This document shows, in pieces, positions 1 to 64,000 of a DNA stretch of 64,000 nt. The stretch is from positions 310,001 through 374,000 of the forward strand of contig NZ_JAESVB010000001.1 of assembly GCF_020618775.1 (NCBI RefSeq). Direction: 5' to 3'. Both the position numbers and the translations under genes were made by a program. The notes under the pieces were generated by a model, which saw only the letters and a list, made by a program, of their open reading frames with translations, was not told the DNA's origin and searched no databases. Within the stretch, counting starts at the first letter, position 1. Each line of letters starts with the position of its first letter. Source of the stretch: Acidisoma silvae. GTDB lineage: Bacteria > Pseudomonadota > Alphaproteobacteria > Acetobacterales > Acetobacteraceae.

Positions 1-453
1 GCGTCCAGCGCTGTCATCGTGGCCTTCAATGTCCGTGCGACCAGCCAGGCGCGCGAACTGGCCCAGCGCGAAGGCGTCGATATCCGCTACTACAGCATCA
101 TCTATGATGTGGCGGACGACGTCGAAAAGCTGGTTCGTGGCCGGATGGCACCGAAGGTGCGCGAAAACTTCCTGGGCTATGCCGAGATCCGCAAGGTTTT
201 CGACATCACCAAGTCGGGCAAGGTCGCAGGCTGTATGGTCACCGAAGGTGTGGTCCGTCGTGGCGCCGGCGTTCGCCTGCTGCGCGACAATGTGGTCATC
301 CACGAGGGCGAGCTGTCCCAGCTCAAGCGCTTCAAGGACGATGTGAAGGAAGTGGCCCGCAGCTATGAATGCGGTCTGTCCTTCGCGGGCTTCCAGGACC
401 TGCGCGAAGGCGACATGGTGGAATGCTATGAGCGGGAACTGGTGCCGGCGTGA
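1..453 (+). CDS. infB: Translation initiation factor IF-2, C-terminal part (5' end outside window)
   Basis: This is the C-terminal part of IF-2, the GTPase that brings initiator fMet-tRNA to the small ribosomal subunit and promotes subunit joining. The frame is open from base 1. It reads VAFNVRA, then a stretch with IF-2 signatures such as [12 protein letters not shown] and [14 protein letters not shown], which belong to the last beta-barrel domain that recognises fMet. The GTPase domain lies outside the window. The stop TGA (451-453) overlaps the GTG start of rbfA, so the two genes are probably translationally coupled, in the usual infB-rbfA order. Confidence 0.97.
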
Positions 454-860
454 AGGCAGCATCCCGTTCCTCGGCTGCTCCGTCTCAACGGCAGCTTCGC
501 GTTGCTGAAGAAGTCCGCCATCTTCTGGCGGACATCTTCGCCCGCGATACCATTCGGGATCATGAGCTGACCGGCATCGTCATTACCGTGACGGAAGTCC
601 GTATCAGCCCCGATCTGCGCAAGGCGACCGCCTATGTCACCCGCCTGGGGCGCAGCGACGTCGATAAGCTGCTGCCCGCGCTTAAGCGGGTAGCGCCCTT
701 CCTGCGCGGCCAGCTGGCCAAGTCTCTGCGTCTTCGCGTGGCGCCAGAGATTTCCTTCATGGCCGATACCTCGATCGACTATGCGATGGAGGTGAATACC
801 CTGCTGCATCGGCCGGAAGTGGTGCGGGACTTGGACCGTGAGGCCGATACAGCCGGCTAA
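450..860 (+). CDS. rbfA: Ribosome-binding factor A
   Basis: RbfA is a small KH-fold protein that binds the immature 30S subunit and helps mature the 5' end of 16S rRNA, notably in the cold. The 136-residue product has the family pattern: an N-terminal helix ([16 protein letters not shown]), the strand [22 protein letters not shown] and the C-terminal [20 protein letters not shown]. Length is typical. The start is GTG at 450, overlapping the infB stop by four bases (GTGA). In many proteobacteria truB and rpsO follow; here a strong terminator follows directly, so the operon ends at rbfA. Confidence 0.96.
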
Positions 861-891
861 ACCGTCCTTCTATTCCTATCGAAATCTGCCG

Positions 892-926
892 AAAGGCCGC
901 CCGTGCAATCCGCCGGGCGGCCTTTT
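892..926 (+). terminator. Rho-independent terminator after infB-rbfA
   Basis: A near-perfect hairpin has arms AAAGGCCGCCCG (892-903) and CGGGCGGCCTTTT (914-926), a 10-base loop and a following T-rich stretch. It lies 32 bases after the rbfA stop and is the clearest intrinsic terminator in this part of the window. Confidence 0.85.
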
Positions 927-1301
927 CGTTTTGTCCCGCGCGCGGACGCCCGCGACGGGCCAAGCGCCACCTGTTCTGGAGACGATGCGGGCTTGCGAAC
1001 GCCCTCTGCTCGGCGCCTGGAGGCATCTGGGCGCCGTCATGCCTGGAGTCCTGATGGCGCAAGCCTGGGCCGGCTATGCGCCGTCAGCGCCGATTCCGGT
1101 CAATGCGATCAGACAATAAGGGGCTTGGGCAAAGAGATTTGTATTGGCATCGTACTCTGCCCAGGCATCGTCATTTTGGTAGACAGATCAATAATCTGAT
1201 TAATTAAAAACAACGACGCCATTATTGCTGATGATGGAAATGAGATTTTGATAGCGAAAATATGCGAGGGAAGCCTCAAGCTTCTTCGATCGTGATATGG
1301 G
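927..1301. other. Gene-free stretch after rbfA
   Basis: About 375 bases without a convincing gene. The first 150 are GC-rich. The part from about 1130 to 1290 is clearly AT-rich, including a run around 1195-1215 rich in A and T. Short open frames here on both strands have no family resemblance and no good ribosome binding site. It lies between the rbfA terminator and the 3' end of the convergent SDR gene, so it could be a remnant of lost sequence at the edge of the inserted SDR/HisD-like/MarR block. Confidence 0.5.
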
Positions 1302-2072
1302 CTAGAGCGCCGCGAGCGTTCCGCCATCAACATAGAGTACCTGCCCCGTGATATAGGCGGCGGCATCGGAACAGAGAAAGACCGCGGTCCCCATCAAATC
1401 CTCCATGCGACCGAAGCGGCCGAGCGGAATTTTGCCGCGCATGCGTTCTTGCCAGTTGGCGTCGGCGTAAAAGGGCGCAGTCATCGCCGTCTGGAAATAC
1501 CCGGGTCCGATACCGTTGACGCGGATACCCATTGGTCCCCATTCTGCCGCGAGAGCGCGAGTCATGCCTTGCAGGCCGCTTTTGGATGCACCGTATGGAA
1601 CCGCCCCCGGAATGCCGACTTCCGAGGTGAGAGAACAAAGATTGAGAATACTGCCACCGTGCGTTTCACCATTTTCAGTGATCATCCGGCGGGCGGCCGC
1701 CTGGGCGCAAAAGAAACTGCCCCTGAGATTGGTCTGCAAAATCCTATCCCAAAGTATTAGATCTACATCCAGGGATTCGCGAACTTCCTCGATTCCGGCG
1801 TTGTTGACGAGAATGTTAAGTCGCGGAGACAGTTTTTCGAAACAGGTTTTGATGCTTTCGTTGTCGCATACATCCAGGGTGACGGATTGCGACCGGCCGC
1901 CGACCGCGGCGATCAGGGATTCCGTCTCATCAAGCTTGCTCCTGTCACGCGCAGCGACAATGACATCGGCGCCAGCCTGGGCAAGGGCTATGGCAATCGC
2001 CTGGCCGATGCCGCGTGCCGCGCCTGTCACCAGGGCCGTTTGGTTATCAAGTGAGAAGCTGGGGCATTTCAT
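1302..2072 (-). CDS. SDR family oxidoreductase (gluconate 5-dehydrogenase / FabG-like)
   Basis: Classical short-chain dehydrogenase/reductase of 256 residues, a cytosolic NAD(P)-dependent oxidoreductase. The sequence shows the cofactor motif TGAARGIG (16-23), NNAG (90-93), catalytic Ser147, Tyr160 and Lys164 (YGASK), and the C-terminal ITGQVLYVDGG. The nearest named types by eye are gluconate 5-dehydrogenase and 2-deoxygluconate 3-dehydrogenase, but the substrate cannot be read from the sequence. It is transcribed divergently from a HisD-like dehydrogenase that is followed by a MarR regulator. The three may form one catabolic module oxidising a hydroxylated substrate. By eye the block is less GC-rich than its neighbours. 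Confidence 0.85.
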   Translation of the reverse strand: MKCPSFSLDNQTALVTGAARGIGQAIAIALAQAGADVIVAARDRSKLDETESLIAAVGGRSQSVTLDVCDNESIKTCFEKLSPRLNILVNNAGIEEVRESLDVDLILWDRILQTNLRGSFFCAQAAARRMITENGETHGGSILNLCSLTSEVGIPGAVPYGASKSGLQGMTRALAAEWGPMGIRVNGIGPGYFQTAMTAPFYADANWQERMRGKIPLGRFGRMEDLMGTAVFLCSDAAAYITGQVLYVDGGTLAAL

Positions 2073-2259
2073 GGCAGCTTGCCTCGGTTGTTTGAGCAGG
2101 GACGTGGAAACGCAACGCGGTTAAAAAGCGCTAAGGCGGAAAACTTGCCGTGCTTTCATGTCTAGGATTAGGCATTAATGCGATATGGGCGAGTGGACAG
2201 AATCTGAGGGATAAGCGCAGCCCCAGGGTTGCATTGTTCGGTTTAATAGTGAGGTTGGT
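2073..2259. promoter_or_regulatory. Divergent promoter region of the SDR and HisD-like genes, with a candidate operator
   Basis: This 187-base divergent intergenic region contains a perfect 10-base palindrome, GCATTAATGC, at 2172-2181. Short AT-rich palindromes of this kind are typical MarR-family targets, and a MarR gene sits at the end of the rightward unit. The link is inference; no promoter hexamers could be assigned with confidence. Confidence 0.35.
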
Positions 2260-3582
2260 TTGACATCGGAACCGGTTAATTTCCACGATATCTCCGATCG
2301 CGATTCTATACCGGCGGAGCTTTTGGCACGCACGGAAGCCGATCTGACGCGCTTTCTTGATGGCGCCGCGCATATTATCGAAGCTGTGCGCACCGAGGGT
2401 GACGCCGCGCTGCGCCGTTTTGCGCGGGAATTCGACAAAGTTGAGGGAGACCTCGCATCTCTGCGCGCGACGGATGCGGATATTGAGGATGCCTTCAACA
2501 AAGTTCCGCAGCCCGTCGTTCGTGCAATCGAAGTTGCGATTGATGCCGTCAGGCGATTCCATGAAGCGCAGCGCCCCGAGGAAATGTGGCTGAAGGAAAT
2601 GCATCCCGGCGCCTGGGCGGGGGATCGATTTCTGCCGATCGAATCGGTTGCCTGCTATGTGCCGCGCGGCAAAGGCTCTTTTCCGAGCGTGACGGTTATG
2701 ACCGCAGTACCTGCTGTGGTCGCCGGCGTTGCGCGCCCGATCATCATCACGCCGCCCGGTCCCGATGGAGAGGTGGACGCCGGAACGCTGGTCGCGGCCA
2801 AGCTCGCCGGCATCCGGGAGATCTATAAGTGCGGCGGCGCGCAGGGGGTGGCGGCGGTCGCCTTCGGCACGGAGACGGTGCCGCGCTGTAACAAGATCGT
2901 GGGTCCGGGCAGTCCTTGGGTTGTGGCCGCAAAGCGGTTGCTCTCGACGCGGATCGATCCCGGCGTTCCGGCTGGGCCGAGCGAGTCCATCATTCTGACG
3001 GATGACAGCGTCAGCGGTGCCTTGGCAGCCCTTGATCTGATCATTGAATCCGAACACGGCCCCGATTCCTCAGCCTGGTTGGTGACGTCCAGCGCGCGCG
3101 TCGCACAGGAAGCGATTGCGGCCCTGCCCGGTCATTGGGCGGATATGGAGCCGGGGCGCGTTGCTTTCTCCCGCGCGGTGCTGACCGGTCCACGTGGCGG
3201 CGTCGTCCTGACGCGCGATCTGGACCAGGCGATTGATTTCGTTAACGCCTATGCGCCCGAGCACCTGGAGATTCTGACAGAACAACCAATGTCTATTCTC
3301 GGACGTATCAGAAACGCGGGCGAGGTACTCTTGGGTTCTTATACGCCGGTTACCCTTGGAAATTATCTCCTGGGGCCAAATGCGGTGTTGCCGACGGGTG
3401 GGGCGGCGCGCACGGCGTCGCCACTTTCGGTCTTCGACTATATGAAACGATCTTCTGTTGGTTATGTAACGAAATCCGGCTATGATGTACTCGCTCAACA
3501 CGCAAAGGCTTTGGCCGAGTATGAAGGCTTCTCGGGACACGCACTTGCTGTGTCAGCTAAGCGCAAAGATCTACTGTCTTAG
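2260..3582 (+). CDS. HisD-like dehydrogenase (histidinol dehydrogenase family paralogue)
   Basis: A 440-residue member of the histidinol dehydrogenase family, which performs NAD-dependent, usually zinc-assisted, oxidation of an alcohol. Family signatures are YVPRGKGSFPSVTVM (133-147), CGGAQGVAAVAFGTE (191-205), KIVGPGSPWV and GPSES (239-243). His335 (APEHLE), His266 and His427 are kept. Relative to E. coli HisD two zinc ligands differ: Gln259 is replaced by Glu263 (IIESEHGP) and Asp360 by Asn368 (LGNYLLGPNAVLP), and the NH of NHVLPT is NA. This suggests a catabolic paralogue (the family includes sulfopropanediol dehydrogenases) rather than biosynthetic HisD. The start is TTG at 2260 after GAGG; no ATG fits. 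SDR and MarR neighbours support a catabolic role. Confidence 0.8.
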   Translation: MTSEPVNFHDISDRDSIPAELLARTEADLTRFLDGAAHIIEAVRTEGDAALRRFAREFDKVEGDLASLRATDADIEDAFNKVPQPVVRAIEVAIDAVRRFHEAQRPEEMWLKEMHPGAWAGDRFLPIESVACYVPRGKGSFPSVTVMTAVPAVVAGVARPIIITPPGPDGEVDAGTLVAAKLAGIREIYKCGGAQGVAAVAFGTETVPRCNKIVGPGSPWVVAAKRLLSTRIDPGVPAGPSESIILTDDSVSGALAALDLIIESEHGPDSSAWLVTSSARVAQEAIAALPGHWADMEPGRVAFSRAVLTGPRGGVVLTRDLDQAIDFVNAYAPEHLEILTEQPMSILGRIRNAGEVLLGSYTPVTLGNYLLGPNAVLPTGGAARTASPLSVFDYMKRSSVGYVTKSGYDVLAQHAKALAEYEGFSGHALAVSAKRKDLLS

Positions 3583-3697
3583 ATTAGGTCTAACGGATGA
3601 GATGGCTTTCGCCCTAGCGGCAGGTTGGGAGTCATGCGGTTTAATATCTCTCGGACGGTTTTCCGGGAGAGCAGTGCAAAATGAGGGGGAATAGCTC

Positions 3698-4264
3698 ATG
3701 GTTGATCGCCAAACGACTAAAACGAAGCGGGCGGAAACGTCTCGCACGACAGAATCGACTGCTGCGGCCAAGGCTTCTGCGGGGCCGGTGATCGCGGCTG
3801 ACCGTTATGTGCCGGGTCTGGTGCGTGCAGTTGCCAACAAGCTTGAGGGCGGCGCATCGCGCTTCTATCGAAAGCACTACACCATTGGGCTATCGGAATG
3901 GCATATTCTGGTGGCGCTCGCTGCGGATCCTTGGATCACGTCGCCGATTCTCTGCAAGAATGCGGGCCTTGATAAGGCAGCGGTCAGCCGCAGCCTCGCG
4001 CGCATGGAAGAGCAGGGCCTTGTCCTGTCGCGCGACACCAGCGGCCGCTCGCGGGCGACCGCGCTGACGGCGAAGGGGCGCCGCTTGCATGACCGCATCG
4101 CCCAGGCGGCGATAGCGCGCGAGGAACAGCTGCTGGCGGAGTTTTCGCCCAAGCAGGTGGATATGCTGATCAGCCTGCTGACGTCGTTGTCCAAGGCTGC
4201 CGCAGGGCTGACGGACGCGGCACCGAAAGGCACGCGCCGTACGAAGGCTGCCGCCAGCGAGTAA
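3698..4264 (+). CDS. MarR family transcriptional regulator
   Basis: A 188-residue winged-helix regulator. A 35-residue basic, Ser/Thr/Ala-rich N-terminal tail precedes the MarR core: LSEWHILVALAA, the recognition helix in LDKAAVSRSLARMEEQGLV, and the wing RDTSGRSRATALTAKGRRL. The tail is longer than in most family members and a second basic tail follows the dimerisation helix. The start ATG at 3698 has a strong ribosome binding site AGGGGGA seven bases upstream. It lies 115 bases after the HisD-like gene and probably controls that gene and the divergent SDR. Confidence 0.88.
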   Translation: MVDRQTTKTKRAETSRTTESTAAAKASAGPVIAADRYVPGLVRAVANKLEGGASRFYRKHYTIGLSEWHILVALAADPWITSPILCKNAGLDKAAVSRSLARMEEQGLVLSRDTSGRSRATALTAKGRRLHDRIAQAAIAREEQLLAEFSPKQVDMLISLLTSLSKAAAGLTDAAPKGTRRTKAAASE

Positions 4265-4325
4265 TCGCTTCGGCAGACTAAGGTCTACTCAACCTGCCAG
4301 CCTTTAAAGAACCAGCCTTCAAAGA

Positions 4326-4356
4326 AAACGCCCGGCCTGTTTGGCCGGGCGTTTGT
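4326..4356. terminator. Bidirectional terminator between marR-like gene and yqgE
   Basis: A perfect 12-bp stem is formed by AAACGCCCGGCC (4326-4337) and GGCCGGGCGTTT (4343-4354) around the loop TGTTT. It lies between convergent genes. Read on either strand the hairpin is followed by T-rich sequence, so it can serve both. Confidence 0.85.
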
Positions 4357-4388
4357 TGTGGTGGGCGATGGTTCGGCCGTTTGGGCTG

Positions 4389-5036
4389 TCAGGCGTGACC
4401 GGCCGTGGGCGACAGCAGCAGGGGATCGATATGCAGCTTGCCCATGGCGCGCCGCCAGCGGGATGCATTATCGGCGTCGAAGATCAGGCCCTCATCGGCC
4501 GCGACCGATAGCCAGGCATTGTCGCCGAGTTCAGCCTCCAGCTGACCAGGGCCCCAGCCGGCATAGCCGAGCGCCAGCAGTCCCTGTCGCGGACCGTCGC
4601 CCTCGGCGATGGCCTTCAGCACGTCAAGGCTTGTGGTCAGCCCATAGCCGCCGTCGACGGCCAGGCTGTTCTCCGCCATCCAGTCGGCGGTATGCAGCAC
4701 GAAGCCGCGGACATTCTCGACCGGACCACCAGCACAGAGCCGAATTTCGCGCGCCGGGGGATTGGGCTGAATATCCAACTGCTTCATCAAACCGCTGAAA
4801 TTCGGCTTTTCGACCGAGCGGTTGAGGATCAGGCCCATGGCCCCGTCCTCGCCATGCGCACAGACAAGGATGACCGTTTGATTGAAATTTGGGTCGGCCA
4901 GGCTCGGCATGGCGATCAAAATCTGGCCAGCCAGACGGTCGGCTGCCCGATGCGCCAGATCAGCGGGGACTTGGCTGTTATCGGCCAGGCCGGTGGCGGG
5001 CCCGGTCGCGGCTTTCGATGGGGGGCGTCTGCTCAT
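4389..5036 (-). CDS. yqgE: YqgE/AlgH family protein
   Basis: A 215-residue member of the YqgE/AlgH (DUF179) family, whose biochemical role is not settled. Signatures are LAGQILIAMPSLADPNFNQTV, GLILNRSV, CAGGPVEN and GYAGWGPGQLEAEL. The core starts near residue 35 and is preceded by a variable Ala/Pro-rich tail. The ATG at 5036 is taken as the start; an internal start would lose only part of the tail. It is divergent from a peroxiredoxin across 120 bases, which must hold both promoters. Confidence 0.9.
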   Translation of the reverse strand: MSRRPPSKAATGPATGLADNSQVPADLAHRAADRLAGQILIAMPSLADPNFNQTVILVCAHGEDGAMGLILNRSVEKPNFSGLMKQLDIQPNPPAREIRLCAGGPVENVRGFVLHTADWMAENSLAVDGGYGLTTSLDVLKAIAEGDGPRQGLLALGYAGWGPGQLEAELGDNAWLSVAADEGLIFDADNASRWRRAMGKLHIDPLLLSPTAGHA

Positions 5037-5156
5037 GCAGCAGTATTTGGCCTTTCGGCCCGCCTACGCAAGCGGGCGGGGCAATTGCCGCGCAGGTGAC
5101 AGGCCAGCCTGCCAGGACTAGAGCTGTCGTCTCCTCTTCCATAAAGGACGCCACGC

Positions 5157-5636
5157 ATGATCAAAGTCGGTGACACCATCCCGGACGTCACGGTCACGGC
5201 TGCCACGGCCGGCGGCCCCGAGCAGACCACGACCAATGCGATTTTCGCTGGCAAGACGGTTGTGCTCTTCGCGGTGCCGGGCGCCTTCACGCCGACCTGC
5301 AGCGCGCGCCATCTGCCGGGCTTCGTCGAAAATGCCCAGGCCTTCTTCGACAAGGGCGTCGACACCATCGCCTGCATCGCCGTGAACGATGCCTTCGTGA
5401 TGGGGGCCTGGGGCAAGGACCAGGGCGTCGAAGGCAAGGTTGTCATGCTGGCCGACGGCTCGGGCGACTTCGCGAAGGCCGTGGGCCTGGAGCTGGATCT
5501 GGTCGCACGCGGCATGGGCGTGCGCTCGCAGCGCTATGCGCTGATCGCCAAGAACGGGGTTGTGACCCATCTTGGCGTCGAAGAAGGCGGTGCCTTCGAG
5601 GCGAGCAAGGCCGAGACGGTCCTGGCGGCGCTCTGA
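5157..5636 (+). CDS. Peroxiredoxin, Prx5 type
   Basis: A thiol peroxidase of the Prx5 subfamily, reducing hydrogen peroxide and organic hydroperoxides in the cytosol. The active-site motif PGAFTPTCS places the peroxidatic cysteine at Cys48. A second cysteine is Cys73 (TIACIAV). The C-terminal resolving cysteine of human PRDX5 is absent, so resolution probably uses glutathione/glutaredoxin or another partner. The 159-residue length is normal. The start ATG at 5157 follows a weak AGGA-type site. It is a single-gene unit convergent with gapR. Confidence 0.94.
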   Translation: MIKVGDTIPDVTVTAATAGGPEQTTTNAIFAGKTVVLFAVPGAFTPTCSARHLPGFVENAQAFFDKGVDTIACIAVNDAFVMGAWGKDQGVEGKVVMLADGSGDFAKAVGLELDLVARGMGVRSQRYALIAKNGVVTHLGVEEGGAFEASKAETVLAAL

Positions 5637-5651
5637 GCGGCAGAAAGGTAA

Positions 5652-5673
5652 GGCCAGGGCAGCCGCCCTGGCC
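5652..5673. terminator. Hairpin between convergent peroxiredoxin and gapR
   Basis: A perfect 9-bp stem GGCCAGGGC (5652-5660) / GCCCTGGCC (5665-5673) with loop AGCC sits in the 43 bases between the two stops. The outer bases AAGGT and ACCTT (5645-5649, 5677-5681) extend it. There is no long T run, so termination is likely but not certain. Confidence 0.55.
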
Positions 5674-5679
5674 GAGACC

Positions 5680-5952
5680 TTACATGCCCAGCGCGCGGCG
5701 ATAGACGTCCAGCAGGGTCTCCTGCTCCTCGACCTCGGCCGGCTCCTGCTTGCGGATGCGGATCAGCTGGCGCAGCACGGCCACATCGAAGCCGGCGGAC
5801 TTCGCCTCGGCGTAGATGTCCTTGATATCGCTGGCGAGAGCCTTGCGTTCCTCTTCCAGCCGCTCGATCCGCTCGATGATGCTGCGCAGGCGGTCGGCCG
5901 CGATATTGCCCTGGGAAGCGGCGTCGGTGGTTTCAGTGGCATCGAACGCCAT
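5680..5952 (-). CDS. gapR: GapR family nucleoid-associated DNA-binding protein (DUF2312)
   Basis: A 90-residue alphaproteobacterial protein of the DUF2312/GapR family. In Caulobacter GapR binds overtwisted DNA ahead of replication and transcription and stimulates type II topoisomerases. The sequence has the helical core LRSIIERIERLEEERKALASDIKDIYAEAK (with hallmarks at residues 22-51), AGFDVAVLRQLIRIRKQ and a C-terminal LDVYRRALG helix. Length matches the family. The ATG at 5952 follows an AAGGAG-like site. It is monocistronic by position. Confidence 0.92.
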   Translation of the reverse strand: MAFDATETTDAASQGNIAADRLRSIIERIERLEEERKALASDIKDIYAEAKSAGFDVAVLRQLIRIRKQEPAEVEEQETLLDVYRRALGM

Positions 5953-6161
5953 GGGCGAACTCCTTGGAATGCAGATAGTCTAATCCGGGCGGGCGACGTA
6001 ACCCGTCGAGCGGCCCGGGGTCAATCAGGGTAACGGATCACGATTGTCTGGCATCCGCCATGCGGGCGGCGGCCATTATGCCATAACGGCGGCGCGGCGG
6101 CAGGCCGGGCTTGACTGGTCATCGTTAATCCGATCAAAGCGCTTGCTCGCGTTTGAACATG

Positions 6162-6467
6162 TCACGCGGACGGTTTCTTGAGCTCGGCGGCGGCGAAGGC
6201 AGCCTTCTGCGCATCCGTGGCCGGCGTCTGATACTTCTCCTGCCATTCCTTATAAGGCATGCCGTAGATATGCTCGCGCGCGGTGGCATCCGTCAGCGGC
6301 AGGCCGCGCGCCTCCGCCGCTTCCCGATACCAGCGCGACAGGCAATTGCGGCAAAAGCCGGCAAGCGTCATCAGGTCGATATTCTGCACATCCGTGCGGG
6401 TCTGAAGATGCTCGATCAGGCTGCGGAAGGCGGCGGCCTCCAGCGAAATACGGGTATTGTCGTCCAC
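6162..6467 (-). CDS. DUF1244 family protein
   Basis: A small cytosolic protein of unknown function common in alphaproteobacteria. The 101-residue product contains the family hallmark RTDVQNIDLMTLAGFCRNC followed by LSRWYREAAEARGL and YGMPYKEWQEKYQ. The two close cysteines (FCRNC) could bind metal. The start chosen is GTG at 6467 because a perfect AGGAGG lies seven bases upstream (6475-6480, minus strand); a longer frame would run into the ETF-QO gene. It lies 23 bases after ETF-QO and is probably cotranscribed with it. Confidence 0.88.
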   Translation of the reverse strand: MDDNTRISLEAAAFRSLIEHLQTRTDVQNIDLMTLAGFCRNCLSRWYREAAEARGLPLTDATAREHIYGMPYKEWQEKYQTPATDAQKAAFAAAELKKPSA

Positions 6468-6490
6468 AGCCTCGCCTCCTGACAAAACGG

Positions 6491-8110
6491 TCACATGCCG
6501 CCGGGGTAATTGGGGCCGCCGGCGCCTTCCGGCACGGCCCAGTCGATATTCTGCGTCGGATCCTTGATGTCGCAGGTTTTGCAATGCACGCAGTTTTGCG
6601 CATTGATTTGCAGATGCGGCCGGCCTTCGGCGATGCCGACGGCTTCATAGACCCCGGCCGGGCAGTAGCGGCTTTCCGGGCTCTGATACTTCTCCCAATT
6701 CTCGGTCAGCCATTTCGAGGCATCGCGCAGGCGCAGATGCACCGGCTGGTCTTCCTCGTGGTTGGTATTGCTCATGAAGACCGAGGACAGGCGGTCGAAG
6801 GTCAGCACACCATCCGGCTTGGGATAGGCGATACGGCGATCTTCGGAGGCCGGTTGCAGCACTTCGTTGTCGCTATGGGTGTGATGCAGGGTCCAGGGCG
6901 CCTTGCCACGGAACAGCATGGTATCGACGGCGGAATAGAGGAAGCCACCGAAATTGCCGAACTTCGCAAAGGACGGGCGGATATTGCGCACGGCGGACAG
7001 TTCCGTATGCAGCCAGCTCGCTTTCAGCTTGTCGGTGAAGGTTGCGGGTTCGGCCTTGGACGCCGCCCGCGCTTCCGCCACCGCTTCCGCCGCCATCATG
7101 CCGGATTTCATGGCGGCATGGGTGCCCTTGATCTTGGGCACATTGAGGAAGCCGGCGGCGTCGCCCAGCAGCGCGCCGCCGGGGAAGGTGAGGCGCGGAA
7201 TCGACTGCAATCCGCCTTCGCTGAGCGCGCGCGCGCCATAGGCGATGCGGCGCCCACCCTCGAAATGCTTCGCCACATGCGGATGCGCCTTCAGGCGCTG
7301 CATTTCCTCGAAAGGGGAGATCCAGGTGTTTTTGTAGTCCAACCCGATGACGAAGCCGTAAGAGACGAGATTGTCGCCCAGATGGTACAGCCAGGAGCCG
7401 CCATAGGTCTCGTTATCCATCGGCCAGCCGAAGGTATGTTCAATCAACCCCTTCTGATGCTTGGCATTCGGGATTTCCCAGAGCTCCTTGATGCCGAGGC
7501 CGTAGGTCTGCGGGTCGACACCGTCGCGCAGGCTGAAGCGGGCCATGAGCTGCTTCGTCAGGCTGCCGCGGCATCCTTCCGCGAAGAGCGTGTAGGGCGC
7601 GCGCAATTCCATGCCGGGCTGATGATTGGGACCGGCGTCGCCGGTTTTGCCGATGCCCATGTCGCCGGTCGCGATGCCGACGATGCGGCCGTTCTCTTCC
7701 AGAATCTCGGCCGCTGCGAAGCCGGGATAGATTTCGACGCCCAGCGCTTCCGCCTGCGCGCCAAGCCAGCGCACGACGTCGCCGAGAGAGACGATGTAAT
7801 TGCCATGGTTATGCATCTGCGGCGGCGTCGGCAGACGGAAGGCCTTCGTCTCGGTCAGGAAGTAAAAGCGGTCGTCCTTCGCTTCCGTCTGCAATGGGCT
7901 GTCCAGCTCGCGCCAGTTCGGCAGCAGTTCTTCCAGGGCGCGCGGCTCAATGACCGCGCCCGACAGGATATGGGCGCCGACCTCACTGCCTTTTTCCACG
8001 ACGCAGACCGAGGCATCGGGTTCCAGCTGCTTCAGGCGGATGGCCGCCGCAAGCCCTGCCGGCCCAGCGCCGACGATCACCGTGTCGAATTCCATCGATT
8101 CGCGCTGCAT
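6491..8110 (-). CDS. Electron transfer flavoprotein-ubiquinone oxidoreductase
   Basis: Membrane-associated flavoprotein that passes electrons from reduced ETF (from acyl-CoA and amino acid dehydrogenases) to ubiquinone. It shows the N-terminal FAD motif VIVGAGPAGLAAAIRL, the ubiquinone/FAD region LLGDAAGFLNVPKIKGTH, and a C-terminal 4Fe-4S ligand set YCPAGVYE and NCVHCKTCDIKDP. The start chosen is ATG at 8110 (MQRESMEFD), which matches how the family begins, giving 539 residues. The open frame extends to an ATG at 8203, but those 31 residues have no family match. ETF subunits are not in the window. Confidence 0.95.
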   Translation of the reverse strand: MQRESMEFDTVIVGAGPAGLAAAIRLKQLEPDASVCVVEKGSEVGAHILSGAVIEPRALEELLPNWRELDSPLQTEAKDDRFYFLTETKAFRLPTPPQMHNHGNYIVSLGDVVRWLGAQAEALGVEIYPGFAAAEILEENGRIVGIATGDMGIGKTGDAGPNHQPGMELRAPYTLFAEGCRGSLTKQLMARFSLRDGVDPQTYGLGIKELWEIPNAKHQKGLIEHTFGWPMDNETYGGSWLYHLGDNLVSYGFVIGLDYKNTWISPFEEMQRLKAHPHVAKHFEGGRRIAYGARALSEGGLQSIPRLTFPGGALLGDAAGFLNVPKIKGTHAAMKSGMMAAEAVAEARAASKAEPATFTDKLKASWLHTELSAVRNIRPSFAKFGNFGGFLYSAVDTMLFRGKAPWTLHHTHSDNEVLQPASEDRRIAYPKPDGVLTFDRLSSVFMSNTNHEEDQPVHLRLRDASKWLTENWEKYQSPESRYCPAGVYEAVGIAEGRPHLQINAQNCVHCKTCDIKDPTQNIDWAVPEGAGGPNYPGGM

Positions 8111-8231
8111 AGCCTGTCCGACCCCGTCCAATCCGCCGTAATTTACCCTGAATGCAGAGAGTGATGCCCTCTCACCCTCATGCTGCGCAAGCGGGGCCGT
8201 CATGACTTGATCAGGTTAGTCGGCCAGCCGG

Positions 8232-9188
8232 TCAGGAAACGTCGTAGCCGAGCTGCGCCATGGCGGGCGCCAGAATAGGCAGGACCGGCTCCAGATGGCG
8301 GCGATACTGCCGCCAGCGGCCGACCGAGCGGTCATAGAGCGGCTCCGTCACCTGGGCATAGCTCGCCGTGCGGGCGTAGCGGCGGTTGCTGTGGAAGGTG
8401 AGGCAGGCAGGGTCGAAATCCACCCCGATGACGTCAAACAGGCCGCGCAGGCTTTCCTCCTGCCGCAGGACGATGTCCTCGTAGCGAATGGCGCGGTAGC
8501 GGATGCCCGGCATCTCCGCGCGATAATGCGCGACGAGGTCGAAGATGCGGGCGTAGTGCAGGGCCGCCGTTTCCAAAGCCGTCGCACAGCAAAAGCCATG
8601 GGTGAAATGATTCGAGAAGGCTGAAACCATGATGTCCAACGGGTGGCGGATGACATGGATCAGCGGCGAGGCCGGAAACATCAGCGCGATCAGGCCGAGA
8701 TGGGTTTCGTTCAGCGGCATCTTGTCGGTGAAATAATGGGTGCCGGGCGCCTGGCCGATGCCCATCTGCCGGCTGCGCTGTAGATAGACGTCGCGCAGCA
8801 GGTCCAGCCCCTCGCGTTGATCGCCCATCCAGAGTTCGGATAGCGCTTCGGGATAGGCCAGCGGGCTGCCCAGCAGCCGGGGCAATGTCTCCGTCAGGTC
8901 ATGGATCAGCGGCAATTCGTCACCGGCGGCGATCATGGGATGGGCCGACAGGCTCTGTTCCACCAGCGTCGTGCCGGACCGAGGGAAGCCGAGAATGAAG
9001 ATCGGCTGCGCTTCGCCCGCGCGCAGGCCGGCCCTGGGCAGAAGGCTGAGGCGGGAGGCCGTGAAAAATCCCAGCAGACGCGCGATCATCCCCGCCGCCG
9101 CCGCGTCCTGATAGGTCTGGCCGGATAGCGTCATGGCCCGCTGCTTGCCCGGCCGCGAAAGCGGCCCAGGCATCCTCAAAGCGACCAA
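8232..9188 (-). pseudogene. Sulfotransferase half of a frameshifted SEC-C/TPR/sulfotransferase gene
   Basis: C-terminal part of a gene whose N-terminal part is read at 8920-10062 in another frame. From about residue 60 it carries a sulfotransferase domain: the PAPS 5'-phosphosulfate loop FILGFPRSGTTLVEQ, the 3'-phosphate region IHVIRHPLDIMVSAF and the C-terminal YEDIV and WRQYRRHLEP patterns seen in bacterial TPR-sulfotransferases. The first 15 residues of this frame (up to GKQRA) are only meaningful if joined to the upstream frame. A separate start at ATG 9134 is possible. Removing one G from the CCGGGC at about 9148-9150 restores one frame of 609 residues. It may be a real mutation, a sequencing error, or recoding. 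Confidence 0.8.
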
Positions 9189-10062
9189 GCTTGTCGAGTA
9201 GCCTGCCTTTTTCGAGCAGTTCGGCGGGACCGAGGCCCGCGCCTTCGGCCAGACGGTCGATCAGGGCAATCGCCTCCTCCCGCTGGCCCGTGCGGCCCAG
9301 AAGCACGGCGCGCGCCAGCCGGACCTGCGGATCGTTCGGATAGGCAATATCGCTGACGTCCAGCACGGCTCGCGCCGCGTCAAACTGCCGATCCGCCTCT
9401 TCCAGCCGCGCGAAACCCAGCAGCGTCTGCCGCACGGTCGGCGCCATGCCCAGAGAGTCGCGATACAGCCTGCGCGCTTCCTCCATCCGGCCCTGCGCCT
9501 TCAAGTTCCAGGCGAGATTGGCGAGCAGGATGGGGTCGCGCGCGGCCGACAGCGCCAGCACGCGACGGTAGTGATATTCCCCGATTTGCGGGCGATTGTC
9601 TTCCGTCAGGATCATGCCCATCAGGTTATGGGCGGCGGGGCTTTCCGGCGCGATGCGGATGGCGTTGCGCGCCTGGGCTTCCGCCTCGGCCAGTTTGCCA
9701 CGCCCGAGCAGACTGGTTCCGAGCGAGAGCGTGGCAGCCAGATGGTTGGGGGTCAGCCGCAGCACGCGCTGCCACAGCATCTCGGCTGCCGGTGCTTGTT
9801 GCTGGGCCAGCCGCAGGGCCGCCAGATGCAGCAAAGCGGGCAGATGGTCGGGGCCGAGGTCCAGCGCATCCAGCAGCAGCGCCTCGCCCTCGGCGCTTTG
9901 TCCTGCCGCGATCAGGCGCGCTGCCTCGTCGGTCAGGGGCTGCAAACGGGCAAGGGCGCGCGGGCCAGTGCGGTCGACGGGGCGCCAGCCGCAGCAGCGC
10001 TGCCATCTCAGCCCGCTGCCACAGCTACAGTCTCCGTCCACGACAGCCTCATGATATTTCAA
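8920..10062 (-). pseudogene. SEC-C and TPR half of a frameshifted TPR-sulfotransferase gene
   Basis: N-terminal part of the same gene. It opens with a SEC-C zinc motif (Cys12, Cys14, Cys23, Cys24 in CSCGSGLRWQRCC), followed by about eight tetratricopeptide-like helix pairs with typical spacing (AEAEAQARNAIRIAPESPAAHNL is one such region). True homology ends at about WAAFAAGQ, base 9149. The next 75 residues are Gly/Arg-rich read-through in the wrong frame, opposite the real sulfotransferase codons. Joined without the extra G the junction reads AFAAGKQRAMTLSGQTY, as expected between the last TPR and the sulfotransferase domain. Confidence 0.8.
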
Positions 10063-10170
10063 TTCGAATTAGAAATAATAACTATTCGTCTGGCTGTCGA
10101 TGCTTTCCCTTCAGTCACCGCCAAACGCGCCCTAAGCTCGCAAAAGCAGCAACGAGAAGGACGGCAGCGG

Positions 10171-10620
10171 ATGAGCGCAATGCAGATACTGGCCCTGCGG
10201 TCAGGGGATCGGGACGCCTGGATGCCGCTCTGGCGCGGCTATCAAACCTTCTATGAGGTGGACCTGCCGGAGGTCGTGACCGATACGCTATGGTCCAGAA
10301 TGCTGAACGCGCGGGAGCCTGTTTTCGGCGCTCTCGCCTGGAACGGTGAAACGGCGGTCGGACTCGTCCATTTCCTGTATCACCGCAATACCTGGACGGT
10401 CGGTGACGTCTGCTATCTTAACGATCTGTTCGCCCTGCCGGAGATGCGCGGAAAGGGTATTGGTCGTGCATTGATAAATCATTGCTGCACTGCGGCAAAA
10501 GATGCGGGTTGTGAAAGCGTCTATTGGCATACGCATGAAACCAATAGCACGGCTCAGGCGCTCTACAATAAAGTCGCGCGTCGTTCAGGCTTCATCCAAT
10601 ATGCGCGCAGTTTTGACTGA
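10171..10620 (+). CDS. GNAT family N-acetyltransferase
   Basis: A 149-residue GCN5-related acetyltransferase, transferring an acetyl group from acetyl-CoA to an unknown amine. The acetyl-CoA binding motif A is visible as LNDLFALPEMRGKGIGRALIN, with the R-G-K-G-I-G pyrophosphate loop, followed by WHTHETNSTAQALYNKV. The ATG at 10171 follows GAGAAGGA. The frame is open further upstream, but that part overlaps the divergent TPR gene and has no family match. The next gene begins within ten bases, so the two are cotranscribed. Confidence 0.88.
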   Translation: MSAMQILALRSGDRDAWMPLWRGYQTFYEVDLPEVVTDTLWSRMLNAREPVFGALAWNGETAVGLVHFLYHRNTWTVGDVCYLNDLFALPEMRGKGIGRALINHCCTAAKDAGCESVYWHTHETNSTAQALYNKVARRSGFIQYARSFD

Positions 10621-10629
10621 GGCTTGTCT

Positions 10630-10962
10630 TTGACCGAACCGGCCATGCCTTTTGCCCTGGACAAAGACGGCGTGCGGTTGGCTGTCCGCCTGGTGCCGCG
10701 CGCCAGCCGCAACGGAATCGACGGCATCGTGCAAGGGACAGATGGCAGGCCGGTACTGCAAATACGGCTTTTGGCGCCGCCCGTGGAGGGCGCCGCGAAC
10801 AAGGCTCTGATCGCTTATCTGGCGGAGATGCTGCACCTGCGAAAAGGCAGCATTTCCATCAGGTCCGGTGAGACCGCTCGATTTAAAATATTATTCATAG
10901 AAGGGGATGGCCCTGCGATTATCGCAAAGCTCGAGCATTGGGTTGCTTGCGCAGGGGGTTGA
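10630..10962 (+). CDS. DUF167 (YggU) family protein
   Basis: A small conserved protein of the DUF167/YggU family, function unknown. Family signatures are VRLVPRASRNGIDG, LQIRLLAPPVEGAANKALI and the C-terminal KGSISIRSGETARFKILFIEG. The start is uncertain: TTG at 10630 is preferred because GAGG (10619-10622, across the stop of the acetyltransferase) lies seven bases upstream. TTG at 10624 or ATG at 10645 are alternatives. It forms an operon with the preceding acetyltransferase. Confidence 0.88.
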   Translation: MTEPAMPFALDKDGVRLAVRLVPRASRNGIDGIVQGTDGRPVLQIRLLAPPVEGAANKALIAYLAEMLHLRKGSISIRSGETARFKILFIEGDGPAIIAKLEHWVACAGG

Positions 10963-11085
10963 TTCGCGCCCCCCTCTCATGGCTGATGGCGCCCGACGCC
11001 GAGAATTTGGGATCGCTCCCGACTTTTGGGCGGATTTTATTAGTCAGGGGCCGTTGCCCCGCATCATCAAGCTGGGACGCCCGGA

Positions 11086-12534
11086 ATGTCGCTCTCTCGT
11101 ACGCCGATCGCTTCACAGCGGCTGCGCCGCCACCGCCGCACGAAGATCATCGCGACCCTCGGGCCGGCAAGCTCGACCACCGAAATCATCACACGCCTGT
11201 TCCAGACCGGCGCCGATGTCTTCCGGCTGAATTTCAGCCATGGCAGCCATGAAGATCACGCGGCGCGTATCGCGTCCATCCGCGAGATCGAGAAGCGCTT
11301 CGATCGTCCCATCGGCATCCTGGCCGATGTCCAGGGACCGAAGCTGCGCGTTGGCCGTTTTGCCGGCGGCAAGGTGCATTTGCAGACCGGCCAGGCCTTC
11401 CGTCTCGACCTCAACCCGACGCCGGGCGACGCCCGCCGGGTCAATCTGCCGCATCCCGAAATCATCGCGGCCGCCGCCATCAACAGCCATCTGCTGCTGG
11501 ATGACGGGAAGCTGCGCCTGCGCGTGACGCATAAGCGCGACGATCATCTGGAAACCGAAGTCATCTTCGGTGGCCCGCTGTCCGACCGTAAGGGCGTGAA
11601 CGTCCCCGACGTCATCCTACCGATCCCGGCGCTGACCGAAAAGGATCGCATCGACCTCGACTTCGCCTTGAAAGCCGGCGTCGACTATATCGGACTGTCC
11701 TTCGTGCAACGCCCGGAAGACGTGATCGAGGCGAAGGAAATCGCCGCCGGTCGCGCCTGGATCATGGTCAAGATCGAAAAGCCGCAGGCGCTGGACAATC
11801 TGGATGAGATCATCCGCCTGTCCGATGCCGTTATGGTCGCCCGTGGCGATCTCGGCGTCGAACTGCCGCCCGAGGAAGTGCCGCTGGCTCAGAAGCGCAT
11901 CGTCCGCACCGCCCGCCAGATGGGCAAGCCGGTCGTGGTCGCCACCCAGATGCTGGAAAGCATGATCACCGCCCCGGCGCCGACCCGCGCCGAAGCCTCC
12001 GACGTCGCGACCGCCGTGTTCGACGGCGCGGACGCCGTGATGCTTTCGGCTGAAACCGCCGCCGGGCAGTATCCCTTCGAGGCGGTCAATATCATGGACC
12101 GTATCGTCGCCCGCGTGGAGCAGGATGCCGGTTGGCGCCAGATCACGGACGCCGCCCGGCCGGAGCCGGAAGGGTCCGCGTCGGACGCTATCGCCTCGGC
12201 TGCCCGTCAGGTGGCCCATACGATCAAGGCGCCGGCCATCGCAGCCTTCACCGATACCGGCATGACGGCGCTGCGCGTGGCCCGCGAGCGTCCCGATTGC
12301 CCGATCCTGGGCCTGACGCCGCGTGATGAGACGGCGCGCCGCTTGGCCGTCGTTTGGGGCGTGCATGCGGTTGTCGGCCAGGAAATCGATTCCTTCACCG
12401 AAGCGACCGATCAGGCGCGCGAGGAAGCCCGGAAGGAAAACATGGCGCAGCCGGGCGAGAAGATCATCGTCGTCGCCGGCGTGCCCTTCCGTCAGTCCGG
12501 CGGCACCAATATGGTTCACGTGGCGAAAGTTTAA
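11086..12534 (+). CDS. pyk: Pyruvate kinase
   Basis: Last step of glycolysis, phosphoenolpyruvate plus ADP to pyruvate plus ATP. The 482-residue protein shows RTKIIATLGPAS at the N-terminus, the FRLNFSHG loop, LADVQGPKLRVG, the signature IMVKIEKPQALDNLDEI with the catalytic lysine and glutamate, MVARGDLGVELP, and ATQMLESMI. A C-terminal allosteric domain follows from about residue 345. Length is normal for the bacterial enzyme. It is preceded by about 120 bases without a gene and followed 24 bases later by an SDR gene with its own strong ribosome binding site. Confidence 0.97.
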   Translation: MSLSRTPIASQRLRRHRRTKIIATLGPASSTTEIITRLFQTGADVFRLNFSHGSHEDHAARIASIREIEKRFDRPIGILADVQGPKLRVGRFAGGKVHLQTGQAFRLDLNPTPGDARRVNLPHPEIIAAAAINSHLLLDDGKLRLRVTHKRDDHLETEVIFGGPLSDRKGVNVPDVILPIPALTEKDRIDLDFALKAGVDYIGLSFVQRPEDVIEAKEIAAGRAWIMVKIEKPQALDNLDEIIRLSDAVMVARGDLGVELPPEEVPLAQKRIVRTARQMGKPVVVATQMLESMITAPAPTRAEASDVATAVFDGADAVMLSAETAAGQYPFEAVNIMDRIVARVEQDAGWRQITDAARPEPEGSASDAIASAARQVAHTIKAPAIAAFTDTGMTALRVARERPDCPILGLTPRDETARRLAVVWGVHAVVGQEIDSFTEATDQAREEARKENMAQPGEKIIVVAGVPFRQSGGTNMVHVAKV

Positions 12535-12558
12535 TCCGTCTCTCTAAAGGAGGTTCCG

Positions 12559-13302
12559 ATGACCCAGCTTGCAGCCGTTCTTGTGACAGGTGGCAGCCGG
12601 GGCATCGGCGCCGCCATATGCCGGCAACTCGCGGCGCAGGGCTATCCGGTCGCGGTGAATTACACCAGCCGGGCGGATGCGGCTGAGGCCGTGGTTTCCG
12701 ACATCAAAGCAGCGGGCGGGCAGGCCGTCGCGGTCGGTGGCGATGTCGCGGACCCGGCCGCGGTGGCTGCGATGTTCACGGCTGCCGAAGCGGCGCTCGG
12801 CCCCATTGGCGGCCTGGTCAACAATGCCGGGCTGATCGGTACCGCGGCGCGCGTCGAAAAGCAGACGCCCGCCGATTTGGAACGGCTTTTTGCCGTCAAT
12901 GTTTTCGGCACCATCTATTGCGCGCAGGAAGCCGTGCGCCGCATGTCGACCGCGCAAGGCGGGCAGGGCGGCTCCATCGTCAATGTCTCCTCCGTCGCCG
13001 CCCGTCTCGGCGGGTTAAACGGCGTCGTGCCCTATGCCGCGACCAAGGGCGCGGTCGAGAGTTTCAGCAAAGGCTTGTCGAACGAGGTGGCGCGCGAGGG
13101 TATCCGCGTGAATGTCGTGGCCCCGGGCATGACGGCGACCGACATGACCACCCCCGAAATGCGCGAACAGGCGCAGCGCAGCGGCATTCCCATGGGCCGC
13201 GTCGGTGAGGCCGAGGAAATCGCCCAGGCCGTGCTGTGGCTGATTTCTCCGGCTTCGTCCTATGTTACCGGCACGGTTGTCACGGTCTCCGGCGGCCGCT
13301 GA
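12559..13302 (+). CDS. SDR family oxidoreductase (FabG / glucose 1-dehydrogenase-like)
   Basis: A 247-residue classical short-chain dehydrogenase. Visible are the cofactor loop VTGGSRGIGAA (9-19), LVNNAG, the catalytic serine in VNVSSVAARLGG, YAATK with Tyr and Lys, and the C-terminal YVTGTVVTVSGGR. An NYTSR segment after the second strand suggests NADP preference. The substrate is unknown. Start ATG at 12559 has a near-ideal AAAGGAGG site. It follows pyruvate kinase closely and is probably in the same transcript. Confidence 0.9.
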   Translation: MTQLAAVLVTGGSRGIGAAICRQLAAQGYPVAVNYTSRADAAEAVVSDIKAAGGQAVAVGGDVADPAAVAAMFTAAEAALGPIGGLVNNAGLIGTAARVEKQTPADLERLFAVNVFGTIYCAQEAVRRMSTAQGGQGGSIVNVSSVAARLGGLNGVVPYAATKGAVESFSKGLSNEVAREGIRVNVVAPGMTATDMTTPEMREQAQRSGIPMGRVGEAEEIAQAVLWLISPASSYVTGTVVTVSGGR

Positions 13303-13314
13303 CCGCCGGAGACC
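13284..13314. terminator. Inverted repeat across the stop of the SDR gene
   Basis: A perfect 12-bp inverted repeat has arms GGTCTCCGGCGG (13284-13295) and CCGCCGGAGACC (13303-13314). The loop holds the SDR stop codon. It lies between convergent genes and can fold on either strand. It has no T run, so it may be a terminator or an mRNA end-protecting hairpin. Confidence 0.55.
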
Positions 13315-13320
13315 GCGTCG

Positions 13321-14310
13321 TCAGTAACCCTTCGAAAAATCGACCGGCGTCAGCAGCGGCGCGCCGGTTTCGAAAGCCGCGAGATTGGCGAAGAAGATAT
13401 CCAGCGAGCGCGGGATATAGCTGACGGCATCATCGACCGAGACATGCGGCGTCATGATCATGTTGCGCGTGGTCCAGACGCGGTCATCCGCCTTGACGGG
13501 TTCCGGATCGAAAACATCCAGCACGGCACCGGCCAGAGTGCCGTCGTCGAGTGCGTCGCAAAGCGCCTCCTGGTCGATCAGCGGGCCACGGCCGATATTG
13601 ATGACGAAAGACCCTTTCGGCAGCAGCGCGATGCGCTCCTTGTTCAAAATCTTGCGCGTCGCGGGCGTCAGCGGCGCGGAGATGATAAGGAAATCCGTCT
13701 CCGGCAGTACCGCGTCGAGCTGATCGGTCGGCAGAACGCGGTCGCAGGCCGGATGCGGTTCGGGCCGCGTGCGTAGACCTGTCACCGTCATTCCGAAATG
13801 CTTGGCCTGTTCGGCGGCAGCACCGCCCATGGCGCCGAGGCCGAGGATGGTCGCGCGACGGCCGCGCAGACCTTGCGTGAAGCGCTGGCCCCAGACCTTG
13901 TTCTGCTGATCGGCGATCATCGCCGGCATCTCGGCGGCCAGCATCAGCAGCGCCATGGCGACGAATTCGCCAGCCTTCTCGGCGTGCGTGCCACGGTTAT
14001 TTAGATAAGGGACGGGCGGCATTCTGTCCGCCGGCATATGGTCCACGCCCGCCGCCACCGCGAAGATGAATTTCAGCTTCGGCGCGCGGTCCGGCTGCAA
14101 TTCGGGCAGCAGATGCTTGATGGTGCCGGGACCAGAAATCAGGATCTCAACATCGGGACCGACGGCGGTGAATTCGCCGTCCGTCTCACCGAAACTGACC
14201 TGATAGCCGGTGGGCGATCTGCCGGCCCGGATCAGGGCCTCCCCCCATTGTTCGGGTGAGACGTTGAAGACTTCGGGTTGCTTCGGATTGTTCTGGATAT
14301 GAATGCGCAT
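13321..14310 (-). CDS. D-2-hydroxyacid dehydrogenase (NAD-dependent)
   Basis: A 329-residue member of the D-isomer specific 2-hydroxyacid dehydrogenases, interconverting 2-keto and D-2-hydroxy acids. The nucleotide-binding loop is ILGLGAMGGAAA; catalytic arginine, glutamate and histidine are placed by NIGRGPLIDQEAL, DVFDPEPV and MTPHVS. The N-terminal substrate domain has the VAAGVDH pattern of the glyoxylate/hydroxypyruvate reductase branch, a suggested but unproven specificity. The ATG at 14310 is the only sensible start. It is 36 bases downstream of rimI on the same strand. Confidence 0.9.
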   Translation of the reverse strand: MRIHIQNNPKQPEVFNVSPEQWGEALIRAGRSPTGYQVSFGETDGEFTAVGPDVEILISGPGTIKHLLPELQPDRAPKLKFIFAVAAGVDHMPADRMPPVPYLNNRGTHAEKAGEFVAMALLMLAAEMPAMIADQQNKVWGQRFTQGLRGRRATILGLGAMGGAAAEQAKHFGMTVTGLRTRPEPHPACDRVLPTDQLDAVLPETDFLIISAPLTPATRKILNKERIALLPKGSFVINIGRGPLIDQEALCDALDDGTLAGAVLDVFDPEPVKADDRVWTTRNMIMTPHVSVDDAVSYIPRSLDIFFANLAAFETGAPLLTPVDFSKGY

Positions 14311-14346
14311 GCACCAAGACTGGCGTCTGGCATGCCTGCTGGCAAG

Positions 14347-14802
14347 TCACGCGGATGCGGCAGGGGAGAGGTCCAGGCGCAGGACCAGCGCATCCGCGCC
14401 ATTGGCGTAATAGCGCTTGCGGCGGCCGACCTCGGTGAATCCGGCGGCGGCATAAAGGGCCTGGGCCGCGCGATTGCCCTGATCGACTTCCAGGAAAATG
14501 GAGGCAGCGCCGATCTCGCGGGCCTTGGCGATGCCCTTTTGCAGCAATCCTTGGCCCAGACCGCGCCGGCGCAGATTGGGCAGGACGCCGATGGTCAGGA
14601 TGTCGGCCTCGTCTGCCGTCACGCGCAGCATCAGCAATCCGCCGCGCTGGTCGAGCAGGCCGACGACGCCGTGCATTTCGAGCTGGGTCTGGAAGGCGGC
14701 CGCACCCCAGGGCTCGTTCGGGAAGGCCGCCGCATGGATGGCAGCCAGCACGGCAGCATAGGCCGGTCCGACGCTCTGGATCGGGGCGGCAAGACCGCTC
14801 AC
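14347..14802 (-). CDS. rimI: Ribosomal-protein-alanine N-acetyltransferase RimI
   Basis: GNAT acetyltransferase of 151 residues. RimI acetylates the N-terminal alanine of ribosomal protein S18. Motif A reads ILTIGVLPNLRRRGLGQGLLQ, followed by IFLEVDQGNRAAQALYAAAGF and RKRYYANGADALVL, the RimI signature (tyrosine pair near the C-terminus). It overlaps tsaB by four bases (ATGA), the conserved tsaB-rimI order in many bacteria. Confidence 0.93.
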   Translation of the reverse strand: MSGLAAPIQSVGPAYAAVLAAIHAAAFPNEPWGAAAFQTQLEMHGVVGLLDQRGGLLMLRVTADEADILTIGVLPNLRRRGLGQGLLQKGIAKAREIGAASIFLEVDQGNRAAQALYAAAGFTEVGRRKRYYANGADALVLRLDLSPAASA

Positions 14803-15518
14803 GCTTCGGCGCTCCAGCCTTGCGGCGGCGGCCGCAGCCCGCCGCGCGGCAAAAGGGCGCGTGGCGGGTCGATGTAAAGCGGCACGGCGGCCAGTGGCGG
14901 CAATTGTCCGGCCAGCCGCTTCATCGCGGCCGGCGCGACGTCGCTTGCATGGCTTTCAGCGGCGCTGCTCACTTCGGCTTTGACCCCGGCATCCGCCAGG
15001 ACCGCGCCAAGCGCGGTCGCGGCGTCACCCGTCAGCAGGACCGATCCGGCCGGCATAGGTGGATCGGACAATTGGGTGACGGACCAGGCCGCCGGGTCAC
15101 CGCCCTGATGCAAAAACAGCCGGCCTTGGCGCGCGTCGAGTGCGCACCAAAGCGGCATGGCCGCGTCATGGACGCCAGCGGCTTCACGGAGCGCTTCGGC
15201 GACGGTCACAGCGATGACCGGCAGGCCAAGCCCCAGGGCCAAGCCTTGCGCGAAGGCGATGCTAGCGCGCAGGCCGGTGAAACTGCCGGGTCCGACATTG
15301 ACCGCGATTGCTGTAAGATCGACGGCGGCTATGCCTGCTTCCGCCAGAAGATCCGCCACCATGCGCGGCAGATAGGCGGCTTCTCCGGTCGGTCCCTGGC
15401 GCTCGACAGTCGCCCGTACCTGACCGCCTGTCGCGCCGGCTGTGCTTTCCCACAGGACCGTGGAACAGAGGCTGGCGGCGGCGTCGATCGCCAGGATGAG
15501 AAAGCCGGGGGTGGTCAA
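14799..15518 (-). CDS. tsaB: tRNA threonylcarbamoyladenosine biosynthesis protein TsaB
   Basis: TsaB is the inactive ASKHA partner of TsaD needed to make t6A at position 37 of ANN-decoding tRNAs. Signatures are LILAIDAAASLCSTVL, the hallmark VGPGSFTGLRASIAFAQGLA and CALDARQGRLF. I place the start at TTG 15518 (TTPGFLILAID) because an AGGA sits about nine bases upstream and the family begins close to this strand; the frame is open to GTG 15554. The length then is 239. It shares an operon with rimI and is divergent from lnt. Confidence 0.92.
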   Translation of the reverse strand: MTTPGFLILAIDAAASLCSTVLWESTAGATGGQVRATVERQGPTGEAAYLPRMVADLLAEAGIAAVDLTAIAVNVGPGSFTGLRASIAFAQGLALGLGLPVIAVTVAEALREAAGVHDAAMPLWCALDARQGRLFLHQGGDPAAWSVTQLSDPPMPAGSVLLTGDAATALGAVLADAGVKAEVSSAAESHASDVAPAAMKRLAGQLPPLAAVPLYIDPPRALLPRGGLRPPPQGWSAEA

Positions 15519-15599
15519 AGCGGAACGTCCTGTAACTGTTACACAAAGCCACACGGCTGCGGCTTGCCAAGGTCAATCCGCATCTATAGCCGCCTTTGC

Positions 15600-17099
15600 A
15601 TGCGCAAGACTCTCATTCTCGCACTGATCTTTGGGATAGTGGCGGCTTTGGCCTTGCCACCTGTCTACCTCCTTCCGGCGCTATGGGTCAGCCTGCCCGG
15701 GCTCATTTGGCTGATCGGGCGGGCCAAAAGCTGGAGACAGGCCGGTGTAATCGGCCTCGCCTTCGGTTTTGGCTTGAATGTCGTGGGCCTTTACTGGATC
15801 ACCGAGCCGATCCTGATCGAGGCGGCGCAATTCTGGTGGCTGGTGCCTTTCGCCGTGCCGGGGCTGGCGCTGGCGGTCGGCGTCTTTACTGCCGTGCCGG
15901 CCGCGCTGTGCTGGTTCGCGCCGCCCGGCCTGCCCCGGCTGCTGGTTCTGGCTGGCACCTGGACGATTGCCGATCTCGCGCTGCAATTCGTCTTCACCGG
16001 GTTTCCCTGGAATTTTTGGGGCACCGATGTCGCCATACCCGGCCTGATCGGCACGGTGCTGATCCAGCCCGCCGCCTGGATCGGCGTGCTGGGCCTGACG
16101 CTGTGCATCGTCTTCGTCGCATCCCTGCCGTCGCTGGGCCTGCGCGGTTTCGCGGCGTCTATCGCCCTGATGGTCGCCTGGGCAGTGGTCGGTGGCCTGC
16201 GCCTGTCGCGCGCCAGACCGGCAACGCCTGCCGCCATCGTCGGCGTGATCCAGGGGGACGGCACGGCCGAATTCGCGTCCGACCGGACGGCAGCCATAGC
16301 CTTGTTCCGCCGCTACCTGCGGCTCAGCGCCGATGCCGTCGCCAAGGCAAGGGCGACTAATCCGCATAATCTGCCCATCGTGCTGCTTTGGCCGGAAACA
16401 GCCTCGCCCTTCATGTTGCAGACCGATGTTGGCGCGCGTCAGGCGATCGCCGACACAGTCGGACCGGATGTGACGGTCATTGCGGGGATGCTCCGTTTCG
16501 GGGCGGATGGCCAGTCGATCTACAACAGCCTGGGCGTCGTACGTGGGCCGGGGCCGCTGCTGGCGACCTATGACAAATGGCATCTGGTGCCCTTCGGTGA
16601 ATATCAGCCGGCCTGGCTGCCGATGCAGATATTGCCAGGGGAGGGTTTCAGCCGCGGGACGGGACCGACCACGCTGCATGTGCCGGGCATTCCGCCGGTT
16701 GGGCCCATCATTTGCTACGAATCGGTCTTTTCCGGACAGATCATCAAGGAAAGCGACCGGCCGGACTGGATCGCGCTCGCGACCAATGACGCCTGGTTCG
16801 GCAATAGCAGCGGCCCGCGCCAGCATCTGGCGGCCGGGCGAATGCGTGCGGTGGAGGAAGGCCTGCCCTTGGCGCGCGCCGCCAATACCGGCATTTCCGC
16901 GATTTTCGATGCCTCCGGGCGCGAGGAGATGCGTATCGGCCATGGCCGTCAGGGGGTTCTGGTGGCGCCGCTGCCGGGGCGGCTGCCGCCGACGCTTTTC
17001 GCCTATTGGGGCCTTTGGGCGCCGTCCATCCTCGGCATCTGCACCGCGCTGCTGGGCGTAGTGTTAGGCGTGCGGCGGCGGCTGTTTCGCAAAACGTAA
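15600..17099 (+). CDS. lnt: Apolipoprotein N-acyltransferase
   Basis: Inner membrane enzyme that adds the third acyl chain to the N-terminal cysteine of lipoproteins. About six transmembrane segments occupy residues 5-200, then a periplasmic nitrilase domain carries the catalytic triad Glu266 (LLWPETASPF), Lys326 (YDKWHLVPFGEY) and Cys372 (IICYESVF). A last hydrophobic segment ends the 499-residue protein, as usual. The start is ATG 15600; the frame is open far upstream, but that lies antisense to tsaB. A lipoprotein substrate is encoded at 25636. Confidence 0.95.
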   Translation: MRKTLILALIFGIVAALALPPVYLLPALWVSLPGLIWLIGRAKSWRQAGVIGLAFGFGLNVVGLYWITEPILIEAAQFWWLVPFAVPGLALAVGVFTAVPAALCWFAPPGLPRLLVLAGTWTIADLALQFVFTGFPWNFWGTDVAIPGLIGTVLIQPAAWIGVLGLTLCIVFVASLPSLGLRGFAASIALMVAWAVVGGLRLSRARPATPAAIVGVIQGDGTAEFASDRTAAIALFRRYLRLSADAVAKARATNPHNLPIVLLWPETASPFMLQTDVGARQAIADTVGPDVTVIAGMLRFGADGQSIYNSLGVVRGPGPLLATYDKWHLVPFGEYQPAWLPMQILPGEGFSRGTGPTTLHVPGIPPVGPIICYESVFSGQIIKESDRPDWIALATNDAWFGNSSGPRQHLAAGRMRAVEEGLPLARAANTGISAIFDASGREEMRIGHGRQGVLVAPLPGRLPPTLFAYWGLWAPSILGICTALLGVVLGVRRRLFRKT

Positions 17100-17338
17100 A
17101 TTTTTGCCTAACATTGGCATATTGCCCATGTTACAGCCGATTTTGTTAAGGAATCGGCCAGCCTAAACTGTTACCAAAATTGGGTAATGGAACGTTTCAG
17201 GCATTTCGGCGTCAGATGCAGGGGCGGGACAGATCAAAAATCCTTGCCTCCTTTCGTTTGCTGCCCTTTTCACACCGTCCAGAGAGACTGATGCGCCGAG
17301 ATATGTTTCGACCCTTTTTCGGCTGGCCTTAAGACCTC
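17100..17338. promoter_or_regulatory. Intergenic region between lnt and the XRE regulator with two stem-loops
   Basis: An AT-richer stretch of 239 bases. An imperfect inverted repeat AACATTGGCA (17110-17119) / TGCCCATGTT (17123-17132) lies just after the lnt stop, and a second stem GCCGATT (17136-17142) / AATCGGC (17152-17158) follows. They may end lnt transcription or serve as an operator for the XRE gene. No clear T run or promoter pair was identified. Confidence 0.35.
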
Positions 17339-17800
17339 ATGGGTAAGCGTGCGGGCAGTGACGGCGAGTCAGCGCCAAGTCCGATCGACATTCATGTCGG
17401 CGCCCGCATTCGGCTGCGCCGAACCGCTCTCGGCATGTCGCAGGAAAAGCTGGGCGATGCTTTGCAGCTGACCTTCCAGCAAATCCAGAAATACGAGCGT
17501 GGCGTCAATCGCGTCGGCGCATCCCGGCTTTATGACCTGTGCCGGGTCTTCAAAGTCTCGCCGGATTATTTCTTCGACGGGCTGTCCGACTTCGAGGCGC
17601 GGCCGATGCCGCTTCCCTCTGCCGCCCCCGTCAGTCTCAGCTTTTCTCTGGCGGAAGAACCGGCTGGCCTGACGGACGGCCCCGAGCCGCTTTCCGCAGA
17701 TCAGACCGAATTGCTGACGGCCTTCACCCGGATCAGCGACCCCGACGTCCGCCGCCGTGTGCTGGACCTGGTGAAGTCGCTTTCCGTCGCCTCAAGCTGA
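17339..17800 (+). CDS. XRE family helix-turn-helix regulator
   Basis: A 153-residue regulator. Residues 16-75 form a lambda-repressor-like HTH: IRLRRTALGMSQEKLGDAL, QIQKYERGVNRVGASRLYDL and the family end VSPDYFFDGL. The remaining 75 residues are Pro/Leu-rich, then a short helix ISDPDVRRRVLDLVKSL typical of small alphaproteobacterial XRE regulators. In many alphaproteobacteria such a gene lies between lnt and metK; here metK does not follow. The regulon is unknown. Confidence 0.9.
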   Translation: MGKRAGSDGESAPSPIDIHVGARIRLRRTALGMSQEKLGDALQLTFQQIQKYERGVNRVGASRLYDLCRVFKVSPDYFFDGLSDFEARPMPLPSAAPVSLSFSLAEEPAGLTDGPEPLSADQTELLTAFTRISDPDVRRRVLDLVKSLSVASS

Positions 17801-17818
17801 GGGCCATCAGGGGCGGTT

Positions 17819-18727
17819 TCACGCGGCCTGGCTGCTCTTGACGGCCTCGCGCGCGAAAGTTTCGGAAATATAATCGGCCAAGGCATCGGTGACAGGCTGC
17901 CGCGCCTCTCGCGCCCTGAGCATCAACACCTGAAAGTTTGGGAGAGGCGGCAATCCGTCCTCCGGCCCCAGAACACGCACACCTTCCGGCAAGGCCGTGG
18001 CGGGTGACATGGTGATGGCGAGCCCAGCCATGACCGGCGCCAAAGTGCCGGTCTGCGCCGATGACGTATAGGCCACGCGAAACCGTCGTCCTGTCGTCTC
18101 CAGAGCCTGGATCGCGCTGAGCCGCCAGCAGCAACTGGGATCGGACAGGGCGAGGGGAAGCGGATCCATTTTGTGCGTCGCGTGCCGATCCGAGCCGATC
18201 CAGACCAGAGGCCCGGTCCAGAGCGGTTCGCCGCCCATGCCCGCCGCCGTATCCCCTTCCGAGACCAGCGCCAGATCCAACTCCCCCGTGCGCAGGCGGG
18301 GGATCAGCTCCTTGGACGGAGCGCAGACGACATCGACTTCGACATCAGGATGCACTTCCGCGAAACGCATCAGCACGCGCGGCAGAAAGCGCAGGGCGTA
18401 GTCGTCCGGCACGCCCAGGCGAACCTGCCCACTGACCGAAGGCTGGTGGAAGGTGCGCCAGATATCGTCGTTCAGCGCCAGCATTTCGCGCGCACGGTCC
18501 AGCAGGAACTGGCCGTGCCGGGTCTGGTCGACTTGGCCGCCGCGACCGCGATGGAACAATTGCTGGCCAAGAATGCCTTCCAGCCGCTGCACCTGCATGG
18601 ATACGGCCGATTGCGTGCGGCCGACCATTTGAGCGGCGCGCGTGAAACTGCGTTCCTCGGCGATCAGCACGAAGGCACGCAGAAGATCGGGGTCGAGCGT
18701 TGCGGGGCGCAGCATGGCCATCAACAT
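17819..18727 (-). CDS. LysR family transcriptional regulator (LrhA-like)
   Basis: A 302-residue LysR regulator: winged HTH at about residues 14-72 (LLRAFVLIAEERSFTRAAQM, SAVSMQVQRLE, LGQQLFHRGRGG), then a periplasmic-binding-protein-like effector domain from about residue 95 (GQVRLGVPDDYALRFLP). The pattern is closest by eye to the LrhA/HexA branch. It is divergent from a DUF1127 gene across 91 bases, a common pairing in alphaproteobacteria that suggests direct control of that gene. A nearer ATG at position 5 is an alternative start. Confidence 0.9.
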   Translation of the reverse strand: MLMAMLRPATLDPDLLRAFVLIAEERSFTRAAQMVGRTQSAVSMQVQRLEGILGQQLFHRGRGGQVDQTRHGQFLLDRAREMLALNDDIWRTFHQPSVSGQVRLGVPDDYALRFLPRVLMRFAEVHPDVEVDVVCAPSKELIPRLRTGELDLALVSEGDTAAGMGGEPLWTGPLVWIGSDRHATHKMDPLPLALSDPSCCWRLSAIQALETTGRRFRVAYTSSAQTGTLAPVMAGLAITMSPATALPEGVRVLGPEDGLPPLPNFQVLMLRAREARQPVTDALADYISETFAREAVKSSQAA

Positions 18728-18818
18728 ATTTGATTCAGATGATCAAAACAATTCGTTTTTCTTATTACGCGCGCGAGATCACCTTGAGCCCATCACAAAC
18801 CCCGAATGGGACAAGGCC

Positions 18819-19037
18819 ATGTCACTCACCCTCGGACGAAAGACCGCCAGCCGCTCCGTTTTCGCCACACCCGCCCGTCTGTGGCAGGGATTTCGCGACC
18901 GTTATGCGCGGCTTGCCAAAGCGAACCGCCTCAAGCGCGAATTGGCGACCATGGACCCGCGCATGCTGTCAGATATCGGCGTCTCACGCGCCCAGCTGGG
19001 CTACGAGATCGAGAAATGGCAGCGCGACGGATTCTGA
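18819..19037 (+). CDS. DUF1127 domain-containing small protein
   Basis: A 72-residue protein with the DUF1127 (YjiS-like) motif at its C-terminus: ELATMDPRMLSDIGVSRAQL preceded by a basic helix with YARLAKANRLKR. In alphaproteobacteria short DUF1127 proteins have been linked to RNA metabolism and phosphate or carbon adaptation. The role of this one is unknown. The ATG at 18819 is the start that fits the family length; it is preceded by ACAAGG. It is divergent from a LysR gene, the likely regulator. Confidence 0.88.
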   Translation: MSLTLGRKTASRSVFATPARLWQGFRDRYARLAKANRLKRELATMDPRMLSDIGVSRAQLGYEIEKWQRDGF

Positions 19038-19095
19038 TCGGTTCTGCCATGCGCAAGGCCATTTGCCGCATTAGGCCCTCTCGATAATCTAACTG

Positions 19096-19171
19096 CCAGT
19101 GTGCTGAATTTGAAGTTCGCAAACAGTTGCGGCTCTGCTGGAGCGAACTTCAAATTCAAAAAGCACACTGG
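19096..19171. repeat. First of two adjacent 76-nt long hairpins before uvrB
   Basis: A long two-step inverted repeat. Outer arms are CCAGTGTGCT (19096-19105) and AGCACACTGG (19162-19171). Inner arms are GAATTTGAAGTTCGC (19106-19120) and GCGAACTTCAAATTC (19143-19157). That gives 25 perfect pairs interrupted only by an AAAA bulge on the 3' side. The 22-base loop can form CAG/CTG. It lies outside any supported gene. Confidence 0.9.
19115..19129 (+). promoter_or_regulatory. LexA-box-like site upstream of uvrB
   Basis: GTTC-N7-GTTG at 19115-19129 matches the alphaproteobacterial LexA consensus GTTC-N7-GTTC in seven of eight fixed positions. It lies 148 bases before the uvrB start and inside the first hairpin arm and loop. 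uvrB is a classic SOS gene, so LexA control is plausible but rests on one imperfect match. Confidence 0.35.
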
Positions 19172-19184
19172 AATCATATATTTG

Positions 19185-19260
19185 CTCGTGTGGCTCTGAT
19201 TTGGAAATTTCGCACCTCGCATGCCGCGAGCGACTGCGAATTTCCAAATCGCCACACGAG
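19185..19260. repeat. Second of two adjacent 76-nt long hairpins before uvrB
   Basis: Same length and design as the first, with different bases. Outer arms are CTCGTGTGGC (19185-19194) and GCCACACGAG (19251-19260). Inner arms are GATTTGGAAATTTCGCA (19198-19214, one extra T) and TGCGAATTTCCAAATC (19235-19250). A TCT bulge lies on the 5' side. The loop contains a third small stem, CTCGC/GCGAG (19216-19220, 19226-19230). It ends 16 bases before the uvrB ATG, so it must lie in the leader or promoter. Confidence 0.9.
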
Positions 19261-19276
19261 GGACTATGTTCCCGAT

Positions 19277-21504
<2,228 letters not shown>

Positions 21505-21508
<4 letters not shown>

Positions 21509-22278
21509 CCATCGATCCGCGTATCCCGCGTGCAGCCCTTATCACCGGGGGCGCCAAGCGGCTTGGCCGTGCTGTCACCGAAGCTTTGGCGGCGAGCGGC
21601 TTTTCGGTCGCTATTCACTATAATTCCAGCGGTGACGAGGCAGAGCAGCTGGCGAGGGCTCTGCGGGATGAGGGCGTGCGCGCCATCACACTGCAAGCCG
21701 ATCTGGGCCAGGAGGCTGAGGTCGGGACTCTGATTGCTCAGGCGACGGAGCGGCTGGGACCGGTTGGTGTGCTGGTCAATAATGCCAGCACCTTCGAGCG
21801 CGACGAATGGCATGACGCGACGCGCGAAAGCTGGGACCGGCATATCGAGCCCAATCTGCGCGCGCCTTTCGTGCTGATCCAGGATATGGCGCGGGCGCTG
21901 CCGGATGACGCGAAGGGTGTTGTCATCAACCTGCTCGATCAGCGCGTTTGGTCGCTGACCCCGCATTTCATGTCCTATACCCTGTCGAAGGCGGCGCTGT
22001 GGACGTTGACCCAGACCATGGCGCTGGCGCTCGCGCCCCGCATCCGCGTCGTCGGCATCGGTCCTGGTCCCGCGATGCCGAGTCCACGCCAAGCCCAGGC
22101 GGATTTCGACCGCCAGGCGGCCTCCGTGCCGCTGGGCCATGGCACCTCGCCCGAGGAAGTCGCCCAGACTGCGCTCGCCGTGCTCGCGATGCCGTCCTTT
22201 ACCGGGCAGATGATCGCGCTGGATGGCGCGCAGCATCTGCAATGGGCGCCGGCATCGGCCACGGAGGTTCTGGAATGA
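21505..22278 (+). CDS. folM: FolM/PTR1-type pteridine reductase (SDR)
   Basis: A 257-residue short-chain reductase of the FolM/PTR1 group, which reduces dihydromonapterin or dihydrofolate with NADPH. The evidence is specific: the cofactor loop is TGGAKRLG (14-21), the TGxxxRxG form of PTR1; the usual NNAG is NNAS (92-95); and the catalytic set is Asp145 (LLDQ), Tyr158 and Lys162 (YTLSK), aspartate standing where most SDRs have serine. The next gene is a FolB-like aldolase, which supports a pterin role. It overlaps uvrB and folB by ATGA junctions. Confidence 0.85.
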
Positions 22279-22688
22279 CGGAGAGCCCGACCTACGGCCT
22301 GCGCCGGGTTTTCATCCGCGATCTGCAACTGGGGGCCCGGATCGGGGTCTATGCGTCCGAAAAGGGGCGCAAGCAGCCGGTGCGGATCAATATCTCCTTC
22401 GAAATGCGGGATGACGGGCTGGACCACCCCGGTGGCGTGGGGCCGGATATCGTGACGCGGGTGGTGGATTACGACGGCCTGTCCCAGCGCATCCGCTCCT
22501 ATATCAACCGGGCGCATGTCGAACTGGTGGAGACGATGGCGGAGGAGATCGCGCGTCTGACCCTTCAGGATCCGCGCGTGTTGTCCACGCGCGTATCCGT
22601 TGAAAAACTTTCAGTTTTTGCGGATGCCACATCGGCCGGGGTCGAGATTCTGCGCCTGCGGGATCAGGTTTTTCCACCAGCTGCCTGA
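22275..22688 (+). CDS. folB: Dihydroneopterin aldolase (FolB/FolX family)
   Basis: A 137-residue member of the dihydroneopterin aldolase/epimerase fold, acting in folate or tetrahydromonapterin synthesis. Visible are VFIRDLQLGARIGVYASEK near the N-terminus, VDYDGLSQRIRSYI, HVELVETMAEEIARLTL with the catalytic-region glutamate, and VSVEKLSVFADATSAGVEI. The start ATG at 22275 overlaps the folM stop (ATGA). Whether it is the aldolase (FolB) or the epimerase (FolX) cannot be decided by eye. Confidence 0.88.
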   Translation: MTESPTYGLRRVFIRDLQLGARIGVYASEKGRKQPVRINISFEMRDDGLDHPGGVGPDIVTRVVDYDGLSQRIRSYINRAHVELVETMAEEIARLTLQDPRVLSTRVSVEKLSVFADATSAGVEILRLRDQVFPPAA

Positions 22689-22903
22689 AGCGGAGAAAGT
22701 TACAGCTTCGTTTCAGTCCAAAGATCACAAAATCCTGAACTTTGGTATTAATTTGAATTATATCAATAACTTACTGAAGTCGTTCGCAAAAACATCCACA
22801 GATCGGCTCAAGGCCGATTCCCAATAGAACCCTGATCGCCGCAGTTTGCTCCACAGTGTTATCCACAGGGGTGATCCGGCTTGGGGAGAAGATTTCCGCT
22901 AAG
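22689..22903. promoter_or_regulatory. AT-rich intergenic region before uvrC with DnaA-box-like sites
   Basis: A 215-base region, strongly AT-rich around 22739-22790. It contains a perfect DnaA box TTATCCACA (22859-22867) and two 7-of-9 matches in the same orientation, ACATCCACA (22792-22800) and TGCTCCACA (22847-22855). It also has a GATTC (GANTC type) methylation site at 22816-22820. It could be a DnaA-responsive promoter for uvrC, a DnaA titration site, or a candidate origin element. Three sites are too few to claim an origin. Confidence 0.4.
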
Positions 22904-24868
22904 ATGACCATGATGAGCGATAGCCAAAGTCCCGACACCGAACCTATGGCCGTGCCTGCCGATGCGGCCGTCGACGTGACGGTGCCGGCACCGGGCCGCC
23001 CGGTCTCGATTGCCAATGGCGTCGCGGTGATCGAGCGCACGCTGGAGACCATGCCGCTGGTTCCCGGCGTCTACCGGATGCTGGATGGCAAGGGCGACGC
23101 GCTCTATGTCGGCAAGGCGCGCAGCCTGAAGAAGCGCGTCCATTCCTATACCCAGATCGCCCGCCTGCCGGAGCGTCTGCGCCGGATGGTGGCCGAGACG
23201 ATTTCGATGGAGATCGTCACCACCCATACCGAGGCCGAAGCGCTGCTGCTTGAGGCCAATCTCATCAAGCGCCTCAAGCCGCGCTTCAATATCGTGCTGC
23301 GCGACGACAAGAGCTACCCCTGGATCATGCTGGCCGAGGATCATGACTTTCCGCAGGTCGTGAAGCATCGCGGCGCGCAGACGCGGAAGGGGACGTATTG
23401 GGGGCCTTTCGCCTCCGCCTGGTCGGTCAATCAGAGCCTGACGGCGCTGGAGCGGCTGTTTCTGCTCCGCTCCTGCACCGACAGCGTCTTCGCCAATCGC
23501 AGCCGGCCCTGTCTGCTGTTCCAGATCAAGCGCTGTTCGGCCCCCTGCGTCGACCACATCTCGAAGGAGGATTACGCGGGTCTGGTGGCGCAGGCGAAAG
23601 CCTTCCTCAGCGGCAAGGCGGCCAATATCCAGCAGCAATTAGCGGCCGAGATGGAACAGGCCTCGACCGCCATGGAATTCGAGCGGGCGGCGACGATCCG
23701 CGACCGCATCCGGGGCCTGTCCCATGTCCAGGGCACCGGCGTCATCAACCCCGCCAGCCTCAATGATGCCGATGTCATTGCCGCCTGGCAGATCGCCGGG
23801 CAAACCTGCGTGCAGGTCTTCTTCGTGCGTGGCGGACACAACAACGGCAACCGCGCCTTCTATCCGTTGCATACCAAGGGCGAGGAACTGGCCGAGGTGC
23901 TCGCGGCCTTTGTGGCGCAGTTTTACGAGGATAAGCCGCCGCCGCCGCTTCTGCTGCTCAACCATCCGCTGGAAGAGGAAGCGCTGATCGCCGAGGCGCT
24001 GACGCTGAAAGCCGGTCGTGTCGTCACCATCAGCGTGCCGCAGCGGGGCGAGAAGCGCGCCGTCGTCGCCCATGCCGAGCTCAATGCCCGCGAAAGCCTG
24101 GAGCGCAAGCTGGCCGAGACGGCGGGGCAGGGCAAGCTGCTCGACGCGACGGCCGAACTGTTCGGCCTGCCGGCACCGCTGGAGCGGATCGAGACCTACG
24201 ACAACAGCCATATCATGGGTAGCAATGCCTATGGCGTCATGGTTGTGGCGGGGCCGGACGGGTTGATGAAACAGGCCTACCGCAAATTTTCCATCAAGGG
24301 GCCGGTGGCTCCCGGCGACGATTTCGGGATGATGCGCGAAGTCCTGCTGCGCCGTTTCGGCCGGGCGCTGAAGGAACATGCGGATCGTGACGACCCGCAT
24401 TGGCCCGATCTGGTCATCATCGATGGCGGCGCCGGTCAGCTCTCGGCCGCCCGCGCGGTGATGGAGGAAATGGGCGTGGGCGATATTCCGCTCGTCGCCA
24501 TCGCCAAGGGACCGGACCGCAATGCCGGGCGGGAGTGGTTTCACCGCGAGGGCCATGAGCCCTTTCAGCTGCCGCCGCGCGATCCGGTGCTGTATTTCTT
24601 GCAGCGCCTGCGGGACGAGGCGCATCGTTTCGCCATCACCACCCATCGGTCAGGCCGGTCGCGGGACATTACGCGCAGCGAACTGGACGAGATCGCGGGG
24701 ATCGGCGCTGCGCGGAAACGGGCCTTGCTGCATCATTTCGGCTCGGCCCGTGGCGTCAAGCAGGCGGGTCTCAATGATCTCGCAGCTGTACCCGGAATTA
24801 ATCGGGAGACAGCGAAGCGCGTCTATGCGCATTTTCACCCCGGCGTCCGGATGGAAGGCGTTTCCTGA
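22904..24868 (+). CDS. uvrC: Excinuclease ABC subunit C
   Basis: Dual-incision nuclease of nucleotide excision repair. The N-terminal GIY-YIG domain reads [23 protein letters not shown] domain lies near residues 265-300 ([20 protein letters not shown]). An RNase H-like nuclease domain has [19 protein letters not shown] and [14 protein letters not shown], and two helix-hairpin-helix motifs end the protein ([31 protein letters not shown]). The start is taken as ATG 22904 (654 residues). GTG 22856 is open in frame but would place the DnaA box inside the gene. ATG 22910 and 22913 are alternatives. Confidence 0.96.
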
Positions 24869-24897
24869 CGGCGAAGCCCGCTTGATTCGAGGTCCGC

Positions 24898-25494
24898 ATG
24901 CTAACAGACCTTCCCAATGTGCTGACCCTGTCGCGCATCGCCGCGATTCCGGTGCTGATCGTGCTGGCGTCGCTACGGCTGCCGGCGGGCGACCTGGCCG
25001 CCTGCCTGGTTTTCGCCTTTGCCGGCATCACCGATTATCTGGATGGCAAGCTGGCGCGCAGCCGACAGCAGTTTTCCGATCTGGGTCGCATGCTCGATCC
25101 GATTGCCGACAAGCTGCTGGTCGGGGCGGTGCTGATCATGCTGGCCGGCGACGGGCGGCTTGGCCCCTGGGGTCTTTATCCCGCCATCATCATCATGTGC
25201 CGCGAAATTCTGGTCAGCGGATTGCGGGAGTTTCTGGCCGAAATCCGGATCGGCCTGCCGGTGACGCGCCTGGCCAAGTGGAAGACTACTTTCCAGATCG
25301 GCGCGCTCGGCTTTCTGATCGCAGGCAACGGCACGGCGCTGCTTCTGCATATCCAATGGCTGCCGGTCTGGCTGATCGGAATCGTTCTTCTGTGGATTTC
25401 GGCCATTCTGACGATCATTACGGGGTGGGATTATCTGACCGCCGGCATCCGCCACGCCGAGCTCGGCACCGGGCGTAACGATTTGAAGGCGTGA
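24898..25494 (+). CDS. pgsA: CDP-diacylglycerol-glycerol-3-phosphate 3-phosphatidyltransferase
   Basis: Inner membrane enzyme committing CDP-diacylglycerol to phosphatidylglycerol. The CDP-alcohol phosphotransferase motif is complete: DYLDGKLARSR, then DLGRMLDPIADK with the paired aspartates. About five hydrophobic segments span the 198 residues. The pairing uvrC-pgsA is conserved in many proteobacteria. Start ATG 24898 lies 29 bases after uvrC, after a GAGG-type site. Confidence 0.95.
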   Translation: MLTDLPNVLTLSRIAAIPVLIVLASLRLPAGDLAACLVFAFAGITDYLDGKLARSRQQFSDLGRMLDPIADKLLVGAVLIMLAGDGRLGPWGLYPAIIIMCREILVSGLREFLAEIRIGLPVTRLAKWKTTFQIGALGFLIAGNGTALLLHIQWLPVWLIGIVLLWISAILTIITGWDYLTAGIRHAELGTGRNDLKA

Positions 25495-25529
25495 AGCTAA
25501 GTCGATCATAAGAATATCCGTTGCGGCTT

Positions 25530-25563
25530 CCTTGATGGCTCCCCCTCAGCCATGCCATCAAGG
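25530..25563. terminator. Stem-loop after pgsA
   Basis: A perfect 10-bp stem CCTTGATGGC (25530-25539) / GCCATCAAGG (25554-25563) encloses a 14-base C-rich loop, 36 bases after the pgsA stop. No T run follows, so its role as terminator is uncertain. Confidence 0.4.
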
Positions 25564-25635
25564 CAGCGAAGCGTGACGGGATAGCCCGGCCCGCGACCGG
25601 CCCTACCCTCGGGCAAGATCAAGGATGCGACCTTC

Positions 25636-26280
25636 ATGCGGCGGATTGCTTTGACCGGGCTGCTTCTCCTTTCAGGCTGCACCGGTTTCGGCCATTTCAT
25701 TGGCCAGACGCATACGGTTGCGAGCAACCCCAACAAGCCGACGGGCAATGACAGCCTGTCGATGCAGCGCGCTGACGGTAAGGCCGGTCTGGCGCCGACC
25801 CTTGTCCCGGAAAGCGGGCAGGTCTGGCCGACCGCCATCCCGGCGATGCCGACGCTCGCCGATATTCAGAAGCAGATGGACCTGAGCGGCAGCGCATCGC
25901 CGCAGCTTGGTCCGGTGCCGGCCACGCCGGGCCAGATCCCCAGCCTCGGCACGCTGCCGGGCATGCAGGGCGGCACGTCCTCGGCTCCGGTATCCGGTGG
26001 TGCGGTACGCCCGCCGGCCGTGACCAATCCCTTGAGCACCACCGCGCCGCTGTCGAATATGAACGCGACCGCAGCGCCCCCGGCTTTGACCATGCCTAAG
26101 CTCGGCACGGCCATCGCGACGCCGCAGGGCAGCACGACGATCATCGGCGGCACCGCCAATTACCAGACGCTGGCGCCGATCAATGGCCAGTCCGGCGCCA
26201 TCCTGATCCCGAACGGCAATGGCACCAGCACGCTGGTGATGCCGAACGGGACGATCAGCAGCGTTCCCAGCCCGCACTGA
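25636..26280 (+). CDS. Putative lipoprotein, Pro/Thr/Gly-rich
   Basis: A 214-residue secreted lipoprotein of unknown function. A short signal peptide (MRRIALTGLLLLSG) ends in a lipobox LLSGC with acylated Cys15. The mature part is low in charge, rich in Pro, Thr, Ser, Ala, Gly and Asn, and has no domain I recognise; it has the look of a disordered envelope linker. The C-terminal 60 residues repeat short Gly/Asn/Thr patterns (GGTANYQ, IPNGNGT, MPNGT) that could form beta turns. An AAGGA site lies before the ATG. It should be a substrate of Lnt. Confidence 0.8.
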   Translation: MRRIALTGLLLLSGCTGFGHFIGQTHTVASNPNKPTGNDSLSMQRADGKAGLAPTLVPESGQVWPTAIPAMPTLADIQKQMDLSGSASPQLGPVPATPGQIPSLGTLPGMQGGTSSAPVSGGAVRPPAVTNPLSTTAPLSNMNATAAPPALTMPKLGTAIATPQGSTTIIGGTANYQTLAPINGQSGAILIPNGNGTSTLVMPNGTISSVPSPH

Positions 26281-26323
26281 TGGCCGGGTCCGCGGCGCGG
26301 CAGCCCCGTTCGCGGAAGGTTTT

Positions 26324-26584
26324 ATGATGGTTGTGCGGCTATTGTATTTCGCCTGGCTGCGGGAAAGGCTGGGCTGCGCCGAGGAAGAAGTCGCCCTGCC
26401 GCCGGGCATCGGGACGGTCGGCGACCTGCTCGGCTGGCTGCGCGGACGCGGGGGCGCCTATGCCGCGGTGCTGACCGAGACCGCCCGTATCCGCAGCGCC
26501 GTCAATCAGGATTTCGCGTCCGACGCCACGCCCATTCGCGCGGGTGACGAGATCGCCCTGTTTCCACCCATCACCGGGGGCTGA
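26324..26584 (+). CDS. moaD: Molybdopterin synthase sulfur carrier subunit
   Basis: Ubiquitin-like small subunit of molybdopterin synthase. It carries a C-terminal thiocarboxylate that donates sulfur to precursor Z. The 86-residue protein begins VVRLLYFAWLRERLG and ends in the required Gly-Gly (PPITGG). It is directly followed by moaE after two bases. The Moco produced would be used by the xanthine dehydrogenase encoded at 48.9-52.7 kb. ATG 26324 or 26327 may be the start. Confidence 0.94.
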   Translation: MMVVRLLYFAWLRERLGCAEEEVALPPGIGTVGDLLGWLRGRGGAYAAVLTETARIRSAVNQDFASDATPIRAGDEIALFPPITGG

Positions 26585-26586
26585 GC

Positions 26587-27045
26587 ATGGCCTTCATTCG
26601 CGTGGGGCCGGAAGATTTCGATCTCGGCACCGAGATGGCGGCGCTGCGCGCGGCAGCCGGTGATATCGGGGCCGTCGCCTCTTTCATCGGCATCGTGCGT
26701 GGGGGCGCGGCTGCGCCGATGACGGCCATGACCCTGGAACATTATCCCGGCATGACGGAGCGCGCGATTGCCAGCATGGCGGCCGAGGCCGAGACGCGGT
26801 TTGCGCTATCCGCCTGCCGCGTCATTCATCGCACCGGGCGTATTCCGCTGGGCGGGCAGATCGTACTGGTGATGACGGCTTGCGGACATCGTCAGGCAGC
26901 TTTGGACGCGACCGCCTATCTCATCGACTGGCTGAAGGTCGCGGCGCCCTTCTGGAAGAAGGAGCATCTGGCGGACGGCACCGATATCTGGGTCGAAGCA
27001 CGCAACGCCGATGACAGTGCCGCCGCGCGCTGGCAGACGCCGTAA
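26587..27045 (+). CDS. moaE: Molybdopterin synthase catalytic subunit
   Basis: Large subunit of molybdopterin synthase. The 152-residue product shows GAVASFIGIVRG, LEHYPGMTERAI, VIHRTGRIPLGGQIVLV and the active-site APFWKKEH with its essential lysine pair. It is translated with moaD; other moa genes are not in the window. It converges on the RgpF-like gene with only six bases between stops, so no separate terminator is visible. Confidence 0.95.
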   Translation: MAFIRVGPEDFDLGTEMAALRAAAGDIGAVASFIGIVRGGAAAPMTAMTLEHYPGMTERAIASMAAEAETRFALSACRVIHRTGRIPLGGQIVLVMTACGHRQAALDATAYLIDWLKVAAPFWKKEHLADGTDIWVEARNADDSAAARWQTP

Positions 27046-27051
27046 CCTTCT

Positions 27052-28302
27052 TTAGGCGGCATCCTTCGGCCGAATGCCGGCGGGGTCGTTCCAGACCTCA
27101 GCCAGACGGGTGCCGAGCGACTGCCGGATTTCGTCGGCCAAGGGCTGAGGGTCGGCGTGCAGCGACTGGCTGACGACTTCTTCCCATTCGAAGACATCAG
27201 CCACTCTGGTCGGGTTCCGCAAAAGCAACTCGCGCTTGAGGAAGGGATAGCCGGCTTGCAGAAGTTGGCGCCAGAGATCGATGGAGGGGTTGAGCGGCAC
27301 CGGTTCGCGCTGGGCGTAGAACAGGATGCGTTCGGCGTGAACGGCCTCGGCCCTGAGCCGCGCATTCTGGCCATCGGCCTCATCGTCGGCCGCGACCACC
27401 TGTTCCAGCCGGTCCAATTCGGCGCGGTCCAGCAGCGACTCGTTCGGAAAAAGCGCGGCTGTCGTAATGCCGCCTTTCGCCAAGGCGCGCGTAAACCCGA
27501 TTTCGCAATGGCGGATGACCCAGTCCTTGCAGGGGATAGGCCTGACGGACGCCCAGAAGCGTCGCCAGGACTGGCTGCGGATCGCGGTCTCGCCGCAGGC
27601 GAGGAAGAAGGATTGCAGGTGATAGTGGTGCTGCCAGCTTTCGGTCACGCCCCAGATATCGGCCTGGTCGAAATCGATTGTCGCCAGCAGCGGCGCCAGA
27701 TCGGTGAAGGGGCCATAGACGCTGTCATTGACGAGATAGACCGCCCGCGTATCCGCGCGCGGCAGGCCGAGCGTATCCAGGGCATCGCGCCAGGCGCCGA
27801 AATCATAGCCAAGATTGCGCCGGATCAGAATGGACCGGCAATGTTCCCGCAGGAAGGCCTTATCCTCTTCCAGGATGAAGCCGGAATTCGTCACGAACAC
27901 GATGGAAAGGCCGGTCTGCGCCAGGCCGCTCAAGAAAGCGCGCGTTGCCGGCAGCACACGCCCCTCGGCATCAAAATGGACGAAGAGCGCGACATCTGCG
28001 CCCAAAAGCTGTTCGGGATCGTCATATCGTTCCACCACTTGATGGGTGGAATGCAGGAAGCCCAATGGCCAGGCTGCAGCGATGCGCAGCTGCACCGAGC
28101 ATTCGCGAGCGGCGCTCCGCATGGGGTGATAAAGGCGCAGCATTCGGGCATAGGCAGCCCGCAAGGCATGCCGCGCCAGGTTACGCGCCGCGAGCGGCCG
28201 GTTCTCGGCGTCACGGAAGCGCCTGACCAGAACGCGCCATGTCATCGGTTCCCCGAGGGCGCCTCGCGGCGATATATCGCTGATCTTCCTCTCCTCAGCC
28301 AC
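27052..28302 (-). CDS. Rhamnan synthesis protein F (RgpF) family protein
   Basis: A 416-residue protein of the RgpF family, proteins found in rhamnose-rich polysaccharide loci and thought to act as glycosyltransferases or chain modifiers. Recognisable segments are VALFVHFDAEGRVLP, the hallmark RRNLGYDFGAWRDAL, VYLVNDSVYGPF and WGVTESWQHHYHLQSFFLAC. No membrane segment is seen. It overlaps by eight bases the end of an upstream methyltransferase gene, with which it must be coexpressed. The pair likely decorates a surface glycan. Confidence 0.82.
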   Translation of the reverse strand: MAEERKISDISPRGALGEPMTWRVLVRRFRDAENRPLAARNLARHALRAAYARMLRLYHPMRSAARECSVQLRIAAAWPLGFLHSTHQVVERYDDPEQLLGADVALFVHFDAEGRVLPATRAFLSGLAQTGLSIVFVTNSGFILEEDKAFLREHCRSILIRRNLGYDFGAWRDALDTLGLPRADTRAVYLVNDSVYGPFTDLAPLLATIDFDQADIWGVTESWQHHYHLQSFFLACGETAIRSQSWRRFWASVRPIPCKDWVIRHCEIGFTRALAKGGITTAALFPNESLLDRAELDRLEQVVAADDEADGQNARLRAEAVHAERILFYAQREPVPLNPSIDLWRQLLQAGYPFLKRELLLRNPTRVADVFEWEEVVSQSLHADPQPLADEIRQSLGTRLAEVWNDPAGIRPKDAA

Positions 28303-29818
28303 GAAGCGCTTGCCTCGACCGATAAAACAATTCCCGCAGGAACGAGCGTAACAGAGCTGTAACCAATGTGTCCCCTGTTACACGCATGTGGGGAAGCGAT
28401 TCCTGTCGCGCAAGCTTTGTTGCGAGATAGGGTTTTTCGCCATGGATCAGCAATTCGATGGACCTGCGGACGATTGCCTCGCGTCCGGACCCGGTCGGCG
28501 ACTCGGCGAGCTTCGCCATCATCGGCAGAACAGCCCGCCGTCCTTGCGCGGCCACGCAGAGCGCTACCTCCGCCTGCGCCACCCAAAGGATCTGTCTTGT
28601 CTGCATATCGCCGATCTGCAAGGCGTTCAGCCAGGACCAGAGCGGCGCGCAAACGGCATTGATGGCCGCAAACCGCGGCAAAAGCCCGGCGCGGGCTTCA
28701 ACGGCCTGTAGTCGCTGATAGGCGCGGGCCAGCATGATGGCCGCGAGATTGAGCGGCATGACAGCGGAAATATCGCGGCTCACGGTCTCCGTCGTCTGCG
28801 GAAGGGGCGAGGTGATCGTGTCGATATCGATTTGGTATCGATGCTGGAGCCTTGGGCCAAGGTCTTTCCACACGCGCTCTGCCGCAGCCTGGTCCTGGGC
28901 CGAGACCGCTTCGAAATACGCTCGTCCGGCGAAACCGAAATAAAGGTCGTCGTCCTGGCTGCGGGATTCCGCTCTTTCGGTCAGGTAGCGGATGGCGATT
29001 GCCTGACGGGCCGCCTTGTCTTCACGAAGTGCCAGCGGTGTCGTTGCGGCGAAAGCGGTCAGCTTCCAGCCATCGCTTTGCACCAGAACATGCGTGAACC
29101 CCGCCTGCCGCAACAGGAAATCGAGGCTGGCCGCGCTTTGCAGAACCAGATGCAGCCCGACCGTCAGCGTGGCGCTCAAGACCGGTTTCGCAATGGCCGG
29201 GCGCACGGCGGCGATATCCGGCGTCGTCAATACGGCAATACCGTCGGGCTTCAGGCCGCGGCGGATTTCGCGCAGGAAACCGCCGGGGTCCGGCAGATGT
29301 TCCAACACTTCGGTCGCCATAACGACATCGCAGCTGCCGGACGGCACGGTCGTCGGATCGAAATAGGCAGGGGTGATGTCGACCCCCAGCAGGCGGCGGC
29401 CGACGGCCGAGAGGTCCGCCGGGTCCATGCCGCGCGCGGACCAGCCCATGGCATGATGCGCAACGTCGAGCCCGAAACCGAAGCCACAGCCGATTTCGAC
29501 ATAGGCGGCGCCGGGCGCTTTTTGGATATGGGCCAGGATATCGGCGAAAATGCTGACAGCCGCGCCCTGCTGCAAGAAATAGGTTGTCGACTCGGCGGTC
29601 ATGCCTTCGTCGGCATAATCGCTCACGGTCTGATCTTCGTAGAAGCCGGCGGTGCAGTCCGGGCAGCGCAACAGCGCCCAGACGGGATCGCGGCCAGGCA
29701 GCGAGCGGCAGATCAGGGATTTCGGATGGGAGGAGCCGCAGTTCGGGCAGGACGGACTATCGGGCGAGGGCAGGGCTGCCGCTGGGTCTGCCCATAGAAA
29801 GTCCAGGCTTTCAGCCAT
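28295..29818 (-). CDS. SAM-dependent methyltransferase with N-terminal zinc ribbon
   Basis: A 507-residue protein. Residues about 24-60 form a CPNC and CPDC zinc ribbon. The class I methyltransferase core follows: AYVEIGCGFGFGLDVA (SAM loop), then DVVMATEVLEHLPDPGGF and GIAVLTTPD. The C-terminal 200 residues are mostly helical with no domain I can name. The layout resembles sugar methyltransferases of glycan clusters. ATG 29818 is chosen as start because AGGGTGA precedes it; ATG 29851 lacks a site. It is cotranscribed with the RgpF-like gene. Confidence 0.82.
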   Translation of the reverse strand: MAESLDFLWADPAAALPSPDSPSCPNCGSSHPKSLICRSLPGRDPVWALLRCPDCTAGFYEDQTVSDYADEGMTAESTTYFLQQGAAVSIFADILAHIQKAPGAAYVEIGCGFGFGLDVAHHAMGWSARGMDPADLSAVGRRLLGVDITPAYFDPTTVPSGSCDVVMATEVLEHLPDPGGFLREIRRGLKPDGIAVLTTPDIAAVRPAIAKPVLSATLTVGLHLVLQSAASLDFLLRQAGFTHVLVQSDGWKLTAFAATTPLALREDKAARQAIAIRYLTERAESRSQDDDLYFGFAGRAYFEAVSAQDQAAAERVWKDLGPRLQHRYQIDIDTITSPLPQTTETVSRDISAVMPLNLAAIMLARAYQRLQAVEARAGLLPRFAAINAVCAPLWSWLNALQIGDMQTRQILWVAQAEVALCVAAQGRRAVLPMMAKLAESPTGSGREAIVRRSIELLIHGEKPYLATKLARQESLPHMRVTGDTLVTALLRSFLRELFYRSRQALRG

Positions 29819-29970
29819 TATCCATGTCACCCTGGTGGGACGTCTCTCCATCGGAAGGACGGATAATGACAGAACCGGAAGTCGGGCGATGGAGGCGCCG
29901 CGTCTACACTTTGTTACCCCAAAGGGTCAGGCAGGAGAAGGGCGACCGCTACGGCCGCCCTTGCAGGCGA

Positions 29971-30468
29971 TCAGGCTGCGTCTTCGCGGCGGTCGCGGAT
30001 CTTCACATAAGCGAGCTGCGCATGCTCGGCGCAGTAAGGCTTGCCGGCAACGGCGGCGCCATCGCAGAAATGAAAGCCCGGCTTGCCGGGCTCGCCCACC
30101 GGCCAGCAGCAGGCCGAGACGCGGGCGACCGCGGCCGGGGCCACGGCCGCCAGGCGGCGCGGCGCGACGGGCTTGATGGCCACGGGCGATACCGTCGTCG
30201 CGGCCGGCGCAGTCGGGGCTGCAATCGTCTGGGGGCCAGACGGCAGCGGTGCCAGCGTCGGGCCGGTCACGCGCGGGGCGGGTGCTTGGGCGCCTTGCGG
30301 GCGGTCCGTGCGGCGGATCGGCGAGGGGCGCGGTGACAGGTCGAGGCGATGGGCCTTGCCGACAACAGCATTCTTTGAAATTCCGAGGCGCCGTCCGATC
30401 TCGGCCGTGGAGAGGCCTTCAGCCCAAAGTGCCTTGAGCTCTCCAATGATCGTCTCGTTCCACTCCAT
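29971..30468 (-). CDS. gcrA: GcrA cell cycle regulator
   Basis: GcrA is an alphaproteobacterial sigma-70 cofactor that acts at promoters carrying GANTC sites methylated by CcrM, linking transcription to the cell cycle. The 165-residue protein has the N-terminal HTH (WNETIIGELKALWAEGLSTA, SKNAVVGKAHRL), a Pro/Ala-rich linker, and the C-terminal Cys/His domain (CCWPVGEPG, FHFCDGAAVAGKPYCAEH). The start ATG 30468 fits the family; the frame is open to 30567. A DnaA-box-like site lies 90 bases upstream. Confidence 0.93.
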   Translation of the reverse strand: MEWNETIIGELKALWAEGLSTAEIGRRLGISKNAVVGKAHRLDLSPRPSPIRRTDRPQGAQAPAPRVTGPTLAPLPSGPQTIAAPTAPAATTVSPVAIKPVAPRRLAAVAPAAVARVSACCWPVGEPGKPGFHFCDGAAVAGKPYCAEHAQLAYVKIRDRREDAA

Positions 30469-30558
30469 CTCGTGGTCCCTCGCCCCAATGCCTACTAGAT
30501 AATGTATAGGGCTTAGGGCAAGACGCCAATGATTGAGTGCGGGTCGGGCTGAGAAAGC

Positions 30559-30567
30559 TGTGGACAA
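30559..30567 (-). promoter_or_regulatory. DnaA-box-like site upstream of gcrA
   Basis: TTGTCCACA on the minus strand matches the DnaA consensus TTWTNCACA in eight of nine positions, about 91 bases before the gcrA ATG. In Caulobacter DnaA activates gcrA, so a site here is meaningful, but a single match can arise by chance. Confidence 0.35.
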
Positions 30568-30726
30568 GTCGAAATCGCCAGACCGGGTCAGCTCTTGTCG
30601 TCTGTGCCAACTGGTGAAAGCCGCGCATTCGGACTATGGTGCTGACCTTGGGGATGCGGCTTGCCGTGCTGCCGCCCCCGTGACATCAGACAGGCAGCTT
30701 GGGGGCTTATCCCCGAGGGAGGCAAA

Positions 30727-30975
30727 ATGGGCTCGTTGAGCATCTGGCATTGGCTTATCGTCATCGTGGTCCTGCTGCTGCTGTTCGGCAGCGGCAAGGT
30801 CAGCCATCTCATGGGAGATTTCGCGAAGGGCATTAAGTCCTTCAAGAAGAACATGGCTGAAGACGACGATGCGTCGATGGCCGCCGACGGCAAGAAGCAG
30901 AGCACGCTGTCCGCACCGTCCCCCGATGCGACGGCCGCCAAGCGTGAGACGACCTCGGTTCACAGCCAGGGCTGA
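30727..30975 (+). CDS. tatA: Sec-independent translocase protein TatA
   Basis: Pore-forming subunit of the twin-arginine translocon. The 82 residues comprise a short periplasmic start, one membrane helix ([19 protein letters not shown]), the conserved FGSGK hinge, and an amphipathic helix ([16 protein letters not shown]) followed by a polar tail. GAGGGAGG precedes the ATG at 30727. tatB and tatC, which usually follow, are absent here, so this is a solitary tatA copy. Confidence 0.93.
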
Positions 30976-31007
30976 GGCCCGGCTTGATCTTGGCTGAGGT
31001 ACGCAGC

Positions 31008-31694
31008 ATGGCATGGATGGCGGATGGGCTTGCAGCCGGGGGCATTGCCGCCCCGGCTGTGGCCGATATGGCGGCGGGCATTGTCCCGCTTCCGGTGGCG
31101 GAAAAGCTGGTCGCGGCCGGTCAGCGCATGGACCGGCGAGGCTGGGTGCCGGCCACCAGCGGCAATCTCAGCGCCAGACTGTCGGGCGACCGCATGGCGA
31201 TCACCCGCAGCGGTGTCCACAAGGGTTTCCTGGAAACCCAGGATATTATCGAGGTCGACTTTGCCGGCCGCTCTCTCACGCCTGGCATGAAGCCGAGTGC
31301 CGAGACGCTGCTGCATTGCCAGATTTACGCGCTTTGGCCTGACATCGGGTCCGTGCTGCACGGCCATTCGATACCGGCGACGGCTTTGACCATGGCTTTG
31401 CCGGAAGCCTCCGCCATCCACCTTCAGGGTTATGAGATCCTCAAGGCCTGGAGCAATGTCGTGTCGACCCATGACATCTCCGTGGCACTGCCGATCATCG
31501 ACAATGACCAGGACATGCCGCGTTTGGCCGCCCAGTTGCAGCCTTGGCTGGAGCAGGGCCGCGCACCCATCGGCTATGTTCTGCGCGGGCATGGGATCTA
31601 TGTCTGGGGCTCAGACGTGAATGCTGCCCTTTACCGATTGGAAGCGTTAGAATTCCTCCTGGCAACCGAAATTGAACGGAGGAAACTCGTATGA
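31008..31694 (+). CDS. mtnB: Methylthioribulose-1-phosphate dehydratase
   Basis: Class II aldolase-like zinc enzyme of methionine salvage, dehydrating 5-methylthioribulose-1-phosphate to 2,3-diketo-5-methylthiopentyl-1-phosphate. Signatures are RGWVPATSGNLSARL, KPSAETLLHCQIYAL, the zinc histidines in SVLHGHSIPA and RGHGIYVWG. ATG 31008 is chosen because GAGG lies nine bases upstream (228 residues); TTG 30984 is an alternative. It overlaps mtnD by four bases and starts the run mtnB-mtnD-mtnC. Confidence 0.94.
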   Translation: MAWMADGLAAGGIAAPAVADMAAGIVPLPVAEKLVAAGQRMDRRGWVPATSGNLSARLSGDRMAITRSGVHKGFLETQDIIEVDFAGRSLTPGMKPSAETLLHCQIYALWPDIGSVLHGHSIPATALTMALPEASAIHLQGYEILKAWSNVVSTHDISVALPIIDNDQDMPRLAAQLQPWLEQGRAPIGYVLRGHGIYVWGSDVNAALYRLEALEFLLATEIERRKLV

Positions 31695-32230
31695 GCCGCC
31701 TGACGATCTATGCTGACGATAATCCCGATGTCGCCGTCCTGCGCAGCGAGGATGCGGACATCATCACCCGCGAGCTCAATGCCATCGGCGTTCGGTTCGA
31801 GCGCTGGGACAGCCCGGTAGCGCTGTCGCCGGACGATGATGCCGAGACGATTCTGGCGGCCTATCGCCCCTATCTCAATACCTTGATCGGTGACGGTGGC
31901 GCGGGTTCGGCCGATGTCATCAAGCTGACGGCCGATCACCCGCAGGTCGCCCCGCTGCGTGAGAAGTTCATCCAGGAACATCTCCATACCGAGGACGAGA
32001 TCCGTTTCTTCGTCCATGGGTCCGGCAATTTCGTCCTGCATCTGAATGACCGCGTCTATGACGCGCATTGCACCCAGGGCGATCTGATTAGCGTGCCGGC
32101 CAATGTGAAACATTGGTTCGATGCCGGGGAGCAGCCCTTCTTCACGGCGCTGCGTATCTTTACCGATACCTCCGGCTGGGTTCCCCATTTCACCGGGGAT
32201 GATATCAGCAAGCGTTTCCCCGCAGCCTGA
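31691..32230 (+). CDS. mtnD: Acireductone dioxygenase
   Basis: Cupin metalloenzyme of methionine salvage. With iron it yields the ketoacid precursor of methionine; with nickel an off-pathway product. The 179-residue protein carries the metal-binding cupin motif EHLHTEDEIRFFVHG and the second histidine motif VPANVKHWFD. It lies between mtnB and mtnC with an ATGA overlap on the 5' side and seven bases on the 3' side. The pathway order is not the gene order: MtnC acts before MtnD. Confidence 0.96.
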   Translation: MSRLTIYADDNPDVAVLRSEDADIITRELNAIGVRFERWDSPVALSPDDDAETILAAYRPYLNTLIGDGGAGSADVIKLTADHPQVAPLREKFIQEHLHTEDEIRFFVHGSGNFVLHLNDRVYDAHCTQGDLISVPANVKHWFDAGEQPFFTALRIFTDTSGWVPHFTGDDISKRFPAA

Positions 32231-32237
32231 GGCTTTC

Positions 32238-32981
32238 ATGACCGATCTTGCCGACCGTAGCCCCGAGGAAACCGACCTGACGGTCACGCATCCGGTGGAA
32301 GCGGTGCTGCTCGATATCGAGGGCACCGTGACCCCGATCAGCCTCGTGCGGGACAGCCTGTTTCCCTACGCCCGCGCGCGACTGGCGGATTTCGTGGCCG
32401 AGCACGGCGCTGACCCGGCGGTGCAGGCCATCCTGGCCCAAACCCGCGAGCTGGAGCCTGAGGCCGACCCGGTCGCGACGCTGCTGCGATGGAGCGATCT
32501 CGATCAGAAGGTGACGCCGCTCAAGACCATCCAGGGCCTGATCTGGCGGGAAGGCTATGCGGCGGGCGATCTCATCGCCCAGTTCTATCCGGAAGTGCCG
32601 GAAGCTCTGACTTTCTGGAAGCAGGAAGGCCTGCCGCTTTACGTCTATTCCTCGGGGTCCGAGGAAGCGCAGCGCGGCATTTTCGGCCATAGTCAGGCGG
32701 GTGATCTGGTGCCGCTTTTCTCGGGTTTCTACGACACGCGCTTCGGCCCGAAGCGGGACAGCGCCAGCTATGACGCCATCCGCGCCGAAATCGGCCTGCC
32801 GGCAGGCTTGATTCTGTTTCTGTCGGACGTGGAGGCCGAGCTTGATGCGGCTGCGGCGGCCGGCTTCCGCACCTGCCAGCTGGTGCGCGAGGCCGATGGC
32901 ACCGTGCCATCCACCCGTCACCCGGTGGCGGCGGACCTGCATGAGGTCTCCCGCCTTTTCACGCTGCCTCAGCCCGCCTGA
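32238..32981 (+). CDS. mtnC: Acireductone synthase (enolase-phosphatase E1)
   Basis: HAD-superfamily enzyme that enolises and dephosphorylates the MtnB product to acireductone. Motif I is LLDIEGTVTPISLV with the catalytic aspartate and glutamate typical of MtnC; YVYSSGSEEAQ is motif II, and FLSDVEAELDAA contains the acidic motif IV. The 247-residue length is usual. The start ATG 32238 lies seven bases after mtnD. The TGA stop overlaps the proposed CTG start of alkB. Confidence 0.95.
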   Translation: MTDLADRSPEETDLTVTHPVEAVLLDIEGTVTPISLVRDSLFPYARARLADFVAEHGADPAVQAILAQTRELEPEADPVATLLRWSDLDQKVTPLKTIQGLIWREGYAAGDLIAQFYPEVPEALTFWKQEGLPLYVYSSGSEEAQRGIFGHSQAGDLVPLFSGFYDTRFGPKRDSASYDAIRAEIGLPAGLILFLSDVEAELDAAAAAGFRTCQLVREADGTVPSTRHPVAADLHEVSRLFTLPQPA

Positions 32982-33613
32982 GCGATCTTTTTTCCGCGCT
33001 TAGGCTGCCTATTCCCGCTTTGCCGGCGGGGATGGTGCTGCTGCGCCGCCGAGCCGATCCGGCCGCCCTTTGGCCGGTCATTCAGGGCCTGGCCGCCCAG
33101 TCCCCCTTTCGCTTCATGACGACAAAGCGCGGTGGCACTATGGCCGCCGCCATGACAAGCGCGGGTGCTTGCGGCTGGGTCTCCGACGCGCGCGGCTATC
33201 GCTATGAAAGCCGCGATCCGCTGACGGGCCAGCCCTGGCCCGCCATGCCCAAGGCTTTCGCCGCACTGGCGGCGGATGCGGCGGCAGAGGCCGGTTTTCC
33301 CGGTTTCGCGCCGGATGCCTGCCTCGTGAACCGCTACGCTGTGCGGGCCGGCATGGGGCTGCATCGCGACGGTGACGAGCGGGATTTCGACCAGCCCATC
33401 GTCTCCGTCTCTCTGGGCCTGCCCGCCAGCTTTCTGGTCGGTGGCCTGGACAAGGACGACAAGCCGCAGGCGATTGGGCTGGAAAGTGGCGATGTGCTGG
33501 TTTTCGGCGGTCCCGCGCGGCTGCTCTATCACGGCATCCGTCCGGTGAAGGCCGGTGAGGATCCGCTTTTCGGTCCGTTTCGCTATAATCTGACCTTTCG
33601 ACGCGCGAGATAG
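32978..33613 (+). CDS. alkB: Alkylated DNA repair dioxygenase AlkB, probable CTG start
   Basis: Iron and 2-oxoglutarate dependent dioxygenase that demethylates 1-meA and 3-meC in DNA. Iron ligands are His129, Asp131 (GLHRDGDERDF) and His185 (YHGIRP); Arg202 and Arg208 lie in the FRYNLTFRR end. These are the E. coli numbers minus two. No ATG lies far enough upstream. The CTG at 32978, overlapping the mtnC stop as CTGA, gives LSDLFSALRLP, aligning residue for residue with the E. coli start MLDLFADAEPW. TTG 33020 or ATG 33032 would lose this conserved DLF segment. The length is then 211. Confidence 0.9.
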   Translation: MSDLFSALRLPIPALPAGMVLLRRRADPAALWPVIQGLAAQSPFRFMTTKRGGTMAAAMTSAGACGWVSDARGYRYESRDPLTGQPWPAMPKAFAALAADAAAEAGFPGFAPDACLVNRYAVRAGMGLHRDGDERDFDQPIVSVSLGLPASFLVGGLDKDDKPQAIGLESGDVLVFGGPARLLYHGIRPVKAGEDPLFGPFRYNLTFRRAR

Positions 33614-33619
33614 AGGCCG

Positions 33620-34159
33620 ATGACCGACGCCATCACCCAGATTTCCAGCCGCCTTGCCTATGAAAACCGCTGGCTGCGCCTGCGGGAGGATAAGGTGCGC
33701 CGCCTGGATGGGTCCGAAGGCATCTATTCGGTGCTGGAACGGGCGGAATTCGCCGTCATCTGCGCGGTGCAGGACGGCGAAATCTATCTGGTCGAGCAGT
33801 TCCGCTATCCCATCGGCCAGCGCGTTTGGGAAATGCCCATGGGCACCTGGGAATGGCAGGATGTGGAACCCTTGGCCCTGGCTGCCGCCGAATTGCGGGA
33901 AGAGACTGGATTGATCGCGGGCAGCCTGCGTGAAATCGGCCATGTCTGGCAGGCAGCCGGCTATTCCAGCCAAGGCGGCCGGGTCTTTTTCGCGACCGAT
34001 CTGACTATGGGAGAGAGCGAGCGCGAGGTGGAGGAGCAGGATATGGTGCTCGGCCGTTTCAAGATCGCAGACTTCGAGCGCATGATCCGTGATGGTGTCA
34101 TTCGGGACGCCATCACCATCTCTGCCTTCGCCCAGGCTCGGCTTTTGGGGCTTTTATAG
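33620..34159 (+). CDS. NUDIX hydrolase, ADP-ribose pyrophosphatase-like
   Basis: A 179-residue NUDIX hydrolase. The box is readable as G-x5-E-x7-REETGL in GTWEWQDVEPLALAAAELRE and the following ETGL. The segment AVICAVQDGEIYLVEQFRYP upstream and QAAGYSSQGGRVFFATDL downstream are typical of ADP-sugar or ADP-ribose pyrophosphatases (NudF type). It follows alkB by six bases, so it is probably in the mtn-alkB transcript. The exact substrate is not determinable here. Confidence 0.88.
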   Translation: MTDAITQISSRLAYENRWLRLREDKVRRLDGSEGIYSVLERAEFAVICAVQDGEIYLVEQFRYPIGQRVWEMPMGTWEWQDVEPLALAAAELREETGLIAGSLREIGHVWQAAGYSSQGGRVFFATDLTMGESEREVEEQDMVLGRFKIADFERMIRDGVIRDAITISAFAQARLLGLL

Positions 34160-34210
34160 CCCCATGGTATAGGTTTCTGGCGGGAATTTCACCTTTGCCG
34201 CTCGACAAAG

Positions 34211-34320
34211 CTGGTTCACGGACCAGTATCTCTACTCGATAATAGGGCTGTCCTGACGGGTGCCGTCTATGCCAGCCGGTCAGGCCAACCGCATTTCCGC
34301 CCCGGGTTTCCGGACCCGGG
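34211..34320 (+). promoter_or_regulatory. Three small stem-loops in the chvI upstream region
   Basis: The 183 bases before chvI hold CTGGT/ACCAG (34211-34215, 34222-34226), CCTGAC/GTCAGG (34252-34257, 34279-34284) and CCCGGGT/ACCCGGG (34301-34307, 34314-34320). The last ends 22 bases before the ATG. They could be terminators of the upstream operon or a structured leader. None is followed by a T run. Confidence 0.35.
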
Positions 34321-34342
34321 CAAAAACAGGCGAAAGCTGTTT

Positions 34343-35047
34343 ATGATGAAGCACACCATCGCGCTCGTGGATGACGACCGCAATATTCTCGCCAGCGTCT
34401 CGATGACCCTGGAGCAGGAAGGCTTTCAGGTTCGCACCTATACCGATGGCGAAAGCGCGCTTCAGGGCCTGATCGCCCGCCCGGCGGATCTTGCCGTGCT
34501 CGATATCAAAATGCCCCGGATGGACGGCATGGAACTGCTGCAGAGGCTGCGCCAGCGCAGCGCCCTGCCGGTGATCCTGCTGACCAGCAAGGACGAGGAG
34601 GTGGACGAGCTGATGGGCCTTCGCCTCGGCGCCGATGACTATATCAAGAAGCCCTTCAGCCAGCGTCTGCTGCTGGAACGTATCCGCACGCTGCTCCGCC
34701 GTAACGAGGTCAGCCGGGCCGAAGGCTCGGGCGCCGCGCCCACGGGCGTGATGGTGCGCAGCGACCTGACGCTGGATGAGACGAAGCATCAATGCCTGTG
34801 GAAGGGTGCCGATATTCAGCTGACGGTAACCGAATTCCTGCTGGTCAAGGCGCTGGCCGCGCGCCCCGGCATGGTGAAATCCCGCGACCAACTCATCGAC
34901 GCCGCCTATGGCGAGAATATCTATGTCGATGACCGCACCATCGACAGCCACATCAAGCGCGTGCGCAAGAAGTTCCGTGTGCAGGACGATACGTTCGACC
35001 AGATCGAAACTCTTTACGGCATCGGCTACCGCTACAAGGAAAACTGA
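34343..35047 (+). CDS. chvI: Response regulator ChvI
   Basis: OmpR-class regulator of the ChvG/ChvI envelope-stress and acid-response system of alphaproteobacteria. The receiver has acidic residues at 10-12, phospho-acceptor Asp54 ([13 protein letters not shown]), [20 protein letters not shown] and KKPFSQRLL, all ChvI-specific in pattern. The C-terminal winged helix includes [13 protein letters not shown] and [16 protein letters not shown]. The 234-residue length is usual. Its stop overlaps the chvG start (TGATG). Confidence 0.94.
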
Positions 35048-36744
35048 TGCCGGACGGCGCTGCCCTTTCGAAACAGGCAGGACAGGCGGATACGGCTGGC
35101 CAGTCGTCCACGCCGGCGCTGCCGCCCCGGCGGCGTTTCGCCTCTCCTTTCCTGCGGCGCATTCTCCTCGTCAACGCGCTGCCGCTGGCCTTGCTCGTCA
35201 TCGGCCTGCTTTATCTCGATCAGTATCAGAACGGGCTGATGGATGCGGATATCTCCGCTCTCCGCGAACAGGCGCGCATCTATGCCGGCGCTTTGGGCGA
35301 AAGCGCGGTGCAGGCCGGGTCGGGCGACCATCCGGTTCTGACGCAGGATCTTGCCCGGCCGCTGCTGTATCGCCTGACCGACCCCACACCCTTCGCCCAG
35401 GCCCGTCTGTTCGGGCCGGACGGCAATATCGTGGCTGACAGCCAGGTGCGCGAAGGGGCGGGTGGCGCCATCGTGACCGAGCCGCTGCCGCCGCCCGCCA
35501 ATGGCGGCACGGTCAGCAACCTGGTCAGTTGGTTCTATGATCATCTGCTGGCCTGGGCGCCGAGTGCCGGCGGCATTCCCGTCCGCCAGCTCGACAAGTC
35601 GGATGGCGCGGATTGGCAGCCTGACCTCAAGGCCGTGCTGGCCTTGCGCGGTAATGACACCGGACAGGAAGTGCCGCCCTATATCCGCCGCACAACGGAC
35701 GGCCGCCTGCTGGTGACGGTGGCCGAGCCGGTGACGCATGACAATCAAACCGTTGGCATGATCCTGCTGACCCATGATGCGCGGCGGGTGGACCAAGCCG
35801 TGCTGTCGGTGCGCATTTCCATTCTCGGCCTGTTTTTTGTGGCGCTCGTGCTGACGGTGCTGCTGTCCTGGTATCTGGCGCAGACCATCGCCCGCCCGAT
35901 CCTGCGCCTGGCCATCGCCGCGCAGGAAATGCGCGAGGGCCATGGCCGCACGGGTGCGGTGCCGGCCAGCCTGCTGGAACGCGGCGATGAAATCAGCACG
36001 CTGGCGCGGGCCTTGTCGGATTCGGCCACGGCGCTTTGGGGCCGCATGGATGCGATCGAGCGTTTCGCCGCCGATGTCTCGCATGAAATCAAGAACCCGC
36101 TGACCTCCATGCGGAGCGCCATCGAAACGCTGCGCCGGGTGGAGGATACCAATCAGGCGCGCAACAATCTTCTGGCCATCATGGCCGATGACGTGGTGCG
36201 GCTGGATCGGCTGATTACCGATATTTCCGACGCTTCTCGCGTTGACGCCGAAATCTCCCGCGCCGCGCCCGAGCGTCTGGACATCGTCGCCATGCTGGGC
36301 GCGCTGGCCGATATTGATGACGCAACACGCTTGCCTGGCGCGCCCATCGTGGCGGCGGCTGAAATGAAGCCGGGTCTGGGCGTCGCCGCCGTGGAAGGCC
36401 GGCTGGTGCAGGTTCTGGGCAATCTCATCGGCAATGCCCGGTCCTTCAGCCCGCCCAGTGGGCGCATTGAATTGTCAGCGCTGGAAACCGCCGACGGCAT
36501 GGTGGAAATTGCCGTAGCCGACGAAGGCCCTGGCATTCCGGAAGGCAAGCTGGAAGACGTTTTCGAGCGCTTCTATTCCGAACGCCCGCAGGGCGAGAGC
36601 TTCGGCAAGCATTCCGGCCTCGGTCTTTCCATCAGCAAGCAGATTATCGAGGCTTTGAACGGTCGCATTCGCGCGGAAAATCGGCATGATGAGACAGGGC
36701 GCGTTTTGGGCGCTCGTTTCGTCATCACTCTGCCGAAAGCCTGA
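35047..36744 (+). CDS. chvG: Sensor histidine kinase ChvG
   Basis: Inner membrane sensor kinase paired with ChvI (565 residues). Membrane segments lie at about 36-57 and 256-278 and bracket a periplasmic domain of roughly 200 residues. A HAMP-like region follows, then the H-box with His346 (AADVSHEIKNPLTSMRSAIE), the N-box (VLGNLIGNARSFSP), VADEGPGIPEG and HSGLGLSISKQIIE. In rhizobia the partner ExoR holds this kinase off in the periplasm; no exoR and no hprK follow here. Instead a kinase/phospho-lyase pair comes next, six bases away. Confidence 0.93.
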   Translation: MPDGAALSKQAGQADTAGQSSTPALPPRRRFASPFLRRILLVNALPLALLVIGLLYLDQYQNGLMDADISALREQARIYAGALGESAVQAGSGDHPVLTQDLARPLLYRLTDPTPFAQARLFGPDGNIVADSQVREGAGGAIVTEPLPPPANGGTVSNLVSWFYDHLLAWAPSAGGIPVRQLDKSDGADWQPDLKAVLALRGNDTGQEVPPYIRRTTDGRLLVTVAEPVTHDNQTVGMILLTHDARRVDQAVLSVRISILGLFFVALVLTVLLSWYLAQTIARPILRLAIAAQEMREGHGRTGAVPASLLERGDEISTLARALSDSATALWGRMDAIERFAADVSHEIKNPLTSMRSAIETLRRVEDTNQARNNLLAIMADDVVRLDRLITDISDASRVDAEISRAAPERLDIVAMLGALADIDDATRLPGAPIVAAAEMKPGLGVAAVEGRLVQVLGNLIGNARSFSPPSGRIELSALETADGMVEIAVADEGPGIPEGKLEDVFERFYSERPQGESFGKHSGLGLSISKQIIEALNGRIRAENRHDETGRVLGARFVITLPKA

Positions 36745-36749
36745 TACGG

Positions 36750-37841
36750 ATGAAGCCTGAAACTCTGATCGGTGCCGCCGCCGCTGTTCTGGCAAGCCCT
36801 GTGCCGACCGTGACGGCAGACGAAGCCGAAGCCGCCTTCCGCACCCTTTGGGGCAAGGACGGAACGGCGGCGGCGCTGCATAGCGAGCGCGACCGCAATT
36901 TCCGCATGACGACGCCCGGCGGCGACAGTTTCATTCTGAAATTCACCAATGCCGGCGAAGACCCGCAGGTCACGGATTTCCAGACCAAGGCGCTGATGCA
37001 TGTCGGCAGCGCCGATCCCACGCTCCCCGTGCAGCGGATCGTGCCGACGCAGGATGGAATCCTGATCGCGCGCATCACCGGCACGGATGGGCGGCCGTTG
37101 CCGATACGCCTATTCACCTGGCTGGATGGCGATCTGCTCGCCCATCGCATTTTGCAGCCGGAGGGGCTTTTTTCGATTGGCCGATCCCTGGCGCGGGTCG
37201 CCCGCGCGCTGACCGGTTTTTCGCATCCAGCGGCGGAAGCGCATCCTTTACTGTGGGACATGCAGCACGCGGCATCCCTGCGCCCGCTGCTGCCGATGAT
37301 CCCGGATGATGGCGCACGCGCCTGGGTTTCCGTTCTGCTGGACCGTTTTGAGACGCGGGTTCTTCCGGTCATCCCGGTCTTGCCGCGCGGCGTCATTCAT
37401 AACGACCTCACCGGCAGCAATATGCTGATGGATGGCGAAACCGTTTCCGGCATCCTGGATTTCGGCGATCTGGTTTCCGCGCCGATCGTGCAGGAAATCG
37501 GCGTTACCGCCTCCTATCATCTCGATCTGGTGGACGGCGCCGATCTTTTCGCGCCCTTGCTGCATCTGCTGACCGGATATGAAACCGTGCGGCCGCTGAG
37601 CGAGTTGGAGGCCAGCGTTCTGTTCGATCTGATATCGACGCGTCTCGCTTTGCGCGCGCTTATCCCCGCCTGGCGCACGACGCTCTATCCGGAAAACCGA
37701 GATTATCTCATGCGCAATGCCGGGCGTGCCTGGCAAGTGATGCAGCGCGTGGCCGAAATGGACCCGGCTGAGGGTCAGGCAAGGCTTCTCGATCTTTGGC
37801 AGGCTGCGCGCATCCGCGCGGAACAGGAGACAGCGCAATGA
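36750..37841 (+). CDS. APH-family kinase, hydroxylysine/ethanolamine kinase-like
   Basis: A 363-residue aminoglycoside-phosphotransferase-fold kinase. The catalytic loop is GVIHNDLTGSNMLMD (H-N-D-x4-N) and the metal motif is GILDFGDLV. Lys64 in SFILKFTNAG is the likely ATP lysine. This subgroup includes hydroxylysine kinase (AGPHD1). It is joined by ATGA to a class III aminotransferase-like gene of the phospho-lyase type, the same pairing as the vertebrate kinase and lyase. The inferred function is phosphorylation of an amino alcohol before elimination. It is unlikely to be a resistance gene. Confidence 0.8.
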   Translation: MKPETLIGAAAAVLASPVPTVTADEAEAAFRTLWGKDGTAAALHSERDRNFRMTTPGGDSFILKFTNAGEDPQVTDFQTKALMHVGSADPTLPVQRIVPTQDGILIARITGTDGRPLPIRLFTWLDGDLLAHRILQPEGLFSIGRSLARVARALTGFSHPAAEAHPLLWDMQHAASLRPLLPMIPDDGARAWVSVLLDRFETRVLPVIPVLPRGVIHNDLTGSNMLMDGETVSGILDFGDLVSAPIVQEIGVTASYHLDLVDGADLFAPLLHLLTGYETVRPLSELEASVLFDLISTRLALRALIPAWRTTLYPENRDYLMRNAGRAWQVMQRVAEMDPAEGQARLLDLWQAARIRAEQETAQ

Positions 37842-39178
37842 ACGCTTCCGGCCCCAAGGCTGTCATGATCAATGCTTTCGACAGCGGCAAGCTGGATGCG
37901 CTGCCACCGGCGACGGCAGACCTTATCCGTCGGCGCGAGCGTGTGCTCGGCGCGTCCTATCGTCTGTTCTACGATGATCCCGTCTATCTGGAACGCGGCG
38001 AAGGCGTTTACCTCTACGGGCCGGACGGCACCGCCTATCTGGACGTCTATAACAACGTGCCCTGCGTCGGTCATTGCCATCCGCGTGTGGTGGCAGCCGT
38101 CAGCCGCCAGATGGGACAGCTCAATACCCATACGCGCTATCTGACCGACACCGTCGTTGATTACGCCGAGCGGTTGACAGCGCTGTTTCCGGCATCGCTG
38201 TCGCAGGTCATGCTGACCTGCACGGGCAGCGAGGGGATTGACCTCGCACTCCGCATCGCCCGCAGCCATACCGGTGCGATGGGCGTCATTGTGACCGAGA
38301 ACGCCTATCACGGCGTCACCACGGCGGCCTCCGAACTCTCGCCCTCGCTGGGTGAGGGCGTGCCTTTGGGCGTGCATATCCGCACGGTTCCGGCGCCGGA
38401 CAGCTATAGGGAAGACCCGGACAAGATGGGCGCGCGTTTCGCCGCCGATGTCAGGGCGGCGATTGCCGATCTGAAGCGCCATGGCGCCGCGCCGGCGGCC
38501 CTGTTGTTCGACACCGTCTTTTCCAGCGACGGCGTGGTGACCGACCCTGTCGGCTTTATCCAGCCGGCGGTGGCCGCCATCCGCGAAGCGGGCGGGCTGT
38601 TCATTGCCGATGAAGTGCAGCCGGGTTTCGGCCGCACCGGCTCCGCCATGTGGGGCTTTGCCCGTCATGGCGTCGAGCCTGACCTGGTCTGCCTCGGCAA
38701 GCCCATGGGCAATGGCACGCCGATCGCGGGTGTCGTCGGGCGGCCAGATCTGTTCGATGCCTTCGCGCGCCGAACCCGCTATTTCAACACCTTTGGCGGC
38801 AATCCGGTGAGCTGCGCGGCGGCGCTCGCCGTGCTCGATATTCTGCGGGACGAAAAGCTGGTCGAGAATGCCGCGACGGTGGGCGCTTATATGCGTGCCG
38901 GTCTGCGCGATCTGGCCCGCGGTTTTGAGCGGATGGCCGATATCCGCGGCGACGGTCTGTTCATCGCCGCGGAATTTGTATCTGACCCGGTAGCAAAGAC
39001 GCCGGATACGGCGCTGGCGGGTCGTGTCGTCAATGAATTGCGCCAGCGCCGGATTTTGATCAGCGCTTCAGGAAAAGCCGGCAATAGTCTTAAAATCCGG
39101 CCACCGCTGCCTTTTTCCACTGAACACGCGGATAAGCTGCTTGCGGGGATGAAAGCGGCTTTGGCTGCGGCTGCTTGA
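37838..39178 (+). CDS. Class III aminotransferase family, phospho-lyase-like
   Basis: PLP enzyme of 446 residues. Class III features are ERGEGVYLYGPDGTAYLDVYN, VGHCHPRVV, FIADEVQPGFGRTG and LCLGKPMGNG-like PLP lysine region (VCLGKPMGNGTPIAG). The closest relatives by eye are the ethanolamine-phosphate and 5-phosphohydroxy-lysine phospho-lyases (AGXT2L1/AGXT2L2), which cleave phosphate and ammonia from phosphorylated amino alcohols. The upstream kinase with a four-base overlap supports that reading. A transaminase role cannot be excluded. Its last 89 bases overlap a possible small gene on the other strand. Confidence 0.82.
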   Translation: MNASGPKAVMINAFDSGKLDALPPATADLIRRRERVLGASYRLFYDDPVYLERGEGVYLYGPDGTAYLDVYNNVPCVGHCHPRVVAAVSRQMGQLNTHTRYLTDTVVDYAERLTALFPASLSQVMLTCTGSEGIDLALRIARSHTGAMGVIVTENAYHGVTTAASELSPSLGEGVPLGVHIRTVPAPDSYREDPDKMGARFAADVRAAIADLKRHGAAPAALLFDTVFSSDGVVTDPVGFIQPAVAAIREAGGLFIADEVQPGFGRTGSAMWGFARHGVEPDLVCLGKPMGNGTPIAGVVGRPDLFDAFARRTRYFNTFGGNPVSCAAALAVLDILRDEKLVENAATVGAYMRAGLRDLARGFERMADIRGDGLFIAAEFVSDPVAKTPDTALAGRVVNELRQRRILISASGKAGNSLKIRPPLPFSTEHADKLLAGMKAALAAAA

Positions 39179-39281
39179 CGGCCTTCGGGGCTTCCGGACG
39201 GCGGACCTGAGCGGGCGTGCCGCCCTGGAAGGTCGCGACCTGAAATGAATTTCCGAGAATGTTGAACATCGTGTTTGTCAT
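39090..39281 (-). CDS. Possible 63-residue protein of unknown function
   Basis: A short frame starting at ATG 39281 with AAGGAG nine bases upstream. The product begins MTNTMFNILGNSFQVATFQ and continues Pro/Gln/Lys-rich to an alkaline C-terminus (QWKKAAVAGF). I recognise no family. It is divergent from a LysR gene 90 bases away, and its 3' end runs 89 bases into the end of the convergent phospho-lyase gene. The strong ribosome binding site and divergent regulator argue for expression; the overlap and lack of homology argue against. Confidence 0.4.
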   Translation of the reverse strand: MTNTMFNILGNSFQVATFQGGTPAQVRRPEAPKAVKQPQPKPLSSPQAAYPRVQWKKAAVAGF

Positions 39282-39371
39282 GGTGACTGCTCCTTGAGAG
39301 GGAGAGAACACCTGTTGGCTTTTGTCTTCAAACGAGCTTATCGTCGCCTTCGAATAACATAGGGTTATGCG

Positions 39372-40277
39372 ATGCGGCGTGGCCGGATACCGCTGACGGC
39401 GCTCAGAAGCTTCGAAAGTGCCGGCCGGCTGCTGAGTTTCAGCCGTGCGGCGGAGGAGCTTTTCGTCACCCAAGCCGCGATCAGCCGCCAGATCCGCGAG
39501 CTGGAGGTGCTGCTCGGCACCAAACTGTTTCACCGTCATCATCGTGCGGTGTCGCTCACCGAGCCGGGCGCCAGGCTGCTGGATCGGCTATCCGATAGTT
39601 TCGACGCCATCGCCGATGCGGTGGATGAGGCAACGGCGGCCCCGGTCGTCACCGAACTTGTGGTGAGTGCCGAGCCCGGCTTCGCCGCTTGTTTCCTGGT
39701 GCCGCGCCTCAGCCGCTTCCGGGCGCTTCGGCCCGATGTGGAGGTCGAGGTGCTGGCCGATCCGCATGTCATCGAATTCCGCGCCTCCCGCGTCGATCTT
39801 GCCATCCGCTACGATCCGGAGGTGGAAGAGGTTGGCTGGCCGCGCGTGGATGCCGAACCGCTGATGGCGAGTAGAGTGACGCCCGTGCTGGCGCCCAGCC
39901 TGCTGGCGTCAGGCCCGCCCATCCGCAAACCCGCCGATCTGCTGCGCCATACGCTGCTGCATGATGATGAACGCGCGGGCTGGACGACCTGGCTGGAAGC
40001 GGCCGGCGTGCGCGGCCTGCCGCAGACGCGCGGGCCCGTCTTTAACGATCATGCGCTCGTCATCCAGATGGCGATGCGCGGGCAGGGGGTCGCGCTCGGC
40101 GACATGCCGCTGCTGGCGGAGGACATCGCCGCCGGAAGGCTGGTCGCGCCCTTCACGCTGGCCATCGACACCGGCGGCTATTGGATTGTGGCGCCAGATC
40201 TGGCGGATCTTGTTCCGGCCGCCCGCGCTTTCGCCGATTGGCTGAAGACGGAGGCGGCAACGGCTCAGGCGGCCTGA
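39372..40277 (+). CDS. LysR family regulator (GcvA-like)
   Basis: A 301-residue LysR regulator of the GcvA branch: PLTALRSFESAGRLLSFSRA, ELFVTQAAISRQIRELE and LGTKLFHRHHRAVSLTEPG form the winged HTH, and the effector domain follows from about residue 90. The GcvA-type opening (P-L-x-A-L-R-x-F-E) is clear. It lies divergent from the small 63-residue frame and 194 bases after the phospho-lyase, so either could be its target. Confidence 0.9.
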   Translation: MRRGRIPLTALRSFESAGRLLSFSRAAEELFVTQAAISRQIRELEVLLGTKLFHRHHRAVSLTEPGARLLDRLSDSFDAIADAVDEATAAPVVTELVVSAEPGFAACFLVPRLSRFRALRPDVEVEVLADPHVIEFRASRVDLAIRYDPEVEEVGWPRVDAEPLMASRVTPVLAPSLLASGPPIRKPADLLRHTLLHDDERAGWTTWLEAAGVRGLPQTRGPVFNDHALVIQMAMRGQGVALGDMPLLAEDIAAGRLVAPFTLAIDTGGYWIVAPDLADLVPAARAFADWLKTEAATAQAA

Positions 40278-40290
40278 TCGGTCCATTTGC

Positions 40291-40315
40291 ATATATACAG
40301 TATGACTGTATATAT
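40291..40315 (+). promoter_or_regulatory. Perfect palindromic operator over the SnoaL-like gene promoter
   Basis: Arms ATATATACAGT (40291-40301) and ACTGTATATAT (40305-40315) are perfect inverted copies around ATG. Promoter-like hexamers TTGCAT (40287-40292) and TATATT (40311-40316) are separated by 18 bases, so the palindrome fills the spacer. A repressor bound here would block the promoter. The regulator is unknown; a MarR gene lies at the other end of the target gene. Confidence 0.7.
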
Positions 40316-40344
40316 TGAGGCGATCGGCTTTGTCAGGAGGTTCC

Positions 40345-40758
40345 ATGTCGTCAGACGACAACAAGCAGGTTGTGCGGCGCTTCAATATCGCCGTCATTCA
40401 GAATGGGGATCGTGCGGCCTTCGACGCTCTGATCGCGTCTGATTTTCAGAATCGCTCCGCGCCGCCGGATGCGCCGAACGGACCCGAAAGCCTGTGGCAC
40501 ACTTTCCAGAATCTGTTGCGCCCGGCTTTGTCCGGGCTGACGGTGACGATCCATGATCAGGTCGCCGAAGGCGACAAGGTGGTGACGCGCAAGACCATTG
40601 CAGGTGTTCACACCGCGACCCTTTTCGGCATTCCGGCGACGGGAAAAGCGGTTTCCATCGACGTCATCGATATCGTGCGCGTGGCAGACGGGCGCTATGC
40701 CGAACATTGGGGCATCAACACGCTGTCGGCGGTCTTGGCGCAACTGAGGCAGGCTTAA
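40345..40758 (+). CDS. SnoaL-like polyketide cyclase / ester cyclase family protein
   Basis: A 137-residue protein with the SnoaL-like (NTF2-fold) pattern: a helical start KQVVRRFNIAVIQNGDRAAF, then DQVAEGDKVVTRKTIAGVHT, FGIPATGKAVSIDVIDIVRV and DGRYAEHWGINTL. Such proteins bind small hydrophobic ligands and many have no proven enzyme activity. CAGGAGG lies directly before ATG 40345. Expression appears to be controlled by the palindrome at 40291. Its stop overlaps the convergent MarR gene by four bases. Confidence 0.82.
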   Translation: MSSDDNKQVVRRFNIAVIQNGDRAAFDALIASDFQNRSAPPDAPNGPESLWHTFQNLLRPALSGLTVTIHDQVAEGDKVVTRKTIAGVHTATLFGIPATGKAVSIDVIDIVRVADGRYAEHWGINTLSAVLAQLRQA

Positions 40759-41198
40759 TCCAGCGGGGCTGCCGAAAGGCGATCCAGCAGCGTGACAGCC
40801 AGGCGCAGCGTGTCCTGTTCCGATGCGGACAGCTGGTCCCGCATCAGCGCCGCGATGCTGCGCGTACGCTCAAGACGGTGCCGAGTCAACAGAGTTATGC
40901 CTTTTCCAGTCAAGGCATTCAGCTGGCTGCGCGCGTCATCGGGATTGGCGGTGCGGGCAATGATCCCGTCTTCCTCCATCTGGGCGATGACCAGTCTCAT
41001 GCTCTGGTGCTTGACGCGCCGCGCCTCCGCCAGTGCCGCTGTCGTCATCGGCCCACTGCGATCCAAAAGGCCAAGCGTTTCGGATTGCGCGTTGGTCGGC
41101 TGGTGCGTGTCCTGCCGGATAGCGCGCACGAAACGGCCGACCGCCTGGCGGAGATCCTCCGCCAAAGCTTCCGTCCGGTCGTCCGGTGGGGCGCTCAA
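40755..41198 (-). CDS. MarR family transcriptional regulator
   Basis: A 147-residue MarR regulator. The winged helix is visible in SETLGLLDRSGPMTTAALAE, ARRVKHQSMRLVIAQMEEDG and the wing NPDDARSQLNALTGKG. Flanking helices form the dimer interface. It overlaps tyrA by four bases and so is the last gene of the chorismate mutase-hisC-tyrA operon, and converges on the SnoaL-like gene, a candidate target. Confidence 0.88.
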   Translation of the reverse strand: MSAPPDDRTEALAEDLRQAVGRFVRAIRQDTHQPTNAQSETLGLLDRSGPMTTAALAEARRVKHQSMRLVIAQMEEDGIIARTANPDDARSQLNALTGKGITLLTRHRLERTRSIAALMRDQLSASEQDTLRLAVTLLDRLSAAPLD

Positions 41199-42088
41199 GC
41201 CTGCTTGATTTCGATCAGGCTGCGGCGGATTTTGCGGCCGCGCAGCACCTTGTCCTCGATATAGCCAGCGTCGCCCCAGCGAATGGCTTTCGCCATGGCC
41301 TGAGCGTCCTCCGTGAAACGCGCCAGCATTTCCAGCAGCGCCTCGCGGTTATTGAGGAAAATATCCCGCCACATCACCGGATCAGACGCGGCAATGCGGG
41401 TGAAATCGCGAAAACCCGAGGCCGCGAAGCGCAGCACTTCGTCCTTGGTTTCATCGGCCAGATCATCCGCCGTGCCGCAGATGGTAAAGGCGATCAGATG
41501 CGGCAGATGGCTGGTGACAGCCAGCACGCGGTCATGATGCGCGGGCTCCATCTCCTCCACCATCGCGCCCATGCCCTGCCACAGCGCCACGATCTTCGCC
41601 ACCGCATCGGCATTGGTGCCGGCCGGCGGCACGACAAGGCAGTAGCGGCCCTGGAATAATTCGGCGAAACCGGCATCGGGGCCGGAGAATTCGGTGCCGG
41701 CCAGCGGATGGGCTGGCACGAAATGCACGCCGTCCGGCACGACCGGCCCGACGTCGCGCACGACGGAGAGTTTGGTTGACCCGACATCGGTGAGGATGCA
41801 GCCCGGTGCCAGATGCGGCGCGATGGTGGCCGCCGTATCGGCCATGACGCCGACCGGCACGCAGAGCATGACGCAATCGGCCCCGGTCACCGCGCGGATC
41901 AGGTCAGGCTCCACCCGGTCGGCGAAGCCCAATTCCGTTACCCGCGCGCAGACGCTTTCACTCGCGTCGCAAGCGACGATCTCAGCGGCCAGGCCATTCT
42001 CGCGCGCCGCGCGTGCGACGGAACTGCCGATCAGGCCGAGGCCGATCAGCGTCAGGCGCTGAAAGAGAGGCGTCGCTGTTTCAGGCAT
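41195..42088 (-). CDS. tyrA: Prephenate/arogenate dehydrogenase
   Basis: NAD(P)-dependent dehydrogenase of tyrosine synthesis, oxidatively decarboxylating prephenate or arogenate. The 297-residue protein has the nucleotide motif [29 protein letters not shown] and the substrate motif [14 protein letters not shown] with the catalytic histidine, followed by the helical dimerisation domain ([13 protein letters not shown]). It has no chorismate mutase or ACT domain; the mutase is a separate gene two positions upstream. The symbols tyrC or tyrA are both used for this type. Confidence 0.93.
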
Positions 42089-43202
42089 CGGCCGTCGCAG
42101 GCGTATTGGCGCGGGCCATGAAGCCGGCCAGGCAATCCGTCACCAGCTGGCATTCCTCATCGGTGCCGATGGTGATGCGCAGGCAATGGGCCAGGCTGTA
42201 AGGCACCAGCATGCGGGCGATGATGCCCTCGGCCTTCAGGGCGGCGTCCGCCGCGCGGGCCTGATCGTCCGTGCCGAAATCGGCGAGCACGAAATTGCCT
42301 TCCGAGGGCCAGACGCGAATGCCGGCTTCCGTCAGGGCCGCCGCCACGCGGGCGCGGGCGCGGGTATTGTGGTCGCGCGACATCGCGGCCCAGCCGGGCT
42401 CGGACAGAGCCGCGATACCGGCGGCAGAGGCGGTCGCGTTGATATTGAAAGGCGGGCGCAGACGGTTCATCACATCGATGATCGCGGCCGGCCCATACAG
42501 CCAGCCCAGGCGCGCGCCGCCCAGGCCCCAGATTTTGCTGAAGGTACGGCTCATCACCGTATTCTCGCCGGCGTCCACCAGGCTGAGGCCGCCATCGTAA
42601 TCCGGCCGGTCGACATATTCCGCATAGGCCGCGTCGATGACCAGCAGCACATGCGGCGGCAGGCCGTCGCGCAGGCGCTGCAATTCGGCCATCGGCACCA
42701 GCGTGCCGGTCGGATTATTGGGGTTGGCCAGAAACACCAGGGTCGTCTTGTCGGTCACGGCCGCCAGAAGGGAATCGATATCGGCGGTCATGTCGGTCTC
42801 GGGCGCCTTGCGCACCGTGCTGCCCGCCAATGTCCCGAAGATTTCGTAAATCGAGAAACCATATTGCGACATCAGGATTTCGGTGCCCGGGCCGCCATAG
42901 GCCTGGATGAGCATGCTCAGCACTTCGTCCGAGCCATTGCCGCAGACGATGCGCGCCGGGTCGAGGCCGAAATGGCCGCCGATGGCTTCGCGCAGCCCCT
43001 GCACGCTACCGTCGGGATAGCGGGCCATTTTCTCGGCGCCGTCATGGATGGCCTTCTGTGCGGCCGGGGGCGGGCCGAAGGCGCCTTCGTTGGAGGAGAG
43101 TTTGATAACGCGCGACACGCCGGCGATGGTGGATGCGCCGCCGACATAGGGGGCAATGGCCATGATTTCAGGGCGCGGCGTGGGGCGGGTTTTTTCAGTC
43201 AC
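42081..43202 (-). CDS. hisC: Histidinol-phosphate / aromatic aminotransferase
   Basis: Class I/II PLP aminotransferase of 373 residues: [71 protein letters not shown] and the PLP lysine in [17 protein letters not shown]. HisC-family members often also transaminate aromatic keto acids. Its place between chorismate mutase and prephenate dehydrogenase suggests it serves tyrosine and phenylalanine synthesis here, possibly with histidine. It overlaps both neighbours (8 and 4 bases). Confidence 0.92.
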
Positions 43203-44098
43203 AGGCTAGGCTCCTCAGCAATGGCGACCGCATAGGCGCCGACGATCATGGGCGGCGCCTGCAATCCGGCGATCAGGCCAAGGCGCGGGTCATCGGCGGT
43301 GACGAAACCGTCGACCTCCACCAGCAGGAAGGCGGCCGGCACGCCGGCGGGGCGGTGAACCAGCATCGTCAGCGGCTTGAAGCCGGCGGCATTGATGGCA
43401 TTCGACAGGCTGCCCAGGCTGACCTGAGCCGGCACTTCCAGCGCGATCAGGGACATATCCTCGCCCGACGGGTCGGCGGGCGTATTGGAAATGACAAGCG
43501 CCTGAACGCTCGCGGCCCCTTCCGGCCGGCTGGACCAAAAGGGCAGGCGGGCCACCACATGAATGCGGCCCTTGGCATTATGCTGAAGCAAGCCGGGCCA
43601 CCAGCCGGGACCGACGGAACCGTCGCCTGTGCCTTCGCCGGGCATCGGCAGGATGGCGACGCTGGCGCGGCCGTCCGCCACTTCGCCGATGGCCTGGGCA
43701 GGGCTGCGATAGACGCGCATGGGCGTCAGCGCGCCCAGATGTTCCCGCGCGGCTGCCAGAAAGCGCCCGTCCATGGCCGGATCGCAGACGGCGACCTGCA
43801 GGCTCTGCTGCTGGGCGATGGAGGAGGCGAAAATCTCCCGCCAGATGCGGATGATGGCACCACGCGGCAGCGGCCCGGTGTGCTTGGCCAGAAGACGGCG
43901 CAGAATGGCGGCTTCCCGGCCGGGGCGGATGGAGCCGGAGCCGCGCTTGGCGGCGGCGACATCCTCCACAATCCTTGCCCGCTGGGCGAGAAGGTCCAGA
44001 ATACGGTCATCCAGCACGTCCAACTGCTCCCGCAGGGCAGGCAGGCGATCAACTGGGACTATGTCCGCGTCGTGAGCGGCTTCGGCAAAACTCGACAT
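43199..44098 (-). CDS. Chorismate mutase with degenerate prephenate dehydratase/ACT-like C-terminus
   Basis: A 299-residue protein. Residues about 15-95 are an AroQ-type chorismate mutase ([20 protein letters not shown], the lysine of [18 protein letters not shown]). The remaining 200 residues follow the layout of a bacterial P-protein, with an ACT-like strand pattern ([39 protein letters not shown]). However, the dehydratase signature N-x-T-R-F is not present, so prephenate dehydratase activity is doubtful. The start is ATG 44098; the frame extends to a TTG at 44161. It is first gene of the aromatic operon, divergent from metX. Confidence 0.85.
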
Positions 44099-44292
44099 CG
44101 ATGGTAAACCGGGGGTGAATTTCAATCTTTCGACTGATAGCTGAACCGTCAGGGGAAGCAAACCGGCGTCATGGACAATGGCCCGCCATCGGCCTCGCCG
44201 CCATCAAGCGACATATTGCATCGAAATCCTTCTGGGCAGCCGCGCCCTTCGCCACATTGCCCCCCGAGACCCGGCATCCTATCAGAATCGTC

Positions 44293-45450
44293 ATGGACCA
44301 GATTGAGCCCTTTGCCGAGATCACCCACCAGACCGCCGTCTTCGCGGACGGGATGGCGCTGGACTGCGGGCGCATGCTGCGGCAGATGGCGGTCGCCTAT
44401 CGCACCTATGGCAGTCTCAATGCCGAGCGCAGCAATGCTGTCCTCATCTGCCATGCCCTGACCGGCGACCAATATGTGGCCGAGACACATCCGCTGACAG
44501 GACGGCCGGGATGGTGGGCCAATCTCGTGGGGCCTGGGCTGCCGATCGACACGGATCGTTTCTTCGTCATCTGCGCCAATGTCCTGGGCGGCTGCATGGG
44601 CTCCACCGGGCCGCGCAGCCCGCATGACGAGAAGCCGGGCGAGCCCTGGGGTCATGATTTTCCGCCCGTGACCATTCGCGACATGGTGCGCGCCCAGAAG
44701 AAGCTGGTGGATCAGTTGGGGATTACCCAGCTTTTCGCGGTGATCGGCGGCTCCATGGGCGGCATGCAGGTGCTGGAATGGGCCGCGACCTATCCCGAAC
44801 AGGTCTTCGCCGCCGTGCCCATCGCGTCCGGCGCGCATCACTCGGCCCAGAACATCGCCTATAACGAAGTCGGGCGGCAGGCGATTTTCGCCGACCCCGA
44901 TTTCAACGATGGCGAATACTGGCGGTCCGGCGTCATCCCGGCGCGGGGCTTGGCTGTCGCGCGCATGGTCGCCCATATCACCTATCTCAGCGAAGCGGCG
45001 CTGACGCGGAAATTCGGCCGGCGGCTGCGCGATGCCTCCAGCCTGACGCTGCTGGACGACAAGTTCGAGGTCGAAAGCTATCTGCAATATCAGGGCAGCG
45101 CCTTCGTGCGGCGGTTCGACGCCAATTCCTATCTCTCCATCACCCGCGCGATGGATTTCTTCGACCTTGCCATCGACCGTGGCGGTGACCTTTCCCGCGC
45201 CTTCGCCGGCACGCGCACACGCTTCTGCCTCGTCTCCTTCAGCTCGGACTGGCTGTTTCCGACCAAGGCCACGCGCGAAGTGGTCAATGCGCTGATCCGG
45301 GGCGCGGCCAATGTCAGCTTCGTGGAGATCATGAGCGACAAGGGGCATGACGCCTTCCTGCTCGACGAGCCCGATTTTCACCGCACGCTGGCGGGCTTCA
45401 TCGCAGGCTGTGCCGAGCATCGCGGATTGCCGCCGAAGGAGACGCCGTGA
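44293..45450 (+). CDS. metX: Homoserine O-acetyltransferase
   Basis: Alpha/beta-hydrolase enzyme that acylates homoserine with acetyl-CoA in methionine synthesis. The nucleophile serine is in [16 protein letters not shown], the aspartate in [10 protein letters not shown] and the histidine in [24 protein letters not shown] is also typical. Some MetX-type proteins use succinyl-CoA, so the acyl donor is inferred. ATG 44293 gives 385 residues; the TTG at 44257 is an unlikely earlier start. The 194-base leader shared with the aromatic operon was checked for SAM riboswitch motifs and none fitted well. It overlaps metW (ATGA-like). Confidence 0.94.
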
Positions 45451-46100
45451 TGCCGGACGGAAGCCTGCGCTCGGCGCGCGAGCCCCATGCCGCGCGCCCG
45501 ATGCGCGTCGATCTGCAACTCATCGCCGATCTGATAACGCCGGGCAGCCGTGTGCTGGATATCGGCTGCGGCGATGGCGCTCTGATCGGCCATCTGTTCC
45601 ATACCCGTGGCTGCGATGCGCGCGGCCTGGAACTGGACATGGCGCTGGTGACGCATGCGGTGGCGCACGGCGTGCCGGTAATGCAGGGCGATGCCGATAC
45701 CGATCTGGTCCATTATCCTGACCAGGCCTTCGACTATGTCGTGCTGACGCGCACCTTGCAGGCGGTGGAACGGCCGCTGGAAGTGTTGCAGCATATGCTG
45801 CGCATCAGCACCCGCGCCATCGTCAGCTTTCCCAATTTCGGCCATTGGTATCTGCGCGCGCAGCTTGGAATCACCGGCCGGATGCCGATGACGAAAAGCT
45901 GGAACCGGATGTGGTACGAGACGCCCAACATTCATCCCTGCACCATTCAGGATTTTTTCGACCTTTGCAAAGCCGAAGGCTATGTCGTGGAACAATGGCT
46001 GGCGCTGGACGATGAAGGCCATCGCGCGCCCTGGCGCCGCTTTCCTTGGCTGGCCAATCTGTTCGGGGAGCAGGGGCTGTTCGTGCTGCGGCGGCGATAA
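45447..46100 (+). CDS. metW: Methionine biosynthesis protein MetW
   Basis: Methyltransferase-fold protein that pairs with MetX and is needed for full homoserine acyltransferase function in many proteobacteria. The 217 residues show the SAM-loop [50 protein letters not shown] and the MetW-specific [13 protein letters not shown] and [15 protein letters not shown]. The gene follows metX with a short overlap, the normal metX-metW arrangement. Confidence 0.95.
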
Positions 46101-46104
46101 AGCG

Positions 46105-46239
46105 TTTCAGGTTTGGATTGAAGTGCCTCCCCAGCCGTCATGCCCGCGCGAGCGGGCATCTTCTATGCCTCCTCGCAATGCCAAAGGAAGAAGATTCCGG
46201 CCTTCGCGGGAATGACATCGTTTCAATGAAAACCTGAAA
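46105..46239. repeat. Nested palindromic repeat element, copy 1
   Basis: An 81-base core (46136-46216) begins CGTCATGCCCGC and ends GCGGGAATGAC, holding two internal hairpins. It is flanked by outer inverted arms TTTCAGGTTT (46105-46114) and AAACCTGAAA (46230-46239), with ATTGAA/TTCAAT just inside. A similar core without the outer arms is at 58386-58465. It may also terminate metW and the convergent LysR pseudogene. Confidence 0.85.
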
Positions 46240-46258
46240 TGCGATAGTCCAGCCGCCA

Positions 46259-47173
46259 TCAGCCGGCGTCGGAATTGCTGCCCTCGAAGCGCATTGCGGC
46301 AATCAGCACCTGTAGGCGCTGGGCGGCCGGTGACAGCGCGTTGTCCTGGCTGCGGATCAGCAGGACAGGCTCGACCGAAGCGGCGTCGATGATCGTGACC
46401 TGCCGCACGGCTTTGCCGTCATAGGAGGTGCCGGCACGGGGGTTGGTATAGGACAGGCCGAGGCCAAGCCCGTTAGCGGCGAGGCTGCGCATCGTTTCCA
46501 TCGTGCCGGCATGATGGGCAATCGTCGGGCGCAGACCGGCTTTCTCGAAAATTTGCAGCATATGGGCGCGGCTCAAATCCTGTTCGGTCAGAATGATCGG
46601 CTCGGCGGCGACAGCCGCCAGGGTCGCGGCTTTGCCGCGCGTGAAGGGATGGTTGCGGCCGACCACGACTTACAGCGGCAATTCCATCAGCGTCTGCCGC
46701 TGGCAGGATGAATCAAGGCCAAGATTATAGGTGATGGCGAGATCAAGGTCAGGCCCTCTGCCGATCTGTGCCGCGATTTCCTCGAAGGTCAGGGTCTGCC
46801 AGCGGATGGCGACATCCGGCAGTTCCCGCTGGGCGCGGGCCAGGATCGGCGCCAACACCAGTGGTGCCAGATCCTTGAAAACGCCGAGGCGGACAGGGCT
46901 TTGCGGTACCGCGTCGTCCAGCGTCACCAGGTTTGTTGTGTCATCGATGATCCGGCGGGCGCGGAGCAGAAATTCCCGTCCGAAGGATGTCGGCGTCATC
47001 GGGCTGCCCGGCCGCCGCCGGAACAGCGGCTTGCCCAGGATCGCCTCGATCTGGGTCAGCGCCACGGACAGCGCGGGTTGTGAGACATGAAGGGCGGCGG
47101 CAGCGGCCGAGACGCCGCCATAGGTTTCGATCGCGACCGCATATTCCATCTGGCGCAGCGTGACCGATAGCAT
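46259..47173 (-). pseudogene. LysR family regulator interrupted by an in-frame stop
   Basis: A full-length LysR gene of 304 codons broken by a single TAA at 46670-46672. The N-terminal part has the winged helix (RQMEYAVAIETYGGVSAAAA, SQPALSVALTQIEAILGKPL) and the first half of the effector domain, ending QTLMELPL. After the stop the same frame continues VVVGRNHPFTRGKAATL to the natural end. TAC or TAT (tyrosine) would restore LPLYVVVGRNHP, the family pattern. It is divergent from the PhyH gene, whose regulator it probably was. A sequencing error is the main alternative. Confidence 0.85.
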
Positions 47174-47254
47174 GTGCCTATGCTGTCCATGAGAATATAT
47201 TATTCGTTTTTATGGGATGGCTGAGGCAGGCTGGTCAAGCCGCAGGATCAGGGG

Positions 47255-48052
47255 ATGAGCATGGCCGTATCAGAACAGCAGATTGTCGATTTCCAGCGGG
47301 ACGGCGCTGTCCTCATCAAGGGGCTTTTCGCGCCATGGGTTGAGACACTGCGTGCGGGCGTGGCGCGAAACATGGCCGAGCCCGGCCCCTATGGGTCCGA
47401 AAACGTGAAGCCCGGCGAAAAGGGCCGGTTTTTCGACGATTACTGCAATTGGGAGCGTATTCCGGAATTCGCCGAGGTCGTTCGCCAGCCTGCGGTCGCG
47501 GCGGCTGCCGCGGCATTGATGCGGTCCAATAGCGTGCAGATGTTCCATGACCATGTGCTGGTGAAGGAATCCGGCACTGCCAAGGCCACGCCCTGGCATC
47601 AGGACAGCCCTTATTACTTCGTGGAAGGGCAGCAGACCGTCAGCTTCTGGTCGCCGCTTGACCCGGTGAAGGCGGCCAGCCTGCGCTGCGTCGCGGGATC
47701 GCATCTCTGGGAAAAGCCGGTCCTGCCGTTGCGCTGGGCATCCGAGCAGACTTTCTATCCCGATCCCAGCGCCTATCGTCCGGTGCCGGACCCGGACGCG
47801 GAAGGCATGACGGTGCTGGAATGGGAGATGGAGCCGGGCGATGCGGTCGCCTTCAATTTCAAGACCCTGCACGGTGCCCGTGGCAATGACAGCGGAATCA
47901 ACCGCCGCGCCTTCTCGTTACGTCTGGTCGGTGACGATGCGCGCTATGTGGAGCGGCCGGGCCGCACCTCGCCGCCCTATCCGGGGCATGATATGCAGCC
48001 GGGGCAAAGGCTGCGACAGGACTGGTTTCCCTATTTGCGCGGCAGCGCCTGA
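47255..48052 (+). CDS. Phytanoyl-CoA dioxygenase (PhyH) family protein
   Basis: Iron(II)/2-oxoglutarate dependent oxygenase of 265 residues. The iron triad is His and Asp in ATPWHQDSPYYFV and the distal His in TLHGARGND; the 2-oxoglutarate arginine is likely in RRAFSLRLVG. This bacterial group oxidises diverse small molecules and the substrate is unknown. ATG 47255 is used; ATG 47261 after AGGGG is an alternative. A broken LysR gene is divergent and xdhC converges with a 22-base overlap, so a role in purine or alkaloid-like compound breakdown is a guess only. Confidence 0.85.
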   Translation: MSMAVSEQQIVDFQRDGAVLIKGLFAPWVETLRAGVARNMAEPGPYGSENVKPGEKGRFFDDYCNWERIPEFAEVVRQPAVAAAAAALMRSNSVQMFHDHVLVKESGTAKATPWHQDSPYYFVEGQQTVSFWSPLDPVKAASLRCVAGSHLWEKPVLPLRWASEQTFYPDPSAYRPVPDPDAEGMTVLEWEMEPGDAVAFNFKTLHGARGNDSGINRRAFSLRLVGDDARYVERPGRTSPPYPGHDMQPGQRLRQDWFPYLRGSA

Positions 48053-48918
48053 CGCTCCCCATCGCTGCAGGCAGGATCGCATCCGGGGGCGCCGCAATGG
48101 CGCGGCCTCGCTGGGCCGGCGAGGTCGATGACCGGTGCGTCACGCGGCGCTTCCACGGGCCTTGCCGCCAGCAATTGCGCCACCACGGCAATGGCGATCT
48201 CGGCCGGCAGTTTGGTGCCGATGCCGGGCAGCCCGACCGGGCAATACAGCCGCTCGATTGTCATGTCATCCAGTCCCGCGCGGCGCAGGCGGCTGGCGAA
48301 GCGGGCGCGTTTCGTCGCGGACCCGATGGTGCCGACAAAGCTGAGATCGGGGCGGCGCAAAGCCGTCTCCGTCAGATCGAAATCGACCCCATGGTCATGC
48401 GTCATGATCAAAACCGCCGTCCCGGCCGGCAGGGTCGCGATATCGCTGGCTTCGGTTGTCGTCCGCACGCGCGTATTGCCGGGGATGGCCAAGCCGTGCA
48501 GCACATCGGCGCGGCTGTCGAACCACAGCAGGCGGCAGGGCAGGTCGCCCAGCAGTTTGGCGACGGCGCGGCCGACATGGCCGGCGCCGAAAATGGCGAC
48601 TGTCCAGTCGGGCGGGCGGATCGGCTCGAACAGCACGGTGGTCGCACCGCCGCAGCATTGGCCGAGCGCCGGGCCGAGCGGAAAATCCCGCGTCACCGGC
48701 AGTCTGGCGCCGCTGGTCAGCAGGGTACGGGAATCCTGGATACTCTGGAATTCCAGATTGCCGCCGCCGATCGTGTCCCAGACATGAGATGCCGAGACAA
48801 CCATCTTGACCCCGGCCTCGCGCGGGGCGGACCCCTGGGCGCGAATGACGCTGACCAGGACGCCCGCTTCGCCCTGGGCGTCAAGAGCGCTCAGGGCGTC
48901 CAGCCAGGCCGGCATCAC
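48031..48918 (-). CDS. xdhC: Xanthine dehydrogenase accessory protein XdhC
   Basis: XdhC binds molybdenum cofactor, promotes its sulfuration and hands it to the xanthine dehydrogenase large subunit. The 295-residue protein has RAQGSAPREAGVKMVV, WDTIGGGNLEFQ, the Rossmann-like VAIFGAGHVGRAVAKLLG and THDHGVDFDLTE. A cysteine-containing C-terminus (HCGAPGCDPACSDG) is unusual and could bind metal. It overlaps xdhB by four bases and overlaps the convergent PhyH gene by 22. Confidence 0.93.
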   Translation of the reverse strand: MMPAWLDALSALDAQGEAGVLVSVIRAQGSAPREAGVKMVVSASHVWDTIGGGNLEFQSIQDSRTLLTSGARLPVTRDFPLGPALGQCCGGATTVLFEPIRPPDWTVAIFGAGHVGRAVAKLLGDLPCRLLWFDSRADVLHGLAIPGNTRVRTTTEASDIATLPAGTAVLIMTHDHGVDFDLTETALRRPDLSFVGTIGSATKRARFASRLRRAGLDDMTIERLYCPVGLPGIGTKLPAEIAIAVVAQLLAARPVEAPRDAPVIDLAGPARPRHCGAPGCDPACSDGERQALPRK

Positions 48919-51245
48919 TCGGCCGCCTTCGCATCTATCGGCGCGGCCCGGCCGGCGGCGCGCAGATGTTCGATGGCCAGCAACACGCGCTCCGGTGTTG
49001 CCGGGGCGTCGAGATGCGGGGAAAGTCCGGCATCGCCGAAGGCTGCCACTGCATCCTTAATGGCGTGAAAAACGGAAATACCGAGATTGAGCGGCGGCTC
49101 GCCCACCGCCTTGGACCGGAAGATAGCGTTTTCGCGGTTGCGTCCGGCCTCATAGATGCGGGCGCGGAAGACCGGCGCCAGGTCGCCGATGGCCGGAATT
49201 TTATAGGTGGAGGGCGCATGGGTGCGGAGCCGCCCCTTGGCATCCCAAAATAATTCCTCCGAGGTCAGCCAGCCCGCGCCCTGCACGAAACCGCCTTCGA
49301 TCTGGCCGAGGTCGATGGCCGGGTTCAGCGACTTGCCGCAGTCATGCAGAATATCCACCCGTCGCTGCCGATATTCCCCCGTCAGCCCATCGACTTCCAC
49401 TTCCGCGACGGCCGCGCCATAGGCGAAATAATAGAAGGGCCGTCCGGTCTGCGTCTCCGCGTCGAAATGGATTTTGGGTGTTGCGTAAAAGCCGGTCGCA
49501 GACAGCGATACGCGCTGCATCCGCGCAAGCTTGGTGATCTCGGCGAAGGGCAGGCGGTGGCGTCCGGCGATGACCTCGCCATTCGCGAAAATCACGGCTG
49601 TCGCCGGCACGCCGAAAGCCTCCGCCGCCACATGGGCCAGGCGCTGCTTGATGGCGTGCGCCGCCGCCTGCGCCGCCTTGGCATTGAGATCGGTGCCGGC
49701 GGACGCCGCTGTCGGCGAGGTATTGGGGACTTTCGCGGTGCTGGTGGCGGTGACGCGCACGCGGTCGACCGTGATGCCGAATTCCTCCGCCACGACCTGC
49801 GCAACTTTGATGAAAAGCCCTTGCCCCATCTCGGTGCCGCCGTGATTGAGCAGGACGCTGCCGTCGGTATAAAGCTGGATCAGCGCGCCGGCCTGATTGA
49901 GATGAATGGCGGTGAAGGAAATCCCGAATTTCACCGGCACCAGCGCGATGCCGCGCTTGATCCAGCGGCTGTCCATGTTGAAAGCGGCAATCGCCGTCCG
50001 CCGGGCCAGGTAGTCCGATGTGCGGACAAGCTGGTCGACCAGTTCGGCGATGATATTGTCTTCAACCACCATGCCGTAGGGCGTGACGTTGCGCGTCGTG
50101 CTGCCGTAGAAATTGCGCTGGCGGATGATCAGCGGATCGCGTTTCACATGGCGCGCGATCTCGTCCAGCACATGCTCGATCGCCATAATGCCTTGCGGGC
50201 CGCCGAAGCCGCGAAAGGCGGTGTGAGACGTCGTGTTCGTGCGGCAGCGATGCGAGAGGATGGAGACATTTTCCAGGAAATAACAGTTATCGGCATGCAT
50301 CATCGCGCGGTCATTGACGCCGGTTGACAGGTCTGCGGAATGGCCGCAATCGCCCGCCAGCATGAAATGAATGCCACCGATGACGCCCTGGTCGTCGAAA
50401 CCGACGTCGTAATCGATACGGAAGGGATGGCGCTTGCCGGTGATGATCATATCGTCATCACGGTCCATGCGGCATTTGACGGCGCGGCCGGTCTTGGCGG
50501 CCAGCAGGGCCGCGATGGCAGCGGGAATCGCCGCCTGGCTTTCCTTGCCGCCGAAGCCGCCACCCATGCGCCGCGTTTCGCAGGTGACGGAATGATCGGG
50601 GACATGCAGCGCATGCGCCACCAGATGCTGCAATTCCGATGGATTTTGCGTGGAGCTTTGGATGAGCATATCGCCCTGCTCGCCGGGATGCGCGACGGCG
50701 ATCTGCCCTTCCAGATAAAAATGATCCTGCCCGCCGACGTAAAGCGTGCCGCGCAGCCGCTGCGGACTGCGGGCGATGGCGGCCTCGGGCTCGCCGCGCT
50801 TCATCAGGCGGCTGGGCGCGACGCGCGCATCCTCCCGCGCCAATGCCTCATCCAAAGTCAGTACCGGGGGCAATGGGTCATAGGTGACGCGCGCCAGGGC
50901 TGTCGCCGCCCGCGCTTCCGCCCGCGTCCGCGCCGCGACGGCGAAAAGCACCTGTCCGTGATAGGTCGTGATGCGCTCGGCAAAGATCGGGTCGCCGGGA
51001 AAGATCGGCCCGATATCATTGATGCCGGGCACATCCTCGGCTGTGATAACGGTAAGGACGCCAGGGGCCGCGCGCACCGCTGTCAGGTCAAGCGACAGGA
51101 TGCGCGCATGGGCTTCGCTGCTGAGGCCCATGGCCGCATGCAGCAGACCGCGCGGCTCAGGCAGGTCATCGATATAAAGCGCCTCGCCGCTGACATGCAG
51201 GCGCGCGCTGTCATGCGGAATCGAGGCGCCGACAGGGCCGGTCAT
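48915..51245 (-). CDS. xdhB: Xanthine dehydrogenase, molybdopterin-binding large subunit
   Basis: Moco-binding subunit that hydroxylates hypoxanthine and xanthine to urate. Visible are QDHFYLEGQIA, MGGGFGGKESQAA, RTNTTSHTAFRGFGGPQG, HGGTEMGQGLFIK and the C-terminal KAVGEPPLNLG with the catalytic-base glutamate. The 776-residue length is normal for the bacterial separate large subunit. Operon order is xdhA-xdhB-xdhC with four-base overlaps. Cofactor supply could come from moaD/moaE at 26.3 kb with genes outside the window. Confidence 0.96.
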   Translation of the reverse strand: MTGPVGASIPHDSARLHVSGEALYIDDLPEPRGLLHAAMGLSSEAHARILSLDLTAVRAAPGVLTVITAEDVPGINDIGPIFPGDPIFAERITTYHGQVLFAVAARTRAEARAATALARVTYDPLPPVLTLDEALAREDARVAPSRLMKRGEPEAAIARSPQRLRGTLYVGGQDHFYLEGQIAVAHPGEQGDMLIQSSTQNPSELQHLVAHALHVPDHSVTCETRRMGGGFGGKESQAAIPAAIAALLAAKTGRAVKCRMDRDDDMIITGKRHPFRIDYDVGFDDQGVIGGIHFMLAGDCGHSADLSTGVNDRAMMHADNCYFLENVSILSHRCRTNTTSHTAFRGFGGPQGIMAIEHVLDEIARHVKRDPLIIRQRNFYGSTTRNVTPYGMVVEDNIIAELVDQLVRTSDYLARRTAIAAFNMDSRWIKRGIALVPVKFGISFTAIHLNQAGALIQLYTDGSVLLNHGGTEMGQGLFIKVAQVVAEEFGITVDRVRVTATSTAKVPNTSPTAASAGTDLNAKAAQAAAHAIKQRLAHVAAEAFGVPATAVIFANGEVIAGRHRLPFAEITKLARMQRVSLSATGFYATPKIHFDAETQTGRPFYYFAYGAAVAEVEVDGLTGEYRQRRVDILHDCGKSLNPAIDLGQIEGGFVQGAGWLTSEELFWDAKGRLRTHAPSTYKIPAIGDLAPVFRARIYEAGRNRENAIFRSKAVGEPPLNLGISVFHAIKDAVAAFGDAGLSPHLDAPATPERVLLAIEHLRAAGRAAPIDAKAAE

Positions 51246-52723
51246 ACCGGCAGGCTTTCCGGCTGATCGAGCCTGATCCGCGCCGGCATTTCGCCCGCCG
51301 CCGGATGTTCCAGGTAGAATTTCAGCAGCAGGTTGCGCGCGATCAGGCTGCGGTACGAGGCTGAGGCGCGCATGTCGGACAGGGGCGTGAAGGCGTGGTC
51401 GATTCCGGCCATCGCGGCCTCCACGGCCGGAAGTCCCCAGACTGCGCCTATCAGTTTCGCTTCCACATCCCGCGCGCGGACAGGTGTCGCCGCCATGCCG
51501 CCATAGCCGATGCGGATGGAGCGCACGCGCTCTCCGTCCAACGCGAAAGAGAAACCGGCGCAGACGGCTGAGATATCCTGATCGAAGCGCTTTGAAACCT
51601 TATAGATGCCAAGCCGCAGGTCGGGCGTGGGTTTGGGAATTTCGATGGCCGCCAGCACTTCGCCCGGTTGCAGATCGGTCCGCCGATAGCCCTTGAAAAA
51701 ATCCTCCACGGCCAGCCGCCGTTCGCCCTTGGCGGAAACGATGACGAGTACCGCGCCCATCGCGATCAGCAGGGGCGGCATATCGCCGATGGGGGAGGCA
51801 TTGGCGATATTGCCGCCGATGGTGCCGCGTTCCCGGATCTGGCGAGACCCGATGCGCCGCAGCAGCGTCACCGTTTCTGGGTGCAAAGCCGTCAGGCTCG
51901 CCATGGCATCGGCGTAAGGCACGGCGGCGCCAATCGAAAGCAGCGTTTCGGTCACAGCGATCTTGCGGAGTTCAGGAACGTGCTCGGTCGCGACCAGCAG
52001 GGCCAAGGATTGCCGCTGCTTTGTTACCCACAGGCCGATATCGGTGCCCCCGCCCAGGATCAGCGCATCCGGGTGGTGGGCCAGAAGCCTTGTCAGTTCA
52101 TCCAGAGAGCGCGGGGCGACGAAGCGCCGTCCGCTACCTGTGACATCGAGCGTTTCCGCGCCGCTATCCAGCGCATTGAGAGCAGCGGCCAAAGTTACAG
52201 CGTCGGCCACTCGGTCTTCCGCGCCGCGCGGTTTGGCGAGGGCGCTGCGCGCCGCGTCGTAAATCGGCCGGTAGCCTGTGCAACGGCAAAGATTGCCGGC
52301 CAGCGCATCGGCAATCTCCGCGCGCTCAACCGTGGCACCTGCCTGATGCAGCGTCGCCAGAGACATGACGAAGCCGGGCGTGCAGAAGCCGCATTGCGCG
52401 GCGTGATGGTCCATCATCGCCTGCTGCACCGGATGCAGCTTGCCCTCCGGTCCGCGCAGATGCTCGATGGTGACAAGCTGTTTCCCGTCGAGCGCGGCCA
52501 TGAACATGATGCAGCTATTGACGGGCCGATAGCGAATGCCGCCCGTGCCATCGCGTTCCGCCAGCATCACGGTGCAGGCGCCGCAATCGCCTTCGGCGCA
52601 GCCTTCCTTGGTGCCGCAGAGGGTTTCGTCGTCACGGAGATAGTCGAGGACGGTCTGTGTCGGATCGACGTCCGACAGGTGGCGCGGCTCATTGCCGAGA
52701 AGAAAACGAATGCCGGTCCGCAA
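51242..52723 (-). CDS. xdhA: Xanthine dehydrogenase, FeS/FAD small subunit
   Basis: Electron-transfer subunit: two 2Fe-2S clusters and FAD pass electrons to NAD. The plant-type ferredoxin cysteines are in CGTKEGCAEGDCGACTV, the second cluster in CGFCTPGF and LCRCTGY, and FAD binding in ALILGGGTDIGLWV and GGNIANASPIGDMPP. The 493 residues are the usual length. The start is TTG at 52723 after AGGA; no better start exists. It lies 58 bases after the GT39-like gene on the same strand. Confidence 0.95.
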   Translation of the reverse strand: MRTGIRFLLGNEPRHLSDVDPTQTVLDYLRDDETLCGTKEGCAEGDCGACTVMLAERDGTGGIRYRPVNSCIMFMAALDGKQLVTIEHLRGPEGKLHPVQQAMMDHHAAQCGFCTPGFVMSLATLHQAGATVERAEIADALAGNLCRCTGYRPIYDAARSALAKPRGAEDRVADAVTLAAALNALDSGAETLDVTGSGRRFVAPRSLDELTRLLAHHPDALILGGGTDIGLWVTKQRQSLALLVATEHVPELRKIAVTETLLSIGAAVPYADAMASLTALHPETVTLLRRIGSRQIRERGTIGGNIANASPIGDMPPLLIAMGAVLVIVSAKGERRLAVEDFFKGYRRTDLQPGEVLAAIEIPKPTPDLRLGIYKVSKRFDQDISAVCAGFSFALDGERVRSIRIGYGGMAATPVRARDVEAKLIGAVWGLPAVEAAMAGIDHAFTPLSDMRASASYRSLIARNLLLKFYLEHPAAGEMPARIRLDQPESLPV

Positions 52724-52781
52724 ATCGCTTCGTCCTGCCTAAGGGATAGCGGTTCACGGTAGGAGGCCGGTGGCAGTGGCG

Positions 52782-54224
52782 TCAACGGAATTGGCAGTGA
52801 CGGTTTTTCACCCGGCTCAGCAGCGGGAGGGTGGCACGGCTGTCGCGGTCGGCGTCGATCAGCACGGGCACCACGCAAGGCCAATCTCCTTTTGCCAGAA
52901 GACCTGCCAGGGCCGGCCCCGTCATCTGGGGCGTCACGAGCAGGATATGCAGATCGTCCGGGGCGGCGGTGAGAAAGGCGGAAACAATGCCGACACCGTC
53001 ATTGCCGCGCGGCAGCAGCACCAACCCCCGCGGCCCGGCCGCCGCCCAGGCCGCGCGGGCCGCCGCGCCCTCGGGCTGCATCGTCTCCGTGCGTGTCAGC
53101 AGCCCGGCCAAGGACATCCCCTGCACCGCCAGCAGAAGGGCGAGGCATGAAAAGCCCGTGCGGCGCGGAAGACAGGAGATCGCCTGGGCCAGAAGCAGGG
53201 TGAAAGGCGGGATGGCAAAACACAAATAACGGATTTCGACGGGGATGGAGCGGGCGGCCAGACCCATCAGGCCAAGCCCCAGCACGGGGGCCACCGCTGC
53301 CATGGCAAAGAGGGCAGTGGCCGGGCGGTTCGCCATCCGCCGCCAGAGCAGGCAGGGCAGCGCCAGCATGGCGGCCAGCAGAAGGCCGAGCAGGCCGGTC
53401 AGCAAGCCAAGCCACAGGCCACTGGGCACATAAAGCGGCAAGCCGCCCAGCAGCGCGCCGCCAGCGGCATGGGCCAGGGCCTGCGCCATGCCACCCCAAC
53501 TGAAAGGGGGAAACTGGCCGATGCGGCTGTCGCGCTGGGCCAGAAAGAAAAACAGATTGGCCCCCGTAAAGGGCAGCAGCCCGATCAGCAGCCAAGCCGC
53601 CCGCGTCCGGCTTTGCGCGGCCAGCCACAGCAGGGCCGCGACGGCCGTAAATGCGGTGAGATAGTTCGTGAAACTGGCCGCACCCAGCAGCAGGCCGGCG
53701 GCCAGCGGCGCCCGTCTGCCGTAGGGCCACCGGAGCAGCAGCCAAAGGCCGGAGAGCATCAGGCATTGCGCCATGGCGAAGCCGCGCAGGGCGATGCCGG
53801 TTTCCACAAAGCCGTAACTGCCGAGCGTGACCAGCAGGCTGGGCAGCACGGGGAAGGCCGCCTCGCGGGTGATGGCCGCCAAAGCCGTCAGGGCGCCCAG
53901 GCTGAACAGCACGGACAGCAGCCTCCCGCGCCACAAATCAGGCCCGAAGATGCGCCGCCACGCCCAGACGGTCCAGAAATACAGCGGCGGATGCACATCC
54001 GTCCGCCGCAGATTCTCTCCAATATGCCAGGGTGTCGGTGACGGTAAGAAGGCTGAGCGGATTTCGCCGGCGCGGAAGGGTACCGTCGGCCAGTCCGGGC
54101 GGGGTGTCGTGCCGGTGACGAAAGCGGTGTAGCCCTCGTCATACTCCGGCCCACGCAGCCGGGCGGCGGAGGCCAGCAGCAGGCCGGCAAAGACCAGGGC
54201 CGTCAGCACGGGGGGTGGGCGCAT
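52782..54224 (-). CDS. GT39/ArnT-like integral membrane protein
   Basis: A 480-residue protein with roughly ten hydrophobic segments. An acidic first-loop motif PEYDEGYT follows the first segment and HPPLYFWTVWAW occurs around residue 80; both are typical of GT-C glycosyltransferases (dolichyl-phosphate-mannose or ArnT family) that transfer sugars from a lipid carrier on the periplasmic side. The hydrophilic tail of about 90 residues could be periplasmic. Substrate unknown. It is divergent from the lipid A operon and upstream of xdhA. Confidence 0.75.
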   Translation of the reverse strand: MRPPPVLTALVFAGLLLASAARLRGPEYDEGYTAFVTGTTPRPDWPTVPFRAGEIRSAFLPSPTPWHIGENLRRTDVHPPLYFWTVWAWRRIFGPDLWRGRLLSVLFSLGALTALAAITREAAFPVLPSLLVTLGSYGFVETGIALRGFAMAQCLMLSGLWLLLRWPYGRRAPLAAGLLLGAASFTNYLTAFTAVAALLWLAAQSRTRAAWLLIGLLPFTGANLFFFLAQRDSRIGQFPPFSWGGMAQALAHAAGGALLGGLPLYVPSGLWLGLLTGLLGLLLAAMLALPCLLWRRMANRPATALFAMAAVAPVLGLGLMGLAARSIPVEIRYLCFAIPPFTLLLAQAISCLPRRTGFSCLALLLAVQGMSLAGLLTRTETMQPEGAAARAAWAAAGPRGLVLLPRGNDGVGIVSAFLTAAPDDLHILLVTPQMTGPALAGLLAKGDWPCVVPVLIDADRDSRATLPLLSRVKNRHCQFR

Positions 54225-54331
54225 GACCCCTTATCGGCCGGCTGTCCATTTAGATTCAATTATGAAATGATCAAATGCCGCGCACGGGCCGTTTCATTGC
54301 CGCCGGGCAGGGGGCGTGCTACCGCGCGGCG

Positions 54332-55129
54332 ATGGCAGACAGCCTCTCCCCCGACCCGATCGAACCCGCGATCAAGCCGAAACGCCCGAAGCCGGAGCGT
54401 GTGCGGAAATTCCGTACGCCCAAATGGTTCAAATGGCTGGTGCGGCACCCCAGGCTGAAGGACGGTTTTGCCCGTTTCGTCGGCTTCTATCTCGCCCTGG
54501 TCTACCGGACCACGCGCTGGGATTTCGTCGGGCTGGAAAATCTGTCGCCGACGACCGAGCGGAATACCGCCGGCCTCGTCTGCTTTTGGCATGAGCGCCT
54601 GCCCATGATGTCGATGCTGGCGATCGAGGCGCAGCGCCTCGGCGCGCATATGAAGACCTATGTCCTGGTCAGCGGCCATAATGACGGGCGCTTCATCGGT
54701 CAGGCAGTCGGGCGCTTCAATCTCGGCACCGTCATCGGCTCCTCCTCAAAGGGTGGGGCCACCAGCCTGCGCAATATGCTGCTGCTGCTGCGGGACGGCA
54801 GCAATATCGCCATCACGCCCGATGGGCCGCGCGGTCCGGCCAAGGTGGCCGCTGCCGGTGTCGCGCAATTGGCGGCTGCCACCGGTGCGCCGATCTACGC
54901 GGCCTCCGCCCAGTGCCGTCACCATATGCGGATGCCGAGCTGGGACAGCATGATTCTGCCCTTCCCGATCCCCTTCAGCCGGGGCGTCATCGTGGTGGAA
55001 CCGGCTTTCACCATTCCACGCAGCAATTGGGCCGAGCATCTGCCGATTGTGGTCGATGCGCTCAATGCCGCCAGCGCCAAGGCGGACCGGCTCTGCGGCA
55101 TCAAGCCCGCTGCCGATACGTCGCCATGA
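54332..55129 (+). CDS. Lysophospholipid acyltransferase family protein (DUF374)
   Basis: A 265-residue LPLAT-type acyltransferase. The catalytic region is LVCFWHERLPMM, a WHE variant of the usual NH-x4-D motif, and the phosphate-binding region is AITPDGPRGPAKVAAAG. These are the features of the DUF374 subgroup found next to lipid A genes. A basic N-terminal tail suggests membrane association. The start is ATG 54332; the frame is open to ATG 54275. It overlaps waaA by four bases and so belongs to the lipid A operon. Confidence 0.88.
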   Translation: MADSLSPDPIEPAIKPKRPKPERVRKFRTPKWFKWLVRHPRLKDGFARFVGFYLALVYRTTRWDFVGLENLSPTTERNTAGLVCFWHERLPMMSMLAIEAQRLGAHMKTYVLVSGHNDGRFIGQAVGRFNLGTVIGSSSKGGATSLRNMLLLLRDGSNIAITPDGPRGPAKVAAAGVAQLAAATGAPIYAASAQCRHHMRMPSWDSMILPFPIPFSRGVIVVEPAFTIPRSNWAEHLPIVVDALNAASAKADRLCGIKPAADTSP

Positions 55130-56409
55130 CCTTGCCGCTCGCCCTTTGGGCCGGCCTCACCCGCGTCTCCGCGCCGGCTCTGCGCATCATGCTGCGCCGC
55201 CGTGTCGGGCGCGGGAAAGAGATCGCCGAGCGCCTGCCTGAGCGTGAGGCGATAGACCCGACGCCGCGCCCCGCCGGACGGCTGATCTGGATGCATGCGG
55301 CCAGTCTGGGCGAGACCATGTCCATTCTGCCCGTGCTGGCCATTCTGGCCGAGGCGCCGGGCAGCCTGCTGCTGACTACCGGCACCGTCACCTCCCAGAA
55401 GCTGCTGGCCAAGCGCCTGCCGGAAATGGGCCTGGACGGGCGCGTCATCCATCGCTTTGTGCCGCTGGACGTGCCTTGCTGGGCGGCGCGCTTCCTGGAC
55501 CATTGGAAGCCGGATGCGGCCGGTTTCGTCGAAAGCGAGATCTGGCCGAACCTGCTGGCCGCCGCCGCGCGGCGCAAGATTCCCCTCATGCTGGTCAATG
55601 CCCGGCTATCGGCCCGCAGCCATAGCCGCTGGAAATTGGCCGAGCGCACGGTGCGGCAAATTCTGGGCTTTTTCAGCGTCATTCATCCGCAAAGCGCGCA
55701 GGACGGCGAACGCTTCGCCTCCCTGGGCAAGACGCCTATTCTGCCCGCCGGCAATCTGAAGCTCGCAGCGCCGCCTTTGCCGGTGGACAACGCCGTGCTC
55801 TCGCAATTGTCGACTTCCATCGGCGGGCCGGTCTGGGTCGCCGCCAGCCTGCATCCGGGCGAGGATGCGCTCATCCTGCAAACGCATGCGCGCCTGTCCA
55901 TGACCCATCCGGGGCTGCTGACCATCATGGTGCCGCGCCATCCCGAGCGCGGGGCCGAGATGGCGGCTGCCGCCGGCGGCGCGCCGCGCCGCAGCCTGGG
56001 CGACAATCCGCCCCGGTCAGGCGGTGTCTGGGTCGCCGATACGGTGGGCGAACTCGGCCTCATCTACCGCCTGGCGCCGCTCGCCTTTCTGGGCGGCAGC
56101 CTGATCCGCCACGGCGGGCAGAATCCGGCCGAGCCGGTGCGCCTAGGCCGGGCCGTGGCCGTCGGGCCGCATACCGAGAATTTCACCGATACCGTGGCGC
56201 TGCTGGAAGCCGGTGGCGCGCTGACGCGGGTCGTGGACGCTCAGGCTTTGGGCAATTGGCTGGATGCGCGGCTGAAAGACCCCTGGGGCACTTCGGCCAT
56301 GGGCGAAAAAGGCGCAAAATTGCTGCAAGCCTATGCCAGCCTGCCGGCGGAAATCGCCGGGCATCTGTCGCGCCTGGCCGCCGGCACCCCGGCTATCGAC
56401 GGGGCCTGA
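55126..56409 (+). CDS. waaA: 3-deoxy-D-manno-octulosonic acid transferase
   Basis: Inner membrane associated GT-B enzyme that adds Kdo from CMP-Kdo to lipid IVA. The 427-residue protein has the catalytic acidic region near AERLPEREA, WMHAASLGETMS, GFVESEIWPNLL, NARLSARS, AASLHPGEDALIL, and the C-terminal LGGSLIRHGGQNPAEP characteristic of the family. The start ATG 55126 overlaps the preceding gene. lpxK follows after seven bases. Confidence 0.95.
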   Translation: MTLPLALWAGLTRVSAPALRIMLRRRVGRGKEIAERLPEREAIDPTPRPAGRLIWMHAASLGETMSILPVLAILAEAPGSLLLTTGTVTSQKLLAKRLPEMGLDGRVIHRFVPLDVPCWAARFLDHWKPDAAGFVESEIWPNLLAAAARRKIPLMLVNARLSARSHSRWKLAERTVRQILGFFSVIHPQSAQDGERFASLGKTPILPAGNLKLAAPPLPVDNAVLSQLSTSIGGPVWVAASLHPGEDALILQTHARLSMTHPGLLTIMVPRHPERGAEMAAAAGGAPRRSLGDNPPRSGGVWVADTVGELGLIYRLAPLAFLGGSLIRHGGQNPAEPVRLGRAVAVGPHTENFTDTVALLEAGGALTRVVDAQALGNWLDARLKDPWGTSAMGEKGAKLLQAYASLPAEIAGHLSRLAAGTPAIDGA

Positions 56410-56416
56410 GCCGCAG

Positions 56417-57382
56417 ATGCATGCGCCGCGCTTCTGGGCGGAAGGCGGCTGGCCCGCCACGCTGCTGTCCCCCTTCGGCCTGATCACCCAAACACTCACC
56501 GCGCGGCGTGTGGCCAAGACCGGCTGGCAGGCACCGGTTCCGGTCTTCTGCTGCGGCAATGCCAGTGTCGGTGGGTCTGGCAAGACCACGCTGGCGCTCG
56601 ACCTGCTGCATCGCCTGACGGCGATGGGCGCCAACCCGCACGCGCTGCTGCGCGGCTATGGCGGCAAGACGCCGGGGCCGCTCTGTGTTGACCCGGCGCT
56701 GCATGACGCATCGGTGGTGGGTGATGAGGCTCTGCTGCTGGCCGAAGCCGCGCCGACCTGGGTTTCGGCGGATCGCGCGGCGGGGGCGCGCCTGGCCGTG
56801 GCGGCCGGGGCCGGGGCCATCGTCATGGATGACGGGCTGCAAAATCCCGGTCTCGTCAAAACCAGCAGCCTGCTTGTCATCGATGGCGGTTTCGGCTTCG
56901 GCAATGGTTTCCTTCTTCCCGCTGGCCCGCTGCGTGAGCCAGTCGCCGAGGCAGCCGGCCGCAGCGCGGCGGCCGTGCTGATCGGCCGGGATGAGTGCGA
57001 TGCGCTACGTCAATTGCCGGCGACGCTTCCCGTATTGCAGGCGCGACTTATGCCGAAGCTGAGCCATCTGGACCCCGCCGCCCGCTATCTTGCCTTCGCC
57101 GGCATCGGTCGCCCGGAAAAATTCTTCTCCGGCCTGCGCGAGGCCGGTTTGCAACTGATCGGCGCGCAGGCTTTTGCCGATCACCATCCCTATACGGCCT
57201 CCGAATTGTCCGGCCTGCGCCAGCGCGCCAAGGCGGCGGGCGCGGTTCTGCTGACGACACCGAAGGACCGCGCGCGGCTGCCGCTGGCGGATCGCGCGGG
57301 TATTGCCGTCGGCGGCGTCGGTCTTGCCTGGGATGACGCCACACAGATCGACGCGCTGCTGCGTGCGGCCATGGGGGCCTGA
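56417..57382 (+). CDS. lpxK: Tetraacyldisaccharide 4'-kinase
   Basis: Phosphorylates the 4' position of the lipid A disaccharide using ATP. The P-loop is GNASVGGSGKTTLAL and the catalytic region is IVMDDGLQNP. RPEKFFSGLREAG and LLTTPKDRARLP are also family-typical. The 321-residue length is usual. Its stop overlaps the cobD start (TGATG), an unusual coupling to corrin synthesis. Confidence 0.95.
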   Translation: MHAPRFWAEGGWPATLLSPFGLITQTLTARRVAKTGWQAPVPVFCCGNASVGGSGKTTLALDLLHRLTAMGANPHALLRGYGGKTPGPLCVDPALHDASVVGDEALLLAEAAPTWVSADRAAGARLAVAAGAGAIVMDDGLQNPGLVKTSSLLVIDGGFGFGNGFLLPAGPLREPVAEAAGRSAAAVLIGRDECDALRQLPATLPVLQARLMPKLSHLDPAARYLAFAGIGRPEKFFSGLREAGLQLIGAQAFADHHPYTASELSGLRQRAKAAGAVLLTTPKDRARLPLADRAGIAVGGVGLAWDDATQIDALLRAAMGA

Positions 57383-58362
57383 TGCTCGCCTCTGGCTTCC
57401 TGATAACCGTGCTGGCGCTGCTGATCGAAGCGGGCATCGGCTATCCGCGTTTCGTCTTCCAGTCGATCAGTCACCCTGTCGTCTGGATCGGCGGGCTGAT
57501 CGGCTGGCTCGACCGGGTGCTGAACAAGCCCGACCTGTCGGACTTGCATCGCCGCCTTCGCGGCGCCTTCGCCCTGCTGTTTCTGCTCGGCGTGGTCTTC
57601 GGCGCGATGCTGGTGCTGGATTTCATCCTGCTTGTCGCCTGCGGGCATTGGCTGGGCCTGGTCGTGCTGGCTGTGCTGGGCTCCAGCCTGCTCGCGCAGC
57701 GCAGCCTTTATGCCCATGTGGCGGCCGTCGCCGATGGGCTGGAGCAGGAGGGGCTTACGGGTGGTCGCCGCGCCGTCTCGCAGATCGTCGGCCGCAATCC
57801 CGAGCATCTGGACGAGGCCGGTGTCGTGCGCGCCGCGATCGAGAGCCTGGCGGAAAATTTCTCGGATGGTGTGGTCGCCCCCAGTGTCTGGGGCGCGGCT
57901 TTGGGGGTGGCCGGCATGGCAGGCTACAAGGCCGTCAATACTGCGGACAGCATGATCGGTCATCGCACCGAGAAGCACGGTGCTTTCGGCTGGGCCTCGG
58001 CGCGGTTCGATGACCTCATCAACCTGCCGGCCTCGCGGCTGGCGGCCGCGTTCATCCTCATTGCCGCCCGATTCCAGACGCTGGATTGGCGGTCCGGCGC
58101 GCGTGCCGTGTGGCGGGACGCCGGGCAACACCGTTCCCCCAATGCCGGCTGGCCGGAAGCCGCCATGGCCGGTGCGCTGGGCCTGCGTCTGGCCGGTCCG
58201 CGCGTCTATGGAACAACGCTGGTCGCGGACGGCTGGATGGGCGACGGCCGGCCGGATGCGACGGTCGCCGACCTGCGCCGCGCGCTCAGCCTCTATCGCG
58301 CCGCCTGCGCCGTGCAGATTGGGCTTATTGCGGTGGGCGCTATCGCGCTTGGTGTTTTGTAG
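57382..58362 (+). CDS. cobD: Adenosylcobinamide-phosphate synthase (CbiB/CobD)
   Basis: Membrane protein that attaches the aminopropanol arm to adenosylcobyric acid in B12 synthesis. The 326 residues contain several hydrophobic segments, GIGYPRFVFQSISHPVVWIG near the start, and the conserved ESLAENFSDGVVAPSVWGAA, KAVNTADSMIGHR and RFDDLINLPASR. No other cob genes are in the window. It is coupled to lpxK by TGATG. The downstream palindromic repeat may end the transcript. Confidence 0.93.
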   Translation: MLASGFLITVLALLIEAGIGYPRFVFQSISHPVVWIGGLIGWLDRVLNKPDLSDLHRRLRGAFALLFLLGVVFGAMLVLDFILLVACGHWLGLVVLAVLGSSLLAQRSLYAHVAAVADGLEQEGLTGGRRAVSQIVGRNPEHLDEAGVVRAAIESLAENFSDGVVAPSVWGAALGVAGMAGYKAVNTADSMIGHRTEKHGAFGWASARFDDLINLPASRLAAAFILIAARFQTLDWRSGARAVWRDAGQHRSPNAGWPEAAMAGALGLRLAGPRVYGTTLVADGWMGDGRPDATVADLRRALSLYRAACAVQIGLIAVGAIALGVL

Positions 58363-58385
58363 TCTGCACCGGCCCAGCCTCGACC

Positions 58386-58465
58386 CGTCATGCCCGCGCA
58401 GGCGGGCATCTTCTCTGCCCGTGGTAGTGCCAAAGACAGAAGACCCCCGCCTACGCGGGGGTGAC
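58386..58465. repeat. Palindromic repeat element, copy 2
   Basis: Eighty bases aligning with the 81-base core at 46136-46216: both start CGTCATGCCCGCGC, share GCGGGCATCTTCT, then TGCCAAAG, and end in a CGCGGG...TGAC half. Each half is a hairpin (GCCCGC/GCGGGC and CCCCGC/GCGGGG). It lies between the convergent cobD and mbfA genes. Confidence 0.85.
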
Positions 58466-58504
58466 GATGCTTCCACGAAAATCGGGCAAACCCGAAAAAC
58501 ACCC

Positions 58505-59458
58505 TCAGCTGTTTCCGATAAGCACCCCGGTTGCGAAGACAAGCGCGCCGCCGAAGGCGACTTGAAGCGTGGCCGACAGCGGCGGCGTATCCATGAACTT
58601 CCAGCGCACCCAGCTGATGACAGCGAGTTCGACCAGAACGACGCAGATGGCGATGCTCAGAGCGATATGAAAATTGGGAATCAGGAATGGCAGGCTATGG
58701 CCCAGGCCGCCGATCGTCGTCATCAGCCCGCAGGTGACACCGCGCACGATGGGGGAGCCGCGCCCGGTCAGGCTGCCATTGTCGGACAGCGCTTCCGCGA
58801 AAGCCATGGAAATGCCGGCGCCGAGCGAGGCTGAGATGCCGACCAGAAAAGCCTGCCAGCTGCTGCCGGTGGCGAAGGCCGAGGCGAAAAGCGGGGCGAG
58901 GGTGGAGACAGACCCATCCATCAGCCCGGCCAGACCCGGCTGGATATAGCGCAGCATCAGGTTGCGGCGGGCGGCATCGGCTTCCGCGCCGCGCTCCCGA
59001 TGGCTGAGATTGGCTTCCACCAGCTCGTCCAGCCGATGCTCATGCCCGCTTTCCGCCAGAGCGAGATCGCCCAGCAGCTTGCGGATGGCGGTATCCTGGC
59101 TGCGGGCGGCGGCCCGGCTGTAGAAGCGCTCGGCTTCCATTTCCATCGACTGCATCAGCGCGCGCGCGGCGTCCACGCTGATCGTCTGATGCCAGATCGG
59201 TTTGCGGGTCATGAAGCCGCGCACATGCTGGCGCCGGATGAGCGGAATATGGTCGCCGAATTTTTCCTGGAACAGATCGAGCAGGGAGCGGCGATGCTCG
59301 CTCTCCTCCTCCGCCATGTCCTTCAGGATTTGCGCCGTAGACGGATAATCGGCCCGCAGGCCTTCGCCCAGGTCGAGATAGATACGGCCGTCTTCCTCCT
59401 CATTGGCAATCGCCAGCGCGAGGATTTCTTTTTCGGAGAGGTCGGAGAAGTTTCGCAT
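58505..59458 (-). CDS. mbfA: MbfA: ferritin-like domain fused to a VIT1-type iron transporter
   Basis: Inner membrane iron exporter protecting against iron and peroxide stress. Residues 1-150 are a rubrerythrin/ferritin-like di-iron domain with glutamate-rich helices (ANEEEDGRIYLDL, EEESEHRRSLL, MEMEAERFYSRAA, AESGHEHRLDEL). Residues about 155-317 are a VIT1/CCC1 transporter with several membrane helices (GLAGLMDGSVSTLAPLFASA). ATG 59458 gives 317 residues and starts right at the conserved DLSEKEILALA; the frame opens at 59494. A Fur-like site lies about 50 bases upstream. Confidence 0.9.
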   Translation of the reverse strand: MRNFSDLSEKEILALAIANEEEDGRIYLDLGEGLRADYPSTAQILKDMAEEESEHRRSLLDLFQEKFGDHIPLIRRQHVRGFMTRKPIWHQTISVDAARALMQSMEMEAERFYSRAAARSQDTAIRKLLGDLALAESGHEHRLDELVEANLSHRERGAEADAARRNLMLRYIQPGLAGLMDGSVSTLAPLFASAFATGSSWQAFLVGISASLGAGISMAFAEALSDNGSLTGRGSPIVRGVTCGLMTTIGGLGHSLPFLIPNFHIALSIAICVVLVELAVISWVRWKFMDTPPLSATLQVAFGGALVFATGVLIGNS

Positions 59459-59503
59459 GGACGCAATTGTGACGCCCGGAATCGTAACGATCAAGTCGGT
59501 TTC

Positions 59504-59522
59504 GTAATGATGAGAATTGCTC
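59504..59522 (-). promoter_or_regulatory. Fur-box-like site upstream of mbfA
   Basis: The segment around TAATGATGAGAATTGC shares 11 of 17 positions with the Fur consensus core. mbfA homologues are controlled by Irr or Fur in other alphaproteobacteria. The match is weak. Confidence 0.25.
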
Positions 59523-59677
59523 GCAGTCGCAGATCAAGTCTCTGTCTGCAAAATTTGCGATTGCTTCGCAAATGCGATGTCGGATTTCTTCTGCGGCCGG
59601 GCGCCGGCCGGCGATTGTCTCGATTTCTTCGTAAATCGCTTCTTTGGTTCGATTGCGTTTCCGGCTAGGGGGCGATC
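59523..59677 (+). promoter_or_regulatory. Structured upstream region of mgtC
   Basis: Contains the stem ATTTGCG (59553-59559) / CGCAAAT (59567-59573) and further alternating GC and T-rich tracts (GATTGC and TTCTTCG-like words repeat). mgtC leaders in other bacteria sense magnesium or proline. Whether this is such a leader is unproven. Confidence 0.3.
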
Positions 59678-60400
59678 ATGCTCATGTTCCAAACCTTCCA
59701 TGGCCTGGACTTCCTCAACACCCTCGTCGGGCTGGTGGTGGCCTTCGTGCTGGGCACGGCCATCGGCGCGGAGCGGCAATGGAAGCAGCGCAGCGCCGGC
59801 CTGCGCACCAATGTGCTGGTCGCACTCGGCGCCTGCGAATTCGTCGACCTCGCCATGAATCTCGACGGTGGGCACGGCGGGGTGAAGGTCGTGTCCTATG
59901 TCGTGTCCGGCATCGGCTTTCTGGGTGCCGGCGTCATCATGAAGGACGGGTTGAATGTGCGCGGCCTCAATACGGCGGCGACCCTCTGGTGCTCGGCCGC
60001 CGTCGGCGCCTGCGCGGGCGCCAATCTGGCGGCCCAGGCGCTGGCGCTGACGATCTTCGTCGTTTGCGCCAATACGCTGCTGCAACCGCTCGTCAATCGC
60101 ATCAACCGCGCACCGGTCCATGGCAGTGCGACCGAGGCGATTTATGAGATCAGCGTGATGACGACGGTGGAGGGGGCCGCTGCCGCGCGCAAGGCGCTGA
60201 TGGCGCTGCTGCAGGCGGCCAATTACCCGATCAGCGATATCGAACTGACGGACCGGCCGGACGGGCTCTCGGAGGTGGTGGCGACCCTGGTTTCGACCTC
60301 GGTCGAGACGAAGGATCTCGATGCCGTCACCGGCAAGCTTGAAGCCATGGCGGGCATCTCCAGCGCCACCTGGAGCAGCAGCACCGAAGACCTGGACTGA
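59678..60400 (+). CDS. MgtC/SapB family membrane protein
   Basis: A 240-residue protein: four to five N-terminal membrane helices with the MgtC signatures LGTAIGAERQWKQRSAGLRTN, GIGFLGAGVIMKDG and VRGLNTAATLWCSAAVGACA, then a soluble ACT-like C-terminal domain (YEISVMTTVEGAAAARKAL onward). Members are linked to growth in low magnesium and modulation of F-type ATPase. AGGGGG lies five bases before ATG 59678; ATG 59684 is an alternative. Confidence 0.9.
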   Translation: MLMFQTFHGLDFLNTLVGLVVAFVLGTAIGAERQWKQRSAGLRTNVLVALGACEFVDLAMNLDGGHGGVKVVSYVVSGIGFLGAGVIMKDGLNVRGLNTAATLWCSAAVGACAGANLAAQALALTIFVVCANTLLQPLVNRINRAPVHGSATEAIYEISVMTTVEGAAAARKALMALLQAANYPISDIELTDRPDGLSEVVATLVSTSVETKDLDAVTGKLEAMAGISSATWSSSTEDLD

Positions 60401-60404
60401 TCGG

Positions 60405-60434
60405 CCTGTTCGCCGGCAAAGGCCGGCGAACAGG
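60405..60434. terminator. Bidirectional terminator between mgtC and purH
   Basis: A perfect 13-bp stem CCTGTTCGCCGGC (60405-60417) / GCCGGCGAACAGG (60422-60434) with loop AAAG sits between convergent stops. There is no T run on either side. Confidence 0.65.
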
Positions 60435-60441
60435 GTAAGAG

Positions 60442-62019
<1,578 letters not shown>

Positions 62020-62121
62020 GAAGGAACTCTCCGGCAACTGATTGGCGCAGATAGAGCCGTGGCGGGTCAGGCGTCCAGTCCGCCGTTCGTCATAGCAGCG
62101 GGCAAGCACTCTGCTTGACGC

Positions 62122-62178
62122 TTATACAGAGTTTAGGAAATTTATCTCAAAAACATAAATTGACTAAACTCTGTATAA
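62122..62178. promoter_or_regulatory. Long two-step AT-rich palindrome between purH and the ATPase gene
   Basis: Outer arms TTATACAGAGTTTA (62122-62135) and TAAACTCTGTATAA (62165-62178) are a perfect 14-bp inverted pair. Inner arms AATTTAT (62139-62145) and ATAAATT (62155-62161) add seven pairs, separated by GGA on one side and GAC on the other. The loop is CTCAAAAAC. TATA-type hexamers lie in both outer arms. It ends 18 bases before the ATPase ATG and is a strong operator candidate. Confidence 0.8.
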
Positions 62179-62196
62179 ACATCAGGCTTGGTTCCC

Positions 62197-63402
62197 ATGG
62201 ACCCTATCCGCAATCCATTCGCGCCCGGTGCGGGATCGCCACCGCCGGAGCTTGCCGGGCGTAGCGCCGTGCGGGAACGCATGCGGCAATGCATCGGGCG
62301 TCTGCGCATCGGCCGGCCCGCCAAGAGCATGATGCTTATCGGTCTCCGTGGCGCCGGCAAGACCGTTCTGCTCTTTCAGATGCTGAAGGACGCGGAACGG
62401 GATGGCGCCATCACCATCCGGATCGAAGCACCCGAGGGCCGTTCCTTGCCGGCCTTGCTGGCGCCGCAGATCAGGCTCGTGTTGCTCAAGCTCAACCGCT
62501 GGTCGCAGGCGCAGGCCTATGCCGTGCGCGGATTGCGAGCCCTGGCCGGCTTCGCCGGCAAGCTGAAGGCAACCTATGGTGACATCGAAGTCGGGCTTGA
62601 CTATGAGCCCGAGCCGGGTTTGGCGGATAATGGCGAACTCGAAGGTGATCTGGCCATGCTGCTGGAACAGGTCGGACGGGCCGCGCAGGCGGCCGACACG
62701 GCGGTGGCGATTTTCATCGACGAGCTGCAATACGTCAAAGAATCCGAGCTCGAAGCCCTTATTTCCGCCCTGCATCGCGTCTCCCAGCAGCAGTTGCCCA
62801 TCACGCTCGTGGGTGCCGGCCTGCCGCAGCTGCGTGGCAAAATGGGGGAAGCCAAGACCTATGCAGAACGCATGTTCGAATTTCCCGAGATAGGCTCGCT
62901 TTCTCCGTCCGACGCGCGGGCGGCCATCGTCATTCCGATCGAAAACGAAGGCGAGAGGATTGAGGATGATGCTGTGGCGCTCATCATCGAACAGACACAG
63001 GGCTATCCCTATTTCCTTCAGGAATGGGGCAAGCACGCCTGGGATGACGCGGCGCGCAGCCCAATCAGCGCGGCGGATGTACGCAATGCTACGCAGCAAG
63101 CCGTCGTGACGCTCGACGAAAGTTTTTTCCGTGTGCGGTTCGACCGCCTGACGCCGAAGGAAAAAGCTTATCTGCGGGCTATGGCGGCGCTCGGGCCGGG
63201 TCCGCATCGGTCGGGCGATATTGCGGAAGCGTTGCATCGGCCGACGACGTCCCTGGGGCCGATCCGCAGCAGCCTGATCGCGAAAGGCATGATCTGGAGT
63301 CCGACGCATGGCGATACCGCTTTCACGGTGCCGCTGTTCGATGACTTCATGAAACGCGTCATGCCGATGGAGAAGACCGGTGACATCGCCGCAAGCGGCT
63401 GA
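62197..63402 (+). CDS. AAA-type ATPase with C-terminal winged-helix region
   Basis: A 401-residue ATPase of the group that includes archaeal-type AAA (COG1672-like/Orc1-Cdc6-related) proteins. Walker A is LIGLRGAGKTVLL, Walker B is VAIFIDELQYV, and LVGAGLPQLRG resembles sensor I. A C-terminal region from about residue 310 (LTPKEKAYLRAMAALGPGPH, GDIAEALHRPTTSLGPIRSS) looks like a winged helix. The start is ATG 62197 (MDPIRNPFAPG), TTG 62188 being an alternative. No partner gene is nearby. It may repress its own promoter through the palindrome; this is inference. Confidence 0.82.
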   Translation: MDPIRNPFAPGAGSPPPELAGRSAVRERMRQCIGRLRIGRPAKSMMLIGLRGAGKTVLLFQMLKDAERDGAITIRIEAPEGRSLPALLAPQIRLVLLKLNRWSQAQAYAVRGLRALAGFAGKLKATYGDIEVGLDYEPEPGLADNGELEGDLAMLLEQVGRAAQAADTAVAIFIDELQYVKESELEALISALHRVSQQQLPITLVGAGLPQLRGKMGEAKTYAERMFEFPEIGSLSPSDARAAIVIPIENEGERIEDDAVALIIEQTQGYPYFLQEWGKHAWDDAARSPISAADVRNATQQAVVTLDESFFRVRFDRLTPKEKAYLRAMAALGPGPHRSGDIAEALHRPTTSLGPIRSSLIAKGMIWSPTHGDTAFTVPLFDDFMKRVMPMEKTGDIAASG

Positions 63403-63422
63403 TCAGCGGCTGATCAGCGGCT
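63395..63422. repeat. Short tandem palindromic repeat at convergent stops
   Basis: The 11-mer GCGGCTGATCA occurs 2.5 times in tandem; each copy contains the palindrome GCTGATCAGC. The stops of the ATPase (TGA 63400-63402) and of the glycosyltransferase (63414-63416, minus) both lie inside. Confidence 0.7.
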
Positions 63423-64000
63423 GCGCGGGCGCGCCGTTTCTTCCAGCAGATCCAGCGTCCGGCCGATGATCTTCGCCTCGTCGAAATTCGCGCGCGCATA
63501 GGCCAGGCCGGCGTCTCCCATGCGGGCGCGCAGATCGGGATCGGCCGCAAGGTTTCGCAAGGCTGCCGCCAGCGATTCCGCATCGCGCGGCGGCACCAGA
63601 AACCCGGTCTCGCCCTCCGTCACCTGCTCGCGTGGGCCACGGATATCGGTCGCCACCACCGGCAGGCCGGTCAGCATGGCCTCGATCACCGACATCGGCA
63701 GGCCTTCGAAATGGCTCGGCAGGGTGAAGATATCGGCGGCGGCCAGCACATCGGCCGTATCCTCCCGGTAGCCCAGCCGGCGCAAGCGCGGCCCGAGGCC
63801 CGATTGGGCGAAATAGGCTTCCAGATCCTCGCCATGGTCCGAGGCCAGGCGTTCGCCCACCACCCACAATTCCGCCTCCGGCACGCTGTCCATCGCCGCC
63901 AGCAGTTCCGGATGGCCCTTGTGACGCACGAGGCGGGAGACGATGACGATCACCACCCGGTCTTCCGGCACGCCCAAGGACGCCCGGATACGGGCGCGGG
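63414..64000 (-). CDS. Glycosyltransferase family 4, C-terminal part (5' end outside window)
   Basis: The C-terminal Rossmann domain of a GT-B glycosyltransferase. It reads VIVIVSRLVRHKGHPELLAAM at the beginning of the nucleotide-sugar domain, then ELWVVGERLASD, RLGYREDTADVLAAADIFTL and the E-x7-E donor motif in EGLPMSVIEAMLTGLPVVAT. The frame continues without a stop to base 64000 (linker RARIRASLG), so the acceptor domain lies beyond the edge. The TTG at 63977 is internal, not a start. Substrate unknown. Confidence 0.92.
   Translation of the reverse strand, partial: RARIRASLGVPEDRVVIVIVSRLVRHKGHPELLAAMDSVPEAELWVVGERLASDHGEDLEAYFAQSGLGPRLRRLGYREDTADVLAAADIFTLPSHFEGLPMSVIEAMLTGLPVVATDIRGPREQVTEGETGFLVPPRDAESLAAALRNLAADPDLRARMGDAGLAYARANFDEAKIIGRTLDLLEETARPRSR

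Follow-up and report, generated by a model that had tools for sequence, protein, structure and literature searches.

In ISY100, a member of the IS630 family of bacterial Tc1/mariner elements, 24-bp imperfect terminal repeats bind the transposase and insertion occurs at TA, according to the available text of PMC2170065; its reference list cites Tenzen and Ohtsubo 1991 on the preferential transposition of IS630 to TA in CTAG. RUP of Streptococcus pneumoniae is an IS630-Spn1-related MITE of 107 bp with 9-bp TIRs (available sections of PMC2229807). Sleeping Beauty contains four transposase sites, the outer ones 2 bp longer than the inner ones, and cleavage takes place at the outer sites only (accessible part of PMC7827188). 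For the REPs, a scheme with guides that act by base pairing was proposed.

The window, the whole stretch of 64,000 nucleotides of Acidisoma silvae DNA that was analysed, contained a pair of hairpins directly before uvrB. We consider it highly probable that these are the two ends of one non-autonomous MITE of the IS630/Tc1-mariner type.

Structure of the paired hairpins

Two hairpins of 76 nt were located at 19096-19171 and 19185-19260 with 13 nt in between, in agreement with the preliminary description of this locus. The fold z was -8.6 to -8.8 per hairpin, and none of 200 shuffles folded equally well on either strand. Each hairpin is composed of a 10-bp outer stem, a one-sided bulge and an inner stem ending in TTCGC/GCGAA, all as first described (the inner stem measures 15 bp), and the second hairpin (arm B) has one additional T. 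Both bulges lie toward the spacer: in arm A, AAAA is on the 3' side, and in arm B, TCT is on the 5' side.

The two hairpins had been called identical in design. The architecture is indeed the same, but the arms are mirror images in opposite orientation: without gaps, arm A equals the reverse complement of arm B at 44/76 positions and arm B as written at only 25/76. Since each arm is close to a palindrome, gapped alignment hardly separated the two orientations (53 and 54 identities), and the arm orientation therefore rests on the ungapped register together with the bulge side. As judged from its sequence, 19096-19260 is one element composed of arm A, a 13-nt spacer and arm B, with the arms inverted; "two ends of one element" describes it better than the earlier "duplicated element". 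The features are as follows.

19096..19260, + strand: complete element of 165 bp, with the outer tetranucleotides CCAG and CGAG counted in
19096..19099, + strand: CCAG at the insertion site, shared with the joined flanks of the congener G001; complementary to the inner CTGG (19168-19171)
19096..19171, + strand: arm A, 76-nt hairpin with an outer stem of 10 bp, an inner stem of 15 bp and a 22-nt loop; fold z -8.76
19097..19120, + strand: outer end of arm A, IS630-end-like, CAGTGTGCTGAATTTGAAGTTCGC; best identity to an IS630 end 83% (L343, Pseudomonas)
19158..19161, + strand: bulge AAAA of arm A, facing the spacer; it displaces the inner-end tip (from sequence and fold)
19172..19184, + strand: spacer, 13 nt, AATCATATATTTG
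19185..19260, - strand: arm B, 76-nt hairpin in inverted orientation to arm A; fold z -8.80
19195..19197, + strand: bulge TCT of arm B, facing the spacer (from sequence and fold)
19236..19259, - strand: outer end of arm B, IS630-end-like, TCGTGTGGCGATTTGGAAATTCGC; best identity to an IS630 end 71%
19277..21508, + strand: uvrB (MSQAATRS...), the neighbour outside the element; start chosen by eye

The whole-element model R2 spanned the window copy from end to end (9.6e-33) and the hairpin model R1 matched arm A with 7.4e-20; both models include the window's own arms, so these scores are not independent. No transposase gene was found within the 165-bp element, and the frames of at least 80 aa crossing it were extensions of flanking frames or lay opposite uvrB. 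In a set of 26 diverse elements, 3-5 extra bases were found on the spacer side in all 26 arms A and all 26 arms B. The spacer of other families is mostly of the AATCATARRTTTG type or close to it.

Two other features were noticed in the window. A small gene directly upstream of the element (18822-19037) looks like DUF1127 by eye. Far downstream, at 62113-62187, there is a 33-bp inverted repeat (85% complementary, 9-nt loop), just followed by an ORF from about 62198 that reads, also by eye, like an AAA-type ATPase (MDPIRNPFAPGAG...).

Copies in other genomes and the probable IS630 link

The preliminary description had proposed a search of other genomes with a model of the hairpins, and such a search revealed related structures in the genome itself, in its family and in other Alphaproteobacteria. 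A model from eight hairpins detected one further paired copy in the same genome, on contig C4. By DNA search, two copies were found elsewhere in the genome of the congener G001 and none in three other congener species. Within the family, 13 of 100 genomes (own genome included) had some match to R1, partly to shorter relatives, as this model also picks up relatives that are shorter and differently built. At least 48 model matches were obtained in G055, which belongs to the same family, and both arms were matched in 22 of the 28 regions examined.

A pattern composed of the inner tetranucleotides and the spacer occurred in at least 118 stretches of public genomes. By title, the 80 loci listed belonged to Alphaproteobacteria or to class-less Proteobacteria MAGs, except one Undibacterium locus (L108, which lacks the hairpins) and one MAG labelled Actinobacteria (L142). 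These loci held 81 pattern matches, 65 with both arms inside the locus and 16 cut by the locus end; in 61 of the 65 both hairpins formed, with 19 or more of 25 pairs (mean at random positions 12.9, maximum 20). Parsing yielded 92 elements from 85 of 133 loci, with a few parses that look spurious and 48 loci without any, and since the scan pattern requires inner CTAG, the parsed tetranucleotide counts are biased toward it. With the whole-element model, at least 11 of 299 genomes of the phylum matched when nine candidates per genome were scored, namely the own genome and ten others of its class. Carriers were seen in Rhizobiales, Sphingomonadales, Acetobacteraceae and others, and the 13-nt spacer, the arm order and the bulge sides were kept across orders.

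No viral contig matched by pattern. Phages gave no match at the default threshold; at E up to 1 there were 48 records, and the 20 listed, of 27-34 nt, were taken as chance. Among plasmids, a single site was shared in Roseibium/Labrenzia, and two Sphingopyxis records showed a half match.

Other small repeats were met in these genomes. Another dispersed repeat lies in the flank to the right of the genome's second copy (L061, about 2816-2931, G000:C4); it contains CCCGGCCTTGTGCCGGG and recurs at about a dozen other sites in the genome and at several in congeners with about 73-84% identity. Six loci of same-family genomes (L062, L064, L065, L067, L069 and L072) have shorter hairpins of 57-65 nt with CTAGTGTCC-like ends, several of them flanked by a CCTTTGTTTTCAG-like stretch, and in L065 and L067 they are paired. 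L068, L070 and L071 contain palindromes of 47-49 nt. These hairpins and palindromes look like sister designs of the same kind.

A probable link to IS630 was found through the ends. A degenerate pattern of the Bradyrhizobium ends (at most 3 mismatches) detected the 165-bp copies and, in addition, five pairs about 1.21 kb apart in the Bradyrhizobium genomes G106, G165 and G170; the reversed control pattern found no pair in any of the six Bradyrhizobium genomes. The same pattern gave none in G131, G125 and G163, and by end pattern neither an IS-length pair nor a long form was found in G055. The one pair examined, from G106, belongs to an insertion sequence that matched DDE_3 (2.1e-14) and the NCBIfam IS630 transposase (9e-29), and many of its plasmid relatives are annotated as IS630. 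All nine IS copies with both ends determined (L334-L338, L340-L343) start with C/TAGTG or C/TAGTA at both ends, and thus sit in CTAG. The left end of a Roseomonas mucosa IS630, TAGTGTCCCGAATCCGAAGTTCGC, is identical over 24 nt to the outer end of arm B in Bradyrhizobium.

When the 26 diverse elements, a greedy diverse pick from 91, were compared without gaps to the best of 19 IS ends, the outer ends averaged 77% identity and the inner ends 48%, against 33% for shuffles. For positions 9-24 alone the values were 76% for outer and 32% for inner ends. The inner ends fail this ungapped comparison because of their 3-5 extra bases. Both the sequence and the spacing of the 24-nt outer ends are IS630-like.

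In three plasmid IS630 copies (L339, L341, L343), the terminal CTAG marks the exact end of the annotated transposase gene, whose stop codon is therefore built with target-derived bases. A stop-codon preference of the element, with its TAG serving as a gene stop, was considered and found weak: it held for 53 of 150 ends, compared with 49 of 249 CTAG outside the element and 25% at random positions, in a count where locus ends truncate some frames and some copies enter twice.

Pairing, insertion sites and alternative explanations

The differences between the two hairpins had been taken for compensatory change, and this proved real. We found 27 two-sided changes in eight hairpins from four elements, compared with 9.3 by shuffling, and in the 26 diverse elements 225 cells (in 36 of 50 pairs) in which both sides differ from the commonest pair, compared with 56.8; in both cases none of 500 shuffles was as high. 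Kinship alone can push related sequences above such shuffles without any structure, but with the partner slid by one column, 32-35 two-sided cells were left. The alignment comprised 25 of the 26 diverse elements plus L008, without L112. Over its 1,300 cells, 96.8% were paired, with 23 G-T cells and 42 mismatches. So few G-T or G-U cells are unlike the usual picture for RNA.

Agreement within the outer stem of an arm was 93-95%, compared with 70% of 25 positions between the two ends of an element. Complementarity within an arm thus far exceeds the similarity between ends and is more than the binding of a shared transposase would need, and this counts against the IS630 MITE reading.

Within single genomes the picture was different. 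The 24 copies of G055 left from 28 regions after a length filter (with one pair lacking a Watson-Crick consensus) showed 89 one-sided cells, 11 compensated two-sided cells, two two-sided unpaired cells and 29 gaps, and 17 distinct Bradyrhizobium copies, counted after the same filter had dropped L256, showed nine one-sided and no two-sided cells. Resident copies are not kept paired, and the lineages that go on moving are. As lineages keep the pairing while resident copies lose one side at a time, we infer that pairing is needed for transposition or made during it. Correction of the arms in place by repair was set aside, because the changes among copies of one genome were mostly one-sided.

At the uvrB site, G001 has joined flanks with 78% identity: it reads CTGCCAG directly followed by GGACTATG, whereas the window reads CTGCCAG, then TGTG...CACACGAG, then GGACTATG. 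For the remaining three copies of the two species, the flanks are likewise joined in the respective other species (78-91% identity); at two of these sites the precise target is unreadable, and the joined flanks of L006 read CTGG.

In Bradyrhizobium, G106 and G131 each have seven paired copies by end pattern, one of them in G106 interrupted. The copies are 96-99% alike to the one in L077 and sit at CTAG. The flanks of 13 copies, joined around one CTAG, were searched against eight genomes, and 30 loci were examined. Joined flanks were found in a relative for 9 of the 13 copies (best pair 98.6% identical), and at the empty sites both arms were present or absent as one unit. At seven of the nine, one or more relatives had a single CTAG at the join. 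The remaining two showed CTTG in one case and CGGG or CAGG in the other, with no CTAG in any relative seen, and at the seven sites, too, some relatives differ from CTAG; this speaks against an IS630 MITE. So does the copy in L077, which lies where a gene ends, has taken the place of about 60 bp of flank and represents no clean insertion. A separate repeat of about 100 bp (L256, about 425-526, G106:C52) was found inside the inner CTA/G of one Bradyrhizobium element copy; it is seemingly another TA-targeting small element.

TA on both sides was not found for the window copy, which ends in CCAG and CGAG and faces CCAG at the joined flanks of G001. The outer tetranucleotides of its sister copy on C4, CTCG and CTGC, are likewise not CTAG, and in all four arms of these two copies the inner tetranucleotide is the exact complement of the outer one. 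Plain duplication of TA does not explain such ends, which is a further point against the IS630 MITE reading; later mutation may be the source of the non-TA ends of the window copy. The matching tetranucleotides would suit either a guide-and-target scheme like that of IS200/IS605 or copying of one hairpin side at the repair of a new insertion.

The first of these leads to another explanation, which we regard as improbable: an element that moves as a single strand (HUH, of the IS200/IS605 or REP/RAYT type), with hairpin ends, the left tetranucleotide as target and the inner tetranucleotides as base-pairing guides. It would account for the matching non-CTAG tetranucleotides in all four arms of the own genome, for the presence of the left CCAG at the joined flanks of G001 where the right CGAG is absent, while both pair with the inner tetranucleotides, and for hairpin pairing strongly kept at the DNA level with few G-T cells (23/1300). 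However, Y1_Tnp (PF01797) was detected in only 7 of 22 carrier genomes tested, and in none of G055, G001 and the Bradyrhizobium G106. This scarcity counts against a single-strand element in general but not for the window's own genome, where one frame of 202 aa has Y1_Tnp. The ends, moreover, resemble those of IS630, and REPs carry GTAG or CGTC and measure 20-50 nt, as given in the available parts of PMC8266576 and PMC3733652.

A structured RNA, either a leader controlling uvrB or small RNAs or processing signals in untranslated regions, is very unlikely in our opinion. The very stable folds and the strong covariation could be read in its favor, as could the position of the element, which ends 16 nt before the uvrB ATG at 19277; the preliminary description was right that the hairpins end just before this gene. 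However, neither the hairpin model (E up to 1) nor a DNA search matched the uvrB regions of four out of four congeners, and the copies other than the window's adjoin unrelated genes. Rfam gave no match in the window, and its 11 matches on 17 loci were all tRNA or TPP, none overlapping the element. G-U pairs are few, and the changes within genomes are mostly one-sided (89 compared with 11 compensated in G055; 9 compared with 0 in Bradyrhizobium). The paired RNA leader proposed at first is thus unsupported.

Finally, it is hardly credible that two separate palindromic IS630 MITEs inserted side by side once and that the pair then spread by other means, since the constant spacer, arm order and bulge sides across orders and the presence or absence of the pair as one unit at empty sites weigh against it, although CTAG borders each hairpin on either side in the majority of parsed copies (a set biased to inner CTAG) and single short palindromes with the same ends occur in other genomes (L068, L070, L071).

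Proposed mechanism and comparison with known systems

Among the first ideas about the locus, a mobile palindromic element is the one supported, by dispersed copies, empty sites and IS630-like ends. A protein-binding DNA structure may also hold insofar as the arms resemble transposase-binding ends. Identity to a known IS-derived element had been named as a result that would refute the first description: the ends do look IS-derived, but this form is undescribed in the literature searched.

For a MITE of the IS630/Tc1-mariner type, an IS630-family transposase acting in trans would bind the ends and cut at the outer tips, and the element would insert at the TA of CTAG-like sites. Every end would hold a second, inverted binding site, namely the other side of the hairpin, in which the tip TAGTGtsc is set apart from the core GA..CGAAGTTCG by 3-5 extra bases (the bulge). 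If cutting takes place only where the distance of tip and core is right, the inner sites with their displaced tips could be bound but left uncut; with the inner sites uncut, the whole 165-bp unit would move instead of a single hairpin. The copy before uvrB is, with the same high probability as the MITE reading, a chance landing; any effect on uvrB, for example through partial pairing of GAGGG (19258-19262), would be putative and secondary. The pairing of the hairpin would then be needed for transposition or made during it, and not be used by the host.

We might speculate further, and only tentatively, that this is a four-site mariner-type element with palindromic ends and displaced, uncuttable inner sites, in which the hairpin or cruciform is a required, co-evolving part of transposition. 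If true, the four-site palindromic element would be a bacterial counterpart of the inner/outer checkpoint of Sleeping Beauty, with fold-back replacing direct repeats.

We found no description of the double-hairpin form of an IS630-type MITE in the open literature searched; subscription papers were mostly outside this coverage, and a prior description may exist among them. Within the literature searched, the copies would represent a widespread, undescribed class of small mobile DNA in Alphaproteobacteria with a candidate enzyme. Their strong covariation could mislead searches for RNA; here it accompanies a DNA element, few G-U pairs and the uncompensated decay of resident copies. The constant bulge offers a testable rule for telling the ends of such an element apart.

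Compared with known systems, the element shares with the IS630 family (bacterial Tc1/mariner; ISY100 and the copies L334, L339 and L341-L343) terminal repeats of about 24 nt, TAGTGTCCYGA..., and CTAG flanks. It differs in having no gene, in its length of 165 bp, and in that each end folds back on an inverted second copy of itself, whose tip is displaced. RIME of Rhizobium, reportedly described by Osteras in 1995, is said to be an intergenic alphaproteobacterial element of about 108 bp with two palindromes, and by this description it is alike in being intergenic, alphaproteobacterial and composed of two palindromes.

RUP is alike as a small non-coding element for which mobilisation by an IS630 transposase at TA was proposed, and differs in that no double hairpin is described for it in the available sections of PMC2229807. 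The REP, REPIN and BIME sequences with their RAYT are similar in having two oppositely oriented hairpins in dispersed copies (PMC3733652 and PMC8266576, in the parts available); in contrast to these, our element carries CTAG instead of GTAG/CGTC, its hairpins have 76 nt instead of 20-50, and the Y1 transposase is absent from several carriers. With Sleeping Beauty (PMC7827188, as far as available) it may share the logic of outer and inner sites, which would be an analogy of function and not a homologous arrangement: Sleeping Beauty has direct repeats within ends of about 220 bp and belongs to another branch of the superfamily, whereas the present element has inverted repeats in 76-nt hairpins, and here the inner sites are the longer ones.
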